From contig NZ_CP131913.1 of the NCBI RefSeq assembly GCF_030704205.1, forward strand, positions 2,790,001 to 2,854,000: a stretch of 64,000 nucleotides of DNA, in the 5' to 3' direction. The position numbers were made by a program, and so were the translations under genes. The notes beneath the pieces are model-generated. The model was not told the DNA's origin. It saw only the letters and a program-made list of their open reading frames with translations, and ran no database searches. Below are positions 1 to 64,000 of this stretch, in pieces; the stretch's first letter is position 1, and every line of letters begins with the position of its first letter. Source of the DNA: Halomonas alkalicola. GTDB lineage: Bacteria > Pseudomonadota > Gammaproteobacteria > Pseudomonadales > Halomonadaceae.

Positions 1-1
1 C

Positions 2-154
2 TTCCAGGAGATCCGCGTCAAGGTGCTGGTCGAGGGCGACGCCAGCCGCGAGGAGCTCGACGAGATCGTCCGGCACGCCAACTTCTACTCCCCGGTGGCC
101 AACACCATGCGTAACCCCATCCCCTTCAGCATCAGCCTGGCGGACCCGGAATAA
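2..154 (+). CDS. OsmC family protein, C-terminal fragment (5' end outside window)
   Basis: Only the last 50 codons are visible, open from base 2 to the TAA at 152-154. The peptide carries ANFYSPVANTMRNPIPFSI, which matches the C-terminal strand region of OsmC/Ohr-type proteins (a conserved Cys helix is followed by a ...SPV.NTL..P.. tail). Family members are thiol-dependent peroxidases or of unknown role. It lies 43 bp upstream of the flavoprotein gene on the same strand, so it may be the first gene of the cyanate operon. The reactive cysteines lie outside the window or are absent, so activity cannot be judged. Confidence 0.6.
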   Translation, partial: FQEIRVKVLVEGDASREELDEIVRHANFYSPVANTMRNPIPFSISLADPE

Positions 155-197
155 GCCGCGCGACCGTACCCCTGAACGCCTGCACGGAGAGATGACC

Positions 198-1367
198 ATG
201 ATCGAAGCCGCCACTGCCAACGCCGTTCGCCCCGCGCCGCCCCCCGCCCCGGGGCTTCCACCCGGCGACGCCTCGAGTGCCGATATCGTGTCGCGGGTCG
301 AGCGGATCGCCGCCGGCCCCCTGGCCGAGATGGCCGGACGCATCGACCGGGGCCACTACCCGCTGGAGATCATGGCGTCCCTGGGGCGCGCCGGGGGCCT
401 GGGGGCCCACCTGGACCGCCGCGGCCAGCGCTTCGACCAGGCCATCGGCGCCATGGCCGAGGTCAGCCGCCACTGCGGCACCACCGGCTTTCTGGTCTGG
501 GCCCACGATGTCTTCGGCCTCTACCTGGAGCAGTCGGGCAACCCGGCGCTCTGCGGTGACTTCCTGGAGCGCCACGCCCGTGGCGACAGCTTCGGCGGCA
601 CGGCGCTCTCCAACCCCATGAAGGCGCTGTCGGGGATCGAGAGCCTGGCGCTGCGGGCCCGGCGGGTCCCGGGGGGCTACCGGGTCAGCGGCACCCTGCC
701 CTGGGTGAGCCATATCGCCGCCGGCCAGTACTGCGGCGCCCTGGCCGGGGTCGAGGGCGCCGACGGCAGCCTCTCCCACGAGATCATGTTCGTGCTGCAC
801 TGCCGGGAGGAGGTGGCGCTGCGCCAGTGCCCGGCCTTCTCCGGCATGGAGGGCTCGAGCACCTGGAGCATCACCCTCAAGGACTACTTCGTCGGCGAGG
901 ATGAGCTGATCGCCGACCCGGCGCGCCCCTTCATCGCCCGCATCAAGGCCGCCTTCATCCTGCTGCAGACCGGCATGGCGGTGGGGGTCACCCAGGGCAG
1001 CATCGACGCCATCCGCGAGGTGGAGCCGGCGCTGGGGCACGTCAACCAGCATCTCGACGAGCGCCCCGACGCCCTGCAGGCGGAGCTGGACGAGCTGCGC
1101 CAGCGCGCCCTGACGCTGGCGAAGACCCCCTTCGAGGGCGGCCGCGACTTCCTGCTCGAGGTGCTGGACGCCCGGGTGCAGGGGGCCGAGCTGGCGCTGC
1201 GCGCCTCCCAGTCGGCGCTGCTCCACCAGGGGGCCAGGGGCTATCTGATGAGCGCGGCTCCCCAGCGGCGCATTCGCGAGGCGCACTTCGTGGCCATCGT
1301 GACGCCGGCCATCAAGCACCTGCGCTGGGAGATGGCGCGCCTGATGCGCGAGGAGATGCCGTCATGA
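198..1367 (+). CDS. Acyl-CoA dehydrogenase-fold flavoprotein (probable monooxygenase-like member)
   Basis: A 389-residue protein with the acyl-CoA dehydrogenase fold: helical N-terminal domain, middle beta domain (about residues 120-230) and C-terminal helical bundle. I chose the ATG at 198 because GGAG at 186-189 sits 8 bp before it; an in-frame ATG at 192 is too close. The C-terminal segment reads [20 protein letters not shown] then [10 protein letters not shown]. True dehydrogenases have a GT.e.q motif with a nearby catalytic Glu here, so that signature is missing. This resembles flavin monooxygenases of the DszC/SfnB type. The stop overlaps the next start (ATGA at 1364). In a cyanate operon I infer an oxidative step on a nitrogenous or sulfur substrate; the substrate is unknown. 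Confidence 0.75.
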
Positions 1368-2698
1368 GCGAGGAGCGTCCCTTTCAGCAGTACATCTGCC
1401 GCGCCTGCGGCCTGATCTACGACGAGGCGGAGGGCGACCCGGACAGCGGCCTGGCCCCCGGCACTCGCTTCGAGGATATCCCCGACGACTGGGAGTGCCC
1501 GCTGTGCGGCGTGACCAAGGCAGACTTCGAGCCCTTCGTGCCGAGGGAGCCGGTGGACGCCGTGGCGGCCGACGCCAGCCCCCGCCGCGTCGGTGCGGTG
1601 GTGGTGGGTGCCGGCCTGGCCGGCTGGGCGGCGGTGGAGGCCCTGCGGGCCCTGGATCGCGACCTGCCGATCACCCTGGTGACCGCCTGCTCGGGCGACC
1701 GCTACCACAAGCCGGAGCTGTCGGTGGCGCTGAGCCGCGGCCAGAGCGCCGATGACCTGGTAAGGGAATCCGGGAGCGAGGCGGCGCGGCGCCTGGGCGT
1801 GCAGCTGCTGCCCCGCACCTTCGTCACCGGCCTCTCGCCGCAGCCGCGCCGTTTGCGCACCACCCGCGGGACCCTGAGCTACACCGGCCTGGTGCTGGCC
1901 ATGGGCGCCCGGCCGGCGCTGCCCGAGGCGCTGCCCGAGGCGCACTGCTGGCGGGTCAACGACCTGGCCGGCTGGAGCGGTCTGCAGCGGGCCCTGGCCG
2001 ACGGGCCGGCGCGGGTGGCGGTGGTGGGGGGCGGCATGGTCGGCTGCGAGCTGGCCGAGGATCTCGCCCGGGCCGGTCATCGCGTGAGCCTGCTGGACCG
2101 CCACGCCTACCCCCTGGCCGGACTGCTGCCGGAGGCCGCCGGGCGTCGCCTGCTGGCCGCCCAGCGGGCGCTGGGCATCGCGGTGCGCCCGAACGTCGCG
2201 GTCGCGGGCGTCGAACGCAACGCGGCGGGGGAGCGGGTGGTGCAGCTGGCCGACGGCGAGCGGCTGGTGGTGGATCAGGTGGTCGCCGCCACCGGGCTTG
2301 CCACCGAGCCGCGCCTGGCGCGTCAGGCCGGGCTCGACTTCGCCGGCGGGATCTGCGTCGACGGGCGCACCCTGGCCACCAGCGTGCCCGGCATCTTCGC
2401 CCTGGGCGATTGCATCGCCATCGAGGGCCAGCCATGTCGCTTCATCGAACCGCTGGCGCGCCAGGCCGAGGCCCTGGCCCATGCGCTGCTGGAGCGTGAC
2501 CACCCGGGCTACCGCCACGCGGCGCCGGTGGTGCGCCTCAAGACCCGGCAGCTGCCGATCACCCTGAGCGGCCGGCCGGATCCCGATGCCGACTGGGTCA
2601 CGGTCAGCGACGACGCGGAGCGGCTCGAGATGGAACAGCGCCAGGGCGAGCGCGTCCTGGCCACCCTGAGCGTGGGCGCCGGCCGCCGCGCCGCCTGA
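1364..2698 (+). CDS. Rubredoxin fused to FAD-dependent rubredoxin reductase
   Basis: A 444-residue two-domain electron carrier. Residues 1-55 are a rubredoxin, with iron-ligand pairs C12/C15 and C45/C48 in CRAC and CPLC contexts. From about residue 75 there is a pyridine-nucleotide disulfide oxidoreductase: FAD-binding [15 protein letters not shown]-binding [14 protein letters not shown], and the C-terminal FAD motif [10 protein letters not shown]. The family passes electrons from NAD(P)H through FAD to rubredoxin; here donor and carrier are one chain. It overlaps the flavoprotein gene by 4 bp and precedes the transporter by 30 bp, so it probably supplies electrons to an oxygenase or flavoprotein in this operon. 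The acceptor is not shown by sequence. Confidence 0.88.
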
Positions 2699-2728
2699 CC
2701 CCTTGCACAACACCTTCGAGGACAAGCC

Positions 2729-4117
2729 ATGAGCGACAACAATATCTACCGTCCCTACTCGAGCGACTCCCGCCTGGGCGGCTGCAGCTGCGGCCAGCAC
2801 CAGAGCCAGGCGGACCACGATGCAGCGGCCAGGCAGGCGAGGGCGCAGGACCCCGATACCCTCTCCCGGGACTTCGTGGAGGCGGCGGCGGTCAAGGCAC
2901 TGTTTCCCCACGATGCCACCCGGCGGCGCTTCCTCAAGGCGGTGGGCATGGGCAGCGCCATGGCGGCCATCGCCAGCGTGCTGCCCATGGAGAGCCTGCA
3001 GGCCATGGCCGAGGAGCGCCAGGGGCCGCTGGAGAAGAAGGACCTGCGGGTGGGCTTCATTCCCATCAACTGTGCCACGCCGCTGATCATGTCCGACCCG
3101 CTGGGCTTCTACGCCGAACAGGGGCTGAACGTCTCGCTGATCAAGAGCTCGGGCTGGGCCCTGGTGCGCGACCAGATGCTCAACGGCGAGCTGGACGCCT
3201 CCCACTTCCTGGCGCCCATGCCGCTGGCCATCTCCCTGGGGCTAGGCTCGTCGCGACAGGCCATGCGCGTGGCCACCATCCAGAACACCAACGGCCAGGC
3301 CATCACCCTGGCCATGAAGCACAAGGACAACCGCGACCCGCGCAACTGGAAGGGCTTCCGCTTCGCCATCCCCTTCGAATACTCCATGCACAACTTCCTG
3401 CTGCGCCACTACCTGGCCGAGCACGGCCTCGACCCGGACAACGACGTCCAGCTTCGGGTCACGCCGCCCCCGGAGATGGTGGCCAACCTGCGCGCCGGCA
3501 ACATCGACGGCTTCCTGGGGCCGGACCCCTTCAACCAGCGCGCCGTCTACGACCAGATCGGCTTCCTGCACCTGCTGACCAAGGAGATCTGGAACGGCCA
3601 CCCCTGCTGCTCCTTCGGCATGTCCGAGGCGTTCATCCAGGAGAATCCCAACACCTTCGCCGCGCTCTATCGGGCGGTGCTCAACGCCTCCGCCATGGCC
3701 CGGGATCCGGCCAACCTCGGCACCATCGCCGAGGCGATCTCCACCCCCAACTACCTCAACCAGCCGGAGATCGTCATTCGCCAGGCGCTGACCGGGCGCT
3801 ACGCCGACGGCCTGGGCGGCATCCAGGACCAGCCCGACCGCTCCGGCTTCGAGCCGATGCCCTGGTACGGCATGGCGACCTGGATGCTCACCCAGATGAA
3901 GCGCTGGGGCTACCTGAAGCAGGAGGTGGATTTCAAGGCGCTGGCCGAGGAGGTGTTCCTGATGACCGACGCCAGGCGCCAGATGGCGGAGCTCGGCATG
4001 GCCGAGGCGGAGCAGGAGCCGCTGGATGGCTACCCCAGCTTCGAGATCATGGGCCGCACCTTCGACCCCCATCGGGCCGACGAGTATCTGCAGAGCCTGC
4101 CGCTGTCGCGGGCCTGA
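2729..4117 (+). CDS. CmpA/NrtA-family ABC substrate-binding protein, Tat-exported (probable cyanate/anion binding)
   Basis: A 462-residue protein. A cysteine-containing N-terminal extension of about 65 residues precedes a twin-arginine signal (RRRFLKAVGMGSAM). The mature domain begins around KKDLRVGFIPINCATPLIMS, typical of the NrtA/CmpA/TauA periplasmic binding fold (PFINCATP-like). Family members bind nitrate, bicarbonate, cyanate or sulfonates. Immediately downstream are a permease, an ATPase and cyanase, so cyanate is the best guess, although the ligand residues cannot be read with certainty. The long leader before the Tat motif is unusual but occurs in NrtA-type proteins. The Shine-Dalgarno is GAGGAC before 2729. 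Confidence 0.82.
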   Translation: MSDNNIYRPYSSDSRLGGCSCGQHQSQADHDAAARQARAQDPDTLSRDFVEAAAVKALFPHDATRRRFLKAVGMGSAMAAIASVLPMESLQAMAEERQGPLEKKDLRVGFIPINCATPLIMSDPLGFYAEQGLNVSLIKSSGWALVRDQMLNGELDASHFLAPMPLAISLGLGSSRQAMRVATIQNTNGQAITLAMKHKDNRDPRNWKGFRFAIPFEYSMHNFLLRHYLAEHGLDPDNDVQLRVTPPPEMVANLRAGNIDGFLGPDPFNQRAVYDQIGFLHLLTKEIWNGHPCCSFGMSEAFIQENPNTFAALYRAVLNASAMARDPANLGTIAEAISTPNYLNQPEIVIRQALTGRYADGLGGIQDQPDRSGFEPMPWYGMATWMLTQMKRWGYLKQEVDFKALAEEVFLMTDARRQMAELGMAEAEQEPLDGYPSFEIMGRTFDPHRADEYLQSLPLSRA

Positions 4118-4149
4118 GCCCGACAGCCGACTGAATCGAGGATGACACC

Positions 4150-4998
4150 ATGGACAAGACACTGAAACTGCGCGCCGGGCTGCTCTCCTGCCTGCTGCTG
4201 CTGGTGCTGGTCGGCATCTGGCATGCGGCGACCCAGGTCACCGCCAGCGGTGGCGGCGAGGCGCTGGACCCGGAGTACGCCATGCTGATGGGGCTCTCCG
4301 CGGAGAGCGAACGCAGCTCCGGCTTTCCCACCCCTGGCAAGTTCGCCTCCAGCGCTCTGGGCCACCTGGCCAGCCCCTTCTACGACAACGGCCCCAACGA
4401 CAAGGGCATCGGCATCCAGCTCGCCCACTCCCTGTGGCGGGTGGCGGCGGGCTTCCTGCTGGCCATGGCGGTGGCCATCCCCCTGGGATTCGTGATCGGC
4501 ATGTCGCCGCTGCTCTACCAGACCCTCAACCCCTTCATCCAGGTGCTCAAGCCCATCTCGCCGCTGGCCTGGATGCCCATCGCCCTCTACACCATCAAGG
4601 ACTCCACCATCTCGGCCATCTTCGTGATCTTCATCTGCTCCATCTCGCCGATGCTGGTCAATACCGCCTTCGGCGTGGCGGGGGTGCGCAAGGGCTGGCT
4701 GGACGTGGCGCGGACCCTGGAGGTGAACCCCCTGCGCAAGGCCTTCCGGGTAATCCTGCCCGCCGCGGCGCCCACCATCATCACCGGCATGCGCATCTCC
4801 ATGGGCATCGCCTGGCTGGTCATCGTCGCCGCCGAGATGCTCGTGGGCGGGACCGGGATCGGCTACTTCGTCTGGAACGAGTGGAACAACCTGTCGCTGA
4901 ACAACGTGATCTTCGCGGTCCTGATGATCGGCCTGATCGGCATGCTGCTGGACCTGATGTTTGCCCAACTGCAGAGGAAGGTGACCTATGTCGAATGA
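4150..4998 (+). CDS. ABC transporter permease, NrtB/SsuC family
   Basis: A 282-residue inner-membrane permease with about six hydrophobic helices. A first helix at residues 10-27 (LLSCLLLLVLVGIW) and a periplasmic loop precede the core. The cytoplasmic EAA-type loop is seen around GWLDVARTLEVNPLRKAF followed by ILPAAAPTIITGMRIS, which couples to the ATPase. It belongs to the nitrate/sulfonate/taurine/cyanate permease group. It ends inside the first codons of the ATPase gene (11-bp overlap), so the two are translated together. Substrate is inferred only from the neighbouring binding protein and cyanase. Confidence 0.88.
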   Translation: MDKTLKLRAGLLSCLLLLVLVGIWHAATQVTASGGGEALDPEYAMLMGLSAESERSSGFPTPGKFASSALGHLASPFYDNGPNDKGIGIQLAHSLWRVAAGFLLAMAVAIPLGFVIGMSPLLYQTLNPFIQVLKPISPLAWMPIALYTIKDSTISAIFVIFICSISPMLVNTAFGVAGVRKGWLDVARTLEVNPLRKAFRVILPAAAPTIITGMRISMGIAWLVIVAAEMLVGGTGIGYFVWNEWNNLSLNNVIFAVLMIGLIGMLLDLMFAQLQRKVTYVE

Positions 4999-5926
4999 TG
5001 TGAAAGACAGCGAAGTGCCCTTCGTCAAGGTGGAGGGCCTGGCCAAGCAGTATCGCAGCGATCTGCCGCCGGTGTTCGAGAACGTGAGCTTCTCCATCCA
5101 CAAGGGCGAGTTCATCTGCATCATCGGCCACTCGGGATGCGGTAAGAGCACCATCCTCAACGCCCTGGCCGGCCTGGAGCAGGCCAGCCGCGGGGGCATC
5201 GTGATGGACGGCAAGGAGGTGGACGGCCCGAGCCTCGATCGCGGCGTGGTGTTCCAGGGCCATGCGCTGCTGCCCTGGCTGAGCGTGGAGGAGAACATCG
5301 CCTTTGCGGTGCGCTCCCGCCATCCGGGGTGGTCGCGCAACCAGGTGGCCGAGCACGGCGCCCGCTTCCTGAAGATGGTGGGCCTGGCGGGGGCGGAGAA
5401 GAAGAAGCCCGCGGAGCTCTCCGGCGGCATGAAGCAGCGGGTCGGCATCGCCCGGGCCTTCGCGGTGGAGCCCAAGATGCTGCTGATGGACGAGCCCTTC
5501 GGCGCCCTGGACGCCTTGACCCGGGGCGTGATCCAGGACGAGCTGCTCAGGATCTGCGCCGATACCCGTCAGACGGTCTTCATGATCACCCACGACGTGG
5601 ACGAGGCGATCCTGCTGGCCGACAAGATCCTGCTGATGAGCAACGGCCCCCGGGCCCATATCGCCGAGATCGTCATCAATACGCTGCCCCGGGAGCGGCA
5701 GCGGGAGACGATGCACCACGACCCCCAGTTCTACCGGCTGCGCAACCATCTGGTGGACTTCCTGGTGCACCGCTCGAAGAAGCTCCAGGAGACGCGCGAC
5801 CTCAAGGCCGCCTACGGCGAGCCCAGGGTGGTGCGGCCGGGGCTCGACTCCCTGAAGGTCGTCGCCTCCCGGGATGATGAGCCGCCGACGAATACGCCCC
5901 GCCGCGCCGCGGCAGGCCCGGCCTGA
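4988..5926 (+). CDS. ABC transporter ATP-binding protein, NrtD/SsuB family
   Basis: A 312-residue ATPase. Walker A is GHSGCGKSTILN, the signature is ELSGGMKQRVGIARAF, Walker B is MLLMDEPFGALD, and a switch histidine lies in MITHDVDEA. It energises import through the preceding permease and overlaps it by 11 bp. A C-terminal extension of about 60 residues (from roughly 250) has no recognised domain. The next gene, cynS, begins 68 bp downstream, which supports a cyanate import-and-hydrolysis unit like cynABDS of cyanobacteria. Confidence 0.9.
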   Translation: MSNDVKDSEVPFVKVEGLAKQYRSDLPPVFENVSFSIHKGEFICIIGHSGCGKSTILNALAGLEQASRGGIVMDGKEVDGPSLDRGVVFQGHALLPWLSVEENIAFAVRSRHPGWSRNQVAEHGARFLKMVGLAGAEKKKPAELSGGMKQRVGIARAFAVEPKMLLMDEPFGALDALTRGVIQDELLRICADTRQTVFMITHDVDEAILLADKILLMSNGPRAHIAEIVINTLPRERQRETMHHDPQFYRLRNHLVDFLVHRSKKLQETRDLKAAYGEPRVVRPGLDSLKVVASRDDEPPTNTPRRAAAGPA

Positions 5927-5994
5927 GGCGGGGATGCTTCCCGCTCGGCCTCTTTTACCCAGTACCCCTCGATGAGTGACCAGGAGAAACCACG

Positions 5995-6444
5995 ATGATT
6001 ACCGACCGTAAGCAAGTGACCGAGATGATCCTCTCCGCCAAGGTGAGCAAGGGCGTGAAGTGGAGCGACGTGGCCCAGGCCGTGGGCCTGAGCAAGGAGT
6101 GGACCACCGCCGGCTGCCTCGGCCAGATGACCTTCAACAAGCAGCAGGCCGAGGTGCTGGGCGAGATCTTCGACCTGCCCGACGAGGCGGTGGCCTGGCT
6201 GCAGGTGGTGCCCTACAAGGGGTCGCTGCCCACCGAGGTGCCCAGCGACCCGCTGATCTACCGCTGGTACGAGGTGGTCAGCGTCTACGGCACCACCATC
6301 AAGGAGCTGATCCACGAGGAGTTCGGCGACGGCATCATGAGCGCCATCGACTTCTCCATGGATATCCAGCGCGAGGAGAACCCCAACGGCGACCGGGTCA
6401 AGGTGGTGCTGTCGGGCAAGTTCCTGCCCTACAAGAGCTACTGA
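5995..6444 (+). CDS. cynS: Cyanate hydratase (cyanase)
   Basis: A 149-residue cytoplasmic enzyme converting cyanate plus bicarbonate to ammonia and CO2; the family forms decamers. The N-terminal half is an HTH-like helical domain and the C-terminal half is the catalytic domain. The conserved catalytic residues appear as R90 and E93 (YRWYEVVSVYG) and S116 (GIMSAIDFSMD), matching E. coli R96, E99 and S122 by spacing. AGGAGA lies ahead of the ATG. It follows the transporter genes, making import and detoxification or nitrogen release one unit. No CynR-type LysR gene is adjacent; the downstream sigma-54 activator is the obvious regulator candidate. Confidence 0.97.
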   Translation: MITDRKQVTEMILSAKVSKGVKWSDVAQAVGLSKEWTTAGCLGQMTFNKQQAEVLGEIFDLPDEAVAWLQVVPYKGSLPTEVPSDPLIYRWYEVVSVYGTTIKELIHEEFGDGIMSAIDFSMDIQREENPNGDRVKVVLSGKFLPYKSY

Positions 6445-6487
6445 GCCGGCGTCGACCAGAGAACAGGCGCCGTGAGGCGTGATGTCT

Positions 6488-6510
6488 TGCCCCCGGCCCG
6501 GCCGGGGGCA
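6488..6510. terminator. GC-rich hairpin between cynS and the activator gene
   Basis: A perfect 9-bp inverted repeat with a 5-nt loop (TGCCCCCGG / CCGGGGGCA). No T-tract follows, so it is at most a weak terminator or an mRNA-end stabiliser for the cyn transcript. It occupies the beginning of a longer possible reading frame (from 6479) and argues for the later start of the regulator. Confidence 0.5.
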
Positions 6511-6532
6511 CCTGCGTTGCGGGAGGAGCGAC

Positions 6533-8212
6533 ATGGAGAGGGAGTGCGAGACGGAGACAGGCCGGGTTTCGCGGCAGCGGAGCGGACGCCGGGCCGAGGA
6601 GCCCGACAGCGAGCGCTCTCCCGCCTTCTGGCGGGCCCAGGAGATGCTGCTGCTGCAGCAGGTGATGGCGCTGGCGGGGCGCAAGACGGACCCGGGGCCG
6701 GCGCTCCAGGAGATGCTGCACCTGCTGTCGGAGCTGCTGGGACTCAACCGGGGGCGGATCGTGCTGCTGGACGCGGCGGGCCGCCACGGCGAGATCCGCT
6801 ACGCCTACGGGCTGACCCGGGAGGAGGTCTCCCGGGGCCGCTACGGGCTCCACGAGGGGATCACCGGCCGGGTGCTGGCCACCGGCCAGCTGATGGTCTG
6901 CCAGAATATCGACCGCGACCCGCTCTTCCTGGGGCGGATGGTGGCGCGCAGCCGGCTGCCGGAGGGCCCGGTCTCCTTCATCGCCCAGCCGATCCGGGTG
7001 GCCGAGCGCACCCTGGGGGTGCTGGCCTGCCACCGGATACGGCGCCGCCCGCGCCCCCTGGCGGATGACCTGCAGATGCTCAAGCTGCTGGCGGCCTATG
7101 CCGGCCAGCTGCTGCAGCTGCACGCCCAGATGCAGGCGCGCACCGAATCTCTCCGGCAGCAGAATCGGCTGCTCTCCCGGGCGCTGGCCTCCAGCGCCAG
7201 CCGCTACGGCATCGTCGGCAGCTCCCCGCGGCTGCTCCAGGCGGTGACGGAGCTCGAGCAGGTCTCCGACTCCACCGCCAGCGTGCTGCTGCTGGGGGAG
7301 TCGGGCACCGGCAAGGAGCTCTTCGCCCGGGCCCTGCACCTGGCCAGCCCGCGGCGGGAGGCGCCCTTCATCAAGGTCAACTGCGCGGCGATTCCGGAGA
7401 CCCTGTTCGAGTCCGAGCTCTTCGGCTACGAGAAGGGCGCCTTCACCGGCGCCCAGTCGCTGCGCCAGGGCTCCTTCGAGCAGGCCGACGGCGGCACCCT
7501 CTTTCTCGACGAGATCGGCGAACTGCCCCTGGCCATGCAGACCAAGCTGCTGCGCACCCTGCAGGAGGGGTCGATCACCCGGCTGGGCGGTAAGAGTGAA
7601 CTCGCCATCGACGTGCGTCTGGTGGCGGCCACCAACCGCCACCTCGAGGAGGAGGTGGCCCGGGGCGCCTTCCGCCAGGACCTCTACTACCGGCTCAACG
7701 TCATCCCGATCCGGCTTCCCTCCCTGGCCGAGCGCAGCGGCGATATCCCGGCCCTGGCGCTGCACCACCTCAACCGGATCAACCAGGCCAACCAGCGCAA
7801 CGTCCACCTCACCGGCGGGGCGCTGGAGCGCCTGCAGGCCTACCCCTGGCCGGGCAATATCCGCGAGCTGGGCAACGTGATCGAGCGCATGGTGCTGCTG
7901 ACCGATCGGGCGGCCCTGGAGGCGGAGGACGTGGAGCGCTTCCTCCCCGGGGAGCAGGAGATGGCGGCCGGGGCGCCGGGGGGTGGTGCCGCGGGCGGGC
8001 CGCTGCCGGGGGAGGGCGGGGGCCCCTTTCCGGGCGCCACCGCGACGGTCGCCGACGTACGCCCCTATGTGCCGGCTACCTCCCACAGCCCCGAGGCGCT
8101 CTGCCACGCCCTGCGGCGCAGCGGGGGCAACAAGACCCGTGCCGCCCAGCTGCTGGGGCTGACGCCTCGCCAGTTCAGCTACCGCTGGAACAAGCTGGGG
8201 CTCGCCGACTAG
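6533..8212 (+). CDS. GAF-domain sigma-54-dependent transcriptional activator (NifA/NorR type)
   Basis: A 559-residue protein with three parts: a GAF sensor domain (about residues 45-180), an AAA+ domain, and a Fis-type HTH at the C terminus ([20 protein letters not shown]). The AAA+ part has Walker [11 protein letters not shown], the sigma-54 loop GAFTGA and Walker [12 protein letters not shown]. The start at 6533 is chosen because GGGAGGAG (6521-6528) precedes it; an upstream ATG at 6479 lies in a hairpin. It is co-directional with the cyanate operon, with 88 bp between, so I infer it controls that operon through RpoN under nitrogen limitation or via a small ligand bound by GAF. A glycine-rich linker (about residues 477-505) separates AAA+ and HTH. 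Confidence 0.9.
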
Positions 8213-8291
8213 CCAGGCCGGCGGCTATGGACAGCCCGGGGCTCGAGGTCCACCCTCTGGGGGTTACCCCATCTTCACAAGGAGCCCCGCC

Positions 8292-9986
8292 ATGAGCGAC
8301 ACCCCCAAGGCCCCCCGCCGCCGCCACTCCGCCAAGGTGGTGGACGGCCCCGGGAAGGCGGCCAGCCGCGCCATGCTGCGCGCGGTGGGCTTTCGTGATG
8401 AGGACTTCGCCAAGCCCCAGGTGGGTATTGCCTCCACCTGGAGCATGGTCACGCCCTGCAACAGCCATATCGGCGAGCTGGCCGAGCACGCCCGGGACGG
8501 CGCCGACGCCGCCGGCGGCAAGGGGGTGATCTTCAACACCATCACCATCTCCGATGGCATCGCCAACGGCACCGAGGGCATGAAGTACTCGCTGGTGTCG
8601 CGGGAGGTGATCGCCGACTCCATCGAGACGGTGGCCTGCTGCGAGGGCTTCGACGGCCTGGTGGCCATCGGCGGCTGCGACAAGAACATGCCGGGCTGCC
8701 TGATGGGCCTGGCGCGGCTGAATCGGCCGAGCGTCTTCGTCTACGGCGGCACCATCCTGCCCGGCAAGGGCCACACCGACATCGTCTCGGTGTTCGAGGC
8801 CATGGGCGCCCACAGCCGCGGCGACATCGACCTGATCGAGCTCAAGCAGATCGAGGAGACCGCGATCCCCGGCCCCGGCTCCTGCGGCGGCATGTACACC
8901 GCCAACACCATGGCCTCGGCCATCGAGGCGCTGGGCATGAGCCTGCCGGGCAGCTCGGCGCAGAACGCCGTCTCCAACGACAAGCGCGAGGACTGCGAGG
9001 CGGCCGGTGCCGCAGTGCTCGCGCTGCTCGAACGTGACATCAAGCCCTCGGACATCATGACCCGGGAGGCCTTCGAGAACGCCATCACCGTGGTGATCGC
9101 GCTGGGCGGCTCCACCAATGCGGTGCTGCACCTGATCGGCATGGCGCGCACCGTCGGGGTGGACCTCGCCCTCGAGGACTTCACCCGCATCGGGCGGCGC
9201 GTGCCGGTGGTGGCCGACCTGCGCCCCAGCGGCCACTACATGATGAGCGAGCTGGTCGCCATCGGCGGCATCCAGCCGCTGATGAAGACCCTGCTCGATG
9301 CCGGCCTCTTGCACGGCGACTGCCTGACGGTGACCGGCAGCACACTCGCCGAGAACCTGGCCAATGTCGCCCCCTATCCCGACGACCAGAAGATCATCGC
9401 GGCGCTGGATGCGCCCCTCAAGGCGGAGAGCCACCTGCGCATCCTCTTCGGCAACCTGGCGCCGGAGGGGGCGGTAGCCAAGATCACCGGCAAGGAGGGC
9501 ACCCGCTTCTCCGGCACCGCCCGGGTGTTCGGCTCCGAGGAGGAGGCCCAGGCGCGCATCAACGACGGCACCGTGGTGGCCGGGGACGTGGTGGTGATCC
9601 GCTATGAGGGCCCGAAGGGCGGGCCGGGCATGCGCGAGATGCTCACGCCCACCTCGGCGATCATGGGCCGCGGGCTCGGCAGCGAGGTGGCGCTGATCAC
9701 CGACGGGCGCTTCTCCGGTGGTAGCCACGGCTTCGTGGTCGGCCACGTGACCCCAGAGGCCTTCGACGGCGGCCCGCTGGCGCTGGTGGAGGATGGCGAT
9801 GTGATCACCATCGACGCCGAGGCCGACACCATCGAGGTCGACCTCTCCGACGAGGAGCTGATGCGCCGCCGCCGCCGCGCCGCCTGGCAGCAGCCGGCGC
9901 CGCGCTACACCCGCGGGGTGCTGGCCAAGTACGCGAGGACCGTCAGCTCCGCCAGCACCGGGGCGGTCACCGACGCCTTCGACTGA
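8292..9986 (+). CDS. ilvD: Dihydroxy-acid dehydratase family protein (IlvD/Edd)
   Basis: A 564-residue Fe-S dehydratase. The cysteines expected to hold the cluster are present in [21 protein letters not shown] and [13 protein letters not shown]. IlvD makes 2-keto acids in branched-chain amino-acid synthesis; the family also has sugar-acid dehydratases. Length and motifs fit the shorter IlvD form (about 560 residues), so the assignment could be biosynthetic or a paralogue. AAGGAG precedes the ATG. It stands alone between the sigma-54 activator and a convergent ttr operon, and its transcript ends at a strong hairpin at 10017-10048. Confidence 0.85.
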
Positions 9987-10016
9987 GCCCCCGCGGCTGA
10001 CAGGAGCGCCAACGAC

Positions 10017-10048
10017 AGCGCCCCCGCCGGTTTCCCGGGGGGGGCGCT
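10017..10048. terminator. Hairpin terminator between ilvD and ttrA (convergent)
   Basis: A 9-bp stem (AGCGCCCCC / GGGGGCGCT) with a 14-nt loop containing an 8-G run. It sits 30 bp after the ilvD stop and about 50 bp before the ttrA stop on the other strand. A short T-rich stretch (GCCTTTC) follows on the plus strand, so it probably serves ilvD. Confidence 0.65.
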
Positions 10049-10097
10049 CTGCCTTTCAGTGGTTTATCCAGGCTCGGTTGGTTCGGGCGCGGCGGGT

Positions 10098-13000
10098 TCA
10101 GGCCTTGCGGACCCTCACCGGCAGGCCCTGGCGCACGCTGGCGCCGCTGATGGGCTCGAGCCAGGTGCCGTCCACGTTGCGGGTCGGGTCCCGGAAGCCC
10201 AGGTCGTTGATGTTGATGCCGGCGCGCAGCCAGGGCATGTCCGGCTGGGACTCGCCGTCGATCACATGCGGCGTGGCGCCGAGATCCCGGTGGCCGTAGC
10301 CGTGCTCGATGCCCAGTGACCCCGGCATCACGCTCTCGCTGACCAGCGCCAGGCCCACCACGCTGCCGCCGGGGCTCTCGATGCGGACGGTATCGCCGTG
10401 GCTGATGCCGTAGCGCTCGGCGTCCTGGCGATGCATCTGCACGGGGTTGTAGGGCTTGATCATGCGCAGCCGCTCGTTGCCGATGGCGTAGGAGTTCATC
10501 AGGTTGGATTTGAACGAGAAGGCGAGCAGCGGCCACTCCTCCTCGAGGAACACCTCACGCATGGTCTGCTGGTTGGCCAGCAGCGGCAGACTGTGGCCGG
10601 GCACGCCGCGGTTGGGCTTGCCGCTCATGGTGTCGATGCTGGTGCCCACCACCTCGTTGTAGACGCACAGGGTGCGGCGCCAGGCGTTGGTCAGCCGCTC
10701 GCCGCGGAAGTGGTCGCTGGCGTCCTGGAAGCGCCCGCCGCGAGCGTAGAGGTAGGCCACCCGGCCACGCTCCTCTTCCTTGAGGGTGCGCTCGAGCCGC
10801 GGCAGCAGCGGGGCGAGCCCGGCGTGGGCGATGTCGCTCTCGTCGGCCTCGGGCAGCGGCTCGTCCATGTAGGCGATGTTGGCCGCGGCGCGCAGGTAAT
10901 AGTCCTCGGCGCGGTTGAGCGGGTGCAGGTGGCCGTCGGCATCCGGGATCGCCTCGTCGCCGAAGCCGGAAAGGCCCAGGCGCCGGGCCACGGCGATGAA
11001 GAAGCTGTCCTGGCACACCGGCTCGCCCTCGGCGGTCTTCTGCTGGCGCGGCTCCACCACCGGCCAGCAGGCGGTGGTCAGCCGGCCCAGCGTGCCCTTC
11101 CAGGCGCCGGTGAAGCCCCACACCTCATACATCACCGAGTCGGGCACGATGTAGTCTGCGTAGCGGTTGGTCTCGTTGATGAAGCCATCCACCGCCACGA
11201 AGAGCCCCAGGCGCTTCGGGTCCTTGAGCTTGTCGGCGATCATCGCCTCGAGCCCGGCCTGGCCGTAGATGGGGTTGGCCATGCAGCCGATCAGCGCCTT
11301 GATCGGGTAGGGGTAGCCGTCCAGCGCCGAGGGCAGGTGCTCGGTGAGGGTGGGCGGGGCGAAGGAGCGCCACGGCGCCTTGGCCGGGTAGGGGTTCTCG
11401 CCGGCCTCTACCTTGCGGCGGTACTCCGAGGAGCGCTCGTAGGGGAAGCGCGAGCGGGAGAGGAAGACGCCCTGGGGGCCGCGCTTGCCGGGGAAGTCCA
11501 CCAGGTCGTAGCGGGGGCCCTGGCTGAAGCCGTTGAACTGGCCCCCGCCCACGGCGCTGCCGCCCTTCATGTTGTAGTTGCCGGCCAGCAGGTTGAGCAT
11601 CTGCACCGCGAAGGCGGCGTAGAAGCCGTTGCCCGACATCATGCCGCCGTGGCAGTTGACCACGGCGCGGCGGCCGTGGCTGGCGTAGCGTTCGGCCAGC
11701 TCGACGATGGTGGCCTCGGGGATGCCGCAGTGCTCGGCGTAGGTGGCCAGGTCGTACTCGTTGGCCGACTCCCGCAGCAGGGTCATGCTGCTCTTCACCC
11801 GCACGGTGCTCCCAGGCCCTTCCGACGAACCGGCGAGCTCGACCTCGCGGTCGACGAAGAGCTCGGCGGCCATCGCCTCCTCGCCGTGAACGAGCTTGCC
11901 GTCGACCACCACCAGGGGGGCATCGGCGTCGCTTCCGGCCTCGGCCAGGCCCAGGTCGCTGGCCATCAGAAAACGGCCGCGGCGGGGGTGGTTTTCGGTA
12001 TCGATCACCAGGTGGGTGGCGTTGGAGTGGGTGGCCTCGCCGGCGGCGTCCGCGGCAGCCTTGCCGGGCAGCTCGAGGAACGCCCGTGCATAGCCCTCGT
12101 TGTCCAGCAGCCACTGGATGATGGCCATGGCGAAGGCGCTGTCGGTGCCGGGGCGGATCGGCACCCAGCGGTTGTGGGCGGCGGCGTGGGAGGCGGCGGC
12201 GTTGAGCGCCGGGTCCACCACCACGTACTCCAGGGTGCCCTCGGCGCGCGCCTTGGCGATCAGCCGGCCCTGGCGCTTGAAGGGGTTGCCCGCCTGGCTC
12301 GGCGCGGTGCCGATGTACATGATGAAGCGGGCGTTCTGGATGTCCGGCTTGACGTGGGCGTTGGCGCCCAGGTCGTTCATCACGGCACCGGAGCCCATGC
12401 GGAAGGCCAGTCCGCAGTAGGAGCCGTGGTGGCCGTAGTTGCGGGTGGCGAAGCCGTTGAGGGTGAAGCGCTTGAGCAGCTCCGAGCGGCCGTAGTCGGT
12501 GGCCTCCATCACCATCAGCTGGTTGGCCTTCGGGCCGTACTCCGGGTTCTCCGGGTCGATGAGGGTGTCATGGTCGTGGATGGCGCGCAGGCCGTCCACG
12601 TGGCCCTCGCCGAACAGGTCGCCGCCCTCGCAGATCTCCTCGATCAGCTGCTCGAAGGAGATCTTCTGCCACTGGCGCTCGCCGCGCTCGCCCACCCGCT
12701 TGAGGCAGTGGTCGATGCGGAAGGGGCTCTCCAGCTGGCTCATCATGGCGTTGCCGCGGGCGCAGGCGGTGGAGCGGTTGACCTGGCCCTGGCCGCCGTA
12801 GGCGCTGACGTGGCGCAGCGCCTCGGCCACCGGGGTGCGCATGGGCAGGTGGTCGTCGGCGGAGAGCGGGTGGTAGGGGTTGCCGGAGACACGCAGCACC
12901 CGGTCGCTCTCGCTGTCGACGCGCACCCGCACGCCGCACTGGGTGGTGCAGCCGTAGCAGATGGTGAAGGCGGTGCGCTGGTCCGGGTTGAGGGTCAGTT

Positions 13001-13208
13001 CGCCGCTGTCGAGGTCGACCCGATACTCCGGCGCCAGGGAGTTGCCGTGGATCGGGTGCTTCGGCGTCTCGCCGGCGCTGCCGGTGACGCCCTTGGCCAT
13101 CTTGGCCAGGGGGGCGGAGTAGCCGGCGACGAAGGTGGCGGCACCGCCGGCGGCGACGGCACCCTTCATGAAGCGGCGGCGTGAGGTATCGACGGGGGAC
13201 TTAGCCAT
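10098..13208 (-). CDS. ttrA: Tetrathionate reductase subunit A (molybdopterin catalytic subunit)
   Basis: A 1036-residue periplasmic molybdenum (bis-MGD) enzyme, close to the length of Salmonella TtrA. A Tat signal is at residues 9-14 (SRRRFMKG). An N-terminal 4Fe-4S site has C84, C87, C91 and C149 (CYGCTTQC ... STACARG). The presumed Mo ligand Cys lies in HGSYCGLAFRMGSG. Blocks such as GEGHVDGLRAIHD and NPFKRQGR match TtrA as I remember it. It reduces tetrathionate to thiosulfate with electrons from TtrB/TtrC. It is last in ttrBCA, overlapping ttrC by 8 bp. A related sulfur or arsenic oxidoreductase is possible but less likely. Confidence 0.9.
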   Translation of the reverse strand: MAKSPVDTSRRRFMKGAVAAGGAATFVAGYSAPLAKMAKGVTGSAGETPKHPIHGNSLAPEYRVDLDSGELTLNPDQRTAFTICYGCTTQCGVRVRVDSESDRVLRVSGNPYHPLSADDHLPMRTPVAEALRHVSAYGGQGQVNRSTACARGNAMMSQLESPFRIDHCLKRVGERGERQWQKISFEQLIEEICEGGDLFGEGHVDGLRAIHDHDTLIDPENPEYGPKANQLMVMEATDYGRSELLKRFTLNGFATRNYGHHGSYCGLAFRMGSGAVMNDLGANAHVKPDIQNARFIMYIGTAPSQAGNPFKRQGRLIAKARAEGTLEYVVVDPALNAAASHAAAHNRWVPIRPGTDSAFAMAIIQWLLDNEGYARAFLELPGKAAADAAGEATHSNATHLVIDTENHPRRGRFLMASDLGLAEAGSDADAPLVVVDGKLVHGEEAMAAELFVDREVELAGSSEGPGSTVRVKSSMTLLRESANEYDLATYAEHCGIPEATIVELAERYASHGRRAVVNCHGGMMSGNGFYAAFAVQMLNLLAGNYNMKGGSAVGGGQFNGFSQGPRYDLVDFPGKRGPQGVFLSRSRFPYERSSEYRRKVEAGENPYPAKAPWRSFAPPTLTEHLPSALDGYPYPIKALIGCMANPIYGQAGLEAMIADKLKDPKRLGLFVAVDGFINETNRYADYIVPDSVMYEVWGFTGAWKGTLGRLTTACWPVVEPRQQKTAEGEPVCQDSFFIAVARRLGLSGFGDEAIPDADGHLHPLNRAEDYYLRAAANIAYMDEPLPEADESDIAHAGLAPLLPRLERTLKEEERGRVAYLYARGGRFQDASDHFRGERLTNAWRRTLCVYNEVVGTSIDTMSGKPNRGVPGHSLPLLANQQTMREVFLEEEWPLLAFSFKSNLMNSYAIGNERLRMIKPYNPVQMHRQDAERYGISHGDTVRIESPGGSVVGLALVSESVMPGSLGIEHGYGHRDLGATPHVIDGESQPDMPWLRAGININDLGFRDPTRNVDGTWLEPISGASVRQGLPVRVRKA

Positions 13209-14427
13209 GGCGGGGCGCTCCTTCCATGTTGTGTGCGGCGCGCTTGGCGTCGGGGTGTGCGGTGCTTTCGGATGACGCTGTGCTGTCCGAGAGCGAGACG
13301 TCGGCGGCGCTGCCGCCCTGGCGCGCCTGGCGCCAGGGGATCAGCAGGTCGATCACCAGGACCGCGGCGAGCCACAGGCCGAAGGTGCCGACGATGCCGA
13401 GGATGCCGGAGGAGCCGGCGGGGATGCCGTAGTGGTGGAAGCCGGCGCTGTTGCGGGCCACGTGCTGCACGTCCATCAGCACCACCCAGCGGAACATCCA
13501 GCCCATGTGGATGGCCACCAGGCCCAGCACCCAGGCCCAGGCGAAGAGGGCCGGGCGGCGGGCGGCGGGGCGGGTGAGCAGGTAGAGCACGGCGCCGAAC
13601 AGGGCCACCCCGGTCAGGCCGCCCCAGAGGGCGGTGCTGCGCCAGGAGGGGCTTGCGCGCACCGAGTCCAGCGCCGCGGCCACCGAGCCGACGTTGGCGT
13701 TGATGCCGTCCAGGAACCAGCTGCCGGCGACGATCCCGGCCACCAGGCAGGCGCCCAGCAGCACCCTGAGCATCTGGCCGCTGCTGGCCTGGTCACGCAG
13801 GCCGCTGACCCGGTTGAGCACCAGGATCAGGCCGGCGGCGGCGATAAAGCCGGTGGCGACCAGCATCGGCGGCAGCCAGACGGTGTTCCACAGCGGGCGC
13901 GCCTTGACCACGGCAAGCTCGGCGCCGGTATAGAGCATGATGCCGGTGGAGAGCGCCAGGGTGCCCAGGCCCACCAGCACCAGCGCCGCGCGCGGGGTAG
14001 GGGCGGAGCCGAACGACAGCAGGCGGGCGGCGAGGCCCGGCAGGCCGGGTGCCTGGCGGCTGGCCTGCAGCGCCGGTCGCCAGGCCAGCCAGGCGAGCAG
14101 CAGCACGCCCACCACGTAGAGCGGCAGCAGCAGGCTGCCGATGGACATCCAGGAGCTCGAGGTGGCGTAGGCGTAGAAGTGCCAGAAGCGCAGCGGCTGG
14201 TGCAGGTCGGCGAGCAGCGCCACCGGGGCCACCAGGGTCGTGGTCAGGCAGGCCAGCATCGCCAGGCGCGCGGTGGGCAGCCAGCGCTGCCTGCCGAACA
14301 CCAGCGCCGGTGCCGCCAGCCACAGGGTGGCGTAGGAGAGCGCGATCAGGAAGAAGTACTGCACCGCCCAGGGGTACCAGGCGATGGCGTAGCGGGGCGC
14401 GAGCAGCTCAATGGCCATGGAATTCAT
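13201..14427 (-). CDS. ttrC: Tetrathionate reductase membrane subunit C (NrfD/PsrC-like quinol oxidase)
   Basis: A 408-residue integral membrane protein with about nine hydrophobic helices, e.g. FFLIALSYATLWLAAPAL and ALVLVGLGTLALSTGIML. The NrfD family takes electrons from quinol and passes them to the Fe-S subunit. The start at 14427 has AAGGAG 7 bp upstream and lies inside the end of ttrB (20-bp overlap), so the genes are translationally coupled. The last 45 residues are hydrophilic and Ser/Ala-rich, without known function. Gene order B-C-A is the same as in enteric ttr operons. Confidence 0.88.
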   Translation of the reverse strand: MNSMAIELLAPRYAIAWYPWAVQYFFLIALSYATLWLAAPALVFGRQRWLPTARLAMLACLTTTLVAPVALLADLHQPLRFWHFYAYATSSSWMSIGSLLLPLYVVGVLLLAWLAWRPALQASRQAPGLPGLAARLLSFGSAPTPRAALVLVGLGTLALSTGIMLYTGAELAVVKARPLWNTVWLPPMLVATGFIAAAGLILVLNRVSGLRDQASSGQMLRVLLGACLVAGIVAGSWFLDGINANVGSVAAALDSVRASPSWRSTALWGGLTGVALFGAVLYLLTRPAARRPALFAWAWVLGLVAIHMGWMFRWVVLMDVQHVARNSAGFHHYGIPAGSSGILGIVGTFGLWLAAVLVIDLLIPWRQARQGGSAADVSLSDSTASSESTAHPDAKRAAHNMEGAPRHG

Positions 14428-15187
14428 AACCCATCTCCTTGCCGTGGGGGTCGAGGACTTCCAGGGCCACCGGCTCGGCGAGCGGGCGCGTGATGAAGCG
14501 CTCGTCCATGCCGAGGTAGAAGACCTGGGGCAGGGTGTTCTTTTCAGGCTGCAGCACCATCAGCTCGTCGCGGTGCTCCGCGATCATGCGGCTGATCTGG
14601 CTTTCAGGGTCGCGCATGTCGCCGATGATCCGCGCGCCGCCCACACAGCTCTCCACGCAGGCCGGCAGCAGGCCGGCTTCCAGGCGGTGGGCGCAGAAGG
14701 TGCACTTGTCGGCGGTCTGGGTCCTGTCGTTGATGAAGCGGGCGTCGTAGGGGCAGGCGTTGACGCAGTAGGCGCAGCCCACGCAGCGGTCGCTGTCCAC
14801 CACCACGATGCCGTCCTGCTGCTGGTAGGTCGCCTGGACCGGGCAGACCGGCACGCAGGGCGGGTTCTCGCAGTGGTTGCACAGGCGCGGCAGCATGAAG
14901 GTGGCAAGCTCGCCGGTCTCCTGATGCTCCACCTCGTACTGGGAGACGGTGGTGCGGAACTTGCCCAGGGGGGCGTCGTTCTCGATATGGCACGACACGG
15001 TGCAGGCCTGGCAGCCGATGCATTGGCGCAGGTCGATGAGCATGCCGTAGCGCTTGGTGGGGTCGCCTTCTCGGCGGGGCGGCTGGCTGTTGATGCCGGC
15101 GCTGGCAACGCTCGAAAGCGGTATCAGGGCGGCACCCGCGCTGAGGCGAGCGAGCTGGCCGAGAAGGGAGCGGCGAAGGTGGTCCAT
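14408..15187 (-). CDS. ttrB: Tetrathionate reductase subunit B (four-cluster ferredoxin)
   Basis: A 259-residue Fe-S electron carrier between TtrC and TtrA. Four cysteine clusters are visible: CIGCQACTVSCH, CNHCENPPCVPVCP, CVGCAYCVNACP, and CTFC with a later CVESC. An N-terminal hydrophobic segment (LLGQLARLSAGAALIPLSS) suggests export or anchoring. The ATG at 15187 is chosen because GGAGG lies 4 bp upstream; a longer frame would start at 15271 in the promoter. It is first in ttrBCA. A perfect FNR/Anr box is centred about 102 bp upstream of the start. Confidence 0.9.
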   Translation of the reverse strand: MDHLRRSLLGQLARLSAGAALIPLSSVASAGINSQPPRREGDPTKRYGMLIDLRQCIGCQACTVSCHIENDAPLGKFRTTVSQYEVEHQETGELATFMLPRLCNHCENPPCVPVCPVQATYQQQDGIVVVDSDRCVGCAYCVNACPYDARFINDRTQTADKCTFCAHRLEAGLLPACVESCVGGARIIGDMRDPESQISRMIAEHRDELMVLQPEKNTLPQVFYLGMDERFITRPLAEPVALEVLDPHGKEMGYEFHGH

Positions 15188-15254
15188 GGCGCCTCCGGTG
15201 GCCTGGGTGTCGCGGGGGATCGCCCCGCGGCGGGATAAGAGGGTGACACCGGAA

Positions 15255-15297
15255 AGCCTACCTGCGACCAAGGTCGAGTGGCTTGATATGCATCAAG
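15255..15297 (-). promoter_or_regulatory. FNR/Anr-activated class II promoter of ttrBCA
   Basis: CTTGATATGCATCAAG at 15282-15297 contains a perfect FNR consensus TTGAT-N4-ATCAA (15283-15296, centre 15289.5). Reading the minus strand, a -10-like TAGGCT lies at 15260-15255, centred 32 bp downstream. That is exactly the spacing expected when FNR binds at -41.5, which places the transcription start near 15248. This predicts oxygen-limited induction of ttrBCA. The -10 is only a partial consensus match. Confidence 0.8.
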
Positions 15298-15363
15298 AGA
15301 TGATTAGCAAGCTCTTAATGCTCGCTTAATGTTGCCGCAAGTGGCTGGCAGCCAAGGGAAAGC

Positions 15364-15397
15364 ATCACGCCCCGCCGGTGACCCGGCAGGGCGTGAT
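15364..15397 (-). terminator. Strong hairpin downstream of the small HTH gene
   Basis: A 9-bp outer stem (ATCACGCCC / GGGCGTGAT), one mismatch, then a 5-bp inner stem (GCCGG / CCGGC) and a TGAC loop. It starts about 20 bp past the stop of the HTH gene on the minus strand and is followed there by GCTTTCCC. It would isolate the HTH transcript from the FNR promoter of ttrB. A run of ten G (15404-15413) lies between gene and hairpin. Confidence 0.7.
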
Positions 15398-15418
15398 AGG
15401 AGAGGGGGGGGGGCGGCG

Positions 15419-15697
15419 TCAGTGGGCCGTCGGCTCCGGGTCGATGGTGCGGTAGAGAATCTGCAGCTCCTCGACGGAGAGATGCTCCAGACGGCCGGAG
15501 AGCAGATCGCTGACCTTCTGGGCCGGCAGGCCGGCACGGCGGGCGATCTCTCGGCAGCCGAGGTCGGAGACGGCGATCAGCCGAGTCACGATGCGCATGA
15601 GGCGTGTACGTTTTTCCAGGTCCCTGACGTCGAGGTCAGGGCTACTTCGCGGGGGGTCGAGTTGGTCCGCGGCTTGGGTGTGACGTGCAGTACTCAT
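15419..15697 (-). CDS. Small XRE-like helix-turn-helix protein
   Basis: A 92-residue protein. The ATG at 15697 has GGAG 5 bp upstream; an upstream ATG at 15727 has no ribosome site. Residues 35-90 look like a Cro/XRE HTH (CREIARRAGLPAQKVSDLLS), with a following helix (SVEELQILYRTI). It resembles the antitoxin/HTH_37 kind of DNA-binding protein, but no toxin gene is adjacent. It is the nearest regulator to ttrBCA and is read in the same direction, separated by a terminator. Enteric ttr operons use the two-component TtrRS, which is not present here, so a role in ttr control is possible but only inferred. Confidence 0.7.
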   Translation of the reverse strand: MSTARHTQAADQLDPPRSSPDLDVRDLEKRTRLMRIVTRLIAVSDLGCREIARRAGLPAQKVSDLLSGRLEHLSVEELQILYRTIDPEPTAH

Positions 15698-15809
15698 GAT
15701 GCTCCAGTGGGCGATTGCGACATGCACACTATGGGGTCTCTTCGGCGATTTTGCCAGTGTCGATTCGATGATGCTTTGGTGGCAGCAAGAAGACGCCGCA
15801 GGAGCAGGC

Positions 15810-17237
15810 TCAGGTGCGCTGCAGGCAGCGCGTCAGCACGTGGCGCAGGCGTACCGCTTCGCTGGCCAGGGTGTTGCCGGAGAGCATGCCGATGCCGAGG
15901 ATCAGGCCGCTGCGCGGGTCGTCGGGGGCGCAGGCCGGGCTCAGCGGGCGGGTGATGAGGTGGGATTGCAGCAGGCGGCTGGCGACGCGCCGGTCATCCA
16001 CCTCCGGCGCGAACTGCACGCAGAGGCTGATGGAGTGGCTGGGCGGGGAGACGTGGAGCACGCCGGGCACCTGCACCAGCTGGTCGTGCATCACCTGCTG
16101 GCGGGCCAGGTAGTCGCGTTGGATACGGCGGTACCAGGCGTCCAGCTCCCCCTCGGCGATGAACTGGGCCAGGGCGGCCTGGTCCAGCAGGCGCCCCTCG
16201 CGGAACACCTCGCTGCGCAGCTGGTTGAGTGGCGCCACCCGCGACCGGGGGGCCACCAGGTAGCCCAGGCGCAGGCCGGGGAACATCAGCTTGGAGAAGG
16301 AGCCGACCAGCAGGTGCCGGGGCGAGCGGCCGTCGAACATCAGGTTGGCGCCATCCTCGCCGGTGAACTCGTAGTCATCCTCCAGCACGAAGTCGGGCGC
16401 GAGGCGCGCGCAGAGCGCCTGCCGGTGCGCTCGGGAGGTGGGCACGCTGAGCGGGTAGTGGTGCGAGCCGGTGAAGTAGGCCAGCCGCACCGGGGCGTTC
16501 GCCTCCCCGGGGGCGTGGCCCGCCTCCGGGGACCAGGCGAGCTGGTCGACCCTGGCGCCCACGGCAGTGAAGACGTTGCGCGCCCCCCAGTAGCAGGGGG
16601 ACTCCATCAGCACCCGGTCACCCACGTCGGTGAGCGCCAGGGCGCACAGCTCGATGCCGTTGTGGGTGCCCTCGGTGATGATGATCTGGTCGGTCTCGCA
16701 CTCCAGCCGGCGCCAGCGCCACAGGAAGTCGCGGATGGCGCGCTTGAGCGGGCCGTAGCCGCCGCCGGAGTAGGAGAGCAGCAGGGCGTTGCGCGGCACG
16801 GTGACGCTGGCATAGAGCTCGCGCCACTTGGCCATGGGGAACTGGGTGATGTCCGGGATGCCGGGCATGAAGGCGCCGCTCTGGATGGCGCTGGCACTGG
16901 GGGCGTCCAGGATGGCGGCGGCCCGGGTCGAGAGGCGCGGGGCGGCGTCGGCCGGCGTCGGGTCCGGCGTGACCGGGCGGCGAGTCCAGGTGCCCTGGCC
17001 CTGCCCGGTGAAGATGAGCCCCTCCTCCCCCAGTCGCCGCATGGCCTGGGCCAGGGTGTCGCGCGCGACCTTCAGCTCCTGGCAGAGCAGCCGGTGGGAG
17101 GGCATCCGGCTGCCGTCGAGCCAGTCGTGCAGGATCGTCAGGCGCAGGGCCTGCTCGATGCGTACGCCCTTGCCCAGGCGTTCGGGCTGCTGGCTGACGC
17201 GGGCGAGAAGCGGGGCGAGGGAGACCTGGGGCGGCAT
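15810..17237 (-). CDS. MocR/GabR-type regulator (GntR HTH fused to aminotransferase fold)
   Basis: A 475-residue protein. The N terminus (about 25-90) is a GntR winged helix (LCQELKVARDTLAQAMRRLG). The rest is a fold-type I PLP aminotransferase domain with the PLP lysine at about K316 (GSFSKLMFPGLRLGYL) and a conserved LEDDYE upstream. Such proteins sense PLP adducts of amines and regulate without catalysing. It is divergent from gabD, with 140 bp between, and two TGGTCCA direct repeats lie in the gap. I therefore infer control of gabDT, probably in response to GABA or 5-aminovalerate. The start at 17237 (MPPQVSLAPL) fits the family length; longer frames run into the operator. Confidence 0.85.
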   Translation of the reverse strand: MPPQVSLAPLLARVSQQPERLGKGVRIEQALRLTILHDWLDGSRMPSHRLLCQELKVARDTLAQAMRRLGEEGLIFTGQGQGTWTRRPVTPDPTPADAAPRLSTRAAAILDAPSASAIQSGAFMPGIPDITQFPMAKWRELYASVTVPRNALLLSYSGGGYGPLKRAIRDFLWRWRRLECETDQIIITEGTHNGIELCALALTDVGDRVLMESPCYWGARNVFTAVGARVDQLAWSPEAGHAPGEANAPVRLAYFTGSHHYPLSVPTSRAHRQALCARLAPDFVLEDDYEFTGEDGANLMFDGRSPRHLLVGSFSKLMFPGLRLGYLVAPRSRVAPLNQLRSEVFREGRLLDQAALAQFIAEGELDAWYRRIQRDYLARQQVMHDQLVQVPGVLHVSPPSHSISLCVQFAPEVDDRRVASRLLQSHLITRPLSPACAPDDPRSGLILGIGMLSGNTLASEAVRLRHVLTRCLQRT

Positions 17238-17290
17238 GGCGGTGGCAACGGTGGCGCGGTGTGTGGCGATTATCCCCTGCGGGTGAGGAT

Positions 17291-17318
17291 TGGTCCACCT
17301 GGCCGGGGAAGTGGTCCA
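17291..17318. promoter_or_regulatory. Candidate MocR/GabR operator: TGGTCCA direct repeat, 21-bp period
   Basis: TGGTCCA occurs at 17291-17297 and again at 17312-17318, both on the same strand and 21 bp (two helical turns) apart, in the 140-bp gap between the divergent regulator and gabD. MocR dimers are known to bind direct repeats. I see no other 7-bp repeat in this gap. The binding assignment is inferred. Confidence 0.55.
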
Positions 17319-17377
17319 TAGGTGGCGGGTCGCCTTGCTGCTAGCGTGCTTCCCCATACCGACAAGAGGAGACCCCC

Positions 17378-18832
17378 ATGACGCTGATCGACTCGCTGTT
17401 GATCGACGGCACGGCCGCCGCCCTGGTGGGCGAGGCCTGGCTGACCGGCAGCGCAAGCTTCCCCGTGACCAACCCCGCCACCGGTGAGCGGCTGGCCCAG
17501 GTGGCCGACCTGGGTGCCGACGAGACCCGCCAGGCGGTGGCCGCCGCCGAGGCGGCCGGCGCCGCCTGGAAGAAGACCACGGCCAAGGAGCGCGCCGCCC
17601 TGCTGCGCGCCTGGTTCCTGCGCATCCAGGAAGAGGCCGAGGGGCTGGCCGAGCTGATGACCCTGGAGCAGGGCAAGCCGCTGGCGGAATCCCGCGGCGA
17701 GGTGACCTACGGCGCCAGCTTCATCGAGTACTTCGCCGAGGAGGCCAAGCGCATGGCCGGCGAGACCCTGCCGACCCATGCCGCCGACAAGCGCCTGCTG
17801 GTGCTGCGCGAGCCGATCGGCGTGGTGGCGGCCATCACGCCCTGGAACTTCCCCATGGCGATGATCACCCGCAAGTGCGCCCCGGCCATCGCCGCCGGCT
17901 GCACCGTGGTGATCAAGCCCGCCGAGGCGACCCCGCTCACCGCCCTGGCCCTGGCGCGCCTGGCCCGCGAGGCCGGCATCCCGGCCGGGGTGATCAACGT
18001 GGTCACCGCGGCGAGCCCCGCGGCGGTGGGCGAGGTGCTGACCACCGACCCCCGCGTGCGCAAGGTCTCCTTCACCGGCTCCACCCCGGTGGGCAAGAAG
18101 CTGCTGGCCCAGTGCGCCGGCACCGTCAAGAAGGCCTCCATGGAGCTCGGCGGCAACGCCCCCTTCATCGTCTTCGACGACGCGGACCTCGACGCCGCCG
18201 TGGCCGGAGCCATCGCCTCCAAGTACCGCAACGCCGGCCAGACCTGCGTCTGCACCAACCGCTTCCTGGTCCAGGAGGGAATCTACGACGCCTTCGTCGA
18301 GGCCCTGGCCGCGAAGGTCGCGGCGATGCCGGTGGGTGACGGCCGCGAGCCGGGCGTGATGATCGGCCCGCTGATCAACCAGGCCGCCGTCGACAAGGTA
18401 CAGCGTCACGTGGATGACGCCGTGGCCAAGGGCGGGCGGCTGCTGTGCGGCGGCACCCTCCATGCGCTGGGCCAGAGCTTCTACGCCCCCACCGTGATCG
18501 CCGATGCCACTCCGGAGATGGCCGTGGCCAGCGAGGAGACCTTCGGCCCGCTGGCGCCGGTGTTCCGCTTCCGCGACGAGGAGGAGGCGATCGCCATGGC
18601 CAACGATACCCCCTTTGGCCTGGCCGCCTACTTCTACGCCCGGGACTACCGCCGCATCTGGCGCGTCATGGAGGGGCTCGAGTACGGCATGGTCGGCGTC
18701 AACGAGGGGATCATCTCCACCGAGCTTGCCCCCTTCGGCGGCGTCAAGGAGTCGGGCCTCGGCCGCGAGGGCTCGCGCCACGGCCTCGAGGAGTTCACCG
18801 AGCTCAAGTACGTCTGCGTGGGCGGGCTCTGA
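17378..18832 (+). CDS. gabD: Succinate/glutarate-semialdehyde dehydrogenase
   Basis: A 484-residue NAD(P)-dependent aldehyde dehydrogenase, normal GabD/DavD length. Catalytic Glu is in MELGGNAPFIVF and catalytic Cys in NAGQTCVCTNRF, and the cofactor segment TPWNFPMAMITRK is present. It oxidises succinate semialdehyde to succinate or glutarate semialdehyde to glutarate. AGAGGAGA precedes the ATG. It is followed by gabT (37 bp) and then glaH/lhgO, which act on glutarate. A dual GABA and 5-aminovalerate role (DavD) is therefore likely. Confidence 0.93.
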   Translation: MTLIDSLLIDGTAAALVGEAWLTGSASFPVTNPATGERLAQVADLGADETRQAVAAAEAAGAAWKKTTAKERAALLRAWFLRIQEEAEGLAELMTLEQGKPLAESRGEVTYGASFIEYFAEEAKRMAGETLPTHAADKRLLVLREPIGVVAAITPWNFPMAMITRKCAPAIAAGCTVVIKPAEATPLTALALARLAREAGIPAGVINVVTAASPAAVGEVLTTDPRVRKVSFTGSTPVGKKLLAQCAGTVKKASMELGGNAPFIVFDDADLDAAVAGAIASKYRNAGQTCVCTNRFLVQEGIYDAFVEALAAKVAAMPVGDGREPGVMIGPLINQAAVDKVQRHVDDAVAKGGRLLCGGTLHALGQSFYAPTVIADATPEMAVASEETFGPLAPVFRFRDEEEAIAMANDTPFGLAAYFYARDYRRIWRVMEGLEYGMVGVNEGIISTELAPFGGVKESGLGREGSRHGLEEFTELKYVCVGGL

Positions 18833-18869
18833 GCCCGCCGTGTCACCCACTCTCTGCCAGGATCTCACC

Positions 18870-20156
18870 ATGACCCAGACCTTCACCAACGCCGAGCTCA
18901 ACGAGCTCAAGAAGCGCTTCGTGGCCAACGGCGCCGCCCCCCCCACCGCCCAGTTCGTGGCCCGCGCCGAGAACGCCGAGCTGTGGGACGAGGATGGCCA
19001 GCGCTGGATCGACTTCGCCGGCGGCATCGGCGTGCTCAACCTGGGCCACCGCCACCCGCGCATCGTCAAGGCCGTGCAGGACCAGCTCGAGCGCGTCATG
19101 CACACCTGCTCGGCGGTGCTCTCCTACGCCCCCTATATCCAGCTCTGCCAGCGGCTCTGCGAGAAGGCCCCAGTCAAGGGCCCGGAGCGCAAGGCGATGC
19201 TGGTCAACACCGGCGCCGAGGCGCTGGAGAACGCGGTCAAGATCGCCCGCGCCGCCACCGGCCGCTCCGGCGTCATCACCTTCGACGGCGCCTTCCACGG
19301 CCGCACCATGATGACCCTGGCCATGACCGGCAAGGTGCTGCCCTACAAGAACGACTTCGGCCCGATGCCGGGTGACGTCTATCGCGCGCCTTACCCCAAC
19401 CCGCTGCACGGCATCAGCGACGAGATGGCCCTGGCGGGCATCGAGAAGCTCTTCAAGACCGACATCCCGGCTCATCGGGTGGCGGCCATCGTCATCGAGC
19501 CGGTGCAGGGGGAGGGCGGCTTCTATATCGCCTCGCCCGAGTACCTCAAGGCGCTGCGCGCGCTCTGCGACCGCCACGGCATCCTGCTGATCGTCGACGA
19601 GGTGCAGTCGGGCTTCGCGCGTACCGGCAAGCTCTTCGCGCTGGAGCACAGCGGCATCGAGGCCGACATGCTGACCACCGCCAAGTCCCTGGCCAACGGC
19701 ATGCCGCTCTCGGCGGTGGTGGGCACCGCCGAGGTGATGGACTCCTCCGGGCCGGGCTCCCTGGGCGGTACCTACAGCGGCAACCCGCTCTCCTGCGCGG
19801 CGGCCCTGGCGGTGTTCGACGCCATCGAGGAGGAGAACATCCTCGAGCGCAGCGAGCAGATGGGCCGCATGCTGGCCGAGCGCTTCGCGGTCTGGCAGGA
19901 GCGCTTCGCCCCGGTGGGCCATGCGCGCAACCTGGGCGCCATGGCGGCCTTCGAGCTGCTCGACGCCGAGGGCCGGCCGGACCCGGCCCAGGCCCAGGCG
20001 CTGTGCGCCAAGGCCCGCGAGCAGGGGCTGATCCTGCTCTCCTGCGGCTTCTACGGCAACACCATCCGCGTGCTGGTGCCGATCACCGCCCCCTCCGCAG
20101 TGCTGGAGGAGGGGCTCGCCATCATCGAGCGCTCTCTCGAGGCGATCACCGCCTGA
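18870..20156 (+). CDS. gabT: 4-aminobutyrate / 5-aminovalerate aminotransferase
   Basis: A 428-residue class III PLP aminotransferase. Recognisable blocks are AMLVNTGAEALENAVKIAR, TFDGAFHGRTMMTLAMTGK, IIVDEVQSGFARTGK-like (LLIVDEVQSGFARTG) and the PLP-lysine block DMLTTAKSLANGMPLSAVVG. It moves the amino group of GABA or 5-aminovalerate to 2-oxoglutarate, giving the semialdehyde for GabD. I start at the ATG at 18870; an upstream frame runs back into gabD out of register. It ends 46 bp before a strong terminator, so gabDT forms one transcript. Confidence 0.93.
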   Translation: MTQTFTNAELNELKKRFVANGAAPPTAQFVARAENAELWDEDGQRWIDFAGGIGVLNLGHRHPRIVKAVQDQLERVMHTCSAVLSYAPYIQLCQRLCEKAPVKGPERKAMLVNTGAEALENAVKIARAATGRSGVITFDGAFHGRTMMTLAMTGKVLPYKNDFGPMPGDVYRAPYPNPLHGISDEMALAGIEKLFKTDIPAHRVAAIVIEPVQGEGGFYIASPEYLKALRALCDRHGILLIVDEVQSGFARTGKLFALEHSGIEADMLTTAKSLANGMPLSAVVGTAEVMDSSGPGSLGGTYSGNPLSCAAALAVFDAIEEENILERSEQMGRMLAERFAVWQERFAPVGHARNLGAMAAFELLDAEGRPDPAQAQALCAKAREQGLILLSCGFYGNTIRVLVPITAPSAVLEEGLAIIERSLEAITA

Positions 20157-20202
20157 GGCGGGCCGGGCGCGCCCGGCCAGTCCCTTCCGTTCGTGTGGCG
20201 TT

Positions 20203-20238
20203 CACCGCCGAGGCCCCTGGCCTCGGCGGTGTCGTTTG
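20203..20238 (+). terminator. Rho-independent terminator of gabDT
   Basis: A perfect 13-bp stem (CACCGCCGAGGCC / GGCCTCGGCGGTG) with a 3-nt loop, followed by TCGTTTGC. A second, short self-complementary GC block (20161-20178) precedes it. The pair separates gabDT from glaH, which has its own promoter. Confidence 0.85.
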
Positions 20239-20295
20239 CAGGGGGCAGGAGAGGGCGGCATGGCGAGCAATTTCTATCGCCATTAAATATATATT

Positions 20296-20324
20296 TTGAC
20301 ACAAGTTAAAAATGTAGATATTTT
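20296..20324 (+). promoter_or_regulatory. Sigma-70-type promoter of glaH
   Basis: TTGACA at 20296-20301, a 17-bp spacer, and TATTTT at 20319-20324, embedded in an AT-rich stretch (20275-20325) that stands out from the GC-rich surroundings. Transcription would start near 20331, about 34 bp before the glaH ATG. The TTG at 20296 that could open a longer reading frame is the -35 element itself. Confidence 0.75.
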
Positions 20325-20364
20325 TGAGGGGCAGTCATCCTCTCACTCCCCTGGAGACCCTGAC

Positions 20365-21345
20365 ATGTCGATCCTGACCCAGCTTCCCGCCGTCGCCATG
20401 CCGCTGCCCGCCGATATCCGCGGCTTCACTCTGGCCCCCTCCGCCGCCTCGCCGCGCCTGATCCAGCTGACGATCTCGCGCGAGGTGGTCGAGGCCTTCG
20501 TGGCGGCCGTGGCCGAGTGGCCAGTGCAGGCGCTGGAGTACAAGTCGATGCTGCGCTTCCGCGTGGCGAAGATCCTGGACGACCTGTGCGACAACACCCT
20601 GCAGCCGGTGCTGGTCAACACCCTGGTGGATCGCGCCACCGGTGGCTTTCAGGTGGTGATGGAGGGGCTCGACTCCGTGGAGCAGGCCGAGGAGATGGTC
20701 AAGCTCTCCACCGCCGTGGCCCATCTGATGGGGCGCTCCAACTACGACGCCATGAGCGGCCAGTACTACGCGCGCTTCGTGGTGAAGAACGTCGACAACT
20801 CCGACTCCTACCTGCGCCAGCCGCATCGGGTCATGGAGCTGCACAACGACGGCACCTTCGTCGAGCAGGACACCGACTACGTGCTGATGATGAAGATCGA
20901 CGAGCAGAACATGGCGGGCGGCACCTCCCTGCTGCTGCACCTGGACGACTGGGCCGACCTGGAGCGCTTCTTCGCCCACCCGCTGGCCCATCGCCCGATG
21001 CGCTGGACCGCGCCGCCCAGCAAGAACGTGGCCCGCGACGTCTTCCACCCGGTCTTCGATGTGGACCGCGAGGGGCGCCCGATCATGGCCTACATCGACC
21101 AGTTCGTGCAGCCAAAGGACTACGAGGAGGGCAACTGGCTGACCGACCTCTCCGAGTCCCTGGAGACCAGCCCGGCCATCGTCTCCCTGCCCAACCCGGT
21201 TGGCAGCTTCCTGCTGATCAACAACCACTTCTGGCTGCACGGCCGCGACCGCTTCACCCCGCACCCGGACCTGCGCCGCGAGCTGATGCGCCAGCGCGGC
21301 TACTTCACCCACGCCAAGACCCTGCGCGACCCGCGCCAGGTGTAA
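20365..21345 (+). CDS. glaH: Glutarate 2-hydroxylase, Fe(II)/2-oxoglutarate-dependent (CsiD/GlaH)
   Basis: A 326-residue enzyme, nearly the E. coli GlaH length. It hydroxylates glutarate to L-2-hydroxyglutarate using O2 and 2-oxoglutarate. The metal triad is visible as HND in [12 protein letters not shown] and a distal His in [12 protein letters not shown]. The start at 20365 follows GGAG with 8-nt spacing. The gene is between gabDT and lhgO, the same functional set as E. coli csiD-lhgO-gabDTP in a different order. It carries its own promoter. A GlaR/CsiR-type repressor gene is not seen nearby. Confidence 0.93.
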
Positions 21346-21391
21346 GGCGCCGGGAAGTGACGGCAGCCCGAGCGGTTGTCATGATATGAGC

Positions 21392-21417
21392 CATGCCACG
21401 CCCTGCGGCGTGGCATG
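21392..21417. other. Intercistronic hairpin between glaH and lhgO
   Basis: An 11-bp perfect stem (CATGCCACGCC / GGCGTGGCATG) with a CTGC loop, 46 bp after the glaH stop. No T-run follows, so processing, stabilisation of glaH mRNA or partial attenuation is more likely than full termination. Confidence 0.6.
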
Positions 21418-21467
21418 CGCGTGTCCGCCAGCGTGGTTCAGCCAGCACCCTTCAGCAGAGAGAGAAG

Positions 21468-22664
21468 ATGCACGATTTCATCATTGTCGGCGGCGGCATC
21501 CTGGGGATGTCCACCGCCATGCAGCTCAAGCAGGCCTACCCGGAGCGGCGCATGTTGCTGCTGGAGAAGGAGGCCGAGCCGGCCATGCACCAGACCGGCC
21601 ACAACAGCGGCGTGATCCACGCCGGGGTCTACTACACCCCGGGCAGCCTCAAGGCGCGCTTCTGCCTGGCCGGCAACCGGGCCACCGTCGAGTTCTGCGA
21701 GGCCCACGGCATTCCCTACGACACCTGCGGCAAGCTGCTGGTGGCCACCAACGACCTGGAGATGGAGCGCATGAAGGCGCTCTGGGAGCGCACCGCGGCC
21801 AACGGCCTCGAGCGTGAGTGGCTCTCCGCCGAGGCGTTGGCCGAGCGCGAGCCCAATATCACCGGGGTCGGCGGCATCTTCGTGCCCTCCAGCGGCATCG
21901 TCGACTACGCCGCGGTGACCCGCGCCATGGCCGCCGAGTTCGAGCGGATGGGCGGCGAGATCCGCTACGGCTGCGAGGTGACGGGCCTCGAGGAGCGAAG
22001 CCGCGAGGTGGTGGTAAGCAGCAGTGGAGGCGAGTTCACGGGGCACTATCTGGTGACCTGCTCGGGGCTGATGGCCGACCGGGTGATCCGCCTGCTGGGC
22101 CAGGACCCAGGCTTCACCATCTGCCCCTTCCGCGGCGAGTACTACCGGCTGCCGGCGAAGCACAATGCGATCGTCAACCACCTGATCTATCCGATCCCCG
22201 ACCCCTCCATGCCCTTCCTGGGCGTGCACCTGACGCGGATGATCGACGGCAGCGTCACCGTGGGGCCCAACGCGGTGCTGGCGCTCAAGCGCGAGGGCTA
22301 CCACAAGCGTGATATCTCGCTTCCCGACATGGCGCGGATGTTCACCAACCCCGGCATCCTCAAGGTGCTGGGCAAGAACCTGCGTCCGGGCCTGGTGGAG
22401 ATGAAGAACTCCCTCTACAAGCGGGGCTACCTGGAGCTGGTGCGCAAGTACTGCCCGAGCCTGACCCTCGAGGACCTCGAGCCCTATCCGGCCGGGGTGC
22501 GCGCCCAGGCGGTCTCCCGGGACGGCAGGCTGGTGGACGACTTCCTGTTCGTGAACACCCGGCGCACCCTCAACGTGGGCAATGCCCCGTCGCCCGCGGC
22601 GACCTCGGCGATTCCCATCGGTGCCCATATCGTCGAGCAGGTGAAGTCGCTGGTGGAGGGCTGA
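21468..22664 (+). CDS. lhgO: L-2-hydroxyglutarate oxidase/dehydrogenase
   Basis: A 398-residue FAD enzyme. The N-terminal dinucleotide fold is FIIVGGGILGMSTAMQLK, followed by HQTGHNSGVIHAGVYY, the L2HGDH/LhgO signature. It oxidises L-2-hydroxyglutarate to 2-oxoglutarate, passing electrons to quinone (as known for E. coli LhgD/LhgO). I start at the ATG at 21468, preceded by AGAGAG; the longer frame from 21393 lies in the hairpin region. It completes the glutarate route begun by glaH and returns the 2-oxoglutarate used by that enzyme. Confidence 0.93.
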   Translation: MHDFIIVGGGILGMSTAMQLKQAYPERRMLLLEKEAEPAMHQTGHNSGVIHAGVYYTPGSLKARFCLAGNRATVEFCEAHGIPYDTCGKLLVATNDLEMERMKALWERTAANGLEREWLSAEALAEREPNITGVGGIFVPSSGIVDYAAVTRAMAAEFERMGGEIRYGCEVTGLEERSREVVVSSSGGEFTGHYLVTCSGLMADRVIRLLGQDPGFTICPFRGEYYRLPAKHNAIVNHLIYPIPDPSMPFLGVHLTRMIDGSVTVGPNAVLALKREGYHKRDISLPDMARMFTNPGILKVLGKNLRPGLVEMKNSLYKRGYLELVRKYCPSLTLEDLEPYPAGVRAQAVSRDGRLVDDFLFVNTRRTLNVGNAPSPAATSAIPIGAHIVEQVKSLVEG

Positions 22665-22720
22665 GCGGGCGACCTTGGTGGAATTGCCGAAAAAAACTGA
22701 AAACGTAGAAATATGGCCAG

Positions 22721-22739
22721 GGCCTCTCACGCAGGGGCC
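22721..22739. terminator. Weak hairpin after lhgO
   Basis: GGCCTCT / AGGGGCC with a 5-nt loop and one G-U pair, 56 bp after the lhgO stop, in the 156-bp gap before the TAXI gene. An A-rich tract (22688-22711) lies just upstream and may contain a promoter, but I could not find a convincing -35/-10 pair. Confidence 0.35.
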
Positions 22740-22820
22740 ATGCTAGGTTTCCCTCAGGTGCTTTCCCTCCAGCACCGACAACAACGATACAACAAACGGG
22801 TTTCAGCCCGGAGGATTGCC

Positions 22821-23780
22821 ATGAATGCCATGAAGTACGCCGTCGCCGCCTCGCTGATCGCGACGGCCCCGCTGGCCGCGGCCCAGCAGCTCTCCATCGC
22901 CACCGGCGGTACCGGCGGGGTCTACTACCCCCTGGGCGGCGGCCTGGCCGAGATGATCAACAGCCATATCGAGGGGGCCAGCGCGGTGGCCGAGGTCACC
23001 GGGGCCTCGGTGGAGAACATGGGCCTGGTGTGGCGCGGCGACTCCGATCTCGCCTTCGCCCTGGCCGATACCGTCTATCAGGCCTACAACGGCACCGGCG
23101 ACTTCGAGGGGCGCCAGCTCGACAACATCCGTGCCCTGGCCTCGGTCTATCCCAATGCCGTGCAGCTGGTCACCCTGGCCGACTCCGGCGTGGAGTCCCT
23201 CGAGGACCTGCGCGGCAAGCGGGTCTCGGTGGGCGCTCCGGGCAGCGGTACCGAGCTCAACGCCCGCGCCCTGCTGGAAGCCAACGGCATCACCTATGAC
23301 GACTTCACCCCCCAGCGCCTGAACTTCAACGAGACCGCCGACGCCATCCGCGATGGCGACATCGACGCCGGTTTCTGGAGCGTGGGCCCGCCCACCAGCT
23401 CCATCCTCAACCTGGCCACCACCCGCGATATCCGCCTGGTGGGACTCTCCGAGGAAGAAGTGGCCAACGCCCGGGAAGCGGAGCCGGTCTTCGCCCCCTA
23501 TGACCTGCGTGCCGGCCTCTACGAGGGCATGGACGAGGCCGTGCAGACCATCGGCATTCCCAACGTGCTGGCGGTGAGCAGCGAGATGGACGAGGAGCTG
23601 GCCTACCAGATCACGAAGATGCTCTTCGAGCAGACCGATGAGCTGATCGCGGTGCACCCGGCGGCCAACGACACCACCGTGGAGTTCAGCATCGACTCCA
23701 CCCCGGTGCCCTTCCATGATGGCGCGCTGCGCTACTATGAGGAGATCGGCGCCGAGGTCCAGGACCACCAGCGCCCGTAA
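22821..23780 (+). CDS. TAXI-family TRAP transporter solute-binding protein
   Basis: A 319-residue periplasmic protein. The signal peptide is residues 1-19 (MNAMKYAVAASLIATAPLAAAQQ), and the mature chain starts at LSIATGGTGGVYYPLGGG, the TAXI signature. The start at 22821 has GGAGG 7 bp upstream. TAXI receptors feed fused TRAP permeases; characterised ones bind glutamate, glutamine or 2-oxoglutarate-like ligands. It is co-directional with glaH-lhgO and followed by a DUF1850 protein and the permease. Import of glutarate, 2-hydroxyglutarate or a lysine-derived amino acid is therefore a fair inference, not shown. Confidence 0.9.
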   Translation: MNAMKYAVAASLIATAPLAAAQQLSIATGGTGGVYYPLGGGLAEMINSHIEGASAVAEVTGASVENMGLVWRGDSDLAFALADTVYQAYNGTGDFEGRQLDNIRALASVYPNAVQLVTLADSGVESLEDLRGKRVSVGAPGSGTELNARALLEANGITYDDFTPQRLNFNETADAIRDGDIDAGFWSVGPPTSSILNLATTRDIRLVGLSEEEVANAREAEPVFAPYDLRAGLYEGMDEAVQTIGIPNVLAVSSEMDEELAYQITKMLFEQTDELIAVHPAANDTTVEFSIDSTPVPFHDGALRYYEEIGAEVQDHQRP

Positions 23781-23803
23781 CGCGCCCCGAGCCGGGCACC
23801 CCG

Positions 23804-24316
23804 ATGTCTTCTTCGATCCATGACGTCAGCCGCCGTGCCTTCGGGCCGGCGGCCTTTGCGCTCTGTCTGCTGCTCGCTCCGTCGGCCCATGCCGACGACG
23901 AGGGCTGGCTGGAGGTCACCGCCGACAACGGTCGGCGGATCGCCTCGCTGCCGATGCCCGAGGGCGAGGCCTGGTGCCTGGAGTGGAACCACTCCGTGGC
24001 CGGCTTTCCCGTGCAGGACTGCTATCGCTATCGCCACCGGGAGGGCCTGATGGTGCTGGAGCGCAGCCACCAGCCCGACTTCGCCGCCGGGCTCGGCCAC
24101 GTGCCTGGCCGGGGGCGACAGGTCTCCGACGGCGAGGGTGGCTACTGGATCGAGGAGATCGACGAGCCGGTGCCCGGCAACCGCTATCGCCTCCGGGTCG
24201 GATCCCCGGAGGTCAACCATCGACTGCTGCACGAGGGCCGCCGGCTCAGCCTGAGCGACCAGGCCGCCGGCGAGCGGGTGACGATCCACCTGCGCACCTC
24301 GGCATCCACCTCCTGA
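23804..24316 (+). CDS. DUF1850 protein of TAXI-TRAP operon
   Basis: A 170-residue exported protein with a hydrophobic N-terminal segment (AAFALCLLLAPSAHA) and a signal-peptidase-like AHA site. The core has the DUF1850 pattern: WCLEWNHSVAGFPVQDCYR followed by a conserved RSHQPDFAAGLGH. This family sits between the binding protein and fused permease of TAXI-TRAP operons, as here (gaps of 23 and 10 bp). It may be a periplasmic accessory. Its biochemical role is unknown. Confidence 0.85.
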   Translation: MSSSIHDVSRRAFGPAAFALCLLLAPSAHADDEGWLEVTADNGRRIASLPMPEGEAWCLEWNHSVAGFPVQDCYRYRHREGLMVLERSHQPDFAAGLGHVPGRGRQVSDGEGGYWIEEIDEPVPGNRYRLRVGSPEVNHRLLHEGRRLSLSDQAAGERVTIHLRTSASTS

Positions 24317-24326
24317 CGAGACGCCC

Positions 24327-26360
24327 ATGAGCGAATCCGCCAAGCCTGCCGCCACTGCGCCCGAGGTCACCGTGCCTGGGGGAGGCGCCATCCAGGCGCG
24401 CTCCATCCTCTGGCTGATCACCCTGGTGGCCGTGGGGCTCTCCCTGTTCCAGCTCTATTCGGCCGGCATCCAGCCGCTGGGACTCTTCTACCAGCGCAGC
24501 ATCCACCTGATGCTGATCATGGTGCTGGCCTTCCTGATCTTTCCGGTCTTCGGCCCCCACCGCAAGCGCGGCGTGCTGGGCTGGACCATCGACTGCCTGT
24601 TCCTGGCCGGGGCCCTGCTCACCGGCGGCTACCTGGTGATCTACCTGGACGAGATCTTCCGCCGTGCCGGGTTCTGGAGCCAGACCGACATCATCGTCGG
24701 CTGCATCGCCACCCTGACCGTGCTGGAGGCCAGCCGCCGCGCGGTGGGCCTGGGCATGACCATCATCGGTGCCGTGGCCATCCTCTACGCCTTCGCCGGC
24801 CCGCGGGGCGAGCTGCCGTGGCTCGGGCAGTGGCTGCCCGGCATCCTGGAGCATCGCGGCTACAACATCGACCGTGTGGTGGGCCAGCTCTACCTGGGCC
24901 AGGAGGGCATCTTCGGCCTGCCGCTGGGCGTGGCGGCCACCTACATCTTCATCTTCGTGCTGTTCGGCGCCTTCCTCGAGATCACCGGCGCCGGCAAGTT
25001 CTTCATCGACCTGGCCTACGCCGCCACCGGACGCCAGCGCGGGGGGCCCGCCAAGGCGGCGGTCATCGCCTCCGCCGGCATGGGCTCCATCTCCGGCAGC
25101 GCCATCGCCAACGTGGTGACCACCGGCGCCTTCACCATCCCGCTGATGAAGCGCCTGGGTTATAAGCCCAAGCAGGCCGGGGGCATCGAGGCGGCGGCCT
25201 CCACCGGAGGGCAGATCACGCCCCCCCTGATGGGGGCGGGTGCCTTCCTGATTGCCGAATATACCAATACGCCGTACATCGAGATCGTCAAGATCAGCAT
25301 CCTGCCGGCGATCATGTATTTCGCCACCGTCTATCTCTTCGTACACATCATCGCCCTCAAGCAGGGCATGCAGGGCATGGCCAAGAGCGAGCTGCCCCAG
25401 GTGCGCGAGGTGATGAAGGAGGGCTGGCACTTCCTGCTGCCGCTGGGCGTGCTGGTGTGGCTGCTGGTGATGCACATGTCGCCCATGCGGGTAGGCTTCT
25501 ACGCGGTGGTCACCATGCTGGCCGTGGCCGTGCTGCGCTACGCCATCTGGTTCCTGTTCGTCGCCCCGCGCCAGGGCGAGAAGGTGACCCTGGCCCGGGT
25601 CGGGTCCGTGGTCTGGGCCGGCTGGGTGAAGCTGGTACAGGGCCTCGAGCTCGGCGCGCGCAACGCCGTGGCGGTCTCCATGGCCTGTGCGGTGGCGGGC
25701 ATCATCGTCGGCATCGTCGGCCTGACCGGGCTCGGCCTGAAGTTCTCCGCCATGATGCTGGCCTTCTCCGGCGGCAACATCGTGCTGGCGCTGATCCTGG
25801 TGCTGCTGGCCAGCCTGGTGCTGGGCATGGGCCTACCGGTCACCGCCAGCTACATCGTGCTGATCGTGCTGGTGGGCCCGGCGCTGACCGCCGAGTTCGG
25901 CATCCCGCTGCTGATCGCCCACCTGGTGGTGTTCTGGTACTCCCAGGACTCCAACGTGACGCCCCCCATCGCGCTGGCCGGCTTCGCCGGGGCGGCCATC
26001 GCCGGCTCCAGGCCCATGGAGACCGGCTTCCAGGCCTGGAAGTTCGCCAAGGGGCTCTACCTGATCCCGCTGTTCATGGTCTTCAATCCGGAGATCATCG
26101 TGGGCGCCCCCTGGGCGGTGGTGGCCTGGAACGGCCTGATCGCGATCCTCGCCCTGGGGGCCTTCGCCGCGGCGCTGGAGGGGTATCTGTTCACGCGGAT
26201 GTCGTGGCTGCCGCGCATCGCCATCGCCGGCGCCATCGTGGCGGTGTTCTGGCCGAACTTCCTGGTGGAGGCCGCCGGGGTGGCGGTGATGGTCCTGGCC
26301 ATCGGTGCCAACTGGCTGGCCAGCCGGCGGGAGGGGGCGCTGTCCAGCCGGTCAAGGTGA
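24327..26360 (+). CDS. TRAP transporter fused permease (4TM/12TM)
   Basis: A 677-residue membrane protein joining the small DctQ-like and large DctM-like parts, about 17 hydrophobic helices. DctM-type blocks include GMGSISGSAIANVVTTGAFT, GGQITPPLMGAGAFLIAEY and MGLPVTASYIVLIVL. Transport is Na+-driven in this family, suiting a halophile. It completes the TAXI operon. The transcript probably ends at 26370-26399. Confidence 0.93.
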   Translation: MSESAKPAATAPEVTVPGGGAIQARSILWLITLVAVGLSLFQLYSAGIQPLGLFYQRSIHLMLIMVLAFLIFPVFGPHRKRGVLGWTIDCLFLAGALLTGGYLVIYLDEIFRRAGFWSQTDIIVGCIATLTVLEASRRAVGLGMTIIGAVAILYAFAGPRGELPWLGQWLPGILEHRGYNIDRVVGQLYLGQEGIFGLPLGVAATYIFIFVLFGAFLEITGAGKFFIDLAYAATGRQRGGPAKAAVIASAGMGSISGSAIANVVTTGAFTIPLMKRLGYKPKQAGGIEAAASTGGQITPPLMGAGAFLIAEYTNTPYIEIVKISILPAIMYFATVYLFVHIIALKQGMQGMAKSELPQVREVMKEGWHFLLPLGVLVWLLVMHMSPMRVGFYAVVTMLAVAVLRYAIWFLFVAPRQGEKVTLARVGSVVWAGWVKLVQGLELGARNAVAVSMACAVAGIIVGIVGLTGLGLKFSAMMLAFSGGNIVLALILVLLASLVLGMGLPVTASYIVLIVLVGPALTAEFGIPLLIAHLVVFWYSQDSNVTPPIALAGFAGAAIAGSRPMETGFQAWKFAKGLYLIPLFMVFNPEIIVGAPWAVVAWNGLIAILALGAFAAALEGYLFTRMSWLPRIAIAGAIVAVFWPNFLVEAAGVAVMVLAIGANWLASRREGALSSRSR

Positions 26361-26385
26361 CGGGGGAGGGCCGCACGGCTAGAAT
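26357..26385 (+). promoter_or_regulatory. Candidate sigma-70 promoter of purEK
   Basis: GTGACG (26357-26362), 17-bp spacer, TAGAAT (26380-26385). Transcription would start near 26392, giving a leader of about 50 nt to the purE ATG. The -35 is a 4/6 match. No clear PurR palindrome is seen. Confidence 0.5.
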
Positions 26386-26399
26386 GTGCGGCTTTCCTT
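26370..26399 (+). terminator. Terminator of the TAXI-TRAP operon
   Basis: A 7-bp stem (GCCGCAC / GTGCGGC), 9-nt loop, followed by TTTCCTTCC. It overlaps the -10 of the candidate purE promoter. Confidence 0.6.
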
Positions 26400-26442
26400 C
26401 CCGCACTCTCTATCCTGAACAGGCAGTCGCCGAGGAGCATCG

Positions 26443-26949
26443 ATGCAGTCCGAACAGTCGCCGAAGGTTGGCGTGATCATGGGGTCGAAGTCCGACTGGC
26501 CGGTGATGGAACACGCCGTGGCGATGCTCGAACGCCTGGGTGTGCCCTTCGAGACCCGCGTCGTTTCCGCCCACCGCACGCCGGACCTGCTGTTCGACTA
26601 CGCCAAGCCCGCCGCCGACCGGGGGCTTCAGGTGATCGTGGCCGGCGCCGGCGGCGCGGCCCACCTGCCGGGCATGGTGGCCTCCCAGACCGCGCTGCCG
26701 GTGCTCGGCGTGCCGGTGGAGTCCAAGGCGCTCAAGGGGCTCGATTCGCTGCTCTCCATCGTGCAGATGCCGGGCGGCATCGCCGTGGGCACGCTCGCCA
26801 TCGGCAAGGCCGGCGCCACCAATGCCGGCCTGCTGGCGGCCCAGATCGTCGGCCTGCAGGATGCGGCGGTGCGTGGTGCGGTGGAGGCGTTCCGTGCCGA
26901 GCAGACGCAGACGGTGCTCGACAACCCCGATCCCCGTCCCGAGCCCTGA
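26443..26949 (+). CDS. purE: N5-carboxyaminoimidazole ribonucleotide mutase
   Basis: A 168-residue class I PurE, normal length. The substrate loop [12 protein letters not shown] and [13 protein letters not shown] with its catalytic His are present. It converts N5-CAIR to CAIR in purine synthesis. GAGGAG precedes the ATG. It forms a two-gene operon with purK 39 bp downstream. Confidence 0.96.
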
Positions 26950-26988
26950 TAGCCCAGCCCTGATAGAGAGACGAGTGAGGAGAATGTC

Positions 26989-28125
26989 GTGGAAAAAGCC
27001 ATGAACATCGGCGTCCTGGGTGCCGGCCAGCTCGGCCGCATGCTGGCCCTGGCCGGCTACCCGCTGGCCAACCGCTTCACCTTCCTCGATACCACCGGCC
27101 ACCCCAGCGCCGGGATCGGGGAGGTCCTGATCCATACCGACCAGCACCATCTGCTCGACGATTTCCTGGCGAAGGTGGACCTCGTCACCTACGAGTTCGA
27201 GCACCTGCCGGTCTCCCTGGTCCAGGCCATCGAGGAGGTGAAGCCGGTCTATCCCTCCAGCGAGGCGATCCGCGTCTGCCAGAACCGCGCCGAGGAGAAG
27301 GCGCTGTTCGACCGCCTGGGCATTCCCACCCCCACCTACCGCCTGGTGGAGCACGCCGATGAGCTCGAGGCCGCGGCCCGGGAGCTGGGCTGTCCGGTGG
27401 TGGCCAAGTCGGTCACCGAAGGCTACGACGGCAAGGGCCAGGCGGTGATCCGCGACCCCGCCGAGGCGGCGGAAGCCTGGCGCGCCATCGGCCATCCCAG
27501 ACTGATCGTCGAGGCCTTCGTGGAGTTCGTGCGCGAGGTGTCGATCATCGCCGTGCGCGGCCGCGACGGCCAGGTGGTCTTCTACCCCATGGCCGAGAAC
27601 CAGCACGTGGACGGCATCCTGCGCTATTCCGTGGCGCCCATGCCGGACCTGGACGACAGCGTCCAGCAGACCGCCGACGGCTACATCCGCGCGCTGCTCG
27701 ACGAGCTCGACTACGTGGGGGTGCTGACCCTGGAGCTCTTCCAGTGCGCCGACGGCAGCCTGCTGGCCAACGAGATGGCGCCGCGGGTGCACAACTCCGG
27801 CCACTGGACCATGGACGGTGCGGTGACCAGCCAGTTCGAGAACCACCTGCGCGCCATCCAGGGCCTGCCGCTTGGCGATACCGCGGCGCGGATGCCCACC
27901 TGCATGGTCAATGTGATCGGCCGCGAGGGGAACCCGGCGGCGATCCTCGCCCTGCCGGACGCCCACCTGCACCGCTACGACAAGAGCGAGCGCCCCGGGC
28001 GCAAGCTGGCCCACGTCAACCTGGTGGCGCCGACCCACGAGGCGCTGATGGCGCGGGTGCGCGCCTGCGCGGCCCTGCTGCCCGAGGCCCCCGAGCCCCG
28101 CTTCAGCTTCGAGAAGGCCGACTGA
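26989..28125 (+). CDS. purK: 5-(carboxyamino)imidazole ribonucleotide synthase
   Basis: A 378-residue ATP-grasp enzyme making N5-CAIR from AIR, bicarbonate and ATP. The N-terminal MNIGVLGAGQLGRMLALAG and the ATP-grasp core (VVAKSVTEGYDGKGQ, then EMAPRVHNSGHWT) are typical. The GTG at 26989 has GAGGAG six bases upstream, while the ATG at 27001 is 18 bases from it, so GTG is favoured. The next feature is a strong terminator. Confidence 0.95.
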   Translation: MEKAMNIGVLGAGQLGRMLALAGYPLANRFTFLDTTGHPSAGIGEVLIHTDQHHLLDDFLAKVDLVTYEFEHLPVSLVQAIEEVKPVYPSSEAIRVCQNRAEEKALFDRLGIPTPTYRLVEHADELEAAARELGCPVVAKSVTEGYDGKGQAVIRDPAEAAEAWRAIGHPRLIVEAFVEFVREVSIIAVRGRDGQVVFYPMAENQHVDGILRYSVAPMPDLDDSVQQTADGYIRALLDELDYVGVLTLELFQCADGSLLANEMAPRVHNSGHWTMDGAVTSQFENHLRAIQGLPLGDTAARMPTCMVNVIGREGNPAAILALPDAHLHRYDKSERPGRKLAHVNLVAPTHEALMARVRACAALLPEAPEPRFSFEKAD

Positions 28126-28155
28126 ACGGCTCTCCCCATCGGCATCGGCAACGCA

Positions 28156-28188
28156 AGCGGCCCCGCCATCTGGCGGGGCCGCTCGTTT
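28156..28188. terminator. Strong bidirectional terminator between purK and phoX
   Basis: A perfect 12-bp stem (AGCGGCCCCGCC / GGCGGGGCCGCT) with an ATCT loop, followed by CGTTTCA on the plus strand. It lies between convergent purK and phoX. Confidence 0.85.
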
Positions 28189-28203
28189 CAGAACACTAGG
28201 CCG

Positions 28204-30231
28204 TCAGGCCCCGATGATGCCGCCGTCCTCCCGGGTAATGACCAGGGTCGCCGAGCGTGGGATGGCGCTGCCGCCGTCCGGCCAGTGGCTCACCAGCTCG
28301 CCTGCGGCGAAGGCCTCGGCCTCGGTGGTGGCGCCCGGATGCTGGACGTTGACGAACATGGTGCGCTGGTCCGGGGTGGTCACCACGCCGGTGATCTCCT
28401 GACCCACGGGGCCGGTGAGGAAGCGGCGGATCTCGCCGGTCTCGGGGTTGGCGGCCAGCATCTGGTTGTTGCCGAACACCTCGAAGATACCGGTGTTCAT
28501 CACCGACTCGCTGATATCGGTCTGGATCCACACCCGGCGGTCGGCGTCGATCCACAGGCCGTCGGGGTTGGCGAAGATCGCCTCCTGACCCAGGGGCTCG
28601 CCGGCGAGGATCGGCTGGCTGTCGTCGCCGTCCCCGGCCAGCACGAAGAGGTCCCAGGCGAAGCGGGTGCCGGCGTGGCTGCCCTCTTCCTGCCAGCGGA
28701 TGATATGCCCGAAGTGGTTCTCGGCGCGGGGGTTGGCGGCGTCCTCGTCGCCCGCCTCGCGGCGAGTGTTGTTGGTCAGGGTGAAGTAGACCTGTCCGGT
28801 GGCCGGGTCCACCGCGCCCCACTCGGGGCGATCCATCTTCGTGGCGCCGGCCTGGTCGGCGGCGGCGCGGGTGTTGACCAGGATATCGGCGAGATCCGCG
28901 AAGCCGTTCTCCGGGGTGAGGCCGTTCTCGCCCGGGGCCAGGGCCAGCCACTCGCCGCGGCCGTCCTCATGGAACCTGGCCACGTAGAGGGTGCCCTCGT
29001 CGAGCAGGGAGCCGTCGGCAGTGGCGGCGTGGTAGGGGCGGGCGGAGACGAACTTGTAGATGTACTCGAAGCGGGCGTCGTCGCCGGAGTAGGCCACCAC
29101 CGGCTGCCCCTCCACCGCCGGGGCGAAGATCACCCCCTCGTGGGCGAAGCGGCCGAGGTGGGTGCGCTTGACCGGGGTGGCCGCCGGGTCCAGGGGGTCG
29201 ATCTCCACCATCCAGCCGAAGGCGTGGGGCTCGTTGCGGTAGTCCTCGGCGGGGGTGGCGCCGCGGCTGCTGGCGTCGAAGCGCACGAACTCGTCGGCGC
29301 CGCTCTCTGCCCGGTGCCACTGGTAGCGGCCGGTGTCGCGGGTCTGAATGCCGTAGCGGGCCTGGCGGCGATCGATCTCGGCGTCGCTGTTGGCGAAGTA
29401 GCCGGCCCAGTTCTCCTCGGCGGCCAGGTAGGTGTTCCAGGGGGTGACGCCGTGGGCGCAGTTGTTGAGGGTGCCGCGGGTCATGGTGCCGTCCGGGCTG
29501 TACTTCGTCACCACATGCTCGGTGCCGGCCACGGGGCCGGCGAGGCGCATCGGGGTCAGGCCGGTGATGCGGCGGTTGCGGGCGTCCTCGACCACCTGCC
29601 ACTGGCCGTCGCTGCCCTCGCGGATGCGCACCACGCTGACGCCGTGGGCGTTGAGCTCCTTGAGCACCTGGTCGTCGTCGCGGCTGCCGTCGGCGTTCTG
29701 GGGGAAGCCGTTGCGGTCCAGCGCCAGGCCCGCGGCGGCGGCGTGCAGGAAGCGCGGCTCCACGTACTCGTGGTTCATCACCAGCAGGCCGTCCCGGGAG
29801 CTGCCCTCCAGCGGGAAGAAGTGCACGCCGTCGTGGTGGCTGCCCACCTGGTGCCCCTGGGCCTCGCCGCTGGCGTCAAGCGAGAAGGCCGGCATGTCGC
29901 CGCTGATCGGGGTGCCCCAGGGCAGGATGGCGCTGACCCGGTAGCCCTCCGGGACCACCACGCTGTCGGCGGCGCTGACCGGAATGGCCTTGAAGCCGAG
30001 GCTCGGCGCCGGGGCGCTGGCGCCACCGGCGGCGAAGGCGCTGCCGAAGGGCAGCTGGGTGGCCATGGCGCCGGCCACGGCGGCGGCAAGGCTGCCGCGC
30101 AGCATGGCGCGGCGGCTGATGCGCGCCTCGAGGATATCGCCGAAGTAGCCGTTGGCCGAGGCGTTACTCATGGGCTCGTCGCCGGCGGCGAGAACGGGGT
30201 CGACGTGGCCGGGGTGCTGATGCTGGGTCAT
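28204..30231 (-). CDS. PhoX-family alkaline phosphatase (DUF839)
   Basis: A 675-residue Tat-exported protein. The twin-arginine motif is SRRAMLRGSLAAAVAGAM (about residues 39-56). The body has PhoX marks: NHEYVEPRF, TLNNCAHGVTPWNTYLAAEE with a conserved Cys, then EIDPLDPAATPVKRTHLGRF. PhoX is a Ca/Fe-dependent periplasmic phosphomonoesterase. A convincing Pho box is not seen upstream, only a weak match near 30310-30327. Neighbours are unrelated, so it is a single-gene unit. Confidence 0.85.
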   Translation of the reverse strand: MTQHQHPGHVDPVLAAGDEPMSNASANGYFGDILEARISRRAMLRGSLAAAVAGAMATQLPFGSAFAAGGASAPAPSLGFKAIPVSAADSVVVPEGYRVSAILPWGTPISGDMPAFSLDASGEAQGHQVGSHHDGVHFFPLEGSSRDGLLVMNHEYVEPRFLHAAAAGLALDRNGFPQNADGSRDDDQVLKELNAHGVSVVRIREGSDGQWQVVEDARNRRITGLTPMRLAGPVAGTEHVVTKYSPDGTMTRGTLNNCAHGVTPWNTYLAAEENWAGYFANSDAEIDRRQARYGIQTRDTGRYQWHRAESGADEFVRFDASSRGATPAEDYRNEPHAFGWMVEIDPLDPAATPVKRTHLGRFAHEGVIFAPAVEGQPVVAYSGDDARFEYIYKFVSARPYHAATADGSLLDEGTLYVARFHEDGRGEWLALAPGENGLTPENGFADLADILVNTRAAADQAGATKMDRPEWGAVDPATGQVYFTLTNNTRREAGDEDAANPRAENHFGHIIRWQEEGSHAGTRFAWDLFVLAGDGDDSQPILAGEPLGQEAIFANPDGLWIDADRRVWIQTDISESVMNTGIFEVFGNNQMLAANPETGEIRRFLTGPVGQEITGVVTTPDQRTMFVNVQHPGATTEAEAFAAGELVSHWPDGGSAIPRSATLVITREDGGIIGA

Positions 30232-30342
30232 GGGGGCTCTCCACGGATGAGGTTGGGTATCTCGGTGGGAGAGCTTGCCCCGGCGGCGTTACATCAGCGT
30301 GTCTGGATGGAGTCACTTCGGTTACAGAGGCGCAAACGACGA

Positions 30343-30364
30343 GGGCCCCGCCGAAGCGGGGCCC
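30343..30364 (-). terminator. Terminator of the DUF2231/haem-protein operon
   Basis: A perfect 9-bp stem (GGGCCCCGC / GCGGGGCCC) with a CGAA tetraloop, 28 bp past the stop of the DUF2231 gene on the minus strand and followed there by TCGTCGTTT. Confidence 0.75.
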
Positions 30365-30391
30365 TGCCGGTGGGGGAGGGTGAGGCCGCTG

Positions 30392-30943
30392 TCAGCGGCG
30401 GCTGCGCTGGCTCATGAAGCCGAGCACCCCCAGTGCGATGCCGATAATCAACATCACGGCGATGACCCAGAGCGGGCTGTAGAAGGTGGTATAGACTTCC
30501 CATCCCATCAGGCCGAGCACCGCAGAGAACGCCGTGGTGGCGCCCACCAGGTGGCCACCCAGGGTGCCTGCGGAGGCGAACATCAATGCCCCTGTCAGGG
30601 CCGGGACTACCAGGGCCCAGCGCCGGGCACCGTCGAAAGCCGAGGCGCCGGCTCGCCACACCACTACGGTGAGCATGGTGAAGATGCCCAGTGACCAGAG
30701 CGCCATCAGGATATGGTTGCGTGCCAGAGGGCTGGCCAGGTTGGCCTCCATTGGCCAGATCAAGAAGCCGATGGTAAGGGTCGCCACGGCACCTAGCAGG
30801 CTCAGCACCAGTACCGGCAGCAGGGCGGCGCGGCTGAGCTCAGCCATCTTGCCGGGCAGGAAGGCGCCGACCAGGATCATCAGGGTGGCCAGCGCCCAGA
30901 ACCCGATCGGGAAGTGAGAAAGCATAGCGTGAGTGCCGGTCAT
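30392..30943 (-). CDS. DUF2231-like membrane protein
   Basis: A 183-residue protein with about five hydrophobic helices and the opening MLSHFPIGFWALATLMILVG, like the HFP-motif DUF2231 family. His residues near helix ends (LSHFP, ARNHILM, GGHLVG) could be haem ligands but this is not established. The start at 30943 overlaps the upstream stop (ATGA), so it is coupled to the haem protein gene. A longer frame from 31036 overlaps that gene and is rejected. It is part of an unassigned redox module. Confidence 0.75.
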   Translation of the reverse strand: MTGTHAMLSHFPIGFWALATLMILVGAFLPGKMAELSRAALLPVLVLSLLGAVATLTIGFLIWPMEANLASPLARNHILMALWSLGIFTMLTVVVWRAGASAFDGARRWALVVPALTGALMFASAGTLGGHLVGATTAFSAVLGLMGWEVYTTFYSPLWVIAVMLIIGIALGVLGFMSQRSRR

Positions 30944-32382
30944 GAGCGGTCTCCTTGATGAGTCTGGCGGAAGGAAGGTAGTAGCGCCAAGGTGACGCCG
31001 AGCATGGCGATCAGGCCGGCGATAAGAGTCATCCACCAGCGGGTCGTGATGGCGTCGTTGAACTCCATCTCTACCCCGTAGAGGGCGAGTTGCTTCTCGC
31101 TGTGGCGTGGCCTGACTGGCTTGCCTTCGGCGATATCTTCGGCGCCGGCGTGAGCACGGCTGATCAACAGCGGCCAGTCGACCTGCCCGGGATAGAAGAG
31201 CGTCATCTCGAACCAGTCAGTCGACCAGTCCGGGGAGTCCCCCTCGAAGGCCCGTGCCTGGAAGTCGGCTTCGCGTCCCAGGCCTACCGTGTAGGGATGC
31301 GATACGTAGTGCCAGCGGCTCCCGGTGGCGTTGCGATAGACGCCGATGCCGATGTCGTACACGCCCTGTTCACGGAACGCCTTGTCGTCCAGTGGGCTTC
31401 GGGTGTCCATGTCTCGTACCAGGGTCACGTCCCAGTAGCCGTCCGCCCAGCGGGCAGGGCCTTCATGCACCATGATATCGCCGCGGGAGCCGGCCGGCTC
31501 CCGCAGCAGGCGCCGCGGGATCACATCACCGTTCTGCCAGTCGTGGTCGGGGTCGAAGTCGGTCCGGTTGTCCTCGGAAAGGTAGTAGATGCCGTCGAAA
31601 TCGACGCCCCCTGAGGTCACATCTTCCCAGCGCAGCGATCGCTGACCGGTCTGCTCGGGGTCGAGCATCCAGCGCGGCCGGTTGTTATCGCCATCCCAGT
31701 TGGTGGTGAAGGGACCGCCGCCGGCATCGCCGTGGCGATATTCGCCGACCCACTGGTCATCGGAGGCGCCGATGGCATTGGAGCGCCCGGCGCGCCAGTG
31801 CCAGAGATCCAGGAAGTAGCCGGCCTCCCGCTGGGCTTGCAGCACATCCGCGTCGACTACGCTGCGCCAGTCATTCTGGTTTGACCGGGTCGCGGGTAGG
31901 TACTTGCGGACATCGCTCTCGCCGAGAGTCTCGCCCAGATGAGGATGGGCGCGCACGTCAGCCGGCGAGGCGGAGTTGCTGAAGAAGCGCATCTGGTCGC
32001 CGACGGTGATGTAACCGCCATAGCGCCCGAAGTCGGGGACGCCGCCATCGTCGACCAGCATCGCCACTCGATCCTCGTAGGTGCCGGCGGGATCGGGCCC
32101 TGCAACCGAACTGCCGTGGCGAATCCACTCACCGTCCTCGTAGCGCAGCATGTCGTGATAGACATGGGGCTGAGATGCCGGCCAACGATAGCGGAAGAAG
32201 ATCTGCTCGCCGTTGTAGGCGGCCTGCACCTGCAGCGGCATGGTCAGCTCATCGGGAATCCAGATATTGCGTTCGAGGTCGTTCTCTACCACCCCGGTGC
32301 CCTGGGTCACCCAGGCCAGCCCGAGGGCAAGCGGAAGCCCCAGGACCAGCCAGGACCTAGCGCCGTTGTCGTGACTTTCCAT
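30940..32382 (-). CDS. Ethylbenzene-dehydrogenase-like haem-binding protein with C-terminal anchor
   Basis: A 480-residue protein. An N-terminal hydrophobic segment (WLVLGLPLALGLAWV) and a C-terminal helix (MTLIAGLIAMLGVTLALLPSF) bracket a large periplasmic domain. The domain looks like the EB_dh/cytochrome c-552 haem domain (DOMON-like): IPDELTMPLQVQAAYNGEQ near the start, then WHWRAGRSNAIG and GYWDVTLVRDMDT. Related domains bind haem b and carry electrons to or from Mo enzymes. No Mo subunit is encoded here. It is divergent from a flavocytochrome gene across a 304-bp gap. I infer a membrane electron carrier; partners and substrate are unknown. Confidence 0.72.
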   Translation of the reverse strand: MESHDNGARSWLVLGLPLALGLAWVTQGTGVVENDLERNIWIPDELTMPLQVQAAYNGEQIFFRYRWPASQPHVYHDMLRYEDGEWIRHGSSVAGPDPAGTYEDRVAMLVDDGGVPDFGRYGGYITVGDQMRFFSNSASPADVRAHPHLGETLGESDVRKYLPATRSNQNDWRSVVDADVLQAQREAGYFLDLWHWRAGRSNAIGASDDQWVGEYRHGDAGGGPFTTNWDGDNNRPRWMLDPEQTGQRSLRWEDVTSGGVDFDGIYYLSEDNRTDFDPDHDWQNGDVIPRRLLREPAGSRGDIMVHEGPARWADGYWDVTLVRDMDTRSPLDDKAFREQGVYDIGIGVYRNATGSRWHYVSHPYTVGLGREADFQARAFEGDSPDWSTDWFEMTLFYPGQVDWPLLISRAHAGAEDIAEGKPVRPRHSEKQLALYGVEMEFNDAITTRWWMTLIAGLIAMLGVTLALLPSFRQTHQGDRS

Positions 32383-32451
32383 ATGATCTCCAGCCTAAGA
32401 TAAGTTAGTAGCATTGTCGCATTCAGTATGGGCGCCTCTGAGCGGATTTCT

Positions 32452-32465
32452 CTGACACAGATCAA
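32452..32465 (-). promoter_or_regulatory. Candidate FNR/Dnr-like site in the 304-bp divergent gap
   Basis: On the minus strand TTGATCTGTGTCAG at 32465-32452 matches FNR/Dnr-type boxes (TTGAT-N4-ATCAA or -GTCAA), with one to two mismatches in the right half. A CATACT (minus, 32430-32425) lies 31 bp downstream and could be a -10. The rest of the gap (32383-32686) shows no gene; I see only the ribosome site GGGAGG before 32687. Confidence 0.4.
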
Positions 32466-32686
32466 GATGGGGCGAACAACGTGATGTAGGCCTTGATGAC
32501 TGGCGCCTATCGGCGACACTGTCAGGTAGCGTTCGACAGGGTGAGGCGTGATGCGGCTATGGCTTGGGTGGGCGGTATCGCCCTGATGACCATGCTGATG
32601 CCGGTTCAGTGTGGCACAAGAGCGCCTGAACGGGGGCAGTCTGCGCATTGGCTGTCGCTCGGCAACATGTGGGCAAGGGAGGTGCC

Positions 32687-33979
32687 ATGAGTTACCGAAT
32701 ACAACGCGGTGATCTGCTGTTGATCATGGCCTTGCTGGTGCCGCTGGTGGTAGCGGCGCCGAGGCTGGGCTGGCCGCCGGGGGAGGCGGCGGCGCTGCTC
32801 GGCTGGGTGGGGCGCGTCAGCGGTATTCTGGGACTGGCCATGCTGCTGGTGACCGCGGCGCTGAGCATCCGGTTGCCGGGATTCGACCGCTGGTTCGGCG
32901 GGCTCGACCGGCTCTGGCAGCTGCACCGGCTGCTCGGTTTCAGCGCCTTTATCCTGATCATGCTGCACGTGCTGGCGCTCGGCCTGGCGCGGGTGCCGGC
33001 GGGCCTAGACGTGGCGATATTGACGCTGTTTCCGCCGCTGTCGCAGCTGGCACTGTGGAGCGGCTGGCTGGCCTGGCTGGCGATGGTGATCTTCCTGGCG
33101 CCGACCTTCCAGTTCTTCGGCCGGCTCGACTACCAGCGCTGGAAGCGCCTGCATATGCTGTCGGCAGCGGCGCTGCTGCTGGCGCTGGGCCACGCGTTGC
33201 CGCTGGCGGGGGAGACCTGGCCGTGGTGGCTGCTCGGCGCCCTTGGCGCGGGTGCCATGGTGTGGCGCAAGCTGCTGTCGCCGTCGCTTGCCCGCCACGC
33301 TTACCGGGTCGAGAGCGTCGAGTCGTTGGCCCGCGGCGTGGTGGAAATTGCCCTGAGGCCGGAGGCTCGCGGGCTTAGCTATCGCCCCGGCCAGTTCGTC
33401 TATCTCACCCCGCTCGACGAATCGCTGACCGCGGGACGCGGCGAGGAGCACCCCTACACCATTGCCTCGGCCCCGGATGATCCTTTGCTGAGGCTCGGCA
33501 TCAAGGATCTCGGCGATGCCAGCCATGCCCTGCAGACCGTCAGTGTGGGCAGTCGGGCGATGCTCGAGGGGCCTTACGGCGACTTCTTCGCCGTGGACTA
33601 TCCTCAGCGAGACGCGCTGTGGCTCGGCGGCGGCATCGGCATCACACCATTCGTCAGCGCAGCCAGGGGAATGGCTGCTGAAGATGAAGGACGTCATGCC
33701 CAGCTGTTCTACCTGGCCAACGGCCCCGACCGTGCCTACTACCTCGATGAGCTCACCCGCTGCGCCGAGGAGGTCGAGCGCTTGACGGTAACCGCCCACT
33801 TCTACCGTGAGCAGGGGCCGCTCAGCGAATCCTTCCTGCGCCACCACTGCCCGGACTACGCCGACCGCGAGATCTACCTGTGCGGCCCGCCCGGGATGAT
33901 CGGCCACCTGCGTGACCTGCTCGCCGCCCAGGGCGTGCCGGCATCGCGTATCCACTGCGAGGTCTTCGATTTCCTATGA
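32687..33979 (+). CDS. Ferric-reductase-like flavocytochrome (FRD transmembrane + FAD/NAD domain)
   Basis: A 430-residue protein. About six N-terminal helices include two His pairs, LHRLLGFSAFILIMLH (14 apart) and LHMLSAAALLLALGH (13 apart), the two-haem pattern of ferric reductases/NOX. The C-terminal half is a ferredoxin-reductase-like unit: RPGQFVYLTP, HPYTIASAP (FAD), LGGGIGITPFVSAARG and YLCGPPGM (NAD). It should move electrons from cytosolic NAD(P)H across the membrane. GGAGG precedes the ATG at 32687. Its stop overlaps the start of a cytochrome b5/FMN protein (ATGA), the likely acceptor. Confidence 0.85.
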   Translation: MSYRIQRGDLLLIMALLVPLVVAAPRLGWPPGEAAALLGWVGRVSGILGLAMLLVTAALSIRLPGFDRWFGGLDRLWQLHRLLGFSAFILIMLHVLALGLARVPAGLDVAILTLFPPLSQLALWSGWLAWLAMVIFLAPTFQFFGRLDYQRWKRLHMLSAAALLLALGHALPLAGETWPWWLLGALGAGAMVWRKLLSPSLARHAYRVESVESLARGVVEIALRPEARGLSYRPGQFVYLTPLDESLTAGRGEEHPYTIASAPDDPLLRLGIKDLGDASHALQTVSVGSRAMLEGPYGDFFAVDYPQRDALWLGGGIGITPFVSAARGMAAEDEGRHAQLFYLANGPDRAYYLDELTRCAEEVERLTVTAHFYREQGPLSESFLRHHCPDYADREIYLCGPPGMIGHLRDLLAAQGVPASRIHCEVFDFL

Positions 33980-34821
33980 ACAAGATTGCCTATAGTGCCT
34001 TTATCGCCTTCCTGGCCAGTATCGGCACCCTGGTCTCGGTGCAGGCGCTCTCGTCGGACGAGGCCGACAGCGCCGGCGACGAGCGTGATATCACCCTTGA
34101 CGAGCTGGCCGAGCACGCTAGCGCCGAGAGCTGCTGGAAGGCCATTCACGGTGGCGTCTACGACATCACCGACTACGTCCCCGACCACCCCACCGAGGAA
34201 GAGGTGATCCTCGAGTGGTGCGGACGTGAATCCAGTGAGGCGTGGGACAACAAGAGCCCCGGGCGGCCACATAGCCCGGCCGCCGAGCGCCAGCTGGAGA
34301 ACTATCGCATCGGGCGGCTGGTCGACGACCAGGGCGAACCGCTGGAAAGCGCCGATACCGGCGAGTTGCCTAGCGAGGAGCAGGATCAGCCGATGGAGCA
34401 GGAAGCGGCGGCTGCCGCACCGTCTCCCGCTGAGGATCAGCGTCTGCACCGCGCCATGCTCGGACAGCCGCTGGACGGCCACTACCGCGGCGTGTTCACC
34501 GACCGCGGCGAGATTCAGGTCAATATCACCTTCGACCTGCGCGATGGCCACCTGAGCGATGTGAATTTCCGCCATCTCGCCTATCGCGGCGTCGACTACC
34601 TGACCCTGGAGGAGGATGCGGACCTGTACCCGGTGATGGTGCAGCATCGCCGCATCACCGAGTGGCTGGAGGGCGAGCCCCTGACCTCGATCTTCGCTCT
34701 TTACGAGCCCGAGCGCGTGGTCGACGAGGTGGACGGCTTCAGCGGCGCCACCCTGCGCGGCGCCAAGGTGATCTCGGCGATGCGCGACGGCCTCAACCGC
34801 GGGGTCTATAGCTGGCCCTAG
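33976..34821 (+). CDS. Periplasmic cytochrome b5-like / FMN-binding domain protein
   Basis: A 281-residue protein with an N-terminal membrane anchor (YSAFIAFLASIGTLVSV). Residues 35-115 resemble cytochrome b5: GGVYDITDYVPDHPTEEEV with first haem His in HPTE (canonical HPGG), and RPHSPAAERQLENYRIG with the second. A low-complexity Glu/Ala linker (about 120-155) leads to an FMN-binding domain (about 160-281) ending in DGFSGATLRGAKVI. SGAT is the type of motif that ApbE modifies with covalent FMN in NosR/RnfG/NqrC proteins. It overlaps the flavocytochrome gene by 4 bp, so electrons probably pass from that to haem and then FMN. The terminal acceptor is unknown. Confidence 0.82.
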   Translation: MNKIAYSAFIAFLASIGTLVSVQALSSDEADSAGDERDITLDELAEHASAESCWKAIHGGVYDITDYVPDHPTEEEVILEWCGRESSEAWDNKSPGRPHSPAAERQLENYRIGRLVDDQGEPLESADTGELPSEEQDQPMEQEAAAAAPSPAEDQRLHRAMLGQPLDGHYRGVFTDRGEIQVNITFDLRDGHLSDVNFRHLAYRGVDYLTLEEDADLYPVMVQHRRITEWLEGEPLTSIFALYEPERVVDEVDGFSGATLRGAKVISAMRDGLNRGVYSWP

Positions 34822-34828
34822 GAGCGCG

Positions 34829-35641
34829 TTAGGCCAGTGGCCAGCTCGCGGCGCCCATAACCCACAGCCACGCGGCAATCAGCGCGAAGTGGCCGGGATA
34901 CCAGGCTAGCCATAGCCGCCGCGGCATCAGGGTGCCCAGCGGCGGCACGCGCTGTGCGGCGCCGGCGGCGAGCAGCAGTACCGCCAGACAGGTCGCCACG
35001 GTGAACGACTTGGCCATGTCCGAGGCGTTCATCTGGCCCGCCACCCACAGCGCCGGGAACGCGGCCGCAGCGGCCAGCAGGCGTGCCGACAGGTGGCTAC
35101 CGGCCTGGCTGAGGTGGTGCATGGCGAACATCAGCAGCGGGATCAGCAGCAGGCCGTTGTGGCCATACTCGACCCAGTCGCCGAGCAGGTACCAGACCAC
35201 CAGCGTGGCCGCGGCGCCCAGAGCCGTCCAGTGCGCGGCCAGCTCGCCGCGGCGTTGCCGGGTCGCCAGCTCGCGCAGCCAGGCACCGCCGGCCAGCCCC
35301 GCCGCCAGCGTGAAGCAGACGTTGAGGATCAAGGCGTCCGAGGCCCGCGGCATCATCATGTAGGGAATTTGAGCGGCGAGCCCGATGATCAGGATGCGCC
35401 GCGCATAGCGCTGCGGATTGCGGGTGTTGAACAGCCCGTGCCAGGCGACCATGGCGGCGAACAGCGGGAAGGCGATGCGGCCGATTGAGGAGCCGGCCCA
35501 GTCGAGCTGCCAACTGTCGGGCGCCACGTAGCGGGTCAGGTGATCGATGGTCATGGTCGCCAGGGCCAGCCATTGGCCCCAGGCGGTCCAGGCCGAGGCG
35601 GGTCGAAAAGTGTCGGGGACGGCGCTTGCCGTTGCGCTCAT
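34829..35641 (-). CDS. TraX-family membrane protein
   Basis: A 270-residue protein with about eight hydrophobic helices. The TraX mark is ALATMTIDHLTRYVAP near residue 30, followed by IGRIAFPLFAAMVAWHG. TraX acetylates F-pilin, but most chromosomal members have no known job and look like membrane acyltransferases. It converges on the b5/FMN gene (7 bp between stops). There are no conjugation genes nearby, so a pilus role is unlikely here. Confidence 0.82.
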   Translation of the reverse strand: MSATASAVPDTFRPASAWTAWGQWLALATMTIDHLTRYVAPDSWQLDWAGSSIGRIAFPLFAAMVAWHGLFNTRNPQRYARRILIIGLAAQIPYMMMPRASDALILNVCFTLAAGLAGGAWLRELATRQRRGELAAHWTALGAAATLVVWYLLGDWVEYGHNGLLLIPLLMFAMHHLSQAGSHLSARLLAAAAAFPALWVAGQMNASDMAKSFTVATCLAVLLLAAGAAQRVPPLGTLMPRRLWLAWYPGHFALIAAWLWVMGAASWPLA

Positions 35642-35691
35642 CGTTACCTCCGGGTTGTAGCGATGGGGGCAGTCATGTAGGAAACGTTGGG

Positions 35692-36102
35692 TCAGGCGTC
35701 GGGCCTGGGTCGATAGCGGTCGTCATCATACACCGCCAGAGGCTCGCTTCTCACGTCTTCCACCCAACTGGGCGGCTTGAGGTAGCTCCAGGCGGCGCGC
35801 ACTTGGCCGCTCGGGTCGGCGACCGCCAGCCGGCGGCGGCGATAGCCGTCGCGCTCATTGACCCGCTCCAGCCGGTCGAGTTCATCCAGGGTTGGCGAAT
35901 CGACCCGGAACAGCTCGCCCTGGACCTTGAGGCCACGGCCCAGGGCATCGACCAGCACCGGCGAGAAGCGCGGGCCGTTGAGCACCAGCGGAAAGGGCTC
36001 GCAGGTCACCGCTAAGTCGAGGAATTCTGCCTCGCCGAGGTAGCCGGCATGGTTGGCGAAGCCACGCTTGAGGGTGCCGTACACGAAGAGTAGATGGGGC
36101 AT
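35692..36102 (-). CDS. Gamma-glutamylcyclotransferase-like protein
   Basis: A 136-residue single-domain protein with the opening FVYGTLKRGFANH and a likely catalytic Glu in LDELDRLE, as in the GGCT/AIG2 fold. The family cleaves gamma-glutamyl-amines or peptides to 5-oxoproline. It is 50 bp from the TraX-like gene on the same strand. It may act on gamma-glutamyl compounds, which is interesting beside the gamma-glutamyl amine cluster starting at 36.4 kb, but it is on the other strand. Confidence 0.85.
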   Translation of the reverse strand: MPHLLFVYGTLKRGFANHAGYLGEAEFLDLAVTCEPFPLVLNGPRFSPVLVDALGRGLKVQGELFRVDSPTLDELDRLERVNERDGYRRRRLAVADPSGQVRAAWSYLKPPSWVEDVRSEPLAVYDDDRYRPRPDA

Positions 36103-36227
36103 GGGATCCTCCCGTCAGGCTGGGCCTGATCGTCCTTAAACGATACTCTGTTGCAAGACGCGGTGGGTCAAGGGCAGCTTATTCAAGGCAGGGTGATCGC
36201 AATTGCCTGTTAGCGAAGAACGCCGGG

Positions 36228-36312
36228 GGCAGGCCGACGAGGAGGTTCTACGCCATGGATGGCGTAGGTAGCGCCCAGGGATGGGTTTACAGCGCCTCCT
36301 CAAAGGCCTGCC
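36228..36312. repeat. Nested palindromic structured element in the 270-bp gap upstream of the LysR gene
   Basis: Outer arms GGCAGGCC (36228-36235) and GGCCTGCC (36305-36312), then GAGGAGG (36239-36245) and CCTCCTC (36295-36301). Inside is a 9-bp hairpin CTACGCCAT-GG-ATGGCGTAG (36248-36267) and a second small arm (about 36267-36290). Together they form a three-way-junction-like fold. It looks like a REP/BIME-type dispersed repeat or a structured RNA. No gene is seen in 36103-36372 apart from this. Confidence 0.55.
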
Positions 36313-36372
36313 GACGGATCAGTTCTGAGCGGAGCGGCTATCGGCGAGTGCTCTGAATTCAAGGACACTGGG

Positions 36373-37332
36373 ATGCGCAGCGGCTTCGGGTTTGATCTAC
36401 GCAGCATGGAAATCTTCGTCGAGACCCTGGAGCAGGGCAGCCAGAGCGCCGCGGCGCGGCGCCTGGGGCTCAAGCAGTCGTCGGTGTCCCAGAGCCTGGC
36501 CACCCTCGAGGAGGGGCTCGGCGTCAGCCTGTTCAAGCGCAACGCTCGGCCGCTGGAGCCGACTGCCGCCGGGCGCTTCTTCTACGACCGCGCCCGGCGC
36601 CTGCTCGACGAGGCGCGCAGCACCCGCCGCGAACTGGTCTCCGGCGCCTTCGGCCAGCTGCACCAGGTGCGCCTGGCGCTGGTCGACTCGCTGGCCACGG
36701 CGGTGGGCCAGCCGCTGATCGAACTGATCAAGCGCCATACCCGCGACTACACCCTGACCACCGGGCTGTCGCATATGCACAGCCACGCTCTGCTGACCCG
36801 GCATGTCGATTTCATCGTCTCTGACGACCGCCTCGAAAACTACGACGGCCTCGAGCGCCATGCGGTGCTGCGCGAGCCCTTCGTGCTGGTAGCCCCGGCC
36901 AGTTGGACGGGGCCCCTCGACAACCTGCGCTGGCTGACTCGCCAGCTCGACTTCGTGCGCTACACGCCGCAGTCGCTGATCGGCCAGGCCATCGAGCGCC
37001 ACCTGCGGCTCAACCGGCTGGAGCTGCCGGCGCGCCTGCACCTCGACAACACCTTCGCCGTGCTGCGCCTGGTCAGCGCCGGCGCCGGCTGGACCATCAC
37101 CACGCCGCTATGCCTCTTCCAGGCCGGCCTCGATACCTTGCAGGTGCGGGTGGCGCCGCTGCCGGTGGCACCGCTGCAGCGCGAGCTGACGCTGGTCGCC
37201 AGGCGCGACGAACTCGGCGACCTGCCAGCACAGCTGGCCCGCGATGCCCGCCGCCTGCTGGAGCTGCGCTTTCGCCAGGAGCTCGAGCGCGGCCTGCCGT
37301 GGCTCTCGCCACAGGTCGCGACCCAGCCCTGA
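36373..37332 (+). CDS. LysR-family regulator of the TRAP / gamma-glutamyl cluster
   Basis: A 319-residue LysR protein: HTH at about 10-70 (FVETLEQGSQSAAARRLGLK then QSSVSQSLATLEEGLGVSLF), effector domain after 95. AAGGAC precedes the ATG. It lies just upstream of and co-directional with the TRAP genes, and a LysR-type palindrome (37374-37392) sits in the gap to dctQ. I therefore infer it controls that operon in response to the imported amine. Confidence 0.88.
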   Translation: MRSGFGFDLRSMEIFVETLEQGSQSAAARRLGLKQSSVSQSLATLEEGLGVSLFKRNARPLEPTAAGRFFYDRARRLLDEARSTRRELVSGAFGQLHQVRLALVDSLATAVGQPLIELIKRHTRDYTLTTGLSHMHSHALLTRHVDFIVSDDRLENYDGLERHAVLREPFVLVAPASWTGPLDNLRWLTRQLDFVRYTPQSLIGQAIERHLRLNRLELPARLHLDNTFAVLRLVSAGAGWTITTPLCLFQAGLDTLQVRVAPLPVAPLQRELTLVARRDELGDLPAQLARDARRLLELRFRQELERGLPWLSPQVATQP

Positions 37333-37373
37333 GCCGGCGCATCGCAGCCCGCCTGATGCGCCTTGAGCGTGCA

Positions 37374-37392
37374 CTATCGATTTTTCCGATAG
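37374..37392. promoter_or_regulatory. Candidate LysR operator upstream of TRAP operon
   Basis: CTATCG-N7-CGATAG, a 6-bp palindrome containing a T-N11-A core (T at 37377, A at 37389), in the 155-bp gap between the LysR gene and dctQ. LysR regulators usually bind such dyads near -65. I could not place the -35/-10 with confidence. Confidence 0.5.
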
Positions 37393-37487
37393 CCGCGGCG
37401 TCGACGCCACCGATGCTCTTTGCCAGATCGCCAAACCGCGTCCAAGACTGACTATCACTCGATTCACGACGCGGGAATTACCCCCCA

Positions 37488-38015
37488 ATGCCAACAACAA
37501 TATGCGTCTATGTCCGCTGGGTAGAGCGGCTCACCCGTGGGGTGGGACGGCTGGTGATGTACATGATCTTCATCATGATGGGGCTGCTGCTCTACGCCTC
37601 ATTCTCGCGCTCGGTGCTCAATGCGCCGCTGCTGTGGGGCGTGGAGATGTCACAGTTCATGCTCGCCAGCTACTACCTGCTGGGCGGTGCCTATGCCATG
37701 CAGATGGGCGCCCACGTGCGCATGGACCTGTTCTATAGCCGCTGGTCGCCGCGCACCCAGGCCGCAGTGGATGCCGTCACCATCCTGTTTCTGATCACCT
37801 TCCTGGTCACCCTGCTGCTGGGCGGGATCTCCAGCACCCAGTATGCGCTGGACTACGGTCAGCGCAATCACTCCGCCTGGGCGCCGCCGCTGGCGCCGAT
37901 CAAGCTGATCATGTGCTTCGGCATCGTGCTGATGCTGCTGCAGGCCTTCGCCACCTTCTTCCGCGATCTCGGCGCCGCGCTGGGGCGTCCCATCGACGGG
38001 GAGGACACGGCATGA
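37488..38015 (+). CDS. TRAP transporter small permease (DctQ)
   Basis: A 175-residue membrane protein with four helices, typical of DctQ (SQFMLASYYLLGGAYAMQMG, HVRMDLFYSRWSPRTQA). It anchors the large subunit. The ribosome site is weak (GGGAAT). The stop overlaps the next start (ATGA). It is the first gene of the TRAP-gamma-glutamyl operon. Confidence 0.9.
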   Translation: MPTTICVYVRWVERLTRGVGRLVMYMIFIMMGLLLYASFSRSVLNAPLLWGVEMSQFMLASYYLLGGAYAMQMGAHVRMDLFYSRWSPRTQAAVDAVTILFLITFLVTLLLGGISSTQYALDYGQRNHSAWAPPLAPIKLIMCFGIVLMLLQAFATFFRDLGAALGRPIDGEDTA

Positions 38016-39331
38016 GCTATGAGATGATCGCGCTGCTGATGTTCTCGACCATGATGCTGCTGCTGCTGACCGGCCAGCGGGTGTTCGGGGTGATCGGTTT
38101 CGTCGGCGCCGCCGCGGCGCTGCTGCTGTGGGGCGACGGCGGGGTGGAGATGCCGTTCAACGCCAGCTTCGTGCTGATGAACTGGTACCCGCTGCTGACC
38201 TTGCCGCTGTTCGTATTCATGGGCTACATGCTCTCGGAGTCGGGTATCGCCGGCGATCTCTACGAGATGTTTCACGTCTGGATGGGCTCGCTCAGAGGCG
38301 GCCTGGCGATCGGCACCATCGGCCTGATGGTGGTGGTCTCGGCGATGAACGGCCTGAGCGTGGCGGGCATGGCGATCGGCGCCAGCATCGCATTGCCCGA
38401 ACTGCTGCGCCGCGGCTACGACAAGATCATGGTCACCGGGGTGATCCAGGCGGGAAGCTCACTGGGCATCCTGGTGCCGCCCAGCGTGGTGCTGGTGCTC
38501 TACGGCATGATCGCCCGCCAGCCGGTAGGCAAGCTGTGGCTGGCCGGGGCGATTCCAGGGCTGATCCTGGCGGCGATGTTCGTGATCTATATCGTGGTGC
38601 GCTGCCGGCTGCAGCCGAGCCTGGGCCCAGCGCTGCCCGCCGAGGAGCGCACCATGGCGCTGGGCGCCAAGCTCAAGCTGTTGAGCGCCGGCATCCTGCC
38701 GCTGCTGATCTTCTTCTCGATGACCGGGCTGTTCCTGATGGGCGTCACCAGCCTGGTGGAGAGTGCCGCCTATGGCGCCTTCGCCGCGACCTTGGCGGCG
38801 CTGATCAAGGGGCGCCTGACCCGTGCAGTGATCGAGGTCACGGTGCGCCGCACCCTGGGCATCAGCTGCATGTTCATGTGGATCATTCTCGCCGCACTCT
38901 GCTTCGGCGCGGTGTTCGACGGTCTCGGCGCGGTGCGTGCCATCGAGAACGTGTTCCTCGACCGCATGGGGCTCGGCCCCTGGGAGATCCTGCTGATGAT
39001 GCAGCTCTCCTACATCCTGATGGGCATGTTCCTCGACGACACCGCGATGCTGGTGATCGTCGCCCCGCTCTACGTGCCGCTGGTGATGAGCCTGGGCTTC
39101 GACCCGGTGTGGTACGGGGTGCTCTACACCATCACCGTGCAGATCGCCTACATGACGCCGCCGTTCGGCTACAACCTGTTCCTGATGCGGGCCATGGCGC
39201 CCCCCGAAGTGACGCTGATGGACATCTACCGCAGCGTGTGGCCGTTCGTGGCAATCATGGTGCTAGGGCTAGGGCTGATCACCGCCTTCCCGCAGCTGGC
39301 GCTGTGGCTACCCGAACTCTACTACGGATAA
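38012..39331 (+). CDS. TRAP transporter large permease (DctM)
   Basis: A 439-residue membrane protein with about 12 helices. Recognisable DctM segments: GTIGLMVVVSAMNGLSVAG, IQAGSSLGILVPPSVVLVLY and FLDDTAMLVIVAPLYVPL. The ATG at 38012 overlaps the dctQ stop, so an earlier frame from 37913 is rejected. It performs Na+-coupled uptake of the substrate presented by the receptor encoded next. Confidence 0.93.
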   Translation: MSYEMIALLMFSTMMLLLLTGQRVFGVIGFVGAAAALLLWGDGGVEMPFNASFVLMNWYPLLTLPLFVFMGYMLSESGIAGDLYEMFHVWMGSLRGGLAIGTIGLMVVVSAMNGLSVAGMAIGASIALPELLRRGYDKIMVTGVIQAGSSLGILVPPSVVLVLYGMIARQPVGKLWLAGAIPGLILAAMFVIYIVVRCRLQPSLGPALPAEERTMALGAKLKLLSAGILPLLIFFSMTGLFLMGVTSLVESAAYGAFAATLAALIKGRLTRAVIEVTVRRTLGISCMFMWIILAALCFGAVFDGLGAVRAIENVFLDRMGLGPWEILLMMQLSYILMGMFLDDTAMLVIVAPLYVPLVMSLGFDPVWYGVLYTITVQIAYMTPPFGYNLFLMRAMAPPEVTLMDIYRSVWPFVAIMVLGLGLITAFPQLALWLPELYYG

Positions 39332-39422
39332 GACGCGAGTATGCCCGGCGACGGGCCGCGATAACCGCCGCGAGCAAGCGGTGAACGAAGTGGTAACAAC
39401 AACAACCCAAGGGAGAAGTCTC

Positions 39423-40484
39423 ATGACCGATCACAACAGGCGCAATTTCCTCAAGAAGGCCGGGGTGGCCACCGCCGCCACCGTTGGCGCGGCCAGCGTC
39501 GGCGCGCCCTACGTCCACGCCCAGTCGAGCCCGATCCGCTGGCGCATGCAGACCTACGCCGGACCGGCGCTGGCGGCCCATGTCATCAAACCCTCCATCG
39601 ACGCCTTCAACAAGGCCGCCAACGGCGAGATGGAGATCGAGCTCTACTATGCCGACCAACTGGTGCCCACCGGCGAACTGTTCCGCGCCATGCAGCGCGG
39701 CACCATCGACGCGGTGCAGAGCGATGACGACTCGATCAACGCCCCGGTGGATGTATCGGTGTTCGGCGGCTACTTCCCGTTCGCCTCGCGCTACAGCCTC
39801 GACGTGCCGGCGCTGTTCCACCACTACGGCCTCAAGGAGATCTGGGAAGAGGCCTATGACGAGATCGACGGCGTGACCTGGCTCGGCTCCGGTTCCTGGG
39901 ACCCCTGCAACTTCGTCACCCGCGATCCGATTCGCAGCCTCGACGACCTGCGCGGCAAGCGCGTCTTCACCTTCCCCACCGCCGGGCGCTTCCTGAGCCG
40001 CTTCGGGGTGGTCCCGGTGACTCTGCCGTGGGAGGACATCGAGGTCGCCATGCAGACACGTGAACTCGACGGCATCGCCTGGGCGGGGATCACCGAGGCC
40101 TACACCGTGGGCTGGGCCGATGTCAGCAACTACTATCTGAACAACAACATTTCCGGCGCCTGGGCCGGCTCCTACTTCGCCAACAGCGAGCGTTGGAACG
40201 AAGTGCCCGAGCACCTGCAGATGCTGTTCAAGCTGTGCATGGACAATTCGCACTACTACCGGCAGCACTGGTACTGGTGGGGCGAGGCGCACTACCGCAC
40301 CACCGGCGGCAAGCTCGAGCTCACCTCGATCCCCGAGGAGGAGTGGCAGACCCTCGAAGACGAGGCGCTGGCATTCTGGGACGAGATCGCCGAGCAGAGC
40401 GAGCGCAGTGCCCGGGTGGTGGAGATACTCAAGGCGTACCGCGAGACCATGCAGCAGGCAGGGCCTCCCTACCGCTACAGTTAA
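39423..40484 (+). CDS. TRAP transporter receptor (DctP family, Tat-exported), probable ethanolamine/amino-alcohol binder
   Basis: A 353-residue periplasmic receptor with a Tat signal at the start (NRRNFLKKAGVATAATVGAA). The mature chain begins at SSPIRWRMQTYAG. GGGAGAAG precedes the ATG at 39423. The DctP fold is shown by YYADQLVPTGELFRAMQRGT and LDDLRGKRVFTFPTAGRF. The receptor gene is followed by gamma-glutamyl ligase and dehydrogenases. To my recollection a Chromohalobacter TRAP receptor of this sort was solved with ethanolamine, but I could not compare sequences here. Most DctP proteins bind carboxylates, so a keto acid cannot be excluded. Confidence 0.85.
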   Translation: MTDHNRRNFLKKAGVATAATVGAASVGAPYVHAQSSPIRWRMQTYAGPALAAHVIKPSIDAFNKAANGEMEIELYYADQLVPTGELFRAMQRGTIDAVQSDDDSINAPVDVSVFGGYFPFASRYSLDVPALFHHYGLKEIWEEAYDEIDGVTWLGSGSWDPCNFVTRDPIRSLDDLRGKRVFTFPTAGRFLSRFGVVPVTLPWEDIEVAMQTRELDGIAWAGITEAYTVGWADVSNYYLNNNISGAWAGSYFANSERWNEVPEHLQMLFKLCMDNSHYYRQHWYWWGEAHYRTTGGKLELTSIPEEEWQTLEDEALAFWDEIAEQSERSARVVEILKAYRETMQQAGPPYRYS

Positions 40485-40493
40485 GGCATGCCT

Positions 40494-40514
40494 GGGGCGG
40501 GCACTGCCCGCCCC
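40494..40514 (+). terminator. Intercistronic hairpin after the TRAP receptor gene
   Basis: A 9-bp GC stem (GGGGCGGGC / GCCCGCCCC) with an ACT loop, 9 bp after the receptor stop and 45 bp before the ligase. No T-tract. It could stabilise the abundant receptor message or attenuate downstream genes. Confidence 0.55.
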
Positions 40515-40559
40515 GCATACCTGCCGCCTAACGATCGTTGGCCCACTAAGGAAGCTGCC

Positions 40560-41939
40560 ATGAGTCAATTATCACCCCGACACATCACCCGCGCCGACGA
40601 GGCCCGCCGCCTGGTCGAGGCGCGTGGCCTGACCCACGTCAAGGTCGGCATGTTCGACATGGACGGCGTGATGCTCGGCAAGTACATGCGTCGCGACAAG
40701 TTCTTCCACGCCCTGGACGAGGGCTTCGCGTTCTGCGACGTGGTGCTGGGCTGGGACAGCAAGGATGAGCTCTACGACAACGTCAAGTACACCGGCTGGC
40801 ATACCGGCTACCCGGACGCCCAGCTGCGCATCGTCCCCGAGAGTTGCCGCGAGGTGCCAGCGGAGGGCGATATGCTGCTGTTTCTCGCCGAGTTCAGCGG
40901 CAAGGCCGAGGCGATCTGCCCACGCGGGCTGCTGCGGCGGGTGCTCGATCAGGCCAGCACGATGGGCTTCAAGGCCCATGGCTCGCTGGAGTACGAGTTC
41001 TTCATGTTCCGCGAGACCCCGGAGTCGATTCGCGACAAGGGCTTTCGCAACCTGACCCCGCTGACCCCGGACATGATGGGCTACTCGATGCTCAGAAGCT
41101 CGGTGCACGCCGAGCTCTATCATGAGCTGCTGGCGCTTTCCGAGGCCATGGACTTCCCCATCGAGGGGCTGCACACCGAGACCGGCCCCGGCGTACTCGA
41201 GGCGGCCATCGGCGTCGACGAGGCCCTCTCCGCCGGCGACAAGGGCGCGCTGTTCAAGACCTTCACCAAGGTGTGGGCGCAGCGCCGCGGCCTGATGGCC
41301 ACCTTCATGGCCAAGTGGTCGCCGGACTATCCCGGTCAGAGCGGCCATATCCACCTGTCGCTGAGCCACGCCGAGAGCGGCGAATCGGCGTTCTTCGATG
41401 CCGACAAGCCCTATGGCATGAGCGACGTGCAGCGCCACTTCGTGGCCGGGCAGCAGCAGCTGATGCCTGAGTTCCTGGCCATGTTCGCGCCGACCATCAA
41501 CAGCTACACGCGGCTGATCCCCGGCTTCTGGGCACCTACCGAGGCAACCTGGGGGGTCGAGAACCGCACCACGGCGCTGGGGGTGATTCCCGGCAGTGCC
41601 AAGTCGCAGCGCGTCGAGTATCGTCTCGGCAGCGCCGATGCCAACCCTTATCTGGCGCTGGCCGCGGCCATCGGCGCGGGCCTCTACGGCATTCAGCAAC
41701 GCCTCGAGCCGGACGAGCAGGTACGCGGCAACGCCTACGAACTCGACCACCCCGAGCACCAGGCGCTGCCGCGCACCCTGTGGGAGGCCGCCCAGCGCCT
41801 CAAGGCGTCGCAACCGGCCCGGGCGCTGTTCGGCGACGACTTCGTCGAGCACTTCGCGGCGACCCGCGAGTGGGAGGAGCGCGAGTTCCGACGCCATATA
41901 ACCGATTGGGAGTTGGATCGTTATTTCGAGATTATTTGA
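40560..41939 (+). CDS. Glutamine-synthetase-family gamma-glutamyl-amine ligase
   Basis: A 459-residue GS-like enzyme. The catalytic blocks are EYEFFMFRETPE, HTETGPGVLEAAI, GQSGHIHLSLS, ENRTTALGVI and EYRLGSADANPYLA. It lacks the obvious GlnA adenylylation region, and length and context resemble PuuA/IpuC/GlnA4-type ligases that join glutamate to an amine using ATP. The start at 40560 has AAGGAAG upstream; a longer frame from 40488 includes the hairpin. With the dehydrogenases downstream, I infer gamma-glutamylation of an amino alcohol such as ethanolamine. Confidence 0.85.
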   Translation: MSQLSPRHITRADEARRLVEARGLTHVKVGMFDMDGVMLGKYMRRDKFFHALDEGFAFCDVVLGWDSKDELYDNVKYTGWHTGYPDAQLRIVPESCREVPAEGDMLLFLAEFSGKAEAICPRGLLRRVLDQASTMGFKAHGSLEYEFFMFRETPESIRDKGFRNLTPLTPDMMGYSMLRSSVHAELYHELLALSEAMDFPIEGLHTETGPGVLEAAIGVDEALSAGDKGALFKTFTKVWAQRRGLMATFMAKWSPDYPGQSGHIHLSLSHAESGESAFFDADKPYGMSDVQRHFVAGQQQLMPEFLAMFAPTINSYTRLIPGFWAPTEATWGVENRTTALGVIPGSAKSQRVEYRLGSADANPYLALAAAIGAGLYGIQQRLEPDEQVRGNAYELDHPEHQALPRTLWEAAQRLKASQPARALFGDDFVEHFAATREWEEREFRRHITDWELDRYFEII

Positions 41940-42067
41940 GCTCGCTCAGTGCTCTGCAGAGGCAGAGCCGTTCGAAGTGATAAGCGGCGACGGGATAGCC
42001 GCGAGCCGAGTGTCGGATAGAAGTGAACTGAGCCTTGTCACTCGTTACTGGAAGGAAAGAGACGCGT

Positions 42068-43453
42068 ATGCCCATACAGAAGACGATATCTCCGGTCGAC
42101 GGCTCGGTCTACGTCGAGCGTGAGCTGGCCGATCCGGCACAGATCGACGCCACTCTGTCGCGGGCGGCCAGCGCCCAGCGCAGCTGGCGCGAGACGTCGA
42201 TCGCCGAGCGCGCTCGGCTGTGCTCGGCGATGGTCGACGCCTTCGTCGCCCGGCGCGATGAGCTCGCCAGCGAGCTGACCTGGCAGATGGGCCGCCCGAT
42301 CAGCGCCGCGGGTGGCGAAATCGGCGGCTTCGAGGAGCGCGCCAGGGGCATGATCGGCCTGGCCGAGGCGGCGCTGGCGCCGGTTCGGCTGGCCGATAAG
42401 CCGGGCTTTACCCGCTATATCACCCGCGAGCCGCTGGGCGTGTCGTTTATCGTCGCGCCGTGGAATTTTCCGTTCATGACCGCGGTGAACGCCATCGTCC
42501 CGGCGATCATGGCCGGCAATACGGTGATCCTCAAACACTCCGCCCAGACCCCGCTGTGTGCCGAGCGCATCCAGCAGGCCTTCGATGCCGCGGGCCTCCC
42601 CGAGGGGGTGTTCCAACACCTGCATCTGTCGCATGCGGCCACCGAACAGCTGATCCGCGACCGGCGGATCGACCACGTCTCCTTCACCGGCTCGGTGGCC
42701 GGCGGCGCGATGGTCGAGCGCAACGCCGCCGGCCGCTTCATTGCCACTGGCCTGGAACTGGGCGGCAAGGACCCGGCCTATATTCGCGGCGACGTGGACC
42801 TCGATGCCGCGGTGGAAGGGGTGATGGACGGCGCCTTCTTCAACTCGGGGCAGAGCTGCTGCGGCATCGAACGTATCTACGTTGATCAGGCGATCTTCGA
42901 CGCCTTCGTCGAGCGCGCGGTGGCCTGGGTCAAGCAGCTCAGGCTGGGCAACCCCAGCGACCCGGCCACCACGCTTGGCCCGCTGGTACGCCCGGCGGCG
43001 GCGGATTTCGTGCGCGGCCAGATCGAGGAGGCGGTGGCCGCCGGGGCCAGGGCGTGGATCGATCCCGGTGACTACCCGCTGTCGGTGCCGGGGAGCGCCT
43101 ACCTGGCGCCGCAGGTGCTGACCGGCGTCGACCATTCGATGCGCGTGATGCACGAGGAGAGTTTCGGCCCGGTAGTCGGCATCATGCCGGTGGCGTCCGA
43201 CGAGGAGGCGCTGGCGATGATGAACGATAGCGCCTTCGGCCTCACCGCGGCGGTGTTCACCCGCGATATGGCGGCCGGCGAGCGGTTGGCGCAGCGCCTG
43301 GAGGCGGGTACGGTGTTCACCAACCGCTGCGACTACCTCGATCCCGAGCTGGCCTGGACCGGCGTCAAGCAGTCGGGGCGCGGCTGTTCGCTGTCGCGAC
43401 TCGGCTACGAGACGCTGACCCGGCCCAAGTCTTTCCATCTCAAGCACGCCTAG
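42068..43453 (+). CDS. Aldehyde dehydrogenase (probable gamma-glutamyl-aminoaldehyde oxidation)
   Basis: A 461-residue ALDH. Cofactor segment FIVAPWNFPFMTAVN, catalytic Glu in LELGGKDPAYI and Cys in NSGQSCCGIERIY. The ATG at 42068 is preferred to a TTG at 42035 because of GGAAGGA upstream. It probably oxidises the aldehyde made by the iron alcohol dehydrogenase encoded next. A 128-bp gap before it holds a small hairpin (41951-41968) and no recognisable gene. Confidence 0.9.
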   Translation: MPIQKTISPVDGSVYVERELADPAQIDATLSRAASAQRSWRETSIAERARLCSAMVDAFVARRDELASELTWQMGRPISAAGGEIGGFEERARGMIGLAEAALAPVRLADKPGFTRYITREPLGVSFIVAPWNFPFMTAVNAIVPAIMAGNTVILKHSAQTPLCAERIQQAFDAAGLPEGVFQHLHLSHAATEQLIRDRRIDHVSFTGSVAGGAMVERNAAGRFIATGLELGGKDPAYIRGDVDLDAAVEGVMDGAFFNSGQSCCGIERIYVDQAIFDAFVERAVAWVKQLRLGNPSDPATTLGPLVRPAAADFVRGQIEEAVAAGARAWIDPGDYPLSVPGSAYLAPQVLTGVDHSMRVMHEESFGPVVGIMPVASDEEALAMMNDSAFGLTAAVFTRDMAAGERLAQRLEAGTVFTNRCDYLDPELAWTGVKQSGRGCSLSRLGYETLTRPKSFHLKHA

Positions 43454-43462
43454 GAGTCGCCG

Positions 43463-44644
43463 ATGAACCAGGACATGAGCCAGTTCCACATGGGCTGGAA
43501 CTACCCCGCCAATATCCTCACCGGGGTCGGGCGCATCCGCGAGCTGCCCGCGGCATGCCAGGCGCTGGGCATGAAGGCGCCGCTGCTGATCACCGACCCT
43601 GGCCTCGCCATCCTGCCGATGGTGCGCGACATCGTGCTGGCCTGCCACGACAGCGGCTTGGGCATCGCCGTGTTCAGCGAGATCAAGGGCAATCCCACCG
43701 GCAAGAACGTGCTCGACGGCATGGCCGCCTTCCGCGACGGCGGCCACGACGGGGTGATCGCCTTCGGCGGTGGCTCGGGGCTCGACGCCGCCAAGGCGGT
43801 GGCGCTGATGGCCAACCAGCGTGAGGGCCTGTCGCTGTGGTCGCTGGAGGATGTCGGCGACAACTGGAAGAATGCCGACGCCGACGCCATCGCGCCCATC
43901 GTCGCGGTGCCGACCACCGCGGGTACCGGCTCCGAGGTGGGGCGCGCCTCGGTGATCACCGACGAGGTCGAGCATGTCAAGCGCATCATCTTCCATCCCG
44001 GCATGGTGCCGGCCACGGTGATCCTCGACCCCGAGCTGACCGCCGGCCTGCCGCCCACGCTGACCGCTTCCACTGGCATGGACGCGCTGTCTCACTGCCT
44101 AGAGGCGTGGTGCTCGCCGCTCTATCACCCCATGGCCGAGGGCATCGCCGTCGAGGGCATGCGCCGGGTCTGCCACTACCTGCCGCGGGCCTACGCCGAC
44201 GGCAGCGACCTCGAGGCGCGCATGAACATGCTGGTGGCGTCGAGCATGGGCGCCACCGCCTTCCAGCGTGGCCTGGGCGCGATGCACGCCCTGGCGCATC
44301 CGCTGGGGGCGCTGTACGACGCCCACCACGGCACCCTCAATGCGATCCTGATGCCCTATGTGCTACGCGCCAACGAGCGTGTCATCGGCGAGCCGATGGT
44401 GCGCCTGGGGCGCTACCTCGATCTGCGCCAGCCGGGAACCGCGGCGGTGATCGACTGGGTGCTGGAGCTGCGCGAGCGGCTGGCGATTCCGCATACCCTG
44501 GCCGAGCTCAAGATCGATACCCAGCAGGCCGACAAGGTGGGGCAGATGGCGGTGGCCGACCCCTCCTCGGGGACCAACCCGATCGCCTTCGACGCCAATC
44601 AGTATCGCGACATCTTCGTCGCGGCGGTGGAGGGACGTCTTTGA
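43463..44644 (+). CDS. Iron-containing alcohol dehydrogenase
   Basis: A 393-residue group III ADH. NAD-binding GGGSGLDAAKAVALM, VPTTAGTGSEVG, and metal-binding His in HALAHPLGALYDAHHGTLNA. It starts 9 bp after the ALDH stop. In the proposed route it oxidises the hydroxyl of the gamma-glutamyl amino alcohol to an aldehyde. Its presence is what points to an alcohol-bearing amine rather than a plain diamine, where an oxidase such as PuuB would be expected. Confidence 0.92.
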   Translation: MNQDMSQFHMGWNYPANILTGVGRIRELPAACQALGMKAPLLITDPGLAILPMVRDIVLACHDSGLGIAVFSEIKGNPTGKNVLDGMAAFRDGGHDGVIAFGGGSGLDAAKAVALMANQREGLSLWSLEDVGDNWKNADADAIAPIVAVPTTAGTGSEVGRASVITDEVEHVKRIIFHPGMVPATVILDPELTAGLPPTLTASTGMDALSHCLEAWCSPLYHPMAEGIAVEGMRRVCHYLPRAYADGSDLEARMNMLVASSMGATAFQRGLGAMHALAHPLGALYDAHHGTLNAILMPYVLRANERVIGEPMVRLGRYLDLRQPGTAAVIDWVLELRERLAIPHTLAELKIDTQQADKVGQMAVADPSSGTNPIAFDANQYRDIFVAAVEGRL

Positions 44645-44681
44645 TTGATGGTCGCGAAGCATGGACTCAGGAGGTCGGGCG

Positions 44682-45389
44682 ATGCGCATAGGGCTGCTGC
44701 AGTGTGACGACGTGGCGCCGGAGTTGATCGCGACTCACGGCAACTACCCGGAGATGTTCGAGGCGCTGTTCAAGCGCATCGACCCGAGCCTCGAGTTCCG
44801 CGTGTGGCGCTGCCTCGACGGCGAGATCCCCGACGACGTGGACGCCGCCGACGCCTGGTTGACCACCGGCTCCAAGTTCGGTGTCAACGACGGCCTGCCA
44901 TGGGTCGATACGCTGTGCGAGTTCGTGCGCGAGCTATGGGACGCCGGCAAGCCGCTGGTTGGCATCTGTTTCGGCCATCAGTTGATCGCCAAGGCGCTGG
45001 GCGGCGAGGTGGTCAAGAGCCCACGGGGCTGGGGGGTGGGCATGTCGTTCAACTGCGTCAATGCCCGCACCGACTGGATGCAGCCGTGGCAGCCCAATCT
45101 CGATCTGCTGGTCAGCCACCAGGACCAGGTCGAGCGGCTGCCGCCGGAGACACGGGTGCTGGCCGGCAGCGACTTCTGCCCCCACTACCTGATGCAGGTC
45201 GGCGAGCATTTCCTCGGCGTGCAGGGGCACCCGGAGTTCGCCAAGCCCTACTCCCGCGACCTGATGCAGCTGCGCCGTGACCTGGTTGGCGAGGCGCGGG
45301 TCGATGAGGGGCTCGACTCCCTGGATGCCCCGCTGGATGCCGAGCTGACGGTACGCTGGATCTTGAACTTCATGCAGCAGGCTCGCTAG
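44682..45389 (+). CDS. Class I glutamine-amidotransferase-like hydrolase (probable gamma-glutamyl hydrolase)
   Basis: A 235-residue GATase fold. Nucleophile C96 in VGICFGHQLIAKALGG, and a His/Glu pair in VQGHPEFAKPYS. AGGAGG precedes the ATG at 44682; the earlier ATG at 44661 would put that site inside the gene. Standalone members act as gamma-glutamyl hydrolases (PuuD) or of unknown substrate. Here it would release glutamate from the oxidised product, e.g. glycine if the amine is ethanolamine. Confidence 0.85.
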   Translation: MRIGLLQCDDVAPELIATHGNYPEMFEALFKRIDPSLEFRVWRCLDGEIPDDVDAADAWLTTGSKFGVNDGLPWVDTLCEFVRELWDAGKPLVGICFGHQLIAKALGGEVVKSPRGWGVGMSFNCVNARTDWMQPWQPNLDLLVSHQDQVERLPPETRVLAGSDFCPHYLMQVGEHFLGVQGHPEFAKPYSRDLMQLRRDLVGEARVDEGLDSLDAPLDAELTVRWILNFMQQAR

Positions 45390-45398
45390 GCTCGCTGC

Positions 45399-46598
45399 AT
45401 GACCGCGAGTGAAACCTGGCAGTGGCCGATGGCCGAACTCAGCGCGGGGTCGGCCAACCTGATCCTGCTGGGCATTATCCTGAGCATTAGCATCGGGGTG
45501 GATGCGCTGGCCAGGCGCTGGCACCTGCCGCGTATCTCGCTGCTGGTGCTGGTCGGGGTGGTCTGGGCAAGGGTACAGCAGCTGCTGCTGGGGCAGGATG
45601 GCAGCGCGCCGCTGGGCGCGATGAGCGAGCCGCTGATCCACCTGGCGCTGGTGCTGGTGTCGTTTCTGCTCGGTGGCGAGCTGACCGTGGCGCGGCTGCG
45701 GCGCAATGGCTGGCTGATGGTGGCGATCTCGCTGTCCATCGTGCTCAGCGGGGCGCTGCTGGTTGGGGTGGGGCTATGGCTATTGGGCTTCCCGCTGGTG
45801 GTGGTGGTGGCCCTGGCCGCCATCTCGGTGGCCACTGAGCCGGCCGAGATCAGCGACGAAGTCCAAGCGCGGGGCGATGACCGCCTGCGCGCAAGGTTGC
45901 TGATGGGTATGGTCGCCGTCGACGACGCCTGGGGCATCCTGCTGTTCGGGCTGGCCATTGCACTACTCGGCTGGCAGCTCACCGGCGACGGTAGTCTGGC
46001 GCTGGCCTATGCCGGCTGGGAGCTGGGTGGGGCGCTGCTGCTGGGGTTGGCCATCGGCCTGCCGGCGGCCTGGCTGACCGGCCGCCTACGGCCGGGGGAG
46101 CCGACCCAGGTCGAGGCCTTCGCGCTGATCCTGCTGCTGACGGGATTCTCCACTTGGCTGGACGTGTCGGGGCTGCTGGCGGCGATGCTGGCTGGTGCCC
46201 TGGTGGCCAACTTCTCCTCCCACCACACCCGCTCGTTCCGCCAGATCGAGCACATCGAGTGGCCGTTCCTGGTGTTCTTCTTCGTGCTCTCCGGGGCTCA
46301 CGTCGACCTCGACTACATGGGAGCGGCACTGTGGCTGACACTGGCCTACATCGTGCTGCGCCTGGCCGGGCGCTTGATGGGCGGCGCCCTGGGCGTGCAG
46401 TTGACAGGGCGAGGGGGCGAGCTGCCGCGGGACATCGGCCTGGCGCTGACGCCCCAGGCCGGCATCGCCATGGGCATGGCGCTGCTGGTAGTCGAGCGCT
46501 TTCCCGAGCACCGCTCGCTGCTGCTCTCGGCGGTGGTGGCCTCCACCGTGGTCTTCGAGGTGATCGCCCCCTTCCTGATTCGCCGCGTGCTGCGCTAG
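45399..46598 (+). CDS. Cation:proton antiporter (CPA2-like)
   Basis: A 399-residue protein with about 12 helices. An acidic pair lies in a conserved helix (MVAVDDAWGILLFG), typical of Na+/H+ or K+/H+ exchangers. It starts 9 bp after the hydrolase, so it is likely part of the same operon. It could dissipate the Na+ entering with the TRAP transporter, or handle pH change from amine metabolism; both are inferences. Its last four bases overlap the stop of the convergent metal ATPase gene. Confidence 0.85.
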   Translation: MTASETWQWPMAELSAGSANLILLGIILSISIGVDALARRWHLPRISLLVLVGVVWARVQQLLLGQDGSAPLGAMSEPLIHLALVLVSFLLGGELTVARLRRNGWLMVAISLSIVLSGALLVGVGLWLLGFPLVVVVALAAISVATEPAEISDEVQARGDDRLRARLLMGMVAVDDAWGILLFGLAIALLGWQLTGDGSLALAYAGWELGGALLLGLAIGLPAAWLTGRLRPGEPTQVEAFALILLLTGFSTWLDVSGLLAAMLAGALVANFSSHHTRSFRQIEHIEWPFLVFFFVLSGAHVDLDYMGAALWLTLAYIVLRLAGRLMGGALGVQLTGRGGELPRDIGLALTPQAGIAMGMALLVVERFPEHRSLLLSAVVASTVVFEVIAPFLIRRVLR

Positions 46599-48796
46599 CG
46601 AGGGGCCCGGTTGATCCGCAGCAAACGCAGGCCATTGGCCACCACGATCAGGCTGGCGCCCATGTCGGCGAACACCGCCATCCACAGGGTGGCGTGGCCG
46701 GTGAAGGCAAGCACCATGAACACCGCTTTGAGGCCCAGGGCGATGGCGATGTTCTGCATCAGCACCCTGTGCGTATTCCGCGAGAGATGCAGGAAGTCGG
46801 CCAGGCGGCGCGGGTCGTCGTCCATCAGCGCCACGTCGGCGGTCTCGATGGCGGCATCGCTGCCCAGTGCGCCCATGGCGAAACCGATATCGGCGCGGGC
46901 CAGCGCCGGGGCGTCGTTGATGCCATCGCCCACCATGCCCACCCGTCCTTGCTGAGCTCGTGCCTCGATCATTGCCAGCTTGTCCTCGGGCAGCAGCCCT
47001 CCATGCGCTTCGTCGATACCCACCTGGGCGGCGACGGCGGCCACGCTGGTCGGGTTGTCGCCGCTCAGCATTAGCGTGATCACGCCCAGCCGGTGCAGCG
47101 ACTCGATGGCCTCGCGGCTCTCTTCACGCAGCGGATCGCCCACGGCAAACAGCGCTAGTGGGCGGGTCTCCTCACCGAGGATCACCAGGGTCTCGCCACG
47201 CGCCTCATGCTCGGCGAGATGCGCGTCGAAGGTGTCGTCCAGCGCCGCGAACTGCCGCATCAGCCGACGGTTGCCGAGCCATAGCGTGCGACCGTCGTGG
47301 CTTGCCACCACGCCGCGGCCGGGCAGTTCGCGCACGTCTCTCACGTCCAGCGGCGTGATGCCATCGGCCTCGGCAGCACGCGTCAATGCCGCCGACACCG
47401 GGTGTGAGGAGCGAGCGGCGAGGCCTGCTGCCAGCGCTCGTAGGCGCTCACGGTCGAGCATGTCCAGCGCGCCGTCGAGGGGGTGCCAACTGCGCTGCGA
47501 GGGGCGACCCTGGGTCAGGGTGCCGGTCTTGTCGAAGGCGATGGCGACCAGGCGATGGCCCAGCTCCAGGAAGTTGCCACCCTTGACCAGGATCCCCGCA
47601 CGGGCGGCGGCAGCCAGGCCGCTGACCACGGTGACCGGGGTGGAGATCACCAGCGCGCAGGGGCAGGCGATCACCAGCAGTACCAGGGCGCGGTAGATGC
47701 CGTCGAACCAGCTGACGCCGAACAGCAGTGGCCAGGTGAGTGCCACCAGCAGGGCGATGGCGAACACTGCTGGGGTATAGACGGCGGCAAAGCGGTCGAT
47801 GAAGCGCTGGGTGGGGGCGCGACTGGCCTGGGCCTGCTCCACGGTATGAATGATGCGTGCCAGGGTGGTGTCGCTTGCCGCACGGGTGGTGCGGTAGAGA
47901 AACTCGCTGCCCTGATTGATGCTGCCGGCGAACACGGCGGCACCGGGGGCCTTGTCCACCGGCAGGCTCTCACCGGTGATGGGGGATTCGTCCAGCGCCG
48001 GGTGACCCTCGGTCACGCTGCCGTCCAGCGCCAGGCGCTCGCCGGGGCGCACCCGAACCAGGCTGCCCACGGCGACGTCGCTGGCCGGCATGCTGAGGAA
48101 GGTACCGTCGGGCTGGCGCACGCTGGCGCTCTCCGGGGCCAGCGAGAGCAGCTCGCGGATGGCGTTGCGCGCGCGACCCAGCGAACGTGCCTCGATGCGC
48201 TCGGCCAGGGTGAACAGCACCAGCACCATGGCCGCCTCGGCCCACTGGCCGATCAGCAGGGCGCCAGTCACCGCCACACTCATCAGCGCATTGATGTTGA
48301 GGGTGCGATGGCGCAGGGCAATGAAGCCTTTCTTCCAGGTCGGCAGGCCGACCAGGGCGATGGCCGTGAGTGCCAGCGCGGCGGCCAGCCAGGGCTCGGC
48401 GAGTCCCAACCAGTGGCTGGCCTCGGCGGCCAGGGCCAGCATCGCGGCGGCGCCCAGCTTCCACCAGTTCCCCGTGCTGCTTGCCGTCGGCATGCGCTGG
48501 GCCGGATCGTGGCGCCGTGCGCCCATGCCTGCGGAGGCGATACGGCGCTCGATGGTGTCTTCCATGACGTTGCGGTGGTGCACCGTCAGCACGCGATTGA
48601 CAAGATCGAAGTCGAGCCGCTCGATGCCCGGCATGTCCTCCAGCGCGCGGCGCAGCAAGCCCTCTTCGGTGGGGCAGTCCATCGCCTCGATATATAGTTG
48701 CAGCGGCTGCGTACCGGGGGGAGGGGCGCTCGGTCTTGGCTTGGCGCTGGGACGAGTGGTGTCGCCGTGGCTGGAACAGCAGGTATGTTCGCTCAT
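46595..48796 (-). CDS. Zn/Cd/Pb-exporting P1B-type ATPase
   Basis: A 733-residue P-type ATPase. N-terminal CCSSHGD and an HMA domain with a metal motif MDCPTEE; membrane CPC (IACPCALVIS), phosphorylation DKTGTLTQ, hinge GDGINDAPAL. The EE after the HMA Cys is typical of ZntA/CadA. The ATG at 48796 has GGAGA 7 bp upstream. Divergent from a MerR regulator with a textbook operator. It pumps divalent soft metals out of the cytoplasm. The stop overlaps that of the antiporter gene on the other strand. Confidence 0.93.
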   Translation of the reverse strand: MSEHTCCSSHGDTTRPSAKPRPSAPPPGTQPLQLYIEAMDCPTEEGLLRRALEDMPGIERLDFDLVNRVLTVHHRNVMEDTIERRIASAGMGARRHDPAQRMPTASSTGNWWKLGAAAMLALAAEASHWLGLAEPWLAAALALTAIALVGLPTWKKGFIALRHRTLNINALMSVAVTGALLIGQWAEAAMVLVLFTLAERIEARSLGRARNAIRELLSLAPESASVRQPDGTFLSMPASDVAVGSLVRVRPGERLALDGSVTEGHPALDESPITGESLPVDKAPGAAVFAGSINQGSEFLYRTTRAASDTTLARIIHTVEQAQASRAPTQRFIDRFAAVYTPAVFAIALLVALTWPLLFGVSWFDGIYRALVLLVIACPCALVISTPVTVVSGLAAAARAGILVKGGNFLELGHRLVAIAFDKTGTLTQGRPSQRSWHPLDGALDMLDRERLRALAAGLAARSSHPVSAALTRAAEADGITPLDVRDVRELPGRGVVASHDGRTLWLGNRRLMRQFAALDDTFDAHLAEHEARGETLVILGEETRPLALFAVGDPLREESREAIESLHRLGVITLMLSGDNPTSVAAVAAQVGIDEAHGGLLPEDKLAMIEARAQQGRVGMVGDGINDAPALARADIGFAMGALGSDAAIETADVALMDDDPRRLADFLHLSRNTHRVLMQNIAIALGLKAVFMVLAFTGHATLWMAVFADMGASLIVVANGLRLLRINRAPR

Positions 48797-48825
48797 GGTA
48801 AGTCTCCGTGTCATGGGCTAATCTC

Positions 48826-48856
48826 ATGACACACCCTGTAGTTGCTACAGGGTCAA
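48826..48856 (-). promoter_or_regulatory. MerR-type operator/promoter of the metal ATPase gene
   Basis: Reading minus: TTGACC (48856-48851), a 19-bp spacer, TGTCAT (48831-48826). The spacer holds a perfect 9-3-9 palindrome ACCCTGTAG / CTACAGGGT (48833-48853). Long-spacer promoters with this dyad are the standard targets of ZntR/CadR/PbrR proteins. Confidence 0.88.
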
Positions 48857-48875
48857 GCGATTGATGAGGCCCCAC

Positions 48876-49334
48876 ATGAAAATCGGTGAGCTGGCCACCC
48901 GCACCGGCTGCGCGGTGGAAACCATCCGCTACTACGAACGCGAGGGGCTGCTGCCCGAGCCTGCTCGCTCCAGCGGCAACTATCGCCTCTATGCGGAGCC
49001 CCATGCCGAGCGGCTGCGCTTCATCCGTCACTGCCGCACGCTGGACATGACCCTGGACGAGATCCGCACCCTGCTCGACTATCACGACCGTCCGCGCCAG
49101 CCCTGTACTGCGGTCAACGGCCTGATCGACGACCACCTGGCCCACGTCGACGCCCGCATCGAGCAGCTCGTGGCCCTGCGGGAAGCGTTGGCCAAGCTGC
49201 GTTCGCGCTGCAACGGCGAGACCGCCTCCAGCCACTGCGGCATTCTTCAGGAACTGGCCCAGCCGGCATCGCATCAGCTGCCCACCGAAACCGGCGAGTC
49301 CAGCCACGTTCCTGGGCCGCACGGCGGCCGTTGA
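48876..49334 (+). CDS. MerR-family metal-sensing regulator (CadR/PbrR-like)
   Basis: A 152-residue protein. MerR winged HTH at the start (MKIGELATRTGCAVETIRYY). Metal-binding cysteines are visible at RQPCTAV, SRCNGETASSHCG. This CadR/PbrR pattern suits Cd, Pb or Zn. GAGG precedes the ATG at 48876. Divergent from the metal ATPase; the operator in between should let it activate the pump gene by DNA untwisting. Confidence 0.93.
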   Translation: MKIGELATRTGCAVETIRYYEREGLLPEPARSSGNYRLYAEPHAERLRFIRHCRTLDMTLDEIRTLLDYHDRPRQPCTAVNGLIDDHLAHVDARIEQLVALREALAKLRSRCNGETASSHCGILQELAQPASHQLPTETGESSHVPGPHGGR

Positions 49335-49350
49335 AGCTCCGCTGGACGGC

Positions 49351-50499
49351 TCAATCGCGCCGATACACCCGGCGGCCCAGTGCCCACACTTCGTCGATGG
49401 CCCAGCCGCCGTTTGCGAGCACCAGCAGGTCGGCGTCGGCACCCGCCGCCAGGCGGCCCTTGTGCGGCAGCTTGAGTGCCTCGGCGGCGTTGGTGGCGGC
49501 GCAGGGCAGGGCTTGCTCCAAAGGGATATCGTGGTGGGTGACGCACTCGCCGAGTACCTCGAACAGGCTGGCCAGGCGGCCGGGCTCGAGGCCCACGAAG
49601 CGGCGCTCGGCATCGAACTGCGGCAGCGAGGCGTTGGCGTCAGAGGAGAGGCTGACCCGGGCCAGGTCGACGCGGGCGTGACGAGCGCGAGCCACGGCCT
49701 CCGAGGCGGCCACTTCGCCGCCGGCCAGCAGCTCGTCGGTGGTACTGGTGGTGAAGTCGATACGCCCACCCTCGCGGGCAAAGCGCAGGCCGTCCTCGAA
49801 CAGCGCGGCGGTGCGGTTGATATGGGTGGGGTAGAACTGCGACAGCGGGATGGCGCTGCTGCGGGCAACTTCGCGTAGCGGCTCCAGATGGCTTGGCGCA
49901 TCACCGGTATGAATGAACACGACCCCCGCCTTGCCGGCCAGCAGGCCGGCGGTGCGCGCCTCCGAGGCCAGCCGGGTCAGCTCCTGGGCGGTAGGCTGCG
50001 AGCCTCGGTGGTCGCTGATCGCCACTTCGCCGACACCGATGAACTCGGGGATGTAGAGAATATCGCTGGCCACCGAACCGGTCAGGGTCACCGGCGGCAG
50101 CTGATAGGAGCCGGTGTAGGCGTAGACGCTGAGGCCGGCGGCCGTCAGTTCGCGGGCCTTGCCGATCAGGTTGGCGGGGTTGCGGGTCAGGGCGTCGGTG
50201 CCCAGCGCCGCCACCAGGGTGGTGACGCCGGAGGCGAGGGCATCGCCATGGGTCAACTCCGCGGTGCGGGTGCCGAAGCCGCCCTCGCCGCCACCGCCGG
50301 TGATGTGCACCAGCGGGTCGACCAGGCCGGGAATCACCCGGCGACCGCCAAGATCGATTACCTCGACGGCGGTGCCCTCAACGGGGGGCGTCTCTTGTGC
50401 CGCGCTGATTGCGGCGATGCGTCGGTCGGCGATCAGCAGGTGGCAGAGCCCCAGCGGCTCGGGGGCATAGAGATTTGCGTTCTTGAGCAGTGTCAGCAT
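49351..50499 (-). CDS. iadA: Isoaspartyl-dipeptidase-like amidohydrolase (IadA family), first metal His missing
   Basis: A 382-residue amidohydrolase, near the E. coli IadA length. GGGGEGGFGTRTAELT, SDHRGSQPT, AGKAGVVFIHTGD (carboxylated Lys), THINRTAALFE and SSDANAS match IadA blocks. The HxH metal motif reads DPLVHI, so the first His (E. coli DQHVH) is Leu; I checked this in the bases near 50320. Activity may be changed. It is last in the operon with the amino-acid ABC transporter (69 bp after SBP1), suggesting uptake and cleavage of beta-aspartyl dipeptides. That role is inferred. Confidence 0.78.
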   Translation of the reverse strand: MLTLLKNANLYAPEPLGLCHLLIADRRIAAISAAQETPPVEGTAVEVIDLGGRRVIPGLVDPLVHITGGGGEGGFGTRTAELTHGDALASGVTTLVAALGTDALTRNPANLIGKARELTAAGLSVYAYTGSYQLPPVTLTGSVASDILYIPEFIGVGEVAISDHRGSQPTAQELTRLASEARTAGLLAGKAGVVFIHTGDAPSHLEPLREVARSSAIPLSQFYPTHINRTAALFEDGLRFAREGGRIDFTTSTTDELLAGGEVAASEAVARARHARVDLARVSLSSDANASLPQFDAERRFVGLEPGRLASLFEVLGECVTHHDIPLEQALPCAATNAAEALKLPHKGRLAAGADADLLVLANGGWAIDEVWALGRRVYRRD

Positions 50500-50523
50500 G
50501 GCAGTTCTCTGAGTGGCAGGTAA

Positions 50524-50556
50524 CCTGCAACGCCGGCCATGGGTCGACGTTGCAGG
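50524..50556 (-). other. Intercistronic hairpin SBP1/iadA
   Basis: CCTGCAACG (50524-50532) pairs with CGTTGCAGG (50548-50556), a 9-bp stem with a 15-nt loop, in the 69-bp gap between the first binding-protein gene and the dipeptidase-like gene. Confidence 0.55.
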
Positions 50557-50568
50557 GCCCAAGTGACG

Positions 50569-51354
50569 TTAAAGTTTTACGTCGTAGCTGAAGTAACGCT
50601 GCATGATCTCATCATAGGTGCCGTCCTCCTTGAGTGCCGCCAGGGCCTCGTTGAAGCGCTCGGCCAGGGCCTCGTCGCGAGGGCGGAAGGCGACGCCGAC
50701 GCCCTGGCCGAAGATATGCTCGGGCTCCTTGATGAAGTCGCTGATGCGCTGGAAGTCGCTGCCGTCGGTGTCGATCTCGATGGCCGACTCGGCGATCGGG
50801 TAGTCCATGAAGGTGAGGTCGAGGCGCCCGGCGCGCAGGTCGGTGACCACGTCGTCGACGCCGGTATAGCGGCGAATGTCGAGCAGGTCGCCGTACAGCT
50901 CGGTGACGTAGTTGTCCTGCAGGGTAGCGCGCTGCACGCCCACCGTCAGACCGGCCAGGCTGTCGCGGTCGTCGATATCGATGTCATGCTCGTGGGTGGT
51001 GATCCAGGCGCTGGGGGTGGTGTAGTAGGGCTCGGAGAACAGCACCCGCTGGGCGCGCTCCTCGGTGATCGCCATCGACGACATGATGGCGTCGTAGTTG
51101 CGTGCGAGAAGGCCAGGGATGATGCCGTCCCAGTCCTGCTCGACCCAGGTGCAGGAAATGTCGAGATAGGCGCAGACCGCCTCGCCGAGTTCGATCTCGA
51201 AGCCGGTCAGTTCGCCGTCGGCCTGGCGGTACATGAAGGGTTCGTAGGGAATATCGACGCCGAGGCGAACCTCGTCATAGTCGCGGGCCTGGGCGGTGCC
51301 GGTGATCAGGGTGGCGCCGAGCGCAGCGCTCAGCAATAGCGTGGAATAATGCAT
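50569..51354 (-). CDS. Polar amino-acid ABC transporter substrate-binding protein 1
   Basis: A 261-residue periplasmic protein. Signal peptide residues 1-22 ending TGTAQA-R; mature DYDEVRLGVDIPYEPFMYR. The fold is the HisJ/ArgT/AotJ cluster 3 type: LTGFEIELGEAVCAYL, WDGIIPGLLARNYDAIMSSM, VGVQRATLQDNYV. GGAG precedes the ATG at 51354. It is the most divergent of three tandem copies. A MITE-like element (51374-51514) lies immediately upstream, so its expression may be separated from the rest of the operon. Confidence 0.88.
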   Translation of the reverse strand: MHYSTLLLSAALGATLITGTAQARDYDEVRLGVDIPYEPFMYRQADGELTGFEIELGEAVCAYLDISCTWVEQDWDGIIPGLLARNYDAIMSSMAITEERAQRVLFSEPYYTTPSAWITTHEHDIDIDDRDSLAGLTVGVQRATLQDNYVTELYGDLLDIRRYTGVDDVVTDLRAGRLDLTFMDYPIAESAIEIDTDGSDFQRISDFIKEPEHIFGQGVGVAFRPRDEALAERFNEALAALKEDGTYDEIMQRYFSYDVKL

Positions 51355-51373
51355 GGGAATCTCCATGGGTCTA

Positions 51374-51514
51374 GGCTTTGTCCGAAAACTGCCTGCGCTC
51401 GGCCATACGGCGTTAAAAATCTGCTCAAAGTACTCATTTACAACCCGTAAACTCCGTCTTTTCACCGATTTTTGCCTTGTCTGACCATCGCTCGTCGACT
51501 TTTCAGACAGAGCC
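51374..51514. mobile_element. MITE-like element with 15-bp terminal inverted repeats
   Basis: 141 bp with ends GGCTTTGTCCGAAAA (51374-51388) and TTTTCAGACAGAGCC (51500-51514), 13 of 15 matches when inverted, flanked by TA on both sides within CTAG. No coding capacity. It is AT-richer than its surroundings. The ends resemble those of TA-targeting IS families (IS630 or IS5-like), so it is probably a non-autonomous derivative. It sits 20 bp upstream of the SBP1 start on the minus strand. Confidence 0.65.
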
Positions 51515-51678
51515 TAGGTCGCCGCACGGTGGCAGCTTGTGATTGTTGATAGCAATAAGGGGGTCCGCTGTCATCGCGACTGCTTCACGCCTCGGCGGTG
51601 GGCCAAGGACGTATCATCGCCATGCATTGCGGTATCGGGCACCAGAGTGCCGAGTGGCCAGGGCTGGCCGGGGGAGGG

Positions 51679-51753
51679 CTATTCGTCGAACCATTCGCTG
51701 AGATAGAAGCTCTCAACGAAAATTGCCGGGACGATCCTGGGATGGATGGTCAT
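51679..51753 (-). CDS. Possible 24-residue small ORF in the SBP2-SBP1 gap
   Basis: ATG at 51753 to TAG at 51679: a 24-residue peptide beginning MTIHPRIVPAIFVESF and ending acidic (SEWFDE). AGAGG lies 10 bp upstream of the ATG. It has no match I recognise, and no Cys. It lies in a 515-bp gap (51355-51869) that otherwise contains the MITE-like element and a hairpin. It may be a leader peptide, a remnant, or chance. Confidence 0.2.
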   Translation of the reverse strand: MTIHPRIVPAIFVESFYLSEWFDE

Positions 51754-51807
51754 AGGAAGTGGACCTCTGCGGGTGTCGGAACCACCACGAAAACATGCGC
51801 GATCGGG

Positions 51808-51860
51808 CCGCGCCTGTCAAGCGGCCTCGCCGTGTGGCGGGAGCGTTTGAACAGGCGCGG
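51808..51860 (-). other. Intercistronic hairpin after SBP2
   Basis: CCGCGCCTGT (51808-51817) and ACAGGCGCGG (51851-51860), a perfect 10-bp stem around a 33-nt loop that itself has short arms. It starts about 10 bp past the SBP2 stop on the minus strand. TTTT follows about 20 bp later there, so partial termination is possible. Confidence 0.55.
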
Positions 51861-51869
51861 CGAGCCGGC

Positions 51870-52637
51870 TTATTCGCTGAAGTAGCGGTCGTGGATCTCG
51901 TCGTAAGTGCCGTCTTCCTGGAGCTCGGCCAGCGCGTCGTTGAAGCGCTCGGCGAGGGCCTCGTCGCGGGGGCGGAAGGCGATGGCGATGCCGTCACCGA
52001 AGTACTCGTAAGGCTCGCGAATCATCTCGCCGACCACGCGGTAGTCGGCGCGCTCGCTGTCGAGCAGGGTGGTCTTGCCCACCGGGTAGTTGACAAACAC
52101 TAGGTCGAGACGCCCCGACTCCATGTCCAGCAGCATGTCGTCGGCGGTAGCGTAGCGGCGCACATTGGCCACGTCGCCGTAGAAGTCGGTGGCGTAGCTG
52201 TCCTGCAGGGTGCCGCGCTGCACGCCAAGGGTCAGGCCGTCGAGGGTCTGCTCGTCGGCGGTCTCGATGTCGCTGTCCTGCGGGGCGAACCAGGCCGACG
52301 GTACGGTCAGGTAGGCATCGGAGAACAGCACTTGCTCGCGGCGTTCCTCGTTGATGGTCATCGACGACATGATGGCGTCGTAGTTGCGCGCCATCAGCCC
52401 GGGAATGATGCCGTCCCACTGCTGTTCGATCCATTCGCAGGTGATGCCCATCTGCTCGCACAGGGCGTTGCCGAGATCGATGTCGAAGCCGGTCAGCCCG
52501 CCGTCCGGGGTGCGGTACTGCATTGGCTCGTAGGGTACGTCGACGCCGAAGCGCACGTGGTCGTAGCTGTCGCGGGCCTGGGCACTGCCGGCGACCAGGG
52601 CGGCGCCGAGCAGGGTGATGCCAAGATAGCGGTACAT
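51870..52637 (-). CDS. Polar amino-acid ABC transporter substrate-binding protein 2
   Basis: A 255-residue protein with a signal peptide (residues 1-21, GAALVAGSAQA-R) and the same cluster 3 fold as its neighbours: HVRFGVDVPYEPMQYRTPDG, LTGFDIDLGNALCEQMGI, WDGIIPGLMARNYDAIMSSM, VGEMIREPYEYFGDGI. It is clearly a recent paralogue of SBP3. AAGGAC precedes the ATG at 52637. Ligand probably a basic or polar amino acid or dipeptide. Confidence 0.9.
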   Translation of the reverse strand: MYRYLGITLLGAALVAGSAQARDSYDHVRFGVDVPYEPMQYRTPDGGLTGFDIDLGNALCEQMGITCEWIEQQWDGIIPGLMARNYDAIMSSMTINEERREQVLFSDAYLTVPSAWFAPQDSDIETADEQTLDGLTLGVQRGTLQDSYATDFYGDVANVRRYATADDMLLDMESGRLDLVFVNYPVGKTTLLDSERADYRVVGEMIREPYEYFGDGIAIAFRPRDEALAERFNDALAELQEDGTYDEIHDRYFSE

Positions 52638-52719
52638 GAGGAAGTCCTTATTGTTGTGACGCTTGGCCATAGGGCGCCGTGCTTGCCGGGGCAAGCGCGT
52701 TGCATGTAGCCAGATGGAA

Positions 52720-52744
52720 GCGCTCCCGGCAGGGCCGGGAGCGC
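52720..52744 (-). other. Intercistronic hairpin SBP3/SBP2
   Basis: A perfect 11-bp stem (GCGCTCCCGGC / GCCGGGAGCGC) with an AGG loop, 9 bp past the SBP3 stop. No T-tract. Likely protects the SBP3 message from 3' decay. Confidence 0.65.
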
Positions 52745-52753
52745 AGGACGGGA

Positions 52754-53524
52754 TTACTCGTCGTCGCCGAAGTAGCGCTCGTAGATCTCGTCGTAGGTGC
52801 CGTCGTCTTGCAGCGTCGCCAGGGCCTCGTTGAAGCGCTCGGCGAGCGCCTCGTCACGCTGGCGGAAGGCGATGCCGAAGCCGTCGCCGAAGTACTCCTG
52901 GGGCTCGGTGATCATCTCGCCGACCACCTTGTAGTCGCGGCTCTCGCTGTCGAGCAGGGTCGACTTGCCCACCGGGTAGTCGAGGAACACGATGTCCAGG
53001 CGGCCCGCCTGCATGTCCAGCACCATGTCGTCGGCGGTGGAGTAGCGGCTGACGCTGGCCACGCTGCCGAACATGTCGGTGGCGTAGTTGTCCTGCAGGG
53101 TGCCGCGCTGCACGCCGATGGTCTTGCCGTCGAGGCTCTCCTCGGTGGCGTCTTCGAGCTCGCTGTCTGCCGGGGCGAACCAGGCTGACGGCGGGGTGAA
53201 GTAGGGGTCGGAGAACAGCACGGTCTGGCGGCGCTCGTCGTTGATGGTCATCGACGACATGATGGCGTCATAGTTGCGCGACATCAGCCCGGGGATGATG
53301 CCGTCCCACTCCTGAACGATCCACTCGCAGGTGATACCGATCTCTTCGCATAGCGCGTTGCCGAGGTCGATATCGAAGCCGGTCAGCTCGCCGTCCGGGG
53401 TGCGGTACTGCATCGGCTCGTAGGGCACGTCGACGCCGAAGCGAACGTGATCGTAGTCACGTGCCTGGGCGGTGCCGGCGACCAGTGCGGCGCCGAGGAG
53501 CGAGATGGTGAGCAGTTTTTTCAT
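52754..53524 (-). CDS. Polar amino-acid ABC transporter substrate-binding protein 3
   Basis: A 256-residue periplasmic protein, signal peptide residues 1-21 (KKLLTISLLGAALVAGTAQA). Same family blocks as SBP2 (HVRFGVDVPYEPMQYRTPDG, LTGFDIDLGNALCEEIGI, VGVQRGTLQDNYATDMFG). AGGGAA precedes the ATG at 53524. It is the copy next to the permease genes and so probably the original partner. Ligand not determinable. Confidence 0.9.
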   Translation of the reverse strand: MKKLLTISLLGAALVAGTAQARDYDHVRFGVDVPYEPMQYRTPDGELTGFDIDLGNALCEEIGITCEWIVQEWDGIIPGLMSRNYDAIMSSMTINDERRQTVLFSDPYFTPPSAWFAPADSELEDATEESLDGKTIGVQRGTLQDNYATDMFGSVASVSRYSTADDMVLDMQAGRLDIVFLDYPVGKSTLLDSESRDYKVVGEMITEPQEYFGDGFGIAFRQRDEALAERFNEALATLQDDGTYDEIYERYFGDDE

Positions 53525-53605
53525 GATGCATTTCCCTGTTGTTGTCGGGGTCACCCTAGGGTGAGAACACGGCTACATTAGCGCAGCTTGCGATGGGCCG
53601 GAAGA

Positions 53606-53635
53606 GGGAAACCGGCCTTGCCAGGCCAGTTTCCC
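53606..53635 (-). other. Intercistronic hairpin permease/SBP3
   Basis: GGGAAAC / GTTTCCC (7 bp) with one mismatch, then GGCCT / AGGCC and a TGCC loop, in the 144-bp gap between the second permease gene and SBP3. On the minus strand it is followed by TCTTCC. Confidence 0.55.
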
Positions 53636-53668
53636 AACGCTTGTTTGACGGCGGGTATCGATCCGTCG

Positions 53669-54391
53669 TCACGCCGGCCTGAGATGCGCCAGCAGCCGCT
53701 TTTCGAGGAAGCGGAAGAAGTACAGGATGGCGAAGGTCAGGCACAAATAGATCGCCGCCACGAACAGGAAGGCCTCGAAGGGTGCGTAGAAACGCGCATA
53801 GACGAAGCGCGCGGCGCCGGTCAGGTCCATTAGCGTGACGACGCTGGCGATGGCGCTGGCATGGAGCATGAAAATGACTTCGTTGCCGTACGCTGGCAGC
53901 GCGCGACGAAAGGCACTGGGCAGCACGATCCGCCGCATCATCAGCGCATTGGACATGCCGTAGGCGCGGGCCGCCTCGATCTCGCCACGCGACGTGGCCT
54001 TGATCGCGCCGCGAAAGATCTCGGTGGTATAGGCCGCGGTGTTGAGGGTGAAAGCGATCAGTGCCGGGTAGAAGGCCTCGCGCAGCAGTGGCCAGAAGAT
54101 CGTCTCCTGAATGCCGTCCACGAACACCACGCCGTAGTAGATGATGTAGAGCTGGATCAGCAGCGGGGTGCCGCGAAACACATAGGTATAGGCGTAGATG
54201 GGTAGGCTGATCCAGCGGTGGCGCGAGCTGCGCCCGATGGCCAGCGGCACGGCCAGCACCAGCCCGGCGAGCAGCGACAGGAACACCAGTTGGGTGGTGG
54301 TCACCAGGCCGTCCCAATAGTAGCCGAGGGTCCGCGGGGTGAAGATCAGGTTGCCGTCGAGCAGCTCGGTGAACCAGGTAATGAGTTCCAT
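53669..54391 (-). CDS. Amino-acid ABC transporter permease (HisM/ArtM-like)
   Basis: A 240-residue membrane protein with about five helices. The EAA loop is EIEAARAYGMSNALMMRRIV followed by LPSAFRRALPAYGNE. GGAGGG lies upstream of the ATG; one base separates it from the stop of the partner permease. It pairs with the second permease in a heterodimeric importer. Confidence 0.92.
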   Translation of the reverse strand: MELITWFTELLDGNLIFTPRTLGYYWDGLVTTTQLVFLSLLAGLVLAVPLAIGRSSRHRWISLPIYAYTYVFRGTPLLIQLYIIYYGVVFVDGIQETIFWPLLREAFYPALIAFTLNTAAYTTEIFRGAIKATSRGEIEAARAYGMSNALMMRRIVLPSAFRRALPAYGNEVIFMLHASAIASVVTLMDLTGAARFVYARFYAPFEAFLFVAAIYLCLTFAILYFFRFLEKRLLAHLRPA

Positions 54392-54392
54392 G

Positions 54393-55094
54393 TCAGTGCC
54401 CTCCGAAGCCGACGTTGTAGCGTTTCTGCAGGCGCGCGAAGAGCCACTCCGAGACGCTGGCGATGGCCAGATAGATCAGCGCCACCGGGATCAGGAACAC
54501 GAACGGCTCATGGGTGGCCCGGGACGCCTCGGCGGCGACCCGCACCATGTCGGAGAGACCGATCACCGAGACCAGCGCGGTGGTCTTGAGAAGCACCAGC
54601 CAGTTGTTGGAGAGGCCGGGCAGGGCGTGGCGCATCATCAGTGGAAAACGGATGCGCCGGAACACCAGCCAGTTGCTCATGCCGTAGGCTTTACCGGCTT
54701 CGATCTGGCCCTCGTCGACGGCCAGGAAGGCGCCGCGGAAGGTCTCGCCCATGTAGGCGCCGAAGATGAAACCGATGGTGATCACCCCGGCGGCAAAGGC
54801 GTTGAGGTTGACGTACCAGTCCAGCCCGGTGCGGTCGTAGAGGGCATCGGTGACCACGTTGAGCGCCATCTGGCCGCCGAAGAAGAGCAGCAGCATCAGC
54901 ACCAGGTCCGGCACGCCGCGGATCACCGTGGTGTAGAGGGTGGCGAGGCGGTTCAGCAGCCAGCTGCGAGACATCCTGGCGCTGGCGGTCGCCAGTCCCA
55001 GCAGGATGGCCAGCGCCAGCGACAGCACCGCCAGCTGCAGGGTGACGCCGGCGCCTTCCAGCAGCCGTGGGCCGTAGCCATGAAGATCCAGCAT
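54393..55094 (-). CDS. Amino-acid ABC transporter permease (HisQ/ArtQ-like)
   Basis: A 233-residue membrane protein with about five helices. The EAA loop is GQIEAGKAYGMSNWLVFRRI with LPLMMRHALPGLSNNW-like continuation. It starts 13 bp after the ATPase stop and precedes the other permease. It belongs to the histidine/lysine/arginine/ornithine family of importers. Confidence 0.92.
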   Translation of the reverse strand: MLDLHGYGPRLLEGAGVTLQLAVLSLALAILLGLATASARMSRSWLLNRLATLYTTVIRGVPDLVLMLLLFFGGQMALNVVTDALYDRTGLDWYVNLNAFAAGVITIGFIFGAYMGETFRGAFLAVDEGQIEAGKAYGMSNWLVFRRIRFPLMMRHALPGLSNNWLVLLKTTALVSVIGLSDMVRVAAEASRATHEPFVFLIPVALIYLAIASVSEWLFARLQKRYNVGFGGH

Positions 55095-55107
55095 AGTGCT
55101 CTCCCGC

Positions 55108-55878
55108 TCAGTACTTGGGGGCCAGGAACTGCTTCAGGCGCGGTGATTGCGGGTTGCCCAGCACCTGGTCCGGCGGACCCGCCTCCTCGACCAGCCCCTG
55201 GTGCAGGTAGATCACCTGGCTGGAGACGTCCCGGGCGAAGCCCATCTCGTGGGTCACCACGATCATGGTGCGCCCCTCGTCGGCGAGTTCGCGCATCACC
55301 TTGAGCACGTCGCCGACCAGCTCCGGGTCCAGCGCCGAGGTGGGCTCGTCGAACAGCATCACCTCCGGGTCCATGGCCAGCGCCCGGGCGATGGCGCCGC
55401 GCTGCTGCTGGCCGCCGGACATCTGGGCCGGGTAGGCGTCGGCGCGGGCGGTCAGGCCCACCCGCTCGAGCAGCGCGCGGGCCTGCTCGATGGCCTCCTT
55501 CTTCGGCTTGCCGAGCACATGCACCGGGGCCTCGATGATGTTCTCGAGCAGGGTCATGTGGGCCCAGAGGTTGAAGCCCTGGAAGACCATGGAGAGCTTG
55601 GCCCGCATGCGTACCACCTGCTTCCAGTCGGCGGGCTCGCGGCCGTGGCGGGTCTGCCTGAAGCGGATCTCCTCGCCGTGGACGATCAGGTCGCCCTCGT
55701 CGGGCTGCTCGAGCAGGTTCATGCAGCGCAGGAAGGTGCTCTTGCCGGAGCCGGAGGCTCCGATCAGGGTGATCACGTCGCCCTTGTGGGCAGAGAGCGA
55801 GAGCCCCTTGAGCACTTCGGTATCGCCGAAGCGCTTCTTGATGTTGCGGACTTCCAGCGGAATCGGGGTTTCGGCCAT
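55108..55878 (-). CDS. Amino-acid ABC transporter ATP-binding protein (HisP/ArtP-like)
   Basis: A 256-residue ATPase. Walker A GASGSGKSTFLRC, signature QMSGGQQQRGAIARAL, Walker B VMLFDEPTSALDPE, switch His in VVTHEMGFA. GGAG precedes the ATG at 55878. It is first in the operon, so transport genes lead and the three binding-protein genes follow. Confidence 0.95.
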   Translation of the reverse strand: MAETPIPLEVRNIKKRFGDTEVLKGLSLSAHKGDVITLIGASGSGKSTFLRCMNLLEQPDEGDLIVHGEEIRFRQTRHGREPADWKQVVRMRAKLSMVFQGFNLWAHMTLLENIIEAPVHVLGKPKKEAIEQARALLERVGLTARADAYPAQMSGGQQQRGAIARALAMDPEVMLFDEPTSALDPELVGDVLKVMRELADEGRTMIVVTHEMGFARDVSSQVIYLHQGLVEEAGPPDQVLGNPQSPRLKQFLAPKY

Positions 55879-56032
55879 GGTATGGGCTCCGGGTCAGGGT
55901 CGCCGCGGCGACACGCCGTGGGTAAGCGGCGCTTGGCAGGGGCGATGCCAGCGGCGCATCCGCCCTCCGAGTGGTGTGAGAGGGCGAGATGGGATGCGGC
56001 GCGGGTCCAGTGCTGATCGGCAAAGGGGCAAG

Positions 56033-56061
56033 ATTTTACCCTCCCGTTGTGGTTGTTATAA
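56033..56061 (-). promoter_or_regulatory. Candidate sigma-70 promoter of the amino-acid ABC operon
   Basis: Reading minus: TTATAA (56061-56056), a 17-bp spacer, TAAAAT (56038-56033), in the 232-bp gap 55879-56110. The -10 is a 5/6 match, the -35 4/6. It implies a leader of about 150 nt. No ArgR box or riboswitch is evident. The 56062-56110 side holds only GC-rich short dyads past astE. Confidence 0.35.
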
Positions 56062-56110
56062 GGGTTTTTCTGCTGCCGATGCTTCCCGGGGCCTCGGCGG
56101 GCCGCCGGCC

Positions 56111-57130
56111 TCAACCCGACGGCGGTGGCTCGGGGTGCACCAGCAGGGCGGCGCGGGCGCCGATCTCCACTCCGGCGTTGGGAAAGACCACGGCCAGCGG
56201 TGCCTCGCCGACCCGGGTCTCGCCGGCCTGGCCATCCTCGGCGAGCAGGGTGCCCGGCGGGAAGGCCGTGAAGTTGGGCGTATCGTCGGGGAAGGCCAGT
56301 CGAAACGCCGCGGACTCCCGCATCAGCTCATGCGCGACCCGGAAGAAGGCCATGCGCTCGGGCGCTGCCGCGGGGGGCTCGCGCCCCTCGAGCAGCGCCG
56401 CCAGCAGCACGCCCATGGGCGCCAGCGGTGCCAGGTCATTGTGCCCGAAGGGCAGGGCGCGGCCCAGCTCCAGGGTGAAGGCCTGGGCGCCATGATAGTG
56501 CTTGCTGTAGTGGGAGAAGGTCCAGCTGTGGCGGTGCTGGTGGAGCACCGCCTGGATGCCGGCGGCGGCGAGCCAGCGCCACTGCTCGGCGGTGACCGCG
56601 GTGCGCTCGGTATAGGGGCTGACCACGAAGCGGGGGTAGCGGCTGTCGCGGATGGCGGTGTGCAGGTCGTAGTGCAGCCGTGGCAGCGTCTCGTGCCGGG
56701 TGAAGAAGGCGTCCACCGCGGCCATCAGCTCCCGCGCCCGGTCGGGCTCCATGCCCTGCTCGTCGAGCTCCCGGCGGAAGAGGCGGTTGAGGTTGGTGCC
56801 CACGTAGCGCACCCCCTGGTGGGTCGCCTCGGGGTTGCCGAGCAGCAGCAGCACCGGCGCGCCGAGCACGAGTTCGCCGGCGGCCAGGCGGGCGAGCAGC
56901 GCCGCGAGCAGCTCCATGGGGGCGGTCTCGTTGCCGTGCACGCCCACCGAGAGCACGCCGGCCCGCGCCGCCGGCCCGGGCCTGTCGGGCTCAAGCGCCA
57001 GCATTCCGTGGCCGAGACAGCGGAAGTGGCCGCCGGGGAGCCGGCCCTGCTCGGGAAAATCTGCCTCCTCGATGCTGGCCTCGAGCCAGCTCGCGAGCCC
57101 CGGGGACGGGGACATGTCGTGACGGGACAC
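56111..57130 (-). CDS. astE: Succinylglutamate desuccinylase
   Basis: A 339-residue zinc enzyme, the last step of arginine succinyltransferase catabolism (N-succinylglutamate to glutamate and succinate). Zinc-binding pattern VGVHGNETAP and YDLHTAIRDS; catalytic Glu in FTLELGRALPFG. The GTG at 57130 has AGGAGG 9 bp upstream, while the ATG at 57115 is too far from it. The other ast genes are not next to it; it lies 1 bp after the lipocalin stop, so the two are coupled. Confidence 0.92.
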   Translation of the reverse strand: MSRHDMSPSPGLASWLEASIEEADFPEQGRLPGGHFRCLGHGMLALEPDRPGPAARAGVLSVGVHGNETAPMELLAALLARLAAGELVLGAPVLLLLGNPEATHQGVRYVGTNLNRLFRRELDEQGMEPDRARELMAAVDAFFTRHETLPRLHYDLHTAIRDSRYPRFVVSPYTERTAVTAEQWRWLAAAGIQAVLHQHRHSWTFSHYSKHYHGAQAFTLELGRALPFGHNDLAPLAPMGVLLAALLEGREPPAAAPERMAFFRVAHELMRESAAFRLAFPDDTPNFTAFPPGTLLAEDGQAGETRVGEAPLAVVFPNAGVEIGARAALLVHPEPPPSG

Positions 57131-57131
57131 G

Positions 57132-57689
57132 CTATCGGGCCTCCTCGCGCCAGGGGTCGCAGGCCTCGCCCTGCTCCACCTCGATCAGCTCCTCCACCGG
57201 GAAGGCCAGCGCCTCGGCGCGCTCCACCAGATCGCGGTAGGTGGCCTCCGGCAGGGTCGGGGTGCGGGCGAGGATCCACAGGTAGTCGCGGTCCGGGCCG
57301 GCCACCAGCGACCACTGGTAGTCGTCGTCCAGGGCCAGCACGTTGTAGCCGCCGTAGAAGGGGCCGAAGAAGCTCACCTTGAGCCGGCCCACGTCCTCGT
57401 CGCCGATGAAGTAGGCGCGCCCCTCCGCCTCGCTGACCTCGCCCTCGGCGAGCTTCACGCCGCGGTTGAGCACCCGCACCCCGCCGTCGTCGCGCAGCGA
57501 GTAGTCGGTGGTGACGCAGTCCAGCCCGCGCTCGAAGGAGTGGTCGAGTCGCGCGATCTCGTACCACTGGCCCAGGTAGCGGTCGAGCTCGAAGCCGGTG
57601 ACCGGCTCGGTGCCCCTGGGGATGCCGGTGCAGCCGGCCAGCAGCAGGGCGCTGGCGCCGAGGGGGGCAGGGCGAGAGGGGAATGGCAT
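57132..57689 (-). CDS. blc: Lipocalin family outer-membrane lipoprotein (Blc-like)
   Basis: A 185-residue protein. Lipobox LLAGC at residues 16-20 after a short signal. Lipocalin marks YLGQWYEIARLDHSFERG and ILARTPTLPEATYRDLVERA. Bacterial Blc binds lipids and is often stress-induced. AAGGAG precedes the ATG. Directly upstream of and coupled to astE, which is an unrelated enzyme. Confidence 0.92.
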   Translation of the reverse strand: MPFPSRPAPLGASALLLAGCTGIPRGTEPVTGFELDRYLGQWYEIARLDHSFERGLDCVTTDYSLRDDGGVRVLNRGVKLAEGEVSEAEGRAYFIGDEDVGRLKVSFFGPFYGGYNVLALDDDYQWSLVAGPDRDYLWILARTPTLPEATYRDLVERAEALAFPVEELIEVEQGEACDPWREEAR

Positions 57690-57800
57690 GGGGTGACTCC
57701 TTGTCGTGGTGCCGGCGGCGATCGGCTGTGACCTTGGCAGGATGGGGCAGGGCGCGGAGCCAGGCTAGACTGGCCGCCCGACCCGCGCCAGGAGGCCGCC

Positions 57801-58673
57801 ATGCCCGACCACGCCCGTGATCACGATGCCCGCGTACTCAATGAGCACTATGATGCCCTCGCCGCCGGGGGCGAGGAAAGCCTGCTGGTGCGTCTTCAGG
57901 CGGCCTTCCGCGCCGCCGGGTGCGACCCGGACGCCCTGACCCTGGACGAGATCGCCGGGATCGACCAGCTGCACCTGGGCGGGCGGGCCGCCAGCCGTTC
58001 CCTGGCGGTGTTGGGCGAGCTCTGGGCCGGGCAGCGGGTGCTGGACGTGGGCTGCGGCACCGGCGGGGCCAGCCGCCTGCTCGCCGACGAGTTCGGCTGC
58101 GAGGTGGTCGGCGTCGATATCACCGCCGCCTTCATCGCGGTGGCCGAATGGCTCAGCGCGGCCACGGGGCTGTCGGGCCATACCCGCTTCCTGTGCGCCG
58201 ATGCCGTTCGCACCCCGCTGGCGGATGGCGCCTTCGACGTCATCTGGTGCCAGCATGCGCTGATGAACATGCCGGACGTGCCCGGGGTGCTGGCGGAGTG
58301 GCGTCGCCTGCTGGCGCCCGACGGCCGGGTGCTGCTGCATGAGGTGGTGGCCGGCGACAGTCCCGAACCGCTGGCGCTGCCGGTGCCCTGGGCGCGCACG
58401 GCGGCGACCAGCCACCTGCAGCGCCGCGAGACCCTCGAGGCGAGCCTTGCCGCGGCGGGCTTCGAGCCGCTCTGCGTGCGGGATGTGACCGACGAAGCCC
58501 TTGCCTGGCGCCAGAAGCACGGCCGCCGCGAGGCGGGGGAGGCGCCGGCCCGGGCTCTTCCGGGGCCGGCGCTGATCTTCGGCGAGGAGTTCGCCGAGAT
58601 GGGGCGCAACCTGCGCGACAACCTGGCCGCCGACAGGGTGCGTATCCTCGAAGGGGCATGGCGCCTGGGCTGA
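57801..58673 (+). CDS. Class I SAM-dependent methyltransferase
   Basis: A 290-residue protein with SAM motif I VLDVGCGTGGASRLLADEFG and motif II around FDVIWCQHALMNMPDVP. It resembles sarcosine/dimethylglycine and UbiE-type methyltransferases, which in halophiles make glycine betaine, but the substrate is not readable. AGGAGG precedes the ATG at 57801. Convergent with the dehydrogenase gene downstream. Confidence 0.75.
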   Translation: MPDHARDHDARVLNEHYDALAAGGEESLLVRLQAAFRAAGCDPDALTLDEIAGIDQLHLGGRAASRSLAVLGELWAGQRVLDVGCGTGGASRLLADEFGCEVVGVDITAAFIAVAEWLSAATGLSGHTRFLCADAVRTPLADGAFDVIWCQHALMNMPDVPGVLAEWRRLLAPDGRVLLHEVVAGDSPEPLALPVPWARTAATSHLQRRETLEASLAAAGFEPLCVRDVTDEALAWRQKHGRREAGEAPARALPGPALIFGEEFAEMGRNLRDNLAADRVRILEGAWRLG

Positions 58674-58689
58674 TGACGCTCGGGCAGGC

Positions 58690-59763
58690 TCAGCTCTCGA
58701 GGCGTGCCGCGATGGCCCGGCCCAGGCTCTCGGTGGTGCCGCTGCCGCCCACGTCGGGAGTGAGCACGCTCCTGTCGCCCTCGGCCAGCACCGCCTCGAA
58801 GGCGCTGACGATGGCGTCCGAGGCCTCCTTGTGCCCCAGGTGCTCGAGCATCATGGCGCCGGACCAGATCTGGCCGATGGGATTGGCGATGCCCTTGCCC
58901 GCGATATCCGGGGCGCTGCCGTGGACCGGCTCGAAGAGGCTCGGGAAGGTGCCCTCGGGGTTGATGTTGGCCGAGGGGGCCACGCCGATGGTGCCGGTGC
59001 AGGCGGGGCCCAGGTCGGAGAGGATGTCGCCGAACAGGTTGCTGGCCACCACCACGTCGAACCAGTCGGGGTGCATCACGAAGTTGGCGGTGAGGATGTC
59101 GATATGGAACTGGTCCACGGTCACGTCCGGATAGCGCTTGCCCATCTCGGCCACCCGCTCGTCCCACCAGGGCATGGTGATGGCGATGCCGTTGGACTTG
59201 GTGGCCGAGGTGAGCTTCTTCCGCGGGCGCGAGGCGGCCAGCTCATAGGCGAACTTCAGCACCCGGTCGGTGCCGTGGCGGGTCATCACCGTCTCCTGGA
59301 TCACCACCTCGCGCTCGGTGCCCTCGAACATTTTGCCGCCGACGCTGGAGTACTCCCCCTCGGTGTTCTCGCGCACCACGTAGAAGTCGATGTCGCCGGG
59401 CTTGCGGTCCGCCAGGGGGCTCTTGATGCCGGGCAGCAGCCGGCAGGGGCGCAGGTTGATGTACTGGTCGAAGCGGCGACGGAACTGCAGCAGCGAGCCC
59501 CACAGCGAGACATGGTCCGGCACGGTGGCCGGCCAGCCCACCGCGCCGTAGAGGATGGCATCGAAGTCCTTCAGGGTCTCGAACCAGTCGTCGGGCAACA
59601 TCTTGCCGTGCTCGGCGTAGTAGTCGCAGCTGGCGAAGTCGAAGTGCGCAAGCTCCAGGGCGATGCCGAAGCGGCTGGCGGCGGCCTCGAGGGCGCGCAG
59701 CCCCTCGGGCATCACTTCCTTGCCGATGCCGTCACCGGGGATCACGGCGATTCTGTGGGTCAT
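58690..59763 (-). CDS. Tartrate dehydrogenase / D-malate dehydrogenase (isopropylmalate-dehydrogenase fold)
   Basis: A 357-residue Mn/Mg- and NAD-dependent oxidative decarboxylase. Blocks IAVIPGDGIGKEVMPEG, VVRENTEGEYSS, ATKSNGIAITMPWWDE and SNLFGDILSD, then EPVHGSAPDIAGKG. This matches the TtuC/DmlA group rather than LeuB. GGAG precedes the ATG at 59763. It is divergent from a LysR gene (115-bp gap), so it is likely induced by its substrate (D-malate or tartrate) through that regulator. Confidence 0.88.
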   Translation of the reverse strand: MTHRIAVIPGDGIGKEVMPEGLRALEAAASRFGIALELAHFDFASCDYYAEHGKMLPDDWFETLKDFDAILYGAVGWPATVPDHVSLWGSLLQFRRRFDQYINLRPCRLLPGIKSPLADRKPGDIDFYVVRENTEGEYSSVGGKMFEGTEREVVIQETVMTRHGTDRVLKFAYELAASRPRKKLTSATKSNGIAITMPWWDERVAEMGKRYPDVTVDQFHIDILTANFVMHPDWFDVVVASNLFGDILSDLGPACTGTIGVAPSANINPEGTFPSLFEPVHGSAPDIAGKGIANPIGQIWSGAMMLEHLGHKEASDAIVSAFEAVLAEGDRSVLTPDVGGSGTTESLGRAIAARLES

Positions 59764-59807
59764 GTCGGGCTCCATCGATTTCCGGGGGGAGGAACGAACC
59801 CCCACAG

Positions 59808-59845
59808 TCTAGCCCTCCCATGGCTGTCGATAATCGGGCTAGAAT
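59808..59845. promoter_or_regulatory. Divergent regulatory region: TCTAGCCC/GGGCTAGA dyad and -10
   Basis: TCTAGCCC (59808-59815) and GGGCTAGA (59836-59843) form an 8-bp inverted repeat with a 20-bp spacer between the divergent dehydrogenase and LysR genes. TAGAAT (59840-59845), read plus, could be the -10 of the LysR gene. The LysR protein is the obvious ligand of the dyad. Confidence 0.4.
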
Positions 59846-59878
59846 GCAAGCCATTGTTGAGAAAAAGTGGAGAGTTCG

Positions 59879-60793
59879 GTGGCCCAGCTCGATGACCTGG
59901 CCTTCTTCCAGCGCCTGGCCCAGGCCGGCAGCCTCACGGCCACGGCCCGGGAGCTTGGCCTGTCGCTCTCGGCGGTGAGCAAGCGGCTCAAGCAGCTGGA
60001 GGCGCGCCTGGGAGTGACCCTGGCCAGCCGCACCACCCGCCGCCTGACCCTGACCCCGGAAGGGGAGCGCTATCTGGTGCGCGGGGCGGCGATCCTCGAG
60101 GAGCTGGTCGAGCTGGAGGAGGCGCTGGGGGCGCAGCGGGCCGAGCTCTCGGGCCCGCTCAAGATCAATGCCACCTTCGGCTTCGGGCGCCGCCACGTGG
60201 CCCCGCTGCTGTCGCACTTCTGCGCCCGCCACCCGGGGGTGGAGGCATCGCTTGAGCTCTCCAATTTCCCGCTGACCCCGGGCGAGCAGGGGGTGGATAT
60301 CGGCATCCGGGTGGGGGAGCCGCCCGACTCGCGGCTGGTGGCCCGGCATGTCCTGGCCAACCGCCGGGTGCTGTGTGCCTCGCCCCGCTATGTGGTGAGC
60401 ATGCCACCGCTGGAGACCCCGGCGGACCTTTCGGCCCACCCCTGCCTGGTGCTGCGCGAGAACGACAGCGACTATGCGGTGTGGCGCTTTCGCCGTCGCG
60501 ATGGCGGGGCCGAGCAGGCCGTGAAGGTGGCGGGGCCGCTGGCCAGCAACGACGGCGAGGTGATCGTGGGCCTGGCGCTGGACGGCCACGGCGTCATGCT
60601 GCGCTCCTGGTGGGACGTGCATGAGTGGCTGGCCCGGGGCGAGCTGGTCGAGCTGCTGCCCGGCTGGCGGGGGGTGCGCGCCGACTTCCATGCCGTCTAT
60701 CCCCAGCGCCGCCATGTGCCGGCGCGCCTGCGCGCCTTCGTCGAGCTGCTGCAGCGGGAGCTGCCGCGTCGCGTCGCCGCGCTGCCCGCTTAG
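59879..60793 (+). CDS. LysR-family regulator of the tartrate/D-malate dehydrogenase gene
   Basis: A 304-residue LysR protein: HTH at about 5-60 (FFQRLAQAGSLTATARELGL), effector domain after 85. The GTG at 59879 is preferred over the GTG at 59867 because GGAGAG (59868-59873) lies five bases before it. Divergent from the dehydrogenase gene, typical of a DmlR-like pair. Confidence 0.9.
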   Translation: MAQLDDLAFFQRLAQAGSLTATARELGLSLSAVSKRLKQLEARLGVTLASRTTRRLTLTPEGERYLVRGAAILEELVELEEALGAQRAELSGPLKINATFGFGRRHVAPLLSHFCARHPGVEASLELSNFPLTPGEQGVDIGIRVGEPPDSRLVARHVLANRRVLCASPRYVVSMPPLETPADLSAHPCLVLRENDSDYAVWRFRRRDGGAEQAVKVAGPLASNDGEVIVGLALDGHGVMLRSWWDVHEWLARGELVELLPGWRGVRADFHAVYPQRRHVPARLRAFVELLQRELPRRVAALPA

Positions 60794-60802
60794 CGGGGGC
60801 GC

Positions 60803-61642
60803 TCAGTGCCGCTCGTGGTGTTGCGGCGCCGGGCGCTCCTCGGCAAGCGCGGGTAGCCGGGCCAGGGGGTCCTGGCCGAAGTAGCGGCCGAGCAGCGCAT
60901 AGAGCGCCGGATAGGCGTCGTGGAGCAGGTCCGGGGCGGTGAAGAAGGCCTCGCAGCAGACCGCGAAGCACTCGCCGGGGTGGGTGGCGGCGTAGTCGTC
61001 GATGGGCGTGGGGTCGCCGCGCTCGAGATGCGCCTGGAGGTTTTCCCAGACGCCCATGAAGACCCGATGCCACTCCCGCGGATCGATGTCGGCGGGCAGC
61101 GGCGGGAAGCCGTCCACGTCCAGGGAGTTGCCCATGTCGAGCTTGTGGGCGAACTCGTGGATCAGCACGTTGAAGCCCGAGAAGTCGCCGCTCTCCATCA
61201 GGTCGGGGAAGGCCACCACCACCGGCCCCTGGTGGGAGGTCTCGCCGGCGCGCTCGTCCACGTACTCGTGCATCACGCCGAACTCGTCCATCTCCTCCAC
61301 CTGGCGCTGGAAGGCGTCGGGCAGGATCAGCACCTCGTGGACGTTGGCGAAGGCCTCCCGGTGCTCCTCGTCGCTCCAGCCCAGGGTCAGCAGGCAGGCC
61401 TGGGCGGCGAGAGCCAGCTGGGCAGGCAGGTCGAAGGGGGTGGACTCGGCAAGCGTCGGGTGCAGGCTCAGGCGCTTGGCGTGGAGAAACTGCCAGGCGC
61501 GCTGCCCAAGCGAAGCGGCCTGCGCCTCGGGCAGGGCGGCAAGCAGCGGCAGGCGCGACCGGGCCTCGGCCCAGGCCGCCTCGGGGAAGGGGTGGCGGGC
61601 GGCGAAGCGCTCGGCCCGCCAGCGTTTCAGGTGCCCCAGCAT
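60803..61642 (-). CDS. mtfA: MtfA-like zinc peptidase (DgsA/Mlc anti-repressor family)
   Basis: A 279-residue protein. Zinc site HEFAH at residues 162-166 in NVLIHEFAHKLDM, with a further Glu-containing helix (ECFAVCCEAFF). The family acts as a zinc peptidase and in E. coli sequesters Mlc to derepress ptsG. AGGAGAG precedes the ATG. Convergent with LysR (9 bp), and 19 bp after the GNAT-nitrilase stop, probably one transcript. Confidence 0.9.
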   Translation of the reverse strand: MLGHLKRWRAERFAARHPFPEAAWAEARSRLPLLAALPEAQAASLGQRAWQFLHAKRLSLHPTLAESTPFDLPAQLALAAQACLLTLGWSDEEHREAFANVHEVLILPDAFQRQVEEMDEFGVMHEYVDERAGETSHQGPVVVAFPDLMESGDFSGFNVLIHEFAHKLDMGNSLDVDGFPPLPADIDPREWHRVFMGVWENLQAHLERGDPTPIDDYAATHPGECFAVCCEAFFTAPDLLHDAYPALYALLGRYFGQDPLARLPALAEERPAPQHHERH

Positions 61643-61661
61643 CGGCTCTCCTCGCCTCGAC

Positions 61662-63233
61662 TCAGCTCTCTTCCAGGTCGGCCCCTGACTTCCAGGACCA
61701 GTCCCGCCAGCGCAGGTCGAAGAGGTCCTTGCGGCGGTCCTTGAGGTTGGTCACCGAGCCCTCGTTGCGCACCATGGTCAGTCGGGTCAGGTCGAGATCC
61801 GAGAAGAGAATCATCTCGGTGTTGGGGGTGGTCTCGTTGAGCACGGCGTCGTGGGGGAAGGCGAAGTCCGAGGGCGAGAAGACCGCCGACTGGGCGTACT
61901 GGATGTCGAGGTTCTCGATGGAGGGCACGTTGCCCACGCTGCCGCACAGCACCACGTAGCACTCGTTCTCGATAGCCCGGGCCTGGGCGCAGTGGCGCAC
62001 CCGCAGGTAGCCGTTCTTGGTGTCGGTCCAGAAGGGCACGAAGAGGATGTCCATGTCCTGCTCGGCCAAGAGCCGCGGCAGCTCCGGGAACTCCACGTCG
62101 TAGCAGATCAGGATGCCGACCCGGCCGGCGTCGGTGTCGAACACCTGCAGGTCGTCGCCCCCCTCGATGACCCAGTCGCGGCGCTCCTGGGGAGTGATAT
62201 GCAGCTTGGCCTGGCTCTCGATCTCGCCGTCGCGGTGGCAGAGGTAGCTGACGTTGTAGAGCCGGTCGTCCTCGCCCACCTCGATCATGGAGCCGGCGAC
62301 GATGTTGATGTTGTAGGAGACCGCCATGCGCGACAGCTCGGCCTTGAACTGCTCGGTGAAGCTGGCCAGGAAGCGCACGGCCGCCATCTGGTCGCGCTGG
62401 GCGGCGCGGTCCTGCAGCCCCATCAGCGGGGCATTGAAGAGCTCCGGGAAGATCGCGAAGTCGCTCTTGTAGCCGGAGAGGGCGTCGACGAAGTACTCCA
62501 CCTGCTGCAGCACCGCCTCCACCGAGTCGAACTCGCGCATCTGCCACTGCACCGCGCCGACCCGCACCTGGGTCTTGCGGTTGTCGAGCACCAGTTCGGC
62601 GGGCTCATAGAGGAAGTTGTTCCACTCCAGCAGGGTGGCATAGCCCTGGGACTTCTCGTCCTCGGGGAGGTAGTCGCGCAGGAGGCGCTTGACCTGGAAG
62701 TCGTTGGCCAGCTGGAAGGAGAGGATGGGGTCGTGGATCTCCTTGCGGGCCACCTGATCGATGTACTGGGTGGGGGAGAGCGTCTCGGCGTGCTGGTGAT
62801 ACTGGGGGATGCGCCCGCCGGCGAGGATCGCCCGCAGGTTCAGCGAGCGGCACAGCTCCTTGCGGGCGTCGTAGAGGCGCCGACCCAGCCGGTAGCCGCG
62901 GTACTCCGGGTGGATCAGCACGTCCAGGCCGTACATGGCGTCGCCGTCCTGGTCGTCGAGGATCACCTCGCGCTTGCCGATCAGGTCGTCGTACCTGTGC
63001 GGGTTGGTGAACTCGTCATAGTCCACCCGTGCGGTCAGCGCCATGCCCACCAGGCGGCCGTCGTCCTCGATGGCGAGCTGGCCGTCCGGGAAGGAGGCGA
63101 TCAGCGTCTCGATGGTGTGCTTCGACCAGGCGCCGCCGATGTCGTGATAGACCGCGTCCATCAGCGTCTCGAGCTGGGGATAGTCCTCGGGCGTCAGGTT
63201 GCGAAGCGTCAGGTGCAGGTCGTCGAGGGACAT
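61662..63233 (-). CDS. GNAT acetyltransferase - carbon-nitrogen hydrolase fusion
   Basis: A 523-residue two-domain protein. Residues 1-190: GNAT fold (DVLIHPEYRGYRLGRRLYDA). Residues about 225-510: nitrilase superfamily with Glu in AIFPELFNAP, Lys in SQAKLHITPQERRD and Cys in GILICYDVEFPEL. This fusion occurs in many bacteria; substrates are unknown, possibly an amide plus an acyl-CoA. The nitrilase triad is intact by eye. Upstream, a DMT transporter gene is in the same direction. Confidence 0.9.
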   Translation of the reverse strand: MSLDDLHLTLRNLTPEDYPQLETLMDAVYHDIGGAWSKHTIETLIASFPDGQLAIEDDGRLVGMALTARVDYDEFTNPHRYDDLIGKREVILDDQDGDAMYGLDVLIHPEYRGYRLGRRLYDARKELCRSLNLRAILAGGRIPQYHQHAETLSPTQYIDQVARKEIHDPILSFQLANDFQVKRLLRDYLPEDEKSQGYATLLEWNNFLYEPAELVLDNRKTQVRVGAVQWQMREFDSVEAVLQQVEYFVDALSGYKSDFAIFPELFNAPLMGLQDRAAQRDQMAAVRFLASFTEQFKAELSRMAVSYNINIVAGSMIEVGEDDRLYNVSYLCHRDGEIESQAKLHITPQERRDWVIEGGDDLQVFDTDAGRVGILICYDVEFPELPRLLAEQDMDILFVPFWTDTKNGYLRVRHCAQARAIENECYVVLCGSVGNVPSIENLDIQYAQSAVFSPSDFAFPHDAVLNETTPNTEMILFSDLDLTRLTMVRNEGSVTNLKDRRKDLFDLRWRDWSWKSGADLEES

Positions 63234-63273
63234 GGCGCATCCTTATCTGTCGTTCAGGGGGCGAAGTCCGAGT

Positions 63274-64000
63274 CTAGCACGGGCGGTCTGCATCGCTCGG
63301 TGCGGGTCGCGCGCGCAGCAGCGGCCGGGTGAGGGTCTGGGCCATGATCACCCCGGCCAGGATCAGCACGCCGCCCAGCAGGTGGAACAGCGCGATGCGC
63401 TCGCCGAGGGCCGCCATGGCGATCAGCGCGCTGAACAGCGGCATCAGGTTGATGAAGATGCTCGCCTGGCTGGCGCCGATCTGGCGGATCGCCAGCATCC
63501 ACAGGAAGGTGGTGACGATCGAGGCCGGGATGCCGGCATAGAGGATCAGGCCAATGTTGCTCGCGTCCACCGGGGTCATGGGGCCCATCAGGTAGGGCGG
63601 CAGCAGGAAGAGCACCGCGAAGATCACCTGGGCGTAGAGCAGTACCCAGGGCGGCAGGCCGATGGGCCAGCGCTTGAGCATCACCCCGTAGAGGGCGTAG
63701 CAGGTGGCGGCCACCAGCATCAGGGCGTCGCCCTTGGCCACGGTCAGCTCCAGCAGCGACAGCGGGTTGCCGCGGCCCAGCAGGATGGTCACCCCGAACA
63801 GCGCCAGGGCGCCGCCGGCCACGCCGCCGAGGCTCGGCGGCTCGCGCAGGATCAGGGCGCTGAGCAGCACGGTGAGCAGCGGCACCATGGCGGCCAGGAT
63901 GCCCATGTTGGTGGCGCTGGTGGTCTCGGCGGCCACGTAGGCGAGTCCCTGCCACAGCCCCATGCCGAGCAGGCCCAGCACGGCGAGCTTGGGCCACTCG
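63274..64000 (-). CDS. EamA/DMT family exporter, N terminus outside window
   Basis: The frame is open from base 64000; the first visible residues are EWPKLAVLGLLGMG. About 241 residues of a normally 300-residue, ten-helix protein are seen, covering the two EamA repeats (YALYGVMLKRWPIG; FLWMLAIRQIGASQASIFIN). Exporters of this family carry amino acids or metabolites. It is 40 bp from the GNAT-nitrilase gene on the same strand. The start and any signal cannot be judged. Confidence 0.85.
   Translation of the reverse strand, partial: EWPKLAVLGLLGMGLWQGLAYVAAETTSATNMGILAAMVPLLTVLLSALILREPPSLGGVAGGALALFGVTILLGRGNPLSLLELTVAKGDALMLVAATCYALYGVMLKRWPIGLPPWVLLYAQVIFAVLFLLPPYLMGPMTPVDASNIGLILYAGIPASIVTTFLWMLAIRQIGASQASIFINLMPLFSALIAMAALGERIALFHLLGGVLILAGVIMAQTLTRPLLRARPAPSDADRPC

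Follow-up and report, generated by a model that had tools for sequence, protein, structure and literature searches.

The divergent four-gene locus of Halomonas alkalicola analyzed here probably encodes two separable redox units that have a common promoter region in the genus: a trans-membrane route formed by a flavocytochrome (FLC) and a cytochrome b5 protein (b5F), and an electron relay formed by an EB_dh protein and a DUF2231-like membrane protein. The locus lies in a stretch of 64,000 nucleotides, which we call the window.

Gene content and layout of the locus

As the preliminary description had claimed, the ORF list of the window contains four genes in two overlapping pairs that face apart from a 304-bp gap, and Pfam supports their content. 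The two genes of each pair share the sequence ATGA, at 30940-30943 in the minus-strand pair and at 33976-33979 in the plus-strand pair, and translational coupling within each overlapping pair is plausible from this arrangement. The features are as follows:

30392-30943, minus strand: DUF2231-like membrane protein, 183 aa (Pfam DUF2231, 21.4 bits; helical model, pLDDT 80.6)
30940-32382, minus strand: EB_dh protein, 480 aa (Pfam EB_dh; large non-membrane domain and one C-terminal hydrophobic helix)
32452-32465, no strand: FNR/ANR-type box CTGACACAGATCAA, 70-83 bp upstream of EB_dh, 8/10 to consensus
32551-32601, plus strand: probable 5'-end remnant of an earlier Halomonas-type flc (recombination scar), from the alignment with loci L018 and L023
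32687-33979, plus strand: FLC, NOX/FRE-type two-heme flavocytochrome, 430 aa (Ferric_reduct, FAD_binding_8 and NAD_binding_1)
33976-34821, plus strand: b5F, with an N-terminal membrane anchor or signal, a cytochrome b5 domain and an FMN_bind-like C-terminal domain (Cyt-b5 58.3 bits, FMN_bind 16.7 bits)
34732-34752, plus strand: flavinylation motif DGFSGAT, aa 253-259 of b5F, from the alignment of b5 homologues

Distribution and co-variation of the two pairs

The preliminary description had read the four genes as one module and had proposed a search for neighborhood conservation as a check. Among 90 sampled genomes of the genus, 14 carried both pairs, 19 only the EB_dh pair and 12 only the FLC pair; of the 45 genomes carrying at least one pair, 31 had just one, and another genome of the same species has EB_dh with no FLC match. 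Where both pairs occurred, they were adjacent and divergent in 13 of 14 genomes, which bears out the conservation of this arrangement in the genus, and pure chance adjacency was rejected there on that count. The two pairs also co-occurred somewhat above chance (14/90 in the genus, p 0.029; 3/151 in the family, p 0.034). EB_dh adjoined FLC in 14 of the 31 FLC loci labelled Halomonadaceae, and stood beside FLC/b5 in 0 of the 32 assessable loci not so labelled.

In a comparison of 14 loci, the window and 13 others, the protein distances of FLC and b5 were correlated (r 0.75, 0 of 2000 permutations), whereas those of EB_dh and FLC were not (r 0.00, p 0.48). The distances of the DUF2231-like protein correlated weakly with those of FLC (r 0.23, p 0.041) and b5 (r 0.28, p 0.0095), and poorly with those of EB_dh (r 0.11, p 0.15). 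The co-occurrence, the 13/14 adjacency and the weak correlations of the DUF2231-like protein with FLC and b5 argue for some link between the pairs. Overall, adjacency goes beyond chance in the genus, yet the pairs are separable, and the data favor two units over the single module first proposed.

The flavocytochrome and its cytochrome b5 partner

Ferric_reduct, FAD_binding_8 and NAD_binding_1 all exceed their Pfam cut-offs in FLC, and its best relative in a phmmer search against solved structures was 8qt6 (E 3.5e-23, residues 48-418), which we take to be SpNOX. The four candidate heme histidines (H80/H94 and H156/H169) and further motif residues are invariant in 65/65 sequences, and the HPYT, GGGIGITP and CGP motif residues are largely invariant in the same 65. 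By its sequence, FLC is an NADPH-oxidase/ferric-reductase (NOX/FRE)-type flavocytochrome. The spacing of its histidines equals that of His-101/115 and 209/222 of NOX2, the two heme-binding pairs in TM3 and TM5 (PMC3591440). For NOX sensu stricto, a group also marked by superoxide production, the same work gives as criteria equivalents of Thr-178/Gly-179 in TM4 and of His-119, four residues past the second TM3 histidine (PMC3591440); the His-119 position is Leu98 in the window FLC, and none of the 65 FLC sequences has His there. SpNOX, in its phmmer alignment with FLC, also seems to lack this residue, which makes the His-119 criterion less than absolute.

In 65 of the 68 loci with room to judge, the gene immediately upstream of b5 is FLC (the exceptions being L069, L071 and L072); these loci were gathered via b5, a route by which FLC genes without b5 are invisible. 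The Cyt-b5 domain of b5F (aa 40-115) scores 58.3 bits against a Pfam cut-off of 23.7, and the closest b5 in the PDB is 1cxy (E 1.5e-25; both Cys retained), presumably the periplasmic cytochrome b5 from Ectothiorhodospira. H71 and H99, which we take from known b5 structures to be the heme ligands, are invariant in 16/16 aligned b5 sequences, as are C53 and C82. The FMN_bind score of 16.7 bits is under the Pfam cut-off of 22, so this label for the window protein rests on homologues, among which P0102, P0105 and P0107 exceed the cut-off. We take DGFSGAT to be a flavinylation motif, and b5F probably carries covalent FMN. The motif occurs in 43 of 73 b5 ORFs and is absent from 28 uncut ones, and 2 ORFs are cut by contig ends; the 28 uncut ORFs without it, set against the 43 with it, point to the heme as the constant part of these proteins. 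The genome has a single ApbE match, approximately 0.73 Mb from the locus, and no apbE lies in the cluster.

The EB_dh and DUF2231-like pair

The EB_dh protein scores 169.8 bits against a Pfam cut-off of 33.3. Its large domain is non-membrane and presumed to be exported, and its C-terminal hydrophobic helix lies at about 453-471. It matches the folds of EbDH gamma (PDB 2ivf_C) and NXR gamma (7b04_C) and has the fold of a heme-b gamma subunit of molybdenum (type II DMSO-reductase-family) enzymes. In the available text of PMC8840923, the heme of such gamma subunits is ligated by Met/Lys. A weak profile alignment, in which the Met region is unaligned, places Asp343 of EB_dh opposite the ligand Lys of 2ivf_C; the lysine ligand of EbDH is apparently replaced, and the presence of heme in EB_dh is therefore uncertain.

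The score of its partner against DUF2231 (PF09990) is under the cut-off of 26.4, so this label also depends on homologues: that of locus L112 reaches 30.8 bits, above the cut-off, and many others are precomputed as DUF2231. H10 and H77 are invariant and H5 nearly so in 26 aligned sequences. The pair is kept without adjoining FLC in 16 fetched loci.

The intergenic gap

The window box matches 8/10 positions of TTGATNNNNATCAA, taken as the consensus of FNR/ANR-type boxes. With at least 8/10 matches required within -120 to -55, related sequences included in the counts and other intergenic promoters as controls, boxes were found at 16/31 EB_dh genes, 27/59 FLC genes and 15/335 control promoters. 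FLC loci without EB_dh had a box in 17/46 cases (16/45 without L009, whose EB_dh gene is cut), divided into 13/18 loci labelled Halomonadaceae vs 4/28 others (p 0.049 against controls); EB_dh loci without FLC had one in 7/17 cases, and in 1/8 (L126) outside the family. Within the family, both pairs thus have an excess of upstream boxes, unlinked pairs included; outside it the enrichment is only weak. The same genome encodes an Fnr-like protein with an N-terminal CxxC-x5-C and the helix VETVSRILGRFQ, which together we take to be the Fnr signature, and a regulator of the FNR/ANR type may switch on both pairs when oxygen is scarce.

The window has 222 bp between the box and FLC. Its intergenic stretch can be aligned over the start of flc in two loci, as far as 32585 in L018 and 32601 in L023, and 32551-32601 is probably the remnant of an earlier Halomonas-type flc 5' end, left as a recombination scar. 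The 222-bp distance is due to this scar, and at such a distance the window FLC allele may have lost the box. The FLC side of the window is most similar to Franzmannia, and we keep recombination as the explanation for the presence of this particular allele here.

The boxes before both pairs and the NOX/FRE likeness of FLC had been overlooked in the preliminary description.

Putative mechanism and related systems

In the mechanism that we propose for the first unit, FLC would oxidize cytoplasmic NAD(P)H via FAD, pass single electrons across the membrane through its two stacked b hemes and donate them to a dedicated periplasmic cytochrome b5. Covalent FMN would be attached to the C-terminal domain of b5F by ApbE, whose gene lies elsewhere in the genome, and this FMN would carry the electrons on to a periplasmic acceptor that is diffusible or unlinked; the b5 heme would be the constant acceptor and the flavin an optional extension. 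The electron path suggested earlier, from NAD(P)H to periplasmic heme and covalent FMN, agrees with this likely route to the b5 heme and with probable FMN. In the second unit, EB_dh would be a membrane-anchored periplasmic domain partnered by a small membrane protein with invariant histidines, most likely serving as an electron relay between the membrane pool and periplasmic redox proteins. Low oxygen would probably induce both units by way of an FNR/ANR-type regulator.

Periplasmic FMN-binding domains take part in trans-membrane electron transfer in NosR and in Rnf/Nqr; this theme is common to our locus, but its four genes constitute none of these systems. The oxygen-regulated path from NAD(P)H to the periplasm is best read as a cytochrome b5 variant of the described MsrQ/NOX-like systems. 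As far as the available text of PMC8238504 goes, NAD(P)H-to-extracytosolic-flavin transfer is proposed for MsrQ-like flavinylation-associated systems, related flavinylated systems use flavin and cytochrome interchangeably, and apbE is typically in the cluster. Similar to these systems, the window has a PF01794 protein (Ferric_reduct above cut-off) beside an FMN-binding protein (FMN_bind 16.7 bits, motif conserved). In contrast, the partner here is a cytochrome b5 with an optional flavin motif, and no apbE adjoins it. FLC shares with SpNOX the three-domain architecture, the four heme histidines and the alignment described above, and differs in having a dedicated b5 gene and an acceptor that is probably not O2; service of bacterial NOX-like proteins to periplasmic partners is suggested in the accessible part of PMC5676040. 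The likeness of b5F to 1cxy extends to the two heme histidines and both Cys, whereas two Ectothiorhodospira loci and one Thiococcus locus lack an adjoining FLC and the FMN motif. EB_dh shares Pfam domain and fold with EbDH gamma and NXR gamma, but it has no alpha/beta subunits beside it, a C-terminal membrane helix and a DUF2231 partner, and apparently does not keep the ligand lysine of EbDH in the weak alignment.

The preliminary description did not recognize the set from a described pathway, and no match for the four genes together was found in the open-access literature; it had missed that MsrQ-like flavinylated systems are described (PMC8238504, available text) and that FLC is NOX/FRE-like. 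Judged by the titles and abstract openings of open-access papers, the scope of this search, we recognized no description of the four-gene set, of a NOX-b5 pair or of EB_dh with DUF2231.

Alternative explanations

We consider it unlikely that the four genes form a single module in which electrons run from NAD(P)H through FLC, b5/FMN and the EB_dh heme to DUF2231, or in reverse, with the pairs side by side for co-regulation from one FNR-type box. The divergent adjacency in 13/14 genomes, the 14/31 Halomonadaceae-labelled loci with EB_dh next to FLC, the co-occurrence and the weak DUF2231 correlations speak for such a module, and in L010 and L016, with a gap of 168 bp, one box is the best match for both genes. 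The 31/45 genomes with one pair, the 0/32 loci with EB_dh beside FLC among those not labelled Halomonadaceae, the missing EB_dh-FLC co-variation and the conspecific genome without FLC speak against it. Rather unlikely is also the idea that a molybdenum enzyme with its genes elsewhere in each genome has EB_dh and DUF2231 as its detached gamma subunit and membrane anchor. The fold would fit, and the L110 pair has NrfD, 4Fe-4S and molybdopterin subunits in its neighborhood, no more than about 8-10 kb away; however, the neighbors of the pair vary from locus to locus, the curated gamma-subunit model TIGR03477 gives EB_dh only 15 bits against a cut-off of 169.85, and the longest listed ORF in the 26-40 kb part of the window has 710 aa. 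No Mo or Fe-S subunit was found among the six genes scanned with profiles or, by eye, among the other flanking ORFs of those 26-40 kb.

It is improbable, in our view, that FLC is an NADPH oxidase or assimilatory ferric reductase acting directly on O2 or Fe(III), with b5 as a side branch or regulator. Its FRE/NOX motifs and its similarity to SpNOX, termed a bona fide NADPH oxidase in the accessible part of PMC5676040, are consistent with direct reduction, but a co-varying b5 directly follows FLC in 65/65 FLC loci (collected via b5), and the NOX-specific histidine is replaced by Leu98. Alongside the two separable units, we tentatively raise the possibility of an undescribed class in the NOX family, in which an NAD(P)H flavocytochrome would have a dedicated periplasmic b5, possibly with 1-4 covalent FMN domains, as its obligate acceptor and would be induced at low oxygen by FNR/ANR.

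To our knowledge, no electron donor of the periplasmic cytochrome b5 of bacteria is well known. The conserved, overlapping and co-varying FLC-b5 pair ties a NOX-like enzyme to such a protein, and two purified proteins suffice for a test. The b5 proteins with an optional flavin domain offer a natural series on when evolution adds covalent flavin to a heme relay, and the FNR-type box hints at a growth condition worth examining. Which acceptor bacterial NOX-like flavocytochromes use physiologically is raised as an open question in the accessible part of PMC5676040; a b5-acceptor class, if true, would directly answer what these enzymes reduce in vivo.

Genomic context and neighboring genes

The claim that the usual enzymes are missing agrees with what was tested in the 26-40 kb part of the window, but elsewhere the same genome has NosZ (TIGR04244 above cut-off), a 713-aa FMN_bind ORF beside it that is NosR-like by size and place, and, around the other FMN_bind match, genes that on visual inspection resemble an Nqr operon. 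NosZ occurs in 28/151 family genomes, 4/10 of those with EB_dh (p 0.089) and 4/12 of those with FLC (p 0.16); neither association is significant, and we do not claim a nitrous-oxide or denitrification role.

No third conserved gene was linked to FLC/b5 at 39 loci, namely L036 and 38 loci without a Halomonadaceae label. Among the neighbor clusters there, the widest were GGDEF/EAL signalling proteins, present at 9 loci, and histidine kinases, present at 7 (identified from 3 and 4 scanned members, respectively); both are common families, and we did not treat them as a link. A DUF302 gene precedes FLC in L065, L066 and L074.

Two gene pairs and their co-occurrence

All four open reading frames (ORFs) of the preliminary description were found, the members of each pair overlapping by ATGA:

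30392-30943, minus strand, DUF2231-like membrane protein (DUF), overlapping EB_dh by ATGA
30940-32382, minus strand, EB_dh protein (EB)
32687-33979, plus strand, NOX/FRE-type two-haem flavocytochrome (FLC)
33976-34821, plus strand, cytochrome b5 with an FMN_bind-like C-terminal domain (b5F), overlapping FLC by ATGA

The genome is a single 3.61-Mb contig, the nearest matches to the window are from Halomonadaceae, and Pfam places PhoX to the left and TraX to the right of the set.

The genus and family co-occurrence counts and the adjacency counts at homologous contig loci show that the divergent arrangement is conserved where EB and FLC co-occur, but that most carriers have one pair only. In the genus sample (n=90 genomes), EB occurs in 33, FLC in 26 and both in 14 (p 0.029, or 0.043 if the window's genome is left out), with the pairs adjacent and divergent in 13 of these 14 and on different contigs in the other (G707). 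Among 151 family genomes, 10 carry EB, 12 FLC and 3 both (p 0.034), adjacent only in the window's genome and on different contigs in the other two. EB adjoins FLC in 14/31 FLC loci labelled Halomonas, Billgrantia, Franzmannia or Vreelandella and in 0/32 other FLC loci having enough upstream sequence (L031 and L046, not assessable, were left out). None of the 21 fetched EB loci has FLC next to EB; two weak FLC matches there proved to be a flavohaemoglobin (L103) and a Fer2/FAD/NAD protein (L131).

Protein distances were compared by permutation test across 14 loci (the window and 13 others; 13 loci for EB-PurK). FLC and b5 distances were correlated (r 0.75, 0/2000 permutations), and those of EB and FLC were uncorrelated (r 0.00, p 0.48). 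The remaining values were r 0.11 for DUF-EB (p 0.15), 0.12 for EB-b5 (p 0.10), 0.23 for DUF-FLC (p 0.041), 0.28 for DUF-b5 (p 0.0095) and 0.32 for EB-PurK (p 0.025). EB itself has apparently been shuffled.

The FLC/b5 pair

A genome-contig scan using an alignment of 16 b5F homologues gave 74 loci; as the set was collected by b5, FLC genes without b5 fall outside these counts. The b5 ORF was found in 73 (L076 is a contig-edge fragment), and in 65 of these FLC immediately precedes it on the same strand. Five of the other eight are truncated at a contig edge (L017, L026, L032, L043 and L059), and FLC is missing despite at least 9.7 kb of upstream sequence in L069 (Thiococcus), L071 and L072 (both Ectothiorhodospira). 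The set extends to MAGs whose titles name Bacteriovoracaceae, Spirochaetaceae and Leptospirales (FLC identity 42, 28 and 25-27%, respectively), and many of its named genera are halophiles or haloalkaliphiles. A DUF302 family gene lies just 5′ of FLC in two Marinobacter loci and one from Leptospirales (L065:8224-8610, L066:8204-8602 and L074:8297-8794; assigned by Pfam for L065 and L074, by clustering for L066).

FLC has the full complement of FRE/NOX parts by Pfam, and its best solved relative is 8qt6 (residues 48-418 aligned, E 3.5e-23). All 65 aligned sequences (64 loci plus the window; a length filter left out L012, whose FLC frame is incomplete) share His 80, 94, 156 and 169, the HP of HPYT and a number of nucleotide-binding residues. 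The specific His given in PMC3591440 as a marker of oxygen-reducing NOX is Leu98 in the window FLC and is never His in the aligned FLC sequences.

The b5 domain is nearest to 1cxy. Because the FMN motif is present in only 43/73 b5 ORFs, the b5 haem appears to be constant and the flavin optional; 28 uncut ORFs have no motif, including the full-length L012 with a degenerate one, and two further ORFs lacking the motif are truncated at contig ends. The b5 of L046 and L050 has two motifs and that of L056 four. Both two-motif loci are from Natronospirillum, and in each the b5 gene is followed by a member of the NADPH-dependent FMN reductase family (L046:2735-3346, by Pfam; L050:11340-11921, by clustering). 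In a Saccharospirillum MAG, the 638-aa b5 adjoining FLC (L056:10001-11917) is fused to a multi-flavin chain with the four flavinylation motifs. The window's genome encodes one ApbE, ~0.73 Mb from the right pair, which could serve the b5F flavin.

The right pair is a variant of MsrQ-like systems. As outlined in PMC8238504, MsrQ-like clusters combine PF01794, often a NAD-binding domain, and typically apbE and an FMN-binding gene, with flavins and cytochromes interchangeable across related systems, whereas the partner here is a cytochrome b5, whether or not it carries covalent FMN. The pair also provides a concrete, testable case of the idea, raised in PMC5676040, that bacterial NOX-like proteins have acceptors different from O2, perhaps partners in the periplasm.

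The EB_dh/DUF2231 pair

The DUF2231 partner is kept beside the EB_dh homologue in 16 fetched loci, seven of them from family f55, which belongs to a different class within the phylum, probably the Alphaproteobacteria. The exceptions among the 21 are L114, L115, L116 and L131 (EB ~26-38% identical), together with L130, which is truncated at a contig end. The top fold matches of the EB_dh model (22 sequences; pLDDT 60.6, low confidence) are EbDH gamma and NXR gamma. EB_dh is a candidate haem-binding protein, but a lysine of 2ivf_C is not kept in a weak profile alignment. The DUF2231-like model is predicted to be helical, with H10 and H77 invariant in 26 sequences, and its fold gives no family. 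The left pair is read as a separate, stand-alone unit with a gamma-subunit fold.

Its surroundings vary. In L127:79-14461 (f55), Pfam identifies complex-I membrane subunit genes next to EB/DUF and a COX1/COX2 pair close by; L112 and L128 have some of these neighbours in common with it (BLAST). One Halomonadaceae genome (L103:5964-8598) has flavohaemoglobin-type, Rrf2-type and response-regulator genes immediately 5′ of EB/DUF, and in L110:8606-17998 NrfD, 4Fe-4S, molybdopterin oxidoreductase and extracellular solute-binding protein genes are found within ~10 kb of it.

FNR-type boxes

All upstream regions were scored against the FNR consensus, TTGATNNNNATCAA, at a threshold of at least 8/10 matches within a fixed -120 to -55 window. 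Boxes occur in 16/31 EB and 27/59 FLC promoters versus 15/335 other intergenic promoters of the same loci; the p-values (1e-11 and 3e-15) overstate the case because the sequences are related. FLC loci without EB have the box in 17/46 cases (16/45 omitting L009, in which a contig edge truncates EB), split into 13/18 labelled Halomonadaceae and 4/28 others (p 0.049), and EB loci without FLC in 7/17 (1/8 outside the family). In L010 and L016, one shared box is the best match for both divergent genes, and the conspecific EB promoter also has a box, TTGATCTGCGTCAG. Four Crp/Fnr-family matches in the genome exceed the cut-off, one of them Fnr-like (N-terminal CxxC-x5-C, VETVSRILGRFQ); this protein would bind the boxes upstream of EB and FLC.

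History of the locus

G684, a genome of the same species, is 93% identical over window 22460-32354 and has EB and DUF, but nowhere in this genome does FLC find a match at E 1e-100. At its corresponding site, window 32.4-50.6 kb is unmatched save for a TraX stretch at 73%, 50.6-52.6 kb gives diverged matches only, and 52.8-57.0 kb matches at 89%. The ~18-20 kb without a close match (window:32400-52700) holds FLC/b5, TraX, a LysR-like regulator and, by eye, apparent TRAP transporter genes. Franzmannia is closest to the part compared (to 41.7 kb): window 32.7-41.7 kb is 83-96% identical to L003 (Franzmannia pantelleriensis), and the identity of Halomonas-type loci drops to ~67-78% across FLC. Window 26-30.2 kb is 85-99% identical per 300-base bin to L020 (Halomonas sp. 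Y3), a locus without EB. In the gap between EB and FLC, ~50 bp align with the flc start of L018 and L023 but are not in the reading frame of the present FLC; this stretch is probably the scar of a previous flc allele.
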